NCBI GenBank assembly: GCA_020080175.1
Contig: JAGHQL010000240.1
Span: 1-30,666 of the forward strand
DNA length: 30,666 nt
Source of the DNA: Glutinoglossum americanum
Taxonomy: Eukaryota; Ascomycota; Geoglossomycetes; Geoglossales; Geoglossaceae
Direction of reading: 5' to 3'
Below are positions 1-30,666 of the stretch, in pieces. The translations under genes and the position numbers were made by a program. The notes beneath the pieces were generated by a model, which saw nothing but the letters and a program-made list of their open reading frames with translations, had not been told where the DNA came from and made no database searches. Each line of letters opens with the position of its first letter. Position 1 is the first letter of the stretch.

Positions 1-54
1 CACAGACCCTATACTGATCTAAGCTTACAAGCCCTGTCTTTATGTGCCGTGACA
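1..54 (-). repeat. LTR end fragment, inverted relative to the LTR at 3159
   Basis: These 54 bases are the reverse complement of the first 54 bases of the solo LTR at 3159-3479, with a few differences that are mostly transitions. The copy ends at 54 with ...TGACA, the complement of the LTR start TGTCA. It runs off the left edge of the window, so it may be a solo LTR or the end of a longer element. It interrupts the Fot1/pogo transposase that resumes at about 57. The matching target duplication would lie outside the window. Confidence 0.8.
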
Positions 55-56
55 AG

Positions 57-938
57 GTTCTAATATGTGACGGCTTTGAAACATACGAAATACTTGAGAT
101 CTTAGAGTTTTGCTTTGAAAACAATATCTTATTGTGTCGTCTCCCCTCTCACACCTCCCATAAGCTTTAGCCCTGTGACATCGAAGTCTTTACACCTTTG
201 AAGGTAGCCTATTGCGACCAGGTTGAACAACTGAATTGAGGAAGTGTAGATACAGTCAGCAAGGAGCATTTCACCTCTCTGTACAGACCTGCAAGGAAAA
301 GGGCATTAACTAAAAAGAACATCATAGCTGGGTAGGTTGCAAGTAGTTTGTTTCCGTTCAATTCAGAGAGAGTACTCTGGTATATACTGAAGCCCTCCGC
401 TGAACTTATTATTCTGAAAGTCAATGAGGTAGTAAGGTCTTGTCTACAAGATAAAGCACTACAAATGCCTATAATGCCTATAATGCTAGTAACAACAGAA
501 GCTCTTACGTCATTACATAATCTGATTAAACAAGAGGCTTGTACGCTTAATGAGCTAAGTAAACAGAACATACAAAGGCACATATAGAAGCTCGCAAGTG
601 CCACCTAAAGATCCTTTGCTAAAGAAACCTTCCTTTAGGAACAAAATCAATTCTTATTCAAGATAAACAATAAAGTCAAAGTTCGCCGATCAACCAGATC
701 AGTAGTTCTAGGGAAGGTAAAGGTAGTGAGCTATGAGGATCTTAAGAAGGCATGAGCGAAACGTACTGCAAAAGAGAAAACTAATATTATTACAGGCAAG
801 AGAAAACGCAGTCGTAAGCACAAGAATCTTGTACCAGAGACAGAGACAGAGGCTAAAGTAGTGTGGATGAGCAATATGCTAGAGCCAGTGATAGCCTCAG
901 TAGCACTATGGAGACCCCCAGTGGCAAGGATATATTAG
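57..938 (+). pseudogene. Fot1/pogo-type transposase, C-terminal half (relic)
   Basis: One reading frame runs through the whole interval, broken only by scattered stops. It contains the last part of the DDE domain: ICDGF with the second catalytic Asp at 69-71, then SHTSHKL and PCDIEVFTPLK with the third Asp at 177-179. The spacing is 35 residues, the DD35D pattern of the pogo/Fot1 branch of Tc1/mariner. After it come SLYRPARKRALTKKNI (about 264-311), the family's tail, and a basic segment near 790-830 (GKRKRSRK). The natural end is a TAG at 936-938. The 5' half and first Asp are missing because the LTR at 1-54 cuts in. In-frame stops are of CAG/CGA/TGG-to-stop type, fitting RIP. No terminal inverted repeat was recognised downstream. 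Family assignment is firm; activity is excluded by the stops. Confidence 0.85.
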
Positions 939-1508
939 GACAGTGTTGTTGAAGGAGTGATGTTATACCAGGAGTTGCGCATGTTATATAGAAAGAGATA
1001 CAGTCACTTGCAAAATCAACTTCCCCTCCAACGACACAGCAGAGATTTTACCTTATCTCAAAATTAGATATCTTAGCATCTACCTTACTAAGATAAGTTA
1101 AGCGTCAAGTAACAGTACATACTGGATGGTACTGATAGCTCCAGAGCCTGGGTTTCACCATATTGTGGCTCAGGTTTTCAATCAACCATCATTTCTTACA
1201 CTTCTTTATCAAATTTAGTATATCTTGACAAGGCTGTGGCCAGTATGGGTCGGCCACTCTCCCTACCACATCTATGTTATTGACTGCCTGCGCCACACTG
1301 CACTACAGTCATGGTCCTAACAACTGGGTGCTGCAAGCTCCGCATCTCCAGAGTGAAGAGCTTCTTTATTGTTTGATCTTGGTTGCTTTACACCTGCTGA
1401 CCTAGATAACTTTGCCCTCCCTACTCGTATCGCTCTGCTCAAATTGCCACTTCCTAGCTTAGCTACCCATTATTTTCACAGTGTCCTCCTTAAGCTCTAT
1501 GTGAAATA
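939..1508. other. No gene seen between transposase relic and NLR gene
   Basis: About 570 bases without a supported coding region. The first part probably belongs to the 3' end of the pogo-type element, whose terminal repeat I could not find. The rest (about 1130-1508) is moderately AT-rich and would be the upstream region of the NLR gene. No clear TATA box or other signal was identified. Confidence 0.5.
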
Positions 1509-3158
1509 ATGCACCTTCTATTCCATAGTGATAATAGTAAGTACAGATTAACCAAGGACTTTGCTGGTGATAATCCAATTCCTCCCTACACAATACTTTC
1601 GCATACATGGTTAGCGGATGCTAAAGAGCCTACCTTTGAAGACCTAACAAATGGCACCGGCAAGGACAAGTTTGGCTATAGGAAGATCCGGTTCTGTAGA
1701 GATCGAGTAAAGCAAGATGACTTACAATACTTTTGGGTGGACACCTGCTACATCAACAAGACAAATGACAATAAACTGTTACAGGCTATCAACTTCATGT
1801 TTCGATAGTACCGCAATGCGCGCCGATGATATGTCTATTTGTTGAATATCCCTTGCTCTCCCTTCGACACCAATCATGCACTCAATTTACAGTCATGGAA
1901 CTCGAACTTTTAGAAAAGCAGGTGGTTCACTCGAGATTAGATACTTCAAGAGCTTCTTGTTCTGACTTCAGTCGAATTCTTCTCTAAAGAAGGCAAGCGA
2001 CTTGGTAACAAGAATTTTCTAGAACAATAAATTTGTGAGATAATGAATATTTCTACCTTGGTGCTTCAAAGAGCCCCTTTATATCAGCTTAGTATCGATA
2101 AGCCATTTTTGTAGATAGATCACCACTGGACAAAGTTTAATGAAGATAAAGTGTACTCATTACTGGGTATTTTCGACATCACAATGCCTCTCTCCTATAG
2201 CGAAGAATGGACAAATTTATATAAATAGCTCTGAGAGATAATCGACGAATAGAAAAAATGCGCACAAGACTTATACCTAACAGACTCCCATCATGACAGA
2301 GAGTAGATTATGATTACAAAGGGTGACTTATTGGAGGATTCATACCGATGGATCCTCAAAAATTCTGAGTTCCAACAATAGTACAGTACTCAGTAGAACA
2401 TTTTTTTTTGGATTAAGGGTGATCCCAGCAAGGGCAAGATGATGTTGCTCTACGGTATTATCAATGAGTTAGACAAGTCGACTGCCAAAACAGCTCTTCT
2501 ATCCTACTTCTTTTGCTAGGCTACTGACTCACGAATCAACAATGCTACGACTATGCTATGAGATCTGATATATATACTTGTTAGTTAGCAGCTATCCCTC
2601 ATCTCACATATCCTAAAGAAGTACAACCACGCAGACAAAAGCCTCTTCGAGGATGCGAATGCCTGGGTTGCCTTGACCGAAATCCTCACGAATATTCTCC
2701 AAGACCCAAGCTTGAACAATAACTACTTAATCGTCGATGCACTTGACGAATGCATAGCAGACTTGCCAAAATTACTGGATTTCATCGTCCAGAAGTCGTC
2801 TGTATCTTCTCATATCAAGTAGATTATTTCAAGTCACAACAACGCCAATATTGAGCGGAGACTACAGCTTGACGATTCCAGAATGGGGCTAAGTTTCGAG
2901 CTTAAAGAAAATGTAAAGCAGATATCTCATGCGGTTAATGCGTACATCGATAATTGCCTTTCAGAGCTGACAGAAATTCAACATGACAAACTCCTCTGAG
3001 ATTCAGTCCGGAAAAAAATGCAATGTAAGGCCAATAGCACATTTCTCTGGGTATCTCTTGTCATCAAGGAGCTTAAAGAGGTAATGAGCTGGGAAGTACT
3101 ACAGGTCCTTGATAAAGTCCCACTGGAGTTAAAGGACATTTATCGCTGAATAATGAAG

Positions 3159-3479
3159 TGTCATAGCACATAAAAACAGGGCTTGTAAGCTTAGATCAGT
3201 ATAGAGTCTGTGCTTAAGCCAAGCTCTCAAGCTCCTTTTCTGACCGACAGAGTTGATTCTTCAATCTCTATTGGTCAACACACCTCTTGTATATAGTTCA
3301 TCTAATAGAAGCTATCCCGTGGCCCATATCCATCCACCTACTCAGCCTACCTGCCTCTGACATCCCGCCGGACATCCTGCTGAGCTGTGACACCCATCTG
3401 AGCTCGAGAACTCATTTGCGAGCCCACGAACGACCCCCTCGACCCTTGAGCGCCTGCGGCACCCCCCTAGAACTTGACA
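3159..3479 (+). repeat. Solo LTR inside the NLR pseudogene
   Basis: A 321-bp insertion beginning TGTCA and ending TGACA, flanked by the 5-bp target duplication TGAAG (3154-3158 and 3480-3484). This is the classic mark of an LTR retrotransposon reduced to one LTR by recombination. NLR coding sequence lies immediately on both sides. Its first 54 bases recur inverted at window positions 1-54. Its second half (about 3310-3479) is much GC-richer than the surrounding RIP-damaged gene, which suggests later insertion. No internal region is present, so Gypsy or Copia cannot be told apart. Strand is arbitrary. Confidence 0.85.
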
Positions 3480-4380
3480 TGAAGCAAATTAAACAGTTGC
3501 ATCACCAATATCCAGAACTTTGCCAACAAGTTCTGTTGATCATCATTGCTATGTACTGTCCACTACACCTGCAGGAACTCTACGTCTTATCCAGCTTGCC
3601 TCCTCAAGCCTAGAATGTAAATCAATTCATGATGACAATTATGAAGATGTGTGGCTCATTCCTTACAATATGAGATGACAATATCTACATCATCTACCAG
3701 TCAGCTAAAGAATTTCCATCTGAGGAAACGAGATATGACATTTTCCTTTACGGGATTGCGCATATTCATCATTTCATCTTCTTGAAATCAGTTGAAACTA
3801 TATCGAAGACACTATGACAGGACATCTACAACTTACGCTAACTGGGATATGCCATCGAGTGAGTTGAATAGCTGGATCCAGACTCTTTAGCAGTGTCGCA
3901 CTACTCTTGTATTTATTGAATCAATCACTTGTATGACTACAATCATAACTTTTGTGCAAATCACAGAGTTGACCCGCAGGATGGAGGTGCTGTCCACAAA
4001 TTTCTGAGAATGAAATATCTCTACTAGCTAGAGATTCTCAGCCTTTGCAGAAGCATATCCGATAGGATAGCTTCAATGATAAAACTGGAGATTTTGTTCC
4101 AGGTAGTATTAGATCAGTGATACAATATATAGTTCACGCTAACATAACCTAGGGAAGACCGGATGTATCTGTACTACTTGAGCTGATTCACGATACATAC
4201 CAATTTATTATGTATTTCAAGCGGGCAATTGAGCAGAGTCCTCTTCAGGTATATACGTCTGCACTCGTATTCAGTCCAGCCTGTAGTCTGATAAGAGGCC
4301 ATTTCAAGGAAGAAGAGCCAAAGTGGATGGTGACAAAGCTGGCTATAGAAGATAATTGGAATGCCTACCTGTAGATGCTC

Positions 4381-5136
4381 GAGGGTTATAGTAATTCGAT
4401 CCAATCAGCCACCTTCTCTCCCAACTCCACATAGCTGACATCAGCATCAAGTGACAACACAGTCAAGATCTGAGATGCAAGCAGTGGTGAGTGCTTGCAG
4501 ACACTCAAGGGCCATAGCAGTTGGGTCTGGTCAGTCACCTTCTTCCTCGACTCCACACAGCTGGCATCAGCGTCAAGGGACAACATAGTCAAGATCTGGG
4601 ATGCAAGCAGTAGCAAGTGTCTGTAGATGCTCGAGGGCCATAGCGATTCAGTTCAATCAGCTGCCTTCTTCCCCAACTCTATATGGCTAGCATTAGTGTC
4701 GTGGGATAACACAGTCAAGATCTGGGATACAAGTAGTGACGAGTGCCTGCAGACGCTCGAGGGCTATAGTAGTTTAGTCCACTCAGCTGCTTTCTCCCCT
4801 GACTCCACACGGCTAGTATCAGTGTCGTGAGACAACACAGTCAAGATCTGGGATGCAAGTAGTGGCGAGTGCCTATAGATGCTCAAGGGCCATAGCAATT
4901 CGGTCTACTCAGCTGCCTTCTCCCCTGACTCCACATGACTGGCATCAGCGTTATGAGACAACATAGTCAAGATCTGGAATACAAGCAGTGGCGAGTACCT
5001 GCAGACGCTCAAGGGCCATAGCAATTCAGTCCACTCAGTCACCTTCTTCCCCGACTCCATATGGCTGACATCAGTATCATGAGACAACATAGTCAAGATT
5101 TGGGATGCAAGTAATGGCGAGTGCCTGCAGACACTC
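4381..5136 (+). repeat. Six tandem 126-bp WD40 repeat units
   Basis: Units start at 4381, 4507, 4633, 4759, 4885 and 5011, exactly 126 bases (42 codons) apart. Each encodes one WD40 blade of the form G(H/Y)S..V.SA.FSPDST.LASAS.DNTVKIWD. The constant spacing and high similarity are typical of the rapidly evolving WD40 arrays of fungal NWD/HNWD genes, where units are exchanged by recombination and change binding specificity. Differences between units are largely transitions. Six blades is slightly short of a seven-blade propeller. Confidence 0.9.
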
Positions 5137-5674
5137 AGTATTGGCAAGGCTTTCTTTAATATATCGATTGATGCTACTAGCTTATATCTTCATACTGAAA
5201 TTAGTACTATCATTATTGATGCATCTACAACTTCAAATATAACATCAAATATTGCAGATTTACAAAGTTCTCAATATAGAGGCTGGGGCTTAAGTTCAGA
5301 TAGAGAATGGATAATGTATGATTCAGAGAATTTGGTGTGATCACCTTCCAAGTATCGGCCATCATGTTCAGCGGTATCAGAGAATATTATTAGTATCGGT
5401 GTTAGATCTGGAAGGATATGAATATGTAACTTCAATATTAAAACCTTTACAGTTCTTTGAAGGGTGATGTGCAGTAACTAACTAATTATTTTATTATTAT
5501 AACTCTATTTTATAGAGTGGTCTGGGGGTAAGCACAAATATATAGTTCGGTAATTCACCACAGTGATAAACGAAGCTTCTAGATTTTTTTAGATTGATAT
5601 GATAAAGATTTTCTAAGTAACAGAACTATGTATCTCTAAGCTTTATGACTTGCTAGTTAGTCTCCTTGATCATG

Positions 5675-5716
5675 CTAGCAGGGAGGGTAGCCGACCCGCT
5701 CCGACTACAGTCTTGT
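5675..5716. repeat. Left copy of about 42-bp repeat flanking the LINE block
   Basis: The stretch around GACCCGCTCCGACTACAGTC matches, with about 9 mostly transitional differences, 13722-13753 plus 14134-14142 on the other side of the two LINE copies (the right copy is split by a solo LTR). It ends where TTAAGATATA motifs begin. It could be a target duplication flanking the LINE block or the 5' end sequence of the LINE family. The 214 bases between the NLR gene and this repeat hold no gene. Confidence 0.6.
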
Positions 5717-7310
5717 TAAGATATATAGACCTACACTAGCTACACTCTTGTTAAGATATACGGGATACGATACAGATATGGATGGACACTCAATAGGACA
5801 GACAGACCATCAGAAGAAGCTGGTGAGAATTGGTAGGAGTAGAGTAGGAGTGGTGGAGAATGGCAACCTGAACACCAGGACGCGCATCGGTAACTTCAAC
5901 CTCTGGACGCGTATCAGCAACATCACCTCAAGACCTACCCGATACTTCTTGAAAGACAAGAAAGCCAAGCACCAAAGTACTGCAGGTGTAGCAAGCACTG
6001 GGAACGCGTACCAGTACTAGGACACAGCGGTTAACACAACATGAAAATGAGTTGTTATCACCAGATACTGACCGGCAGCCCACTTCACCCAAACAAGAAG
6101 AAACAAACACCAAACTGGAAGAGATTGTAGAGCTCATCGCCAGCCTGAGAGAGACGATAGCACAGCAAAACAGAGAACTCACGGCAATTAAAGCAGAACA
6201 GCGGGTCCCCAAGAACCAAAACTAACAACTTCAGCAAGCAGTCGAGTCCATCCGGACACAGCTAGACACCTGCTTGGCAAACTCACCACTAACACAGACA
6301 TAAACATGGGTATCAGTAGTAAGCAGCAGACTGTAGAAAGAAGCAAGCATAGCACTGTCACAAATGACAAGTACTGGCATGGATAAAGAAAGTGGCAGAT
6401 AGCTAGTCATCGACATCAGCTGAGTAAGAGAAGGAACAGCAGAAAGGATAGCCAATACCGAGGCCATCAAACAAGTTATTTAGCAGGGTATAGACTGTGC
6501 AGTACTATACTTAGGCAAGTCAGCAAAGTTGTACTAGCAACTAAATAGTATAGAAGCAGCTATCCTTATGCAGCTACAGACAAGCAAAAACTTTCTTAAA
6601 GAATATCTTTATAAGATCAAAGTATCGGAAACAGCAATGTGCAACTGTGAGTCCACTGAGTCAATAGCATACTTTCTCTTCTCATGTAGCAGATAGATAC
6701 ATCAGAGGAGTAAGATGAAGCAATAGCATAGAAGGCAGTTTGGAAACTTATCATATGCACTAGGAGGCTATTCGAGTAAACAAGAAGGAGGCAAAAATAT
6801 TGATGGGCCGATAGAGTACTGGAAACCAGACATCAAGGTTGTTCAAGCTACAATTCAGTTTGCAATAAACACTGAACGCCTGCAAGCTAGCAATCAGGAA
6901 GCAAGCGTAGAAGCAGATTTCATTGAGAGAGAACAGTTGCAGATCCCCTCACCTACTATATAACTTACCCCTTGTGAGCCTCCATCTTACTAGCCTCTGC
7001 CAGCATACTGTCGATTAAGAAGCATATGATGCCAGAACTACCTTGCGATTAGGAGACCCCGACAATACCTCTAGCTCACCTCCTCACAATACATTTCTTT
7101 TGTCAATTTTCTTGGTCAATTTCCTATGTTAAGTATGGTGTTAGACAAGAGATGCACAGGTCTCATAGTTGGCTTCTGAATTAGAGAAAGCATAGTAGAG
7201 CAGAGTGTATATAGCTAATGCATCGTAACAGCCCATACCTTTAAGGTGCATGGCCGTAATAGAATATACATACATATATACATATGTTAAGATATATAGA
7301 TACTACTCTT
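5716..7310 (+). mobile_element. Tad-like LINE, internally deleted copy (copy 1)
   Basis: Compared with copy 2 (7380-13718), this copy has the 5' untranslated part, the N-terminal half of ORF1, then directly the extreme 3' part of ORF2 and the shared 3' end. The 3' end (about 7140-7310) parallels 13530-13690, including the stretch GGCCGTAATAGAATATA and the terminal motif TTAAGATATA. What would be about 4.8 kb in copy 2 is absent. It lacks endonuclease, reverse transcriptase and RNase H and so could only have moved with help. The exact 5' boundary is uncertain. Confidence 0.75.
6010..6963 (+). pseudogene. In-frame fusion of LINE ORF1 N-part to ORF2 C-tail
   Basis: One frame runs from about 6010 to a TAA at 6961-6963 with about eight interior stops of RIP type. 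The first part is the ORF1 (gag-like) coiled-coil region: EEIVELIASLRETIAQQN near 6118 and LQQAVESIRTQLDT near 6230. At about 6490-6500 it passes into the Cys-rich C-terminal tail of ORF2 (YLGKSAKLY, AAILMQLQTSKNFLKEYLYK, then CNCEST...FLFSC, ending with YWKPDIKVVQATIQFA). In copy 2 the two parts lie at about 7800-8070 and 12880-13338. The junction keeps the frame, so the ancestral deleted element could have made a short chimeric protein; that is an inference. Confidence 0.7.
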
Positions 7311-8655
7311 ATGAGGATCTACATACTATACTGAGTGAACAATAAACGATACTAAGGATATTTATCTCAGACATTCTTTTAACCAAATCCTAGTCTCTTA
7401 TTTAGTTAGCTCCCACTGCAAGACAGCCCTTATGGCCCAAGAAACGAGATGTTGAAGCTCCAATAGCTACTTCGACCCCTAGACACATATCAGCTACACT
7501 ACTTCTAACTTAGCCAACAGCACCATCAAAAAGCTGCCCAAGGAAACCAAGCGCAAAGGTCCTTGAAGTCCAATGGTCGCTGAGGACATGGTCAAGATCA
7601 ATACAAAATGAGTCATGTACAAGTGCTAGTACTGCACCAGAAAGCAAAGGGAAAGAGACGAACCTGAAAGAAGTCATGTTACTTATTATACAACAGATGA
7701 GTATCATTACAAACCAGAACATCGCCATCAGTAGCTTTTGAGTTGACCTTGCAGAAATCAAAGTAAAGCAGCAAAACCTTAAGAACTAAAACGCTGAACT
7801 TCAGGAAGAGATTCACTCCCTCCGAACTCAGCTAGATACTTCCTCAGTCTCGCATCCACTAACTCAATTATGGGCAATGGTAATAGCCAGCAAAGGCTCA
7901 ACAAGACAAGAACTAGGATCAACCTTCTCACAAACGACAAATGTCAGCAGACCAAACAAGAAGCCTAATCACCAGCTAATAATCAATGTTAGATAAGTGA
8001 GAGAAGAAGAGCTAGGAAAAGTAGCAACAACTGAAGCAGTCAAACAAACTATCTCTCAGGGCATAAAGGATATTGAGAAGCTCACAGGAGCTGTGCTCCA
8101 AGACTTTTGAGTATGGCGAACAAACAACAACACCAACATCATTAAATTCTTAGTAGAAAAGAACAAAGAGGCAGCATTTCAGCAGACAACAGACCAGTGA
8201 CTCAAATTACATATTCTGGAGGCAAGGCTTATTAGGCCTAAGTGGCATGCAGTCAAAGCAGACTAGGTTGAGGTGCCATTGGCAATGGATATAAATAGCG
8301 GAAAAGTGAGCAAGTCAGCTATGAAGTAATTTGGAGTGGAAAATGGAGTAGAGATGTGTACGATGAGATGGCTTGGAAAGCTAAGACTTAACGGTCAATA
8401 TATATCAGTGGTCATCAAAGTATCAACAAAGGAAGATGCAAAGAAGCTGTTAGGATCAAAAAGTGTGATGTTTGGAGGAGGAGCAGTTATCATATCACCA
8501 TTTAAAGAGCGACATACTCCGGTAGTATACTTTAAGTGCAGGAGGTTTGGGCATAAGGTATGAGACTGTATGCAACAAGATACATGCGACATGTGCAGGC
8601 AGGAAGGTTATCTCCAATGCGAAACTATTAACCTACACTGTGTCAACTGTCAGAG

Positions 8656-9368
8656 TATGACGGCTGCTTATATAAGCTGGGCCGCGAAGGTTGGGTACCA
8701 CGGGTGTCAAGGCTGAGCTAGCCCTAAAGGACCGGTCACGACGGAGCAAGGGAGATCAGTCATGTGGCATGACAGGAGGGTAGACCTAATGGTCCTTAAT
8801 AGTCAATCTAATGTGATTATGGTATTAACCAATGAGGTTCCCTTTCGGACCCTCCTCAGCCTTCTATATATACTAATAGTCCTAAGGGACCTACGGGTAG
8901 GGACCTGCCCAGTTCCCTCCATAAACGCATATGGACCCCTTGTCTCTGGCCATGCTTCCATTGGGAAATCTTTATAATGCCCATGTGGTTCCCTCACCAC
9001 TGGTCATGCCTTTTACTGCTATCTGTGCTCCTATGTGGAGTTCCTATGATGTCTGTAGAGTTCTTTTGCCACCAGCCATGCTCCTATATGAAGTTCCTAT
9101 AATGCCGTGTGATTTCTTCGCTACCAGTCGTGCTTCTATGTAGAGTTCCTATGATACCTGTGCGGTTCCTTCGCCAGCTGTACTCCCATATGGAGTTCCT
9201 ATGATGACGTCATTAGTGGGGCTTTGCGGGCCCCCCTCGTATGTCACCAGCTTAATGTATTACATATAGGGTGGACCCCCTATGTTCCGCCAGCCTTCCT
9301 CATGGCTAGCCCTCCTTCTTAGCTTGTTTGGTGGCCCACCGAGCCCTTACCCGGTAGCCACCATAATA
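8656..9368. repeat. Probable solo LTR inserted in LINE ORF1
   Basis: A 713-bp insertion flanked by the direct repeat CAGAG (8651-8655 and 9369-9373), a 5-bp duplication typical of LTR elements. LINE ORF1 reads on both sides of it. The ends are not perfect TG/CA, so calling it an LTR rests on size, duplication length and absence of coding. It is less AT-rich than the LINE around it. It contains degenerate tandem units (8925-9210). Confidence 0.6.
8925..9210. repeat. Degenerate tandem repeat, units of about 50-70 bp
   Basis: About five imperfect units share the elements CCA.C.G.C.TGCT.C.AT followed by GAGTTCCTATGATG. Examples begin near 8933, 8988, 9059, 9112 and 9164. They lie wholly inside the LTR-like insertion. 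No coding capacity is supported. Confidence 0.6.
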
Positions 9369-9448
9369 CAGAGTCTACATCGAGCCTCAGACCACAAATG
9401 CTCAGAATTCAGAAAAGAGAAGAATAGGATTCTTGTACGCTAGCATTA

Positions 9449-12400
9449 TGAATAGAAAAATTCGAATTCTTCAGACAAATATGAAGAAGTGCAGAGAGGC
9501 ACAGTATGCATTATATAACGATACAGTACTTGCAGACTTTCATTTCATTCTAAGCCAGAAGCCTAGCTGCCTTCTTATAAATGAAGAAGTAGTACCACAG
9601 GGTACAAACTTGAAGTAGACTATGTTCATACCAAATGGCAGGAGACAGTACTACCCTCCAGTCAGATCCTGTATCTGGGCATCCACAGAGATAGTAGCTA
9701 CACAACTGTAGGTAGACTCGGCGGATATCACAGCAGTAATGACACATATAGGTTAATGAATACTTATAATTATATCAGTGTATATTCCAGACCTATGTTC
9801 AAGAAGGATGAAGGATGACAACTTAGAGGTACTCAATAACAGACTGGAGAAAATCAATCAACTAGTTCAGAATGAGCTACTACATGATCCGCACATCGAG
9901 GTTATGGTCACTGGCGACTTCAATTGACATAATCTGCTATGGGGAGGAAGTCACATCAACAAAATATTGAAGCTGGAAGAAAGCACATCAATTATTAACT
10001 TTATAACAGAGTGTTTATTTCAAAGTCCCCTTCTAGTAGAAATACTAACATTTGAGAGTGATGCAGGACAAATATCAATAATCAACCTAATGCTTGCAAC
10101 TTCAGGGCTGGCAAGCGATCTGGCAAAGTACTCTCTGGGAACATGAATATGGATCGGACCATCGAGCTATCTGTACTAGCTTCTGCATCGATATAGAAAT
10201 GTAGAAAAACCAAAAGAGACTAATATTTAAGAATGCACTATGGGACAAGATCAGAGAAGTAGTCAAGCAATAGAAAGAGACAGGATTCCATACAGACGAT
10301 GTTGACCAGATGGTCAGCAGCCTCACTAGGTGGGTAAGTAATACTCTTGGGATGTATTGCTCATGAGTCAAGCTATCACTATATATGAAAAAATGATAGA
10401 ATAAGGACCTCACAGCACTGAGGAAGTTATATACATATTGGAGGAACAGATGGAGAGCAAAGCAGTGACAGGGTAGAGAAAATGTTGAGCTGCATAACAC
10501 AGCAATGTGAGCAAAGAGGCTATTCTACCAGACAATTTGACGATACAGAAAACTTTATTAGGATGAATTTCTTAATAACAGTGACAATATATAGAAAGCG
10601 GCCAAGTATCTGGACCTACAGGCAACATCTTCATTTACAAAAATACTACCAATCAAGAGGGCAGGAACAGAAGGAAAATACATAATAAAAAACTGCAACA
10701 TTGCAAATAAACTACTCTATGCATTCTTCCCAGCCCTACTATCTTGTGAGCAGGAGGAAACTCTAGTTAGCTATAACCAACTACTATGGGAATTCATTAC
10801 TAAATACGAGGTCTGAGAAGCAGTATTTAGAGCAAGTCTGGACAAGGCACCTGGAGGAGATAGCTTACTGACCAGGGTATAGAGAGAGCTGTGGTCTGTA
10901 CTGGGCAATGAGATTACCTCACTCTTTACCACATCACTTGAGACAGGAAAAGTGCCTAAGGAATAGAAAGTAGCTAAGATTATGCTATTACAGAAGTCAA
11001 AGCGAAAAGACTACACTGTAGCAAACAACTATAGGCCAATCTCCCTTCTCTCGATACTCAAAAAGGCACTGGAGTCACTAGTAGCAGAGAGAATAGTATA
11101 CCTAGTTGAAAAACACAGCCTGCTACCCAAGACTCACTTTGGAGCCAGGAAGTAGAAGTCAACAACACATGCATTATCATATCTATGCGAGGATGTGTTC
11201 AAAGCATAAAGGGGAAAAAAGACACTATCTCTTGTATTGTTTGATGTCAAGGACGCATACAACAATATGGCTACAGAGTTAGAAATCAGGAGACTATGGT
11301 AGCAACAGATCCCTGAAACAATAGTAAGATGAGTGCAGGACTTCTGTACTAACCACCAAGTTAGTATCCTTGTGAATGGGTTCACATCGAAGGTTCAGGA
11401 GCTTCTGCAGGCTGGCCTTCTACAAGATCAGTACTTACTCCAATTTTTTTTCTATTCTTCAATACGGACCTTGTACAGAGTGCTCCCAAGAATGGCAGCT
11501 CTATAGCCTTTGTCAACAACTATTCAGCATAAATCATCAGCTCATCAGTGAAAAACAAGATCTAGATTATCTAGAACGAAATTATACCAATGCTTGAGAA
11601 GTGAGAGCATACTAGTAGCACTAAGTTTGAAGTGGAAAAGACATCATTTATCCACCTTACTAGATATAAGAAAGCAAGTAGAGATGCTATCACACCACTC
11701 CAGTTCAAAGAGAAGGAAATCTCACTAGTAAAAAAAGTTAAGATTCTTGGAGTAACACTAGATAAAGAGCTGCGATTCAAAGCACATTTAACAGACAAGA
11801 CAGACAAAGTTACTAAAGTAGCACTAGCATTGCGTAGACTAAGGGACTTTAATCTAAGAGTGTTAAGCAGCTGGTCAAAAGCTCAGTTCTACTAGTAGCA
11901 GACTATGCATCACCAATATGATACCCACTTGCAATACAAGAACTTATGCAACTACTTCAGCAGGCACAAAGAATTATGGTACAGGCTGTCATTAGAGGAT
12001 TCTGTATCATTACTCTATTAATAGTAGAGGTAGAAGCCAGACTACTCCCTCTTGAGCAAAGACTATACAACCAGGCTATTGCATTCTAGATATCTATTTA
12101 TAAGCTAGGCAAATCGCATCCCCATTGGATGATCCGAAGACAGAGAATCTGCAGATGACACTAGTCACCACTCCAATAAACAGCCATAATGTGTAAGAAT
12201 ATTCAGGTAGATGGAGTACTAGAAGTTAAATCATATGCATATCCACCATGGGTATCAAAACCCAATGTCGTAATATGTAACAATAAAGAGCATACTCTAG
12301 CTATTATTGAAAACCACAAGCCAGAACATGTTAATATATATGTGGATACATCAGTGTGGAATGGAAAAGCAAGAATTGAAGTATATACTATACCGTCAAA

Positions 12401-13338
12401 AGCATCAATCTCGAAGCTAGTAGCGAGTTTTACCCAGGCCAATGCTTACTTCACAGAGTTTCTTGTCATCAACGAAGCAGCTAACTGGCCTTGAGACCCC
12501 CATATGTATGGCGCTAGATCAGAATATCATTCCAACACATACTTCAAAAATACAGATATTTTCTGACTCCCAATCAGTGCTACAGTCAATATACAGTTGA
12601 AGAGCCAGTGCTTGTCAAGAAGTGGTTGCAGAGATTATCAAGAAGTTCTGAATAAATAATGTCACTTTATATTGGATTTCTAGCCATGCTGAAATCTTAA
12701 GAAATATAAAAGTGGACAAGCTTGCCAAAACAGTAACAAGATCAAAGAGCAAGAAATTACTACAATGAGATAGCTACTCTTGGTATTTTGTGAGACAGAC
12801 TCTTAAAGATACTAGGATAACAGCAGGATGACTCCTTTCAGGAAGATCAAATACTGGAAAATTCACAAGGAAGATCGATGCAGCTCTTCATCTAGGTAGA
12901 TCTGTAGGACTATATCAGTAGCTAACCAGCTTGGAAGCTGCCATTCTTACACAACTACGAACTAACAAGTTATTTCTTAAAGAATACTTGTACAGAATCA
13001 ATGAGTCCGAGACAGTAGATTGTGACTGCAGAAGTAGAGAATCAATACCACACTTCCTCTTCTCTTGTAGAAGGTAGGAACAATAAAGGGCAATATTAAG
13101 ACAGAAGCACAAAGGCCAGTTTGGAGACCTATCCTATATACTAGATGGCTACTCAAGCAGACAGAAAGAAGACAAGAGCATCGATGGGCTACTTGAGCAG
13201 TGGAAGCCAGATATCAATATAGTCAAAGCTACAATACAATTCGCAAAGGACACTAGACATCTACAGCCTAACGAACAAGATACAGCAAATGCAGAAACCG
13301 ATTACAATGAGCAACTACTCTTGAGAATTCTCTCCTAA
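9449..13338 (+). pseudogene. LINE copy 2 ORF2: endonuclease, RT, RNase H
   Basis: The start ATG at 9449 opens MNRKIRILQTNMKKCREAQ, the usual opening of the APE-type endonuclease (nicks the target DNA). GDFN at about 9913-9924 is an endonuclease active-site motif. Reverse transcriptase follows: NNYRPISLLS near 11025, FDVKDAYNN near 11240 (motif A), and FVNNYSA near 11509 where the catalytic FVDDYSA is expected, so the Asp pair reads as Asn-Asn. KTSFIHLTRY follows at about 11640. RNase H is seen near 12330 (IYVDTSVWNGKAR). The Cys-rich tail (LRTNKLFLKEYLYR, CDC) is at about 12950-13130. The frame changes at least once between about 10150 and 11240. Many RIP-type stops are present. Confidence 0.8.
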
Positions 13339-13721
13339 CTGAATACCCTGAGCTACCTCTACACATGCCTCTGTCAGTATGCTGCCAATTAAGAAGCGCA
13401 CAATGCCGAAACTGCCCTGCAGACACGAGACAAGGAAAACTACTTACCTAGGCTCATCTAACTCCAACTACTACACTTCAATAGGTATTTATTACTTTCC
13501 TATTATTTCCTTAGTTGAGTATAGCATTGAGCAATAGATATGCAGCACTCATAGTTGGCCTTTGAACTGGAGCTAGCACTTAGTAGTAGGATATATTTAG
13601 CTAGCTTCCCGTAACGGCTCATACCTTAAGGGTGTATGGCCTTAATAGAATATATATATATACATACATACATTAAGATATACATACATACGTTAAGGTA
13701 TACTCACTAGGTATCACCACC

Positions 13722-13753
13722 ACTAGTAGGGAGGATGGATGACCCACTCCAAC
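13722..13753. repeat. Right copy of the LINE-flanking repeat (split)
   Basis: This segment, continued at 14134-14142 after the solo LTR, matches 5675-5716 on the far side of the LINE block. The uninterrupted left copy gives an independent view of the LTR's empty site. Confidence 0.6.
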
Positions 13754-13975
13754 TGTTACGACTATAGCGATCTACGTGCAGCTCATGTGTGGCCTGCTAC
13801 AAGCTATGGTGTTAGAGCTAACCCTTGGTATTTGGTGCGAGGCTTGCAGAGCCTCAGTGTTAAGTGTTACGACTATAGCGGTCTATGTGCGGCTCATGTG
13901 TGGCCTGCTACAAGCTATGGTGTTAGAGCTAACCCTTGGTGTTTAGTGCGAGGCTCACAGAGCCTCAGTGTTAAG
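13754..13975 (+). repeat. 111-bp tandem duplication inside the solo LTR
   Basis: Two units start at 13754 and 13865, each beginning TGTTACGACTATAGCG. They match at 104 of 111 positions by eye, and all seven differences are transitions. This lies in the upstream part of the LTR, where enhancer-like duplications are common in LTR elements. Confidence 0.85.
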
Positions 13976-14133
13976 AGTACGACTCGCTGGCGCCACACGA
14001 CCATACAGTGTTATGCTTATATGTATATAAATCTCCGCACACCCCACACCCCTCTTCTTCCTCTAGTTTAGTATCGTTTTAATAGAATCCACCCAATATG
14101 CCTTCCAGGCACCAGAACTGGCAATTCGTGACA
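13754..14133 (+). repeat. Solo LTR with CCAAC target duplication
   Basis: A 380-bp segment starting TGTTACGA and ending TCGTGACA, near-perfect inverted ends. It is flanked by CCAAC at 13749-13753 and 14134-14138. A TATA-like ATGTATATAAATC (about 14020-14033) followed by a pyrimidine-rich run (about 14035-14062) fits an LTR promoter and sets the + orientation. The related site at 5675-5716 lacks it. No internal region remains. Confidence 0.85.
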
Positions 14134-14138
14134 CCAAC

Positions 14139-15160
14139 TATAGTCTTGTGAGGTGGCGAATTCTGTAGGTGTTCTTAAAGAGTTGAGTTGGTTGATTGGA
14201 GGCATAGGCCAAGGTTGAATTGCAAGGCTGGTTAGCCACTTACTAAGACTTCGCACAGCTATAGGCTCAACAACCACTCTAGGTAAATTACACCTTAATG
14301 ATTGATTATGTGAGACGTAGTTGCTCTGCACTAGCCTGGGCTATCAATTGCTTCGATTAGAGGTACTAATGTATAGTGTGAATTTGCATGCCACAGCAGA
14401 CACAAGATTGATGATAATATTCTAATATTGTAGTAAGACTCTGAAGCTAGGATAAGACTCTTTTATAAGTATTATAAGTGGCTAGAGCTAAATAATAGTA
14501 CTATAGTGAAGAAATTTTGTTATATCATAAAACAACACTATAAAATAAGTAGAAAGACAATGATGTGAATATAATTTTTAGGTAGGTAGGGTCCTAAATA
14601 TTTAGGAGTAGCTACAGCATACAACTTATATAGAATTATATTAAATATCAACTTGTGCACAGATTTTGAGTTGCTTGAAGTCAAAGTACCCCTCATATTT
14701 CTCGACATGGTGAGTTTCTTACCATGTAGGGAGGGATGTTAACATACTAATACAAAGTAACAAGTACCAAGCTTATGTGTTAAAAGAGCCTCAAAAATAT
14801 TCTATTAGAGCATTGATGTCTTGGAATTTTCTGAAGTCAAGATATTTCTTAAGTAGCCTATTGTGTATTCATCTGAGTACAATTCAAACCCATAGCACTA
14901 GGTTGGTTTCTTGAACATAATCCATTTTGTCCAGCCACTCCTTTCAAGAGTTCTTAGTATTAGGTATTGCAGGAAGATTAGGGTGCTAAAGACTGAAGTA
15001 CTATATATACACCTTTACAATCTCATTTGCTATTGTAGTTCTTATCATGTCAAGCTATGCTTCCCTACACGCCCACTCTACACCCTTGCTGCTAGCTTCA
15101 CCTCTGAAAATTCTCCTGATCTGACACCTTCCCAGAAGCTTTTATATTAGCCAGTCTCAC
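14139..15160. other. AT-rich DNA, no gene recognised
   Basis: About 1 kb of AT-rich sequence with short open stretches only; none resembles a known family. It is probably an old RIP-mutated repeat. Around 14955-15040 it contains a diverged copy of a motif seen again at 15970 and 16560. At about 15150-15250 composition shifts to the GC-richer DNA that follows. Confidence 0.5.
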
Positions 15161-15959
15161 AAAAGTCCTACCACTTTGCTGATGCATGTCCACCTCCCCC
15201 ACTATTCATCTAACCTATTTTGAGGAACAGAGCAACATGTCTTACTAGGCGGTGTGTGAGAAGATTAATGAGTCATTTCCCCTGACCTAGAAAACCGCCG
15301 AGACATGAAACCCTAGCAAGCGAATAGATTCTGTAGAGTGAGGAAGAAAGAGATGGGAGGTGCGAGGCGCATTGTTGTCTAGGAGGGTTGTATGCACCAT
15401 CTCCTCAGCTCATTATGCTATGAGCGGGGATCTAGACACGGATGGACCGGAGCTTGCAGGGGAACGCGACTTCAATGGCCCCTGGGATAATGGCTCTACA
15501 GAGCAAATGTGGACTCAGTCATTGCTGCCTATGAGGACCGCGCAGTGGGATCGCCCTCTCAGCTCACCACCGGTTCTGGAGTTAAGAGACATGGTCCAAG
15601 AATCCTCCTGACCCTTGGCATCTATCTCCTGCATGATCCACCAATGCCTCCTCTAGCGCTGCATAATTCCAGTCTTTACCTCTCATCTGACCAGGGCCCG
15701 AGACGGCAGCTGCAGGGGAACGGCAGTGTTGTAACTCCCACCAGCCAATAACTTCTCAGTGCACGGAACTACTGCAGCCTAGAAGCTCATAGCAGATCTG
15801 CATCAGCCTCATATTCCATCCTGAGACGCCGTACTCTCACGGGTATACCCGTCGTCACTTCCGAAGAATGCCTTGCTCGACTATGCCACAATGCACCTCC
15901 ATCACATTGCGTTGATTGACTGAGCACTGACTATGTGATTCAGTCGCTGCTTCCAGGGA

Positions 15960-16400
15960 ACCTTGTGTCAGAATATTGCATGAAGACCAGGGTGCTGTAG
16001 ATGTACTTTCATGACATCGCTTGCCACTCCTCAAGCCTCTGATAGCCTCTATCACACCCGGGAATTCACGCTATCACCACCCACTCCAAAGCATGCTAGT
16101 GATACTGTTGCCTATTGAAATTCCCGGGGAAGAATCAGGAGGGACTCGTGAATGCCTCGAAAGATGGCATGGAGAAATATCCCACGCCTTAGACATCATG
16201 CAGCCTCTCGTTGGGCGATGTCTGCCCTGCCTCAAGAGAAAGGGGCAGGTCCGTGTCATTCAGGGCTCGATGACGTAGTTCAAGTAAAATCCAAGGGACA
16301 TGATCCTATGGTCTCTGCAGGGGCCTCTCCTGCCCGGCCAAAGCACTTCCTTGTCGTTCGGGCGCAGCTGAAGGTGACCTTGCCATGTCCTCCATTAAGG
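15960..16400. repeat. Diverged direct repeat, unit A
   Basis: Shares an ordered series of blocks with 16550-16920: TTGCA.G.AGAC.AGG.TGCT at the start, TATCACCACCCAC and TTGCCTATTGA in the middle, and CAAAGCACTT.C..G.C.TT near the end. The offset is about 590 bases at the left and 510 at the right, so indels have accumulated. A third, AT-rich partial copy of the left block lies at 14955-15040. No coding reading is supported in either unit. Also, 15160-15960 holds no recognisable gene. Confidence 0.5.
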
Positions 16401-16549
16401 TTAACCATTGCATCCTTTGTACGCACACCCATCCGTGTCCTCTCTTCTTCGTGTCTAGTCGTCTCAAGCTGCATGCTCCGCCACCTCAGAGAACTAATCG
16501 GCATAGCCCTTGAACCAGTTACTGGAGGATGTCATTCGTAAGCCCTCTA

Positions 16550-16920
16550 CCGCGTCATTTGTTGCAGGGAGACTAGGATGCTATAGCTGCATCTTCACAA
16601 CTTCATTTGCTGCTCCTCAAAACTTCCCTGCCAGTCTCCATCATGCCGATGGATTTACACCCTGTCACCACCCACGCCGGAGGATGTAACTTTGTGGTTG
16701 CCTATTGATTTACTCAGTAACTGGTCAGAAGGCACATCGTCAAGGAGTTGGGGTTCATGAGTGCTTTGGAGGATGGCTTGATGGCGTAGTCCAAGTGAAA
16801 CCCTGAAACTCTGAATCCTTAGATCTTCGTATTCTGCTCAGTCAAAGCACTTACTCGCCATTTGAGTGCAAGTGCAACTGAAAGGCATCATGCTCTTTGC
16901 AAAAGTTGACCACACATAAC
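16550..16920. repeat. Diverged direct repeat, unit B
   Basis: Partner of the unit at 15960-16400. The shared blocks are TGCCTATTGA followed by a run to the AAGCACTT block. Open stretches across it differ from those of unit A and do not show conserved coding, so this is more likely a non-coding or decayed duplicate than a gene pair. Confidence 0.5.
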
Positions 16921-16924
16921 CGAT

Positions 16925-18432
16925 TGATGGCGGTTGCAGCTAGCCCATGATCCACCTGTTCATGATACAGCAGGCCTAGAGGAGAAGTATAAATGGCCGT
17001 AGTCAGCATAAAAGTGTGAAAATAAGGGCTGAGAGTAAATTGCGTGAGTATAAACTTTGGCTGCCTTCATCCAACATTAGCAATATCTATGATGGATCCT
17101 CGGTGATAAGTCTCTAGGCAGAAACCTGTTGGTGGCATGGGCTGTGCAGATTCTGAGACACGAAATCACTCTACATCAGGAGCATCTTGAGAGTCCGGAA
17201 ATTGCTAGGAAGATTAAATGAGCAATGGAAGTTGAAGACGAACTGGTGGAGTTGGACGTTTAGTAGTGAAGCACGTGACAAGAGAACCTGAAGCAGCACT
17301 GGAATAGGTGGAGCCACAAAAGGCTTTGGCGCCAGTTGAATGGCTAGATGCCCTGGCTCACGGGCTGAAGCTGAACAGGGGACAGGAGTGAAAATTAGTG
17401 GACAGCGCTAAACATGGGGGGTGAGCGATCACCCTGTGCTCAGCCTGCTCGCGCGAGCTCAAGGCGGCGTGGCTCACCCGCCTGAAATGGACGGGTTGAG
17501 GGTGAGCTGCCTGCAGTATACTGTTATCTTGGCAGGGGTAGCTTACCTACCGCGCCCACGACCTGCTTAATACAATCGTCCTTCTACCTACCAGATGAAC
17601 CATAACACCCACAGTATGGAGGTTGAGAGGCGGATGGGAGGGCAAGCAATCAGGTGATGCGCACTTCAGTAAGCTGATTGGAGCGGCCCCCAGTGGTTCT
17701 AGAACGCGCTTCGACAACATCCTCAGCCTTAGCTCTTGGCTTACACCTGTTGGCATGTACCCGTTGCCGAGCCTTCCCAATTCTCCCTATATATTATTAG
17801 TATCGCGGCGGATGGAGCTTAGTCCCCATCCGACCTAACTATAAGGTCGAGCCTTAGAAATACATCCGGCTCAACTACCTTCATAAGGCTTCACAGTGCC
17901 CTCCATAGCCCTAGGAATGCACCTAGCTCGATTACCTTCACAAGGCCTCACTGCGCCTGCCGACGCATTTCCGAGAGCCAGACCCGCGCCATTTACGAAT
18001 TACTCAAGTCTCCTGGAGCCATAGAGAGTCACACGCACTCGCTATCACCAATCTTTCCTCCTTGTGCGGACATACACAATCGGTGTCGCGATCTTTACTG
18101 GCACCCTGTCTTCTTCAAGCCTTGACCGTCATAGAAGTGACACGCCGTGTAGAGCCTCCCGCACCACCACCCTTGCCTAAAAGCCAATTCCCGTGTAACG
18201 GGCGCTGAATGCGGAAGTACCAAGTCTCTGGATCTTGTGCCTTTACCCGCACAATAGGAGAACTTCAGGGGAAGGAATACGCAAGTAGGCCTGCCACCAA
18301 AAACTAAAACAAATGATACCCGCAATAGGCAATTCCCACCCTGGGAAACGATACGCGGAACACAAGTGGGCGGCTCACCTAGGAGGCTGTTATATTTTGC
18401 TTTGGTCGCGTGGGGTGACTTCCTAAAGCACG
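16925..18432. other. No gene recognised; likely intergenic or decayed
   Basis: GC near half and only short open stretches. A short protein-like frame near 17125-17210 (LLVAWAVQILRHEITLHQEH) ends quickly and matches nothing I know. 17851-17964 contains two 57-bp units. The last 100 bases are the upstream region of the DUF3433-like pseudogene. I see no tRNA or clear promoter. Confidence 0.45.
17851..17964. repeat. Two diverged 57-bp tandem units
   Basis: Units at 17851 and 17908 share GCC.TAG.AAT.CA.C..GCTC followed by ATTACCTTCA.AAGGC.TCAC in order. Differences are mostly transitions. No coding reading. Confidence 0.55.
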
Positions 18433-20536
18433 ATGAGTGACTGGCACATGGCGACTCCTGATGCTCAGCAACAAGATGGCTGTGGATCGTGCCCTCACGC
18501 GAACCAGCCCGCCCCCTCCGGGGCAGCCCCTCTCGAGTATGAGCAGAAATCCCCCGCCAACTTCACCTCATCTCCGGTTACCGGATACCCCACCTATCTT
18601 GGCCTCTCTGCCCAGGCCGAAAACCACTGGCCTGGCGACCATACACCATGCGCTGGCCCTACCTCCTCCTGTAGCTTCTCCTCATCCTCGCTGCGATAAT
18701 TGCCATCTCCCTTCTCACGAAGTACTCCACCACCCGCCACGGCTTCTCCGAACGCCTCTTGCCGGCTGGTTCCTCATGGATAACCGCCCTATTCAGGATT
18801 TTACCTGCCGCGATAGGTTTGGGTTTCAGGATGGCGTGGGGGAATATCGACAGGGATTTTGAGAGACTGACACCGTTTATCAATATGGTAGATCCGGGGG
18901 GTGGGAAGGGTGCATGGTGTGGCTTGGGTAAAGGAAGGAAGAGTAAGTTTCCTAGGGCGAGGGGGAAAGAGTCGTTGTTAGTGGAAAATTTCCCGTATCT
19001 GCATTATTTCATGGATTTCTATCCGGCTTTTTAAGGCCATTTTGCGGTTGCGACGTCGTCTTGGATGTTTATTTTGCTGGGGCCTTCGATCTTCTTGCAA
19101 TCGGTCCCTTTTACTCCGCGAACATCAATCCTTCCGACACCCTTGACGGAAGAAATGGCCCGCAATTGGAACGCATTGTAGACTGGCAGCAGCATCTTGA
19201 CAGTGTATATTCCACTCCCCTCGCACAAAAACTGGCCTGACCATCACAGAGCTTGATCTCATGTTAGATCCCTCGGTCGAGTTGGCGAGGAAAAATAGAA
19301 GATGGTGGGGAGGCCTATGGAGCGCATTGTCGTATGTTCTTGTTAGCAACAAGACAGGTACGACTATGGAGGCTCCAACGTATCTGGATCAGTGGCGGGC
19401 GGAGACAGTGGTTTTGCACACTGGACTTGAATGTGAGCCGGCTCTTTCGATGGGGTGTGCTACATCGCCGTGCTCTGCGGCGGACTTGGACTCCTCTCCG
19501 TCCTGCTCATGAAAAGATACCACGCCACTGGTTTAAGATTCGACATTACCACAGTTGGAATAGCAGGATTGATGTTGCTCCTGCATCGAAGTGGGAGGGT
19601 GCTGGAAGAGGATTTCAAGGACTTGGATCAGTCGACTAAGAGGGGTCAGCTGGTGGAGAGGCTGGGGGAAAATATCTATCAGTTGGGGTATTGGCAAGAT
19701 GAAAAGGGCGTATTCTGGGGGATCTCCGGTGAGGCGGGGGAGACAGGGGGGGCGTTGATGCAGCGTAGTGAGAAACCCTTGGCTGTCCAAGTAGCAACTA
19801 CCTGGTGGTGTTAAATATTGACCAGACAACAGGTGAAACCCCACGGATACCTCTAGAGAAGCTCCCACGGTTTTGCCACCGCAGGCCCGACCGGATCTGG
19901 GCATCGTCTCCATAGCCATCCTCCTAAGTATAGCTATAGCTTTCGCGGGAGTTTGTCTGACCCTCGCTGTTGAGTCCCGCAATCACCAAGGCATCAGCCC
20001 GCGAGCCGACCTATCAGCACCCTGGAAGCTCGCACTGCTCTGGTTCGCCTCGCCGATGGACCTCACAATCTACATATTCAACTTGTGGTGGTCAGTGCTG
20101 GACATGCATTTCCGCTGCACGCAACCCTTCGTTGACATGATCGCGACCAAAACCGCATGCGAGACCATCGCAGCTGATTACTGCACCACCCCAGCACTTC
20201 TTCTGCCATTTATCGCGGCGAAAAAGGAGAATTGGAGGTGGTTCCTCGTCTCGTCTGTATCCATTCTCATGCCCATCATGATCAGCATTGCAGGTTCGCT
20301 ATTCATCTTTAAGACCCCTACCATGGCTACATCAGCGAAATTCGCTCATACACGTCCGTGGAAGACGGGCTCCTTTACAGCGCCAGATCTAGAGCCATAT
20401 CTGTATCAAGTAGCGAATAGCCTCAACGGGGGGGGGGGGGGGGGGGGGGGGCCCCCCCCCCCCCCGGGGGGGTGGGGGGGTGTTTCTCCCCCCCTCCCGG
20501 GGGCCGGGGCCCCCCCCCCCCCCTTCNNNNNNNNNN

Positions 20537-20581
<45 letters not shown>

Positions 20582-20588
20582 GGGGGGG

Positions 20589-20624
<36 letters not shown>

Positions 20625-21803
20625 CGCATGCCCACATGGACTGATTTGACGGGGTTATATCGCCCTATCGAGACGTCTGGGGGCGCCTACCCTCGATTGG
20701 CCTAACGACCTATTTGGAAGCTCGATACAGAGAGAGTCACGGCTAACCTTACTAGTTGTGTCATCCCAGACATCGGCACGGATGTGGTCGTTCAGTCTAC
20801 CAGAGTTCAGCTCGATGGCCGCGAGGGAGACGCGATTGAATCCGTGAACTTACGGGAAGGGAGCTGCTCATTGGGATTGAGGACTACCGTCACGTCGCCC
20901 TGTAGCCGAGCTAGCAGTTATCTCACCGCAGGTAACCCGAATTATGTCTGCTCCTCCTGGAAATTATTCCCGCTGTTAGGAGGCTGCGACTATGATGGCT
21001 GGTGGTGGATCTGCTGGCAGTCCGGTCGAGTCCTTGGCCGCAACACTGCCGGCCTTCCAATCTTCGCTTCAGCGCCGCCTCCCATATCCGCCTCCCTCAT
21101 CCGCGACACCTCCCTCCGTCTGGCTGCAAGACGTAACGATCTCCGTGTCGTCCAGTTCCAAAATCGCTAACGAAGCAAACGTGACTGTTAATCACAGGAA
21201 GCTCTTCGACAGTGTCCACAGAGGGTACAGAGAACTATTTAATTTGGAGCTGAATAGCTCCCTATCGAAGACAAACTGGAGAATGACGGGGTGGATATTA
21301 TGGGGGTGTTGGTGGGGGGCTCGACTCCAGATAGAACAGAGCTTGGATCGCAGAGCGGGCTGGAAAGGGCAGCATCGATAGCGTATTCGAATGTGTCTGC
21401 CACACATGCCCGCATCAACGGGGCCATATGGCCTCCTCCCAGCCCCACCAGCGGCATAACAACCATCACCGGCACCATAACCTGGACTTCCTTTCGCGTC
21501 TTCGTCCAACTCCACTCCCTCGCCCTCTACATCTTGTGCCTCCTTACCTTCACCCTCACGACCACCGCCATCTTCCCAGAACTAAAACAGCGACGCCTTC
21601 CCCGGTGGGCATCGTCCCTCGCGAACACGGTGACGTATTTTTATAGGAGTCCCGGGATTTTGGATGATTTTTTGCGACCGGGTGGGGAGGAGGTAGGGAG
21701 GAAGGAGGTGGCGAGGAGGTTGGAAGAGAAGGGGAGGAGATATGGGTTTGGGGTGGGGTTTGTTGGGATTACGGAGGCGGTGAGGGATGGGTTGGGAGAT
21801 TAG
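18433..21803 (+). pseudogene. DUF3433-like multi-spanning membrane protein, broken
   Basis: The layout matches fungal DUF3433 proteins (large membrane proteins of unknown function): a polar N-terminus from the ATG at 18433, then WRPYTMRWPYLLL and a hydrophobic helix LLLILAAIIAISLL (about 18670-18715), then a W.NIDRDFERLTPFINM segment near 18840. A second copy of this pattern, WWSVLDMHFRCTQPFVDM near 20090, implies two DUF3433 units. Other likely membrane segments are at about 19060, 19470, 19910 (SIAILLSIAIAFAGVCL), 20250 (SVSILMPIMISIAG) and 21520. The C-terminal part ends at a TAG at 21801-21803. Coding signal jumps between all three frames (for example 19261-19440, 19455-19780, 19800-19860, 19873-20427, 21291-21803), and the first helix is preceded by a stop. 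Unlike the NLR gene it is not AT-rich, so decay is by indels or assembly error rather than RIP. Confidence 0.6.
20428..20624. other. Poly-G/poly-C block with 10-N gap: assembly artefact
   Basis: About 200 bases of almost pure G or C runs surround ten Ns at 20527-20536. Long open frames reading poly-Gly or poly-Pro through it are meaningless. Poly-G of this kind is typical of dark-cycle base calls from two-colour sequencers entering a scaffold gap. The real sequence and its length are unknown, so reading frames before and after cannot be related. Confidence 0.9.
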
Positions 21804-22156
21804 CGAGAGGGTTTTTGCCGGGAGGGCTGGAGCTGGTTATTGGCCAATTCGTTATTGATGCCTTGCCTACATAATCACCGGTCATCACCCTATATTACCG
21901 AAGCCCGGGCCTAGCTACGGGCCGATAAGCTACCCCGCAGTCAGAGTAGACTTTGGGAAATCACTCTCGGAAACCTAACGATATACAACAAATTTGTACT
22001 ATTCCCGAAGACACTTTTTTCCGGCGATGGCATTCTCAAGTACAAGAATAATGCACGGCATCCCGAACTAGTTTCGATGTCGGCGACGATATTCGCAAAC
22101 ATGTCTTGGCATGGGGCCCGGTTGGCGCCGCTTTAGATGGTAGGCAGGGTGAGAGT
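21804..22156. other. No gene seen; left flank of the transposon
   Basis: About 350 bases between the DUF3433-like pseudogene and the Tc1-like element. It begins with the 3' flank of the gene. A short near-palindrome around 21905-21924 (CGGGCCTAGCTACGGGCCG) is the only structure noticed. The last two bases before the element are the TA target (22157-22158). Confidence 0.5.
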
Positions 22157-22158
22157 TA

Positions 22159-22224
22159 GCGTATGCAAAAATGCGTCGAAACGCCACCATTTCTTGGCAC
22201 CCCTTTTCCGCACTTTTGTTGCTT
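22159..22224 (+). repeat. Left 66-bp terminal inverted repeat
   Basis: Pairs with 25917-25982; the single mismatch lies about 54 bases in from the end. Homology stops at GTTGCTT on both sides. The preceding TA is the target duplication. Confidence 0.93.
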
Positions 22225-22505
22225 TGCCTGGGCCGGAACTTCCTTCAACTACAACTCATCAGCAGCGACATAGCAAGGAGCTGAGGTACTACTATCAGGC
22301 GCATTCTATGACAAGCGTCCTTTGACTACTGTTATTCCTTTTGCCCTAGTGCTGAGGAACCAGTATTGGTAGTAGTACTAAGGTAACAAGCTAGAAGCTA
22401 CTTGATCAGTGTGAGAACCTCTTCTTAACCACAACACATCACTAAGGTTTGTGCACTTCTACTTTTCTATAATTTGCTAATTACTAATATTTACTTTGAA
22501 GGTGA

Positions 22506-23606
22506 ATGAACTCTAGACTACCTATTCCTCATACCTCTCGTGGCTTTTCTAGGCAACTGCGAGTTCGAATTCTCCGCCTCTTGATGCTTGGATGGCCAGC
22601 TCATACTATCGCAGCCGACTGCTGTGTACACCTTTCAACAGTGTATAACCAAGCAAATAATCTCTTTCGATATAGCAGTATCAAGGCACCTGGTCTTCGT
22701 AAACTTGGATGACTTTGGAAGTTTACAACTGCTGATGAGGAAGCTGTATTAGAGCTTCTACTTATAGAGGGATGGCGCCGCCAGGACGAAATCATCTTTT
22801 GGCTCTGGTATGAGTGCAATGTGCTTGTCAACCGGTCTACAATTTCTCAAATATTAAAGAGACGGAAATGGACCCAGAAGAAACTTTGTCAGATCTCTCT
22901 TGGCCGTAGTGAGGACCTGCGTCAAGGCTGGAGAGAGGAGATGCGACAGTATGTTGCAGAGGATCTTGTCTTTTTTGATGAATCAATCTTTAATGAAAAG
23001 ACAGGATGGCGGTATCAAGCCTATGGACCTATAGGGCAAGATATTCGTTATCTAGCCAATACTCAAAGAGGGCAGACATAGAGCATCTGTGCAGCTACAA
23101 CTGTCCACAGCTGGTTACCTTGTACAGGTGTCAAGAAAGGATATTTCTCAACACCTGATTTTCTTAACTGGCTGCGGACTGTATTGCTACCAGCTCTACA
23201 TCAGCAGTCATATCGTCCACAAGTTATTGTAATGGACAACAACTCTACTCACATCGATGAGGTTATTATCAGTACCATTGAGGCAGAAGGCTATATTGTT
23301 CACTTTTTACCTCCCTACTCACCAGATTTCAACCCAATCGAACTTTCTTTCTCAGTATTGAAGGCATGGTTCCAGCGCAATTATGTTTGGACTCGCACAA
23401 ACCATGGAAGCTTTGGAGATTACCTTGTTTGGGCAATTGGTCAGAGTCGCTGTGATCGGTTTGCTCGAGAGCAGTTCCGCTATGCAGCTGGTGGACTCTA
23501 TTTGGAAGAAGGAGAGCTTAATCGCTTTCGGGAATGGCTGCAGGCTTGGGAAACTGCGGAGACAGGAGTAGAGAACTGGGTAAAGGATGCAGAGAGCACA
23601 GTATAA
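22506..23606 (+). pseudogene. Tc1/mariner DD34E transposase, two nonsense codons
   Basis: The enzyme cuts and rejoins the element at TA sites using two metal ions held by a DDE triad. The frame is continuous for 366 codons from the ATG at 22506 to a TAA at 23604-23606, interrupted only by a TGA at 22710-22712 and a TAG at 23079-23081, both explicable as CGA-to-TGA and TGG-to-TAG changes. The N-terminal helix-turn-helix is at FSRQLRVRILRLLMLGW...STVYNQANNL (about 22542-22660). The catalytic residues are the Asp in VFFDESIF (about 22969-22992), the Asp in VIVMDNNSTH (about 23224-23253), and the Glu in SPDFNPIELSFS near 23340. Spacing between the second Asp and the Glu is 34 residues. Length fits the family. 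Without the two stops it would look whole. Confidence 0.88.
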
Positions 23607-23685
23607 GGAAGATGGATTAGTAGATCATATATGAGTATAACTATAACTATAATTATATATATATCAAGTTATTTACATCTATTCA
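23607..23685. terminator. AT-rich convergent 3' region of the two transposon genes
   Basis: Seventy-nine bases separate the stop codons of two genes pointing toward each other. The stretch contains repeated ACTATA and a TATATATATA run, fitting overlapping polyadenylation signals for both transcripts. This is an inference from position and composition. Confidence 0.4.
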
Positions 23686-25836
23686 TTATATGAATCTTTC
23701 TGCCTGCTCTGCCAATGATTTTGCAGCTTCTTCTTCTGCCCTGTAAACCTCTTTAAATGCCCTAAGTTCACTGGCAAAACGTCTTGCAAACCCATCTGAA
23801 ATGCTAGCAGAAATTGCACGCTGATACATTGCACTCTTGCCATCCTCCATCTCCTTGAGATCAGAGACTGTTCAGTCTTGATCTTTAACAATGCGCTTAG
23901 TTCGCTGCCATTTGTCAGCTACTTTTAGTGATTGACCTAAGATCTTAGACTCAAAAAAGCGAGTTAAGATCTGCTAATCATCTAGTACTGTACTGATTAG
24001 ACTAGACTTTCGAGAGGTAAAACACACTTCTGGAGCTGATGTTGATGGCTGGGATTTAGAAACCGAATTATAGCGGCTTGGTATCATAGCAGGAATTGGG
24101 AGCTGTAGAGGAGATTGGTAAAGCTGGTGCTGGAAGCTATATTGAAGTGGCAGTTGAGTCCAGGTAGATCTTCGTATCTCTTCTTCTTCCAACCTCTGCT
24201 GACGAGCTCTATCCTCTACCTCTTTCCGCCATCTTCGCTCTTCTTCCCGCTCCTCTCTACGAGCCCAACGGTCTTCTTCTTGTTCCTCTCGCCGGAACCT
24301 CCTTTCTTCCTCCCGTTCTGCTCTCTGCGTTGCTCAGTCCCGTTCAGTAGCTAGCATATTCTGTAGTTGAGCTTATTTGATTTGCTCCTGCATAGAACCC
24401 AATATTGCTGTCGTCTTTTGTTGGAATGTTCGGCGCATTGATGCACGAGATTCTCGAGTAACCGCCCCTTGAGATGTCTGCCAATAGGTATATATCTTAA
24501 TAGGAGGTGCACTGAGAGTGGCATCTCCAGCAGAGATGGCCTGAGCCCATGACTTGTGCTGGGGAGCTGTAATAGCATAGTGCTGCTTGGGGTTCACCGG
24601 GTCTGGCCAACAAAAGTTATCTTGGTTGGTACAGTCTTTATCCTTACATACATGTTTATCTGCTAACTGTCTTTTGAAATCACCAGCAAGTTGTATCTTT
24701 TTTAGGCGTACAGCTTGCTAGGCCTTCAGCACCGATGTCTGGCTCTTTCTCTTTTTTTCTTAGATAACTGGAGGAGAAGATTGCATTGGAGAGGAGGCTT
24801 CTTCGTCTGCTTCTGGTGCCCTGCGTTTAGGAGGTTGGGACTTGCGAGGCAAGATAGCAATAGATGCTCTAATCTCAATAGTAAGTGATATCTTACTCCG
24901 TGGATGTTGCTCCCTAGTGGCCTCTACCATCTTCAGAATACGGCCAGCTTCTACAAGCCCAAAGTCATCAAGATCATGGACTTTTTGTGCAGTTTTCCTT
25001 ATAGCTGCATGAACGAAAACTGTTCTCTGAAGTACTGAGATAGGTTCTCCGTTTTCTAGGATATCTAAGTCCTGAGCAAGTTTGTCCTCAATATCTGAAA
25101 GATTAAAGTTATCTCTTGTAGTATCAGGTAAGCTCTTTCTTCTTACAAGAGTCTTATTAATATATATCTTAGTATATATTTCGATTGGGTAGTCCACCTG
25201 TGATTGAGCATCTTCGACAATATCTTTGAGATGGTCCTGAATATCTGATGTAGTCAGATCATCAGGATATGCACTTCGGATACCATTTGCAGCTACTTGA
25301 AGTACTTGTTGTATTCGATGATTCTTAAACTTATCAAAAGTTTCAAGAACATCTCGAGTTAGCCGAAGATCTTCATTTTCGTCTTCTTCCCCTTTCTCTC
25401 CATTTCCGCTATCATTAGAGTCTTCTTCCATTACTAACTGTTGAATAGGAGCTCGTTGATGTGCCCCTATTCTCTGCTGCTGTGTGGCTTGAGAAACAAC
25501 ATTCTGAGATATCACTTGTGCCTTCTGCAGCTTAGTTGGAGGAGGGAGTGCTTGTCGTTTGGGCTGTGCTTGCTGTTTAGGCCGCTTGGGAATTGGGGGG
25601 ACTGATGTTGTAGGACCAGTACTTCTAGTTCGATGTTCTGCTTGCTGTCGCTCTTGTTGCTTCTGCTTCGCAAGCGTCAGTAGGCTTTCTTGAAGGATGA
25701 CTGCCTTCTTAGGAGCACTGCGAGGCTGGTACGAGCTTGTACCATCCTCACAAACATAGGGTATATGCACCTTGCGGAGGTCATAGCTTGAGACGGCCTG
25801 GAGGTTGGATGGCTTAGAAGGCTTCTTAGGGGGCAT
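23686..25836 (-). pseudogene. Transposon accessory gene, unknown function
   Basis: Starting from the ATG at 25836 (MPPKKPSKPSNLQAVSSYDL), one frame runs for about 716 codons to a TAA at 23686-23688. The first 358 codons are open, to a TAA at 24760-24762. Five more stops follow in the same frame, all of the CAA/CAG/CGA/TGG-to-stop kind. In order the product shows a Pro/Gln/Lys-rich linker (about 25400-25700), an acidic patch (DSNDSGNGEKGEEDENEDL), an ordered helical part, and a Lys-rich segment. A Cys cluster follows, HVCKDKDCTNQDNFCWPDP (about 24600-24660), then a long Glu/Arg-rich coiled coil (about 24160-24345) and a C-terminal helix ending AEQAERF. I recognise no named domain. Being within the inverted repeats, it is probably a DNA-binding or regulatory helper of transposition, but that is inference. 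Confidence 0.7.
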
Positions 25837-25916
25837 TGGAACTGCTGGAATGAGACTATGAGCTGGTCTTGTCTGTAAGCAGGTGGGTATGGCTTCAAAA
25901 AATCGGCTATACACAG

Positions 25917-25982
25917 AAGCAACAAAAGCGCGGAAAAGGGGTGCCAAGAAATGGTGGCGTTTCGACGCATTTTTGCATACGC
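25917..25982 (-). repeat. Right 66-bp terminal inverted repeat
   Basis: Reverse complement of 22159-22224 with one difference. It is followed by the TA at 25983-25984. Confidence 0.93.
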
Positions 25983-25984
25983 TA

Positions 25985-26180
25985 AAGCGCAACCCAACTT
26001 TCGTCTAGGAAAAGCGTAAATTTTTGTGTTCTCAAAAGCGCCTCGGCACATCTCGTAACCCGAACGGGGCGACAAGTAGGCGGAAACATTTCGATAGACA
26101 GGCATGAGTTTGCTTAAGACTTGTAGAATGAGCTTCTTAAAAGTCATTGATTTGTCTCTGTTGCCTTGTAGCAGCATGCA
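25985..26180. other. Right flank of the transposon, no gene
   Basis: About 200 bases between the transposon and the ankyrin remnant; no coding or regulatory signal was identified. Confidence 0.45.
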
Positions 26181-26460
26181 GGGCACTATGACAGCGCACT
26201 CTAGGCGGCCTCGTTCAAAGGCTGCGACTAGATCTTCAAGCGGCTGCCCGAGAAGGGAGCCCACGTTAGCGCCCAGGGAGGAGTGCACGGTAGCGCGCTC
26301 CAGGCGACTTCGCTCAGCGGCCACGACCAGGTCGCCCAGCGGCTGCTCGAGGAGGGGGCCGACGTCAACACACAGGGAGGGGGTATGGCAACGTACTACA
26401 GGCGGCATCAGCTGAAGACTTCAGGCAACGACCGTATGGCAACGAGATGCAGGCGGTTTA
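26181..26460 (+). pseudogene. Ankyrin-repeat protein remnant
   Basis: Reads GHYDSAL.AASFKGCD, then GSALQATSLSGHDQVAQRLL and EEGADVNTQGG, then after a frame change GYGNVLQAASAE. These are about two and a half ankyrin repeats of the kind found in long tandem arrays of fungal NLR-like and other ankyrin proteins (GNALQAAS..GHDQVVQLLLEKGADVNAQGG). Two stops lie in the first repeat. No start, effector domain or neighbour of the same gene remains. Ankyrin repeats are protein-binding modules; nothing more can be said about function. Confidence 0.75.
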
Positions 26461-26529
26461 GGATAGCCCTTCAGCAATGAAAGTGCCCATGACTTCTTCT
26501 CCTTTGCTAGCCGTGTGGAGAACAGTCTA

Positions 26530-26879
26530 TATTGGAGGTTATGCTCGATATACGGAAATAGTAGCTAGAACTATATAGACTATGTAAACAATGGATAGGG
26601 GTAAAAGAATTAAATTGCTCGCAACTTCTAGAATGCTAGCTACGTGACATGAAGCTATATAAATGCTCGGCTGCCCTGCAGCCCCTTTTCCGCAGCTCGC
26701 GGCTGCTTCGGCCATCCTGCGGCCACTCCGGCCTTCCTTCGGCCAGCCCGAAACATATCGGTTCCACCGATATTGAACGTTCCATGGTAGCTGAGGTGGC
26801 GCCGCCACTCAGCTACCAACGGGACACCCTCTGGGTCCAATAGGGGTGCTACGGGGTGGTGCCTGAGCATTCCGTAACA
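26530..26879 (+). repeat. Probable solo LTR with GTCTA target duplication
   Basis: A 350-bp segment flanked by GTCTA (26525-26529 and 26880-26884). Its right end CCGTAACA is a standard LTR end. The left end is similar to its complement but not a perfect TG. A TATA-like GCTATATAAATGC lies near 26652-26664, followed by a GC-rich run with repeated CGGCC motifs, fitting an LTR promoter on +. No internal region is present. Confidence 0.6.
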
Positions 26880-26884
26880 GTCTA

Positions 26885-28020
26885 CACCCTAGGTCGCAAG
26901 CTCCGCGCAGGCTCTCTAGAGAGTTCTAAGAGCCTAGTGATTCGTGAGAATACGGAGTCTTCGCTTCGGGTGGTTCTTTTAACTGTGGGAAGAGTGCTGC
27001 TATCGAGATGGATTGGAAGCAAGCGACTAAGCGCGCAGCCAGAATAAGAAAACTTCGAGGGCCTGGAGGAGAGAATGCAGTCAAGGCCGAGGGTGCCTAC
27101 GAGGTGCTAGCTGAAAGTGCGAGTAAGGTCTTTCGATTTAGGAGCAAGAAATAGAACGTCGATCTCGTCATGGACGTCTACACACAGTAGGATTGACTCC
27201 CACGATTGGCTGTTGAGGCTGAGTTGTAGCTACGGAGAGACGATACAGCGCTAGGTATATAAGTGCTGGTGAACTCTTTTTTCTTATGCTCCTCCGCCGT
27301 TCCTCTCGCCGCCCTTAACCGCGGGGCCGTCGCGCAAAAACTGGCGTCAACCTGCATCCCCGCTGTGTTTTTGTGTTTTTAGCAATTTATGGCAAGCATA
27401 GCAGCGCTCCCTACAACGATTACCGAATACTTTCGTGACTTGAAAGATGCACGAAACGATCTCGAAAGACGGCCAGCCCAACGATGCCCCTACAATCTCT
27501 CCCTTGCAAATGGCTGGATGCGTATGAGCGGGGCGAATATAACGGTATGAGTGAGGGGTCTTAGCTAATACGCCTGCGAAGCGACCCAACCAAAGTGTCG
27601 TATGAAAACCACACTTGCTGGCTGGATCGAGACTGCGTTGTGTTTTTCGTATATTTATGCATATGGATGGTTGCCCCGGATGCGCCTGCCTTAGGGACAA
27701 CCATATAACAAACCACAACTCGCCGGTCTGCGAAGGGATCGTATATGTGGAGGTCATGGCACAGGTCTCCTTTGTGGTTTGGGTGTGCCGTAATCCGCTG
27801 GATAGGAGCAGCCAAGCAACAGCATTGGTGACGGCCAGGCAGGCACGCAGTGTATACCGCAAGATTACCGCCGCGCCCTATACCATAGCGTCCACGTGGT
27901 TGCTCTAGCCATCCCCGTACTTTGCCCCATTCCTTTGCTTTATTCCTTTGCCCGCTCCTCGATATTCCGAGAACCGGTTGATATGTTTGTTTACCACTTC
28001 AGGGGTGGAAGAACCGCCTG
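26885..28020. other. No recognised gene; small open frames only
   Basis: 27008-27154 (+) is open for 48 codons (MDWKQATKRAARIRKLRG...), Lys/Arg-rich, with no family match. A TATATAAG near 27256 followed by a pyrimidine-rich run (27275-27320) looks like a core promoter, but no convincing gene follows. 27347-27862 (-) and 27615-27908 (+) are open on opposite strands and neither resembles a known protein. Confidence 0.4.
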
Positions 28021-28120
28021 TATAAAATCCACTCTCACCCTGCCAGTTTCACCCAGCACAGCGCTCTACTCTCTCTGATTCTCCTTCCTTCTTCCACAAT
28101 CGTCACGCCCGGCCATAGTT
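28021..28120 (+). promoter_or_regulatory. TATA box and pyrimidine-rich core promoter
   Basis: TATAAAATCC at 28021-28030 is followed by a CT-rich stretch (about 28060-28100), a common fungal core-promoter layout. It lies 180 bases upstream of the ATG at 28201, leaving a 5' leader of about 100-150 bases. Confidence 0.55.
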
Positions 28121-28200
28121 TCCCCGAACCAGAGAACCCGAGCAAGCAAGCCGCACACGTATACAGAGTACACAAATTGGAATCGGAGCTCATAACAACC

Positions 28201-28501
28201 ATGCCGAAAGACCCCGCGTCGAGAGACTCCATATTGGATAAGATCCAAAGAGGCGTGGAGTTCGTGGATGACGTAATTTTCAGCGCCAAAGCTGGGCTGC
28301 AGGTTGCGGACATACTTTACCCAAAGGAAGACCCTAAGTCCCAGGTACCATTGAGAACTCAGCAGACTCTTGTAACGTGACTAACTTGAGGTCCCTCGTA
28401 TAGTCTTCGAAGCAGGGGACGTTCGAACGGTTCAACAAATTAGGGGCGAGTTGGAGAGCGTACAGCGTCTGACGCGGACAGAGTTTGGGTCTGTGATTTA
28501 G
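28201..28501 (+). CDS. Small spliced gene, unknown function (possibly truncated)
   Basis: Exon 1 (28201-28344, 48 codons) encodes MPKDPASRDSILDKIQRG and continues to DILYPKEDPKSQ. The 5' splice site CAG|GTACCA and the branch-like sequence GTGACTAAC (28377-28385) mark an intron. If the intron ends at the AG at 28389-28390, exon 2 continues in phase as VPRIVFEAGDVRTVQQIRGE..., protein-like and hydrophilic, to a TAG at 28499-28501 (84 residues). Similar-looking coding continues beyond that stop (AAASVWRAFYD), so the gene may be a truncated form of a longer one. The other acceptor at 28402-28403 gives a less protein-like 70-residue product. I do not recognise the family. Confidence 0.45.
28345..28390 (+). 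other. Predicted GT-AG intron
   Basis: 46 bases with GTACCA donor, CTAAC branch sequence five bases before the acceptor, and a TTGAG acceptor. The short branch-to-acceptor distance is at the lower limit; the alternative acceptor makes it 59 bases. Confidence 0.4.
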
Positions 28502-29172
28502 GCGGCGGCGTCTGTCTGGAGGGCCTTTTATGATTGAGATATCGCTATAACCTCGCCGTCGAGACCATTGAGGTCGGGTAGCCAACTTCTATTATGATTT
28601 CCAAGCAGCCCTTCGTTCCATTACAACAGCTAGGCTACACGTTCTCCTATGTCACTCTTTAATTCTCCTTGCTTGTTTTCATCCTCCCAGGGGCGGTCCT
28701 GTGGTCTGGGGGGACCTTAGCGTTGTTTCGTTCGTAGCGATATGATATTGGCATGGGGCCAGCCTAGGCCCTATGCCAATAGCCGAAGCAGTCTCCCTTG
28801 CCGATACGTTAGCTTGTCTATATAGCAAGCATCCTATCACTCCGTTAGCGAGGCTTTGGCGAAGTGGTCTTGCCGAGTTTGGAGATTTTAGAACAGCTCT
28901 AGCAACACTAGCATATAAGCTAATTCACCAGGGCGACCTTGAGGCCATTTAGCGAAGTTCATAACCTAAGGGCAAGCACGAACTCGGTCCTAAACCACTT
29001 TCAAAGATGATGAGTAGTTTCCACGACAAGCCCTTATCATCGAAGCATTTTTTTTGTTGATGCTGCCAATGTACATATACGACGGGGAGCTACTCGCTGT
29101 TAGCTAAGGTCCACAACGTTTCTCAAACCTCAACCTCTGCGAGGCTGCTCTGAAAAGGTCTTTCATGTGATA
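28502..29172. other. No gene recognised; contains a hairpin
   Basis: About 670 bases with no supported coding region. The inverted repeat at 28747-28780 is the main structure. No tRNA fold or box A/B pair was found. Confidence 0.5.
28747..28780. repeat. Short inverted repeat (hairpin)
   Basis: ATTGGCATGGGGCC (28747-28760) pairs with GGCCCTATGCCAAT (28767-28780), 13 of 14 bases, around a 6-base loop. No poly-T follows. Its role is unknown; it could be a cruciform-forming sequence or a remnant of a small inverted-repeat element. Confidence 0.6.
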
Positions 29173-29940
29173 ATGCATCCTGCTTCTATCGAATTGACCT
29201 CCAGGCGGCATGTTGTCCTCCAAACGGATGGTAGAATCCGGATGTCTGCCAGAACACATCTCTCTGACCTGTGTGCTGAGAAGGAAGCTCTGGATCTGGT
29301 TAAGGCGAGTACTTCGGTCCCTGTACCGTGAGTGTACGACTACTATAAATCCGCAGAATTCTTGTTTTGTAAAAGGTGCCTGGTACGATATTGAAGGAGG
29401 CCTGGCCGACATTGGAGGTACACGAAAAGGGATAGCCGGTGAAGTGGCTGCCTTTTTGGGGGAGATACGGAAGTTGCGCTCGCCATACATCCGTGCTGCC
29501 CTCCTCCATAGAGATCCGGCCTTACTGATGCGGCAGGTTTCAATCACGAGAAATTCAAGCAATTCTCCAACAACGAATATACCTCTGCATATATTCAGGC
29601 AAGAACCAACGCTTTACATCCCCATCCGACTGTGTTTACACATGGCGACTTGGACTGGAGCAATCTACCAGTTGTCGACAAGAAAGTTAGCGGAATCACT
29701 GACTGGGAAAGTAGCGGTTATTTCCCAGCTTATCGGGAATGGGTGACGCTCAAGCGGTCTGCAGAAACTCAAACGTCAGACGACTCTTGGTTTCATTTCC
29801 TAGAAAACCGGCTCAGGTCATCTGGGTGCACGCAGTGGGGCGGAATGTGGGAACTAGACCAACTACACAAGGCACTCGAACAGATTACACAATGGGCATT
29901 AACACCAGAAGACCGAGAGGCGAATCGTACTCGTGGATAG
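29173..29940 (+). pseudogene. APH-fold phosphotransferase family, frame-disrupted
   Basis: Fungal proteins of the APH (aminoglycoside phosphotransferase-like) family are kinase-fold enzymes, mostly of unknown substrate. From a possible ATG at 29173 the sequence shows EKEALDLVKASTSVPVP.VYDYY (about 29268-29345), the usual N-lobe pattern. PGTILKEAWPTLEVHEKG follows in another frame near 29370-29425 and GEVAAFLGEIRKLRSPY in a third near 29440-29490. The first frame resumes as FNHEKFKQFSNNEYTSAY. The catalytic loop HGDLDWSNL is at 29641-29667 and the metal-binding GITDWESSGYFPAYREW near 29692. It ends at a TAG at 29938-29940. At least three frame changes and one stop occur, without AT enrichment, so decay is by indels; short introns could explain part of it but I saw no good splice sites. 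Confidence 0.65.
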
Positions 29941-30666
29941 GCTAAGGTCTCGAAGATACTTGGGGTCGACTGCGGCCCCCCCTGATTAGCTATGCAATAT
30001 CGTCTGATCATCTGTTGGGTCGTTTAGGTAGAAGAGTATATTCTCGAGAGTTGTGTTCGTCTGTGTATCTAAGAAAACAAAAACTTTTGGAGTGGTAACC
30101 ACTCGGCTAATTTACACTCGGGCTTGCCCTCAACCACCGCCTCGGCTCTAACATCATCCTTGGTGGCTTGAGAAGTGTAGACCCCAATCCTTTTTAAATA
30201 TCCCGTTTTTCTAAAGGACAGAAGGGATGTTATACAGACGCTCGAGCCTTTGGAGGCGGAGCTGCAAGGCGTCGGAAATAGTCGGTCTACTGAATCGCAT
30301 TTTAGACACCCTCCAACTTCAATATGGACGAGCTGGGTTGAATTATCATTTTTGCCCGAGGTTGCACAGTCAAAATGGGCAGTTAAATTCCATAGACCTA
30401 CCACCCTTGTGCACCCCAGCTCAATCTGGTCCAGCCACCCAGAAGATTTTCGGCCTTGTCTCCAGATTACGTGGATAGTCGGGATAAACCCAGAGGAATG
30501 GGGACTCTGTAACTAGCTCTAATGCTCTGTGAGCTACGCCTAAGGCTCACCTAAGAACGGACTTCCTGCGGTTTGCTGGTCTGCCTCTCTATGGGTCCAC
30601 AAACTTGTTGTTGGTTATGCTCGTAGGTGCGGAATAGTAGCGGTCACAATGTATATAGGGTCTCGA
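29941..30666. other. No recognised gene at the right edge
   Basis: Overlapping open stretches at 30227-30516 (+) and 30069-30404 (-) resemble no family I know. A + strand frame near 30235-30270 (TLEPLEAELQGVGNS) looks protein-like for a short distance. It may be the edge of another decayed gene. Confidence 0.4.

Follow-up and report, generated by a model that had tools for sequence, protein, structure and literature searches.

A decayed Tc1/mariner element of Glutinoglossum americanum carries a second, convergent gene with a history of purifying selection

We analyzed a 30,666-nt stretch of Glutinoglossum americanum DNA (GCA_020080175.1, contig JAGHQL010000240.1), hereafter the window, and found in it a dead copy, C158, of a two-gene IS630/Tc1/mariner element. 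In the explanation that we favor overall, the second gene (ORF2) probably encoded an accessory factor of the element's spread; that the genome houses a two-gene Tc1/mariner lineage at all is very likely. Tc1/mariner transposases are the textbook case of self-sufficient, single-protein cut-and-paste enzymes and are common gene-delivery tools. If selection retained ORF2 with roughly the strength seen for the transposase, why would a self-sufficient enzyme need a partner?

The window copy has the characters of the Tc1/mariner (IS630-Tc1-mariner) group: a TA duplication, inverted repeats, and a transposase with HTH and DDE_3 domains (Table 1). Pfam matches of the window transposase to HTH_23 (1e-5) and DDE_3 (1.2e-19) were both above their cut-offs, and a second DDE_3 piece (9.8e-4) was below the curated one. 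Against the NCBIfam IS630 model (cut-off, 100 bits), the transposase of a related element, C188, passed with 112 bits and the window piece, with 56, fell below. Counted on the reading frame, 34 residues separate the second D from the E, the spacing of a DD34E enzyme. The original prediction had described 66-bp repeats agreeing at 65 positions, a TA duplication, a DD34E transposase on the plus strand, and a 2.15-kb gene on the minus strand, all of which we verified. Absent from it was the finding that the copy is dead: both genes carry in-frame stops, two in the transposase and six in ORF2 (two TGA, two TAG, and two TAA). Repeat-induced point mutation was considered as the source of these stops and rejected, as the copies' dinucleotide indices carried no such signal (composite, -0.43 to -0.58). 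A chance origin of the arrangement is excluded because the same ends and genes recur elsewhere in the genome. We also looked in the window for subterminal repeat arrays that could serve as ORF2 binding sites; the left end has one two-copy 16-bp repeat only, and the right end has none.

Table 1. Features of the window copy (C158), in window coordinates
Feature	Position	Strand	Remarks
Whole element	22159-25982		~3.8 kb; TA-flanked, two convergent genes between inverted repeats
TA target-site duplication, left	22157-22158	.	Read from sequence
Terminal inverted repeat, left, 66 bp	22159-22224	+	Recurs elsewhere in genome
DD34E transposase pseudogene (HTH_23 + DDE_3)	22506-23606	+	In-frame stops at codons 69 and 192
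Catalytic Asp 1 codon (FFDES)	22977-22979	+	Read from sequence
Catalytic Asp 2 codon (MDNN)	23235-23237	+	Sequence and reading frame
Catalytic Glu codon (NPIE)	23340-23342	+	Sequence and reading frame
ORF2 pseudogene	23686-25836	-	ATG at 25836, stop at 23686-23688; ~2.15 kb
Helical C-terminal region of ORF2	23689-24030	-	C290 counterpart matches C188; two stops in window copy; low-confidence fold
Cys/His module of ORF2 (C-x4-C-x-N-x4-C ... HY ... W ... G-x2-T)	24514-24690	-	Stretch common to C188 element
Terminal inverted repeat, right, 66 bp	25917-25982	-	65/66 vs left repeat, one position differs
TA target-site duplication, right	25983-25984	.	Read from sequence

Three copies with both ends were found in the genome (C158, C290, and C283), each with TA at both outer edges. 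C290 carries both genes, with 74 to 78% DNA identity to the window copy; its ORF2 is open for 710 codons, and the transposase beside it has four stops. A further copy, C217, retains one end and, uninterrupted by stops, the part of ORF2 that corresponds to residues 5 to 250, after which the contig ends. None of the copies found has both genes intact. C283, at 1.42 kb, has both related ends and TA flanks and the transposase gene only; judged by sequence distances and by what may be a short remnant of the ORF2 3' end, a suggestive trace, it is probably a deletion derivative. In an outgroup test of how the copies are related, the informative residues numbered 3, 0, and 2 across the three groupings, very few sites. 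The original prediction had asked whether ORF2 is present in all full-length copies, and had named two findings that would speak against it: copies with the same ends that lack ORF2, and an ORF2 that occurs as a normal single-copy host gene. In the genome search, ORF2 accompanies both ends in C158 and C290 and is missing from C283, so the former finding was made in part, perhaps through secondary loss. The latter was not made: in genome searches that scored the best candidates, no host-gene version of ORF2 appeared, and matches were confined to these elements and to fragments on C170 and C43.

Both genes were under purifying selection in the past. The check that had been proposed for ORF2, a comparison of dN/dS between copies, came out in its favor, with values (C158-C290, 0.19, bootstrap 0.15 to 0.24, 700 codons; C158-C217, 0.22; C290-C217, 0.30) below the 0.42 to 0.83 obtained in a neutral simulation of the C158-C290 pair. 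The transposase gave 0.17. In the same simulation, 21.5 stops were expected in ORF2 versus 6 seen. With transversions only, the selection contrast was weaker, at ratios of 0.46 to 0.52.

The protein encoded by ORF2, of about 710 residues, has a basic N terminus and a helical C-terminal region; between them are an acidic tract, another helical region, the Cys/His module, and a charged stretch resembling a coiled coil; residue identity between the window ORF2 and the open ORF2 of C290 is 70%. No accepted match was found in Pfam, NCBIfam, PHROGs, or PDB. The open 710-residue protein gave a sub-threshold ATP-cone match alone against Pfam at E 0.1, with no OrfB/TnpB, and Myb/SANT was absent from Pfam searches with the whole protein at E 0.1 and with pieces at E 10. 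Single-sequence fold models were poor (pLDDT 53 for the C-terminal region and 43 for the central region), and a Foldseek search of the PDB with the C-terminal model returned 109 matches at E 10 and 0 at 0.001. A SAM-like C-terminal domain, suspected from an impression of its five-helix outline, had no Pfam or Foldseek support and was dropped. We infer that ORF2 most likely encodes an accessory nucleic-acid-binding or assembly factor.

The same convergent gene pair occurs in a different element, C188, which has TA flanks, ends formed by 186-bp repeats, and a DDE_3 transposase that is about 30% identical. Its ORF2 is homologous to that of the window family in the Cys/His segment and the tail. 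In a genome-wide search that allowed E values up to 10, a 69-residue C188 query matched only itself, C158 (3.6e-4), and C290 (3.5e-3); the C290 ORF2, used as a genome-wide query, gave two collinear matches to C188 (4.4e-4 and 0.02), with the next best match at 1.7. A Cys/His pattern drawn from the four aligned rows matched nothing else in 113 kb of sequence from 11 loci, and nothing in 40 shuffles of that sequence. A third family, C248, has a weak ORF2 match that both genome-wide ORF2 queries missed, and its sequence is truncated where the contig begins. At C263 and C241, two more loci with Tc1-like transposases, no ORF2 lies nearby (for C241, in the 2.8 kb seen at a contig end). Not one match was confirmed in IMG/VR, where the Cys-module alignment gave 42 pattern matches, or in GTDB genomes, where the ORF2 protein gave 444; these collections are not meant for fungi. 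Of the two-component Tc1-like lineage originally predicted, the two-gene lineage stands, on C158, C290, C217, the selection results, and the C188 pair; the one-gene C283 does not fit it. A one-off capture of ORF2 was rejected in view of the conserved ORF2 in C290 and C217 and of the C188 pair.

How ORF2 served the element is the less certain part. In the mechanism that we propose, the DD34E transposase encoded by the left gene would have made its cuts at the inverted repeats and targeted TA for insertion. ORF2 would have joined it as an accessory factor, binding nucleic acid or oligomerising, and so increased how widely the element spread; short copies lacking ORF2 would be deletion derivatives. 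Whether ORF2 helped transposition, as opposed to controlling silencing or having another function, we regard as evenly balanced. ORF2 might instead have regulated the element or countered its silencing, repressing the transposase or shielding copies while taking no part in the transposition reaction. Tc1-type transposases generally work without a partner, and the title of Vos et al. 1996 reportedly says that Tc1 needs none in vitro; in C283, ends and transposase occur together with no ORF2, and convergent genes could yield antisense transcripts. ORF2, having no Pfam domain above cut-off, gives no direct sign for or against such a role, which seems to us rather unlikely.

Two further explanations deny ORF2 a function in the element. 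That a host gene was captured once and carried along as a functionless passenger would accord with the related-end copy without ORF2 (C283) and with the broken ORF2 of the window copy; ORF2 was, however, under selection in separate copies, it holds the same convergent position in the divergent C188, and the genome searches turned up no host version, which makes this account extremely improbable. Alternatively, the host may have taken over ORF2, keeping the open C290 copy for a cellular job as the surrounding transposon decays. In C290, ORF2 has 0 stops in 710 codons versus four in the adjacent transposase (0 of 88 versus 4 of 46 convertible codons; Fisher p = 0.013), and could have been kept for some other reason. 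Yet this contrast is weak, coming from one locus and having no counterpart in C158, where ORF2 is broken, and the C158-C290 dN/dS, which takes in everything since the two copies diverged, cannot show post-insertion selection at C290; we consider host takeover very unlikely. Returning to ORF2 as an accessory factor, a bolder version is conceivable, though we lean against it: an old fungal DD34E lineage that is a true two-protein system, with the transposase and its Cys/His-module partner co-inherited across families with about 30% transposase identity and one-gene copies depending on partner made elsewhere. ORF2 offers a new protein module to test, and fungal annotation may label such transposon proteins as host hypothetical proteins.

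Transposases with an element-encoded accessory protein occur in PIF/Harbinger, CACTA (TNPA), and MuDR elements, which belong to other superfamilies with other target sites; the PIF/Harbinger accessory protein carries a Myb/SANT domain. The window element would work alike, but its ORF2 is without Myb/SANT or any other Pfam domain above cut-off. Fungal Tc1-like elements, such as Tc1-MP1 of Mucor and impala of Fusarium, have a TA target and an HTH domain. The single gene by which they are recognized is not the rule here, since two of the three copies with both ends carry ORF2 and C283 alone has one gene. Tc1-MP1 is described, in the available portion of PMC9977792, as a 1,688-bp element with one ORF, for a DD34E transposase, between inverted repeats; the window element shares the transposase type and the repeats and differs in its convergent second gene and its 3.8 kb. 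The portions at hand of PMC5872316, PMC4522978, PMC3864998, and PMC4054914 mention no second gene in such elements, and the window element did not surface in a full-text literature search of limited depth that covered sources in part, which is no proof of its being unpublished.

Multi-protein Tc1/mariner elements are already known, namely, ciliate Tec/TBE and Fanzor1-bearing Mariner. Two ORFs are also found in Tc1/mariner-type elements compared here by partial published description: Paracoccidioides TremE and TremF (1.9 to 2.3 kb; PMC2836289), whose transposases are described as DDD, TremF splitting CENPB and DDE over its two ORFs and TremE having a second ORF of 217 residues, and pogo elements, which have either one ORF or two, described as coding for transposases (excerpts of PMC7386202). 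Mariner elements flanked by TA can carry Fanzor1, endonuclease, or methyltransferase genes, and the Fanzor motif is described as ending in a C4 finger plus RD (PMC3627910, in part); the window element shares the TA flanks and an extra protein with the Fanzor1-bearing ones and differs in that ORF2 has no OrfB/TnpB in Pfam at E 0.1. The ciliate Tec/TBE elements, as far as the consulted sections of PMC7325037 describe them, combine a DD34E transposase with further genes in three ORFs, one of which lies on the complement in Tec; TBE encodes a zinc-finger protein and its ORFs are reported to be under purifying selection, and Tec has repeats of about 700 bp and a site-specific recombinase. They differ from the window element in their three ORFs and ciliate hosts; what is common to both, with the extra proteins compared by description, is the presence of additional genes beside the transposase.

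The window element is bounded by 66-bp inverted ends that differ from one another at a single position, and TA lies directly outside both. Between these ends the sequence bore out both predicted genes: a + strand transposase, which matches Pfam HTH_23 and DDE_3 and whose triad shows DD34E spacing in the sequence, and a convergent gene on the opposite strand. Both genes are broken in this copy: the transposase is interrupted by two in-frame stops and the second gene by six. Elsewhere in the window, the tandem repeat units read like WD40 units, and unreadable residues in the translation of the DUF3433 frame at a poly-G run are possibly an assembly gap.

Features of the window (positions on the forward strand)
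Feature	Position	Strand	Details
Element	22159-25982		Inverted 66-bp ends
TA duplication	22157-22158 and 25983-25984
Transposase frame	22506-23606	+	HTH_23 1e-5; DDE_3 1.2e-19 and 9.8e-4 (two pieces)
Second gene	25836 to 23686	-	2.15-kb frame
Segment between left end and transposase	~22225-22430		~200 bp; absent from the C290 and C283 copies
Tandem repeat	4368-5137		~6 copies of 126 bp, 79% matches
DUF3433 protein frame	19837-20646		2.1e-13; enters poly-G run 20537-20624
APH phosphotransferase match	29512-29937		Weak: 9.4e-5; 22.7 bits, narrowly under the 23.2 cut-off

The general gene content of the genome (317 contigs, 25.77 Mb) points to a fungus, probably an ascomycete. Searching it with the 66-bp end returned five places: two in the window copy (C158), two in C290, and one in C283. 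Counts with a looser end pattern are lower bounds; at least 8 places match with one mismatch or fewer, the additions to the first five being the second C283 end, C217, and C284, and at least 28 match with up to three mismatches, versus at least 11 for a reversed control pattern. The C284 match covers only 25 to 28 bp, with no element body seen there, and C252, at two mismatches, has no match to the element copies. Both ends are present in three copies. The second gene, expected in every full copy, is found in two of these: the window copy and C290 (32789-36526; DNA identity to the window copy of 78% in the transposase and 74% in the second gene). The C283 copy (~1.42 kb) has the transposase as its sole gene. 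C217 retains one end and second-gene sequence running to the contig end, while C170 (a 204-bp alignment plus 35 bp of an end) and C43 (73 bp) hold fragments. Because C217 and two loci with more distant Tc1-like transposases, C248 and C241, lie at contig ends, assembly breaks may conceal additional copies.

The transposase is broken in all three copies, by stops in the window copy and C290 and, in C283, by one stop plus a frameshift. The second gene is open over 710 codons in C290, as is the C217 stretch corresponding to its residues 5 to 250. All three transposases share a stop at the equivalent codon (window 23079-23081), TAG in the window copy and C283 and TGA in C290; since dN/dS is as low 3′ of this codon as 5′ of it, the stop may have arisen recently, or movement in trans may explain why the copies share it.

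The one-gene copy in C283 is, on its face, what the original prediction named as evidence against a two-gene element, a copy with the same ends and no second gene; several observations suggest loss instead. The C283 transposase differs from that of the window by 17.0%, and the C290 transposase differs from these two by 24.3% and 22.6%, so that a single loss in C283 explains the pattern. The stretch between the C283 transposase and the right end aligns with the last second-gene codons (14/15 bases in the window copy, 17/21 in C290), scores reached by 167 and 99 of 20,000 shuffles of the stretch and by 583 and 105 of 20,000 random genomic stretches, respectively. This alignment is suggestive, not proof, of a second-gene remnant. 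The junction reads AGCAAC, a sequence that also occurs where the right end of the window copy meets the element interior but not at the corresponding place in C290, and would fit what a microhomology deletion leaves behind.

Purifying selection on the second gene, as predicted, was detected across copies by pairwise Nei-Gojobori dN/dS (own script), which covers their past history and not their present state. Values were 0.19 for C158-C290 (695 codons), 0.22 for C158-C217 (239 codons), and 0.30 for C290-C217 (249 aligned codons), individually rough because dS is 0.6 to 0.9. A repeat for C158-C290 gave 0.194 for the second gene (bootstrap 0.15-0.24, 700 codons) and 0.169 for the transposase (bootstrap 0.11-0.24, 366 codons), versus 0.42 to 0.83 in neutral simulations of this pair with the observed substitution counts (n = 300); the simulated second gene acquired a mean of 21.5 stops, versus the 6 seen. 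The contrast is weaker with transversions only (0.46 to 0.52). Simple decay is at odds with C290, where 4 of 46 convertible transposase codons and 0 of 88 in the second gene have become stops (P = 0.013); the window copy has no such contrast between the genes. The elements score negative on RIP indices.

The same gene pair occurs in a distant element. Beyond its own family, a piece of the window transposase matched C188, C263, and C248 at 30 to 50% identity. The C188 element has 186-bp repeats (96% complementary) with TA flanks and a transposase (DDE_3, 1.4e-31; NCBIfam IS630, 112 bits, above cut-off). A homologue of the second gene is convergent with this transposase and lies in one frame, interrupted by three stops. 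With a putative short GT...AG intron (~3200-3300 of extract L031), the transposase of C188 would be open; its partner gene is broken, versus open in C290. No further copy of this element was seen, matches besides its own ends being only ~70 to 80 bp. Genome-wide at E up to 10, a 69-residue query from the C188 second gene found only itself, C158 (3.6e-4), and C290 (3.5e-3). The reverse genome-wide query found C290 and C158, and it matched C188 over two stretches in collinear order (4.4e-4 and 0.02), the next match being at 1.7.

C248, cut by its contig start, is a weak candidate for a third case: a frame that shares the Cys/His spacing lies facing a broken transposase (~42% identity to its C188 counterpart). 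The second-gene match of C248 has an E value of 0.07 when seven loci are searched and of 0.003 when 3 kb is searched; the frame does not match the C188 module, and neither genome-wide second-gene query reached it. In 113 kb (11 loci), the pattern C-C-N-C-H-W-G-T, derived from the alignment of the same four rows that it matches (seven invariant residues), occurs only in C158, C290, C188, and C248, and it is absent from 40 shuffles of the 11 loci. Neither the pattern nor a clear second-gene match was found with the Tc1-like transposases of C263 and C241 (the latter over 2.8 kb beside a contig end). The genome contains several other transposon families: among 50 DDE_3 matches listed, 32 exceed the Pfam cut-off, many with stops, and surroundings were read at seven (C158, C290, C283, C188, C248, C263, and C241). 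Together, these results support well, within this genome, the predicted two-gene lineage.

The open 710-residue protein begins with a basic stretch and contains acidic tracts, charged repeats, and a Cys/His module. Neither it nor its pieces matched a Pfam family above cut-off, the whole protein matched no family in NCBIfam (E 1) or PHROGs (E 0.1) and no PDB sequence (E 1), and single-sequence folds of its regions were poor. Similar Cys-module proteins occur in many ascomycetes as hypothetical proteins. From its composition, Cys/His module, position, and selection, we infer a nuclear nucleic-acid-binding or assembly factor; the main rival is a role in regulation or anti-silencing.

A full-text literature search covering few subscription papers did not find the window element. 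The elements described from Verticillium are single-ORF (PMC3441728), and Cochliobolus Tc1-Mariner copies span 1.3 to 3.9 kb, the potentially active ones being single-ORF (PMC4112212); Tc1-OP1 of yeast carries an extra domain within its transposase protein (PMC9977792). Multi-protein Tc1/mariner elements are already in print, as in the ciliate Tec and TBE elements (PMC7325037), Mariners with Fanzor1, endonuclease, or methyltransferase (PMC3627910), two-ORF Trem elements (PMC2836289), and one- or two-ORF pogo elements (PMC7386202).
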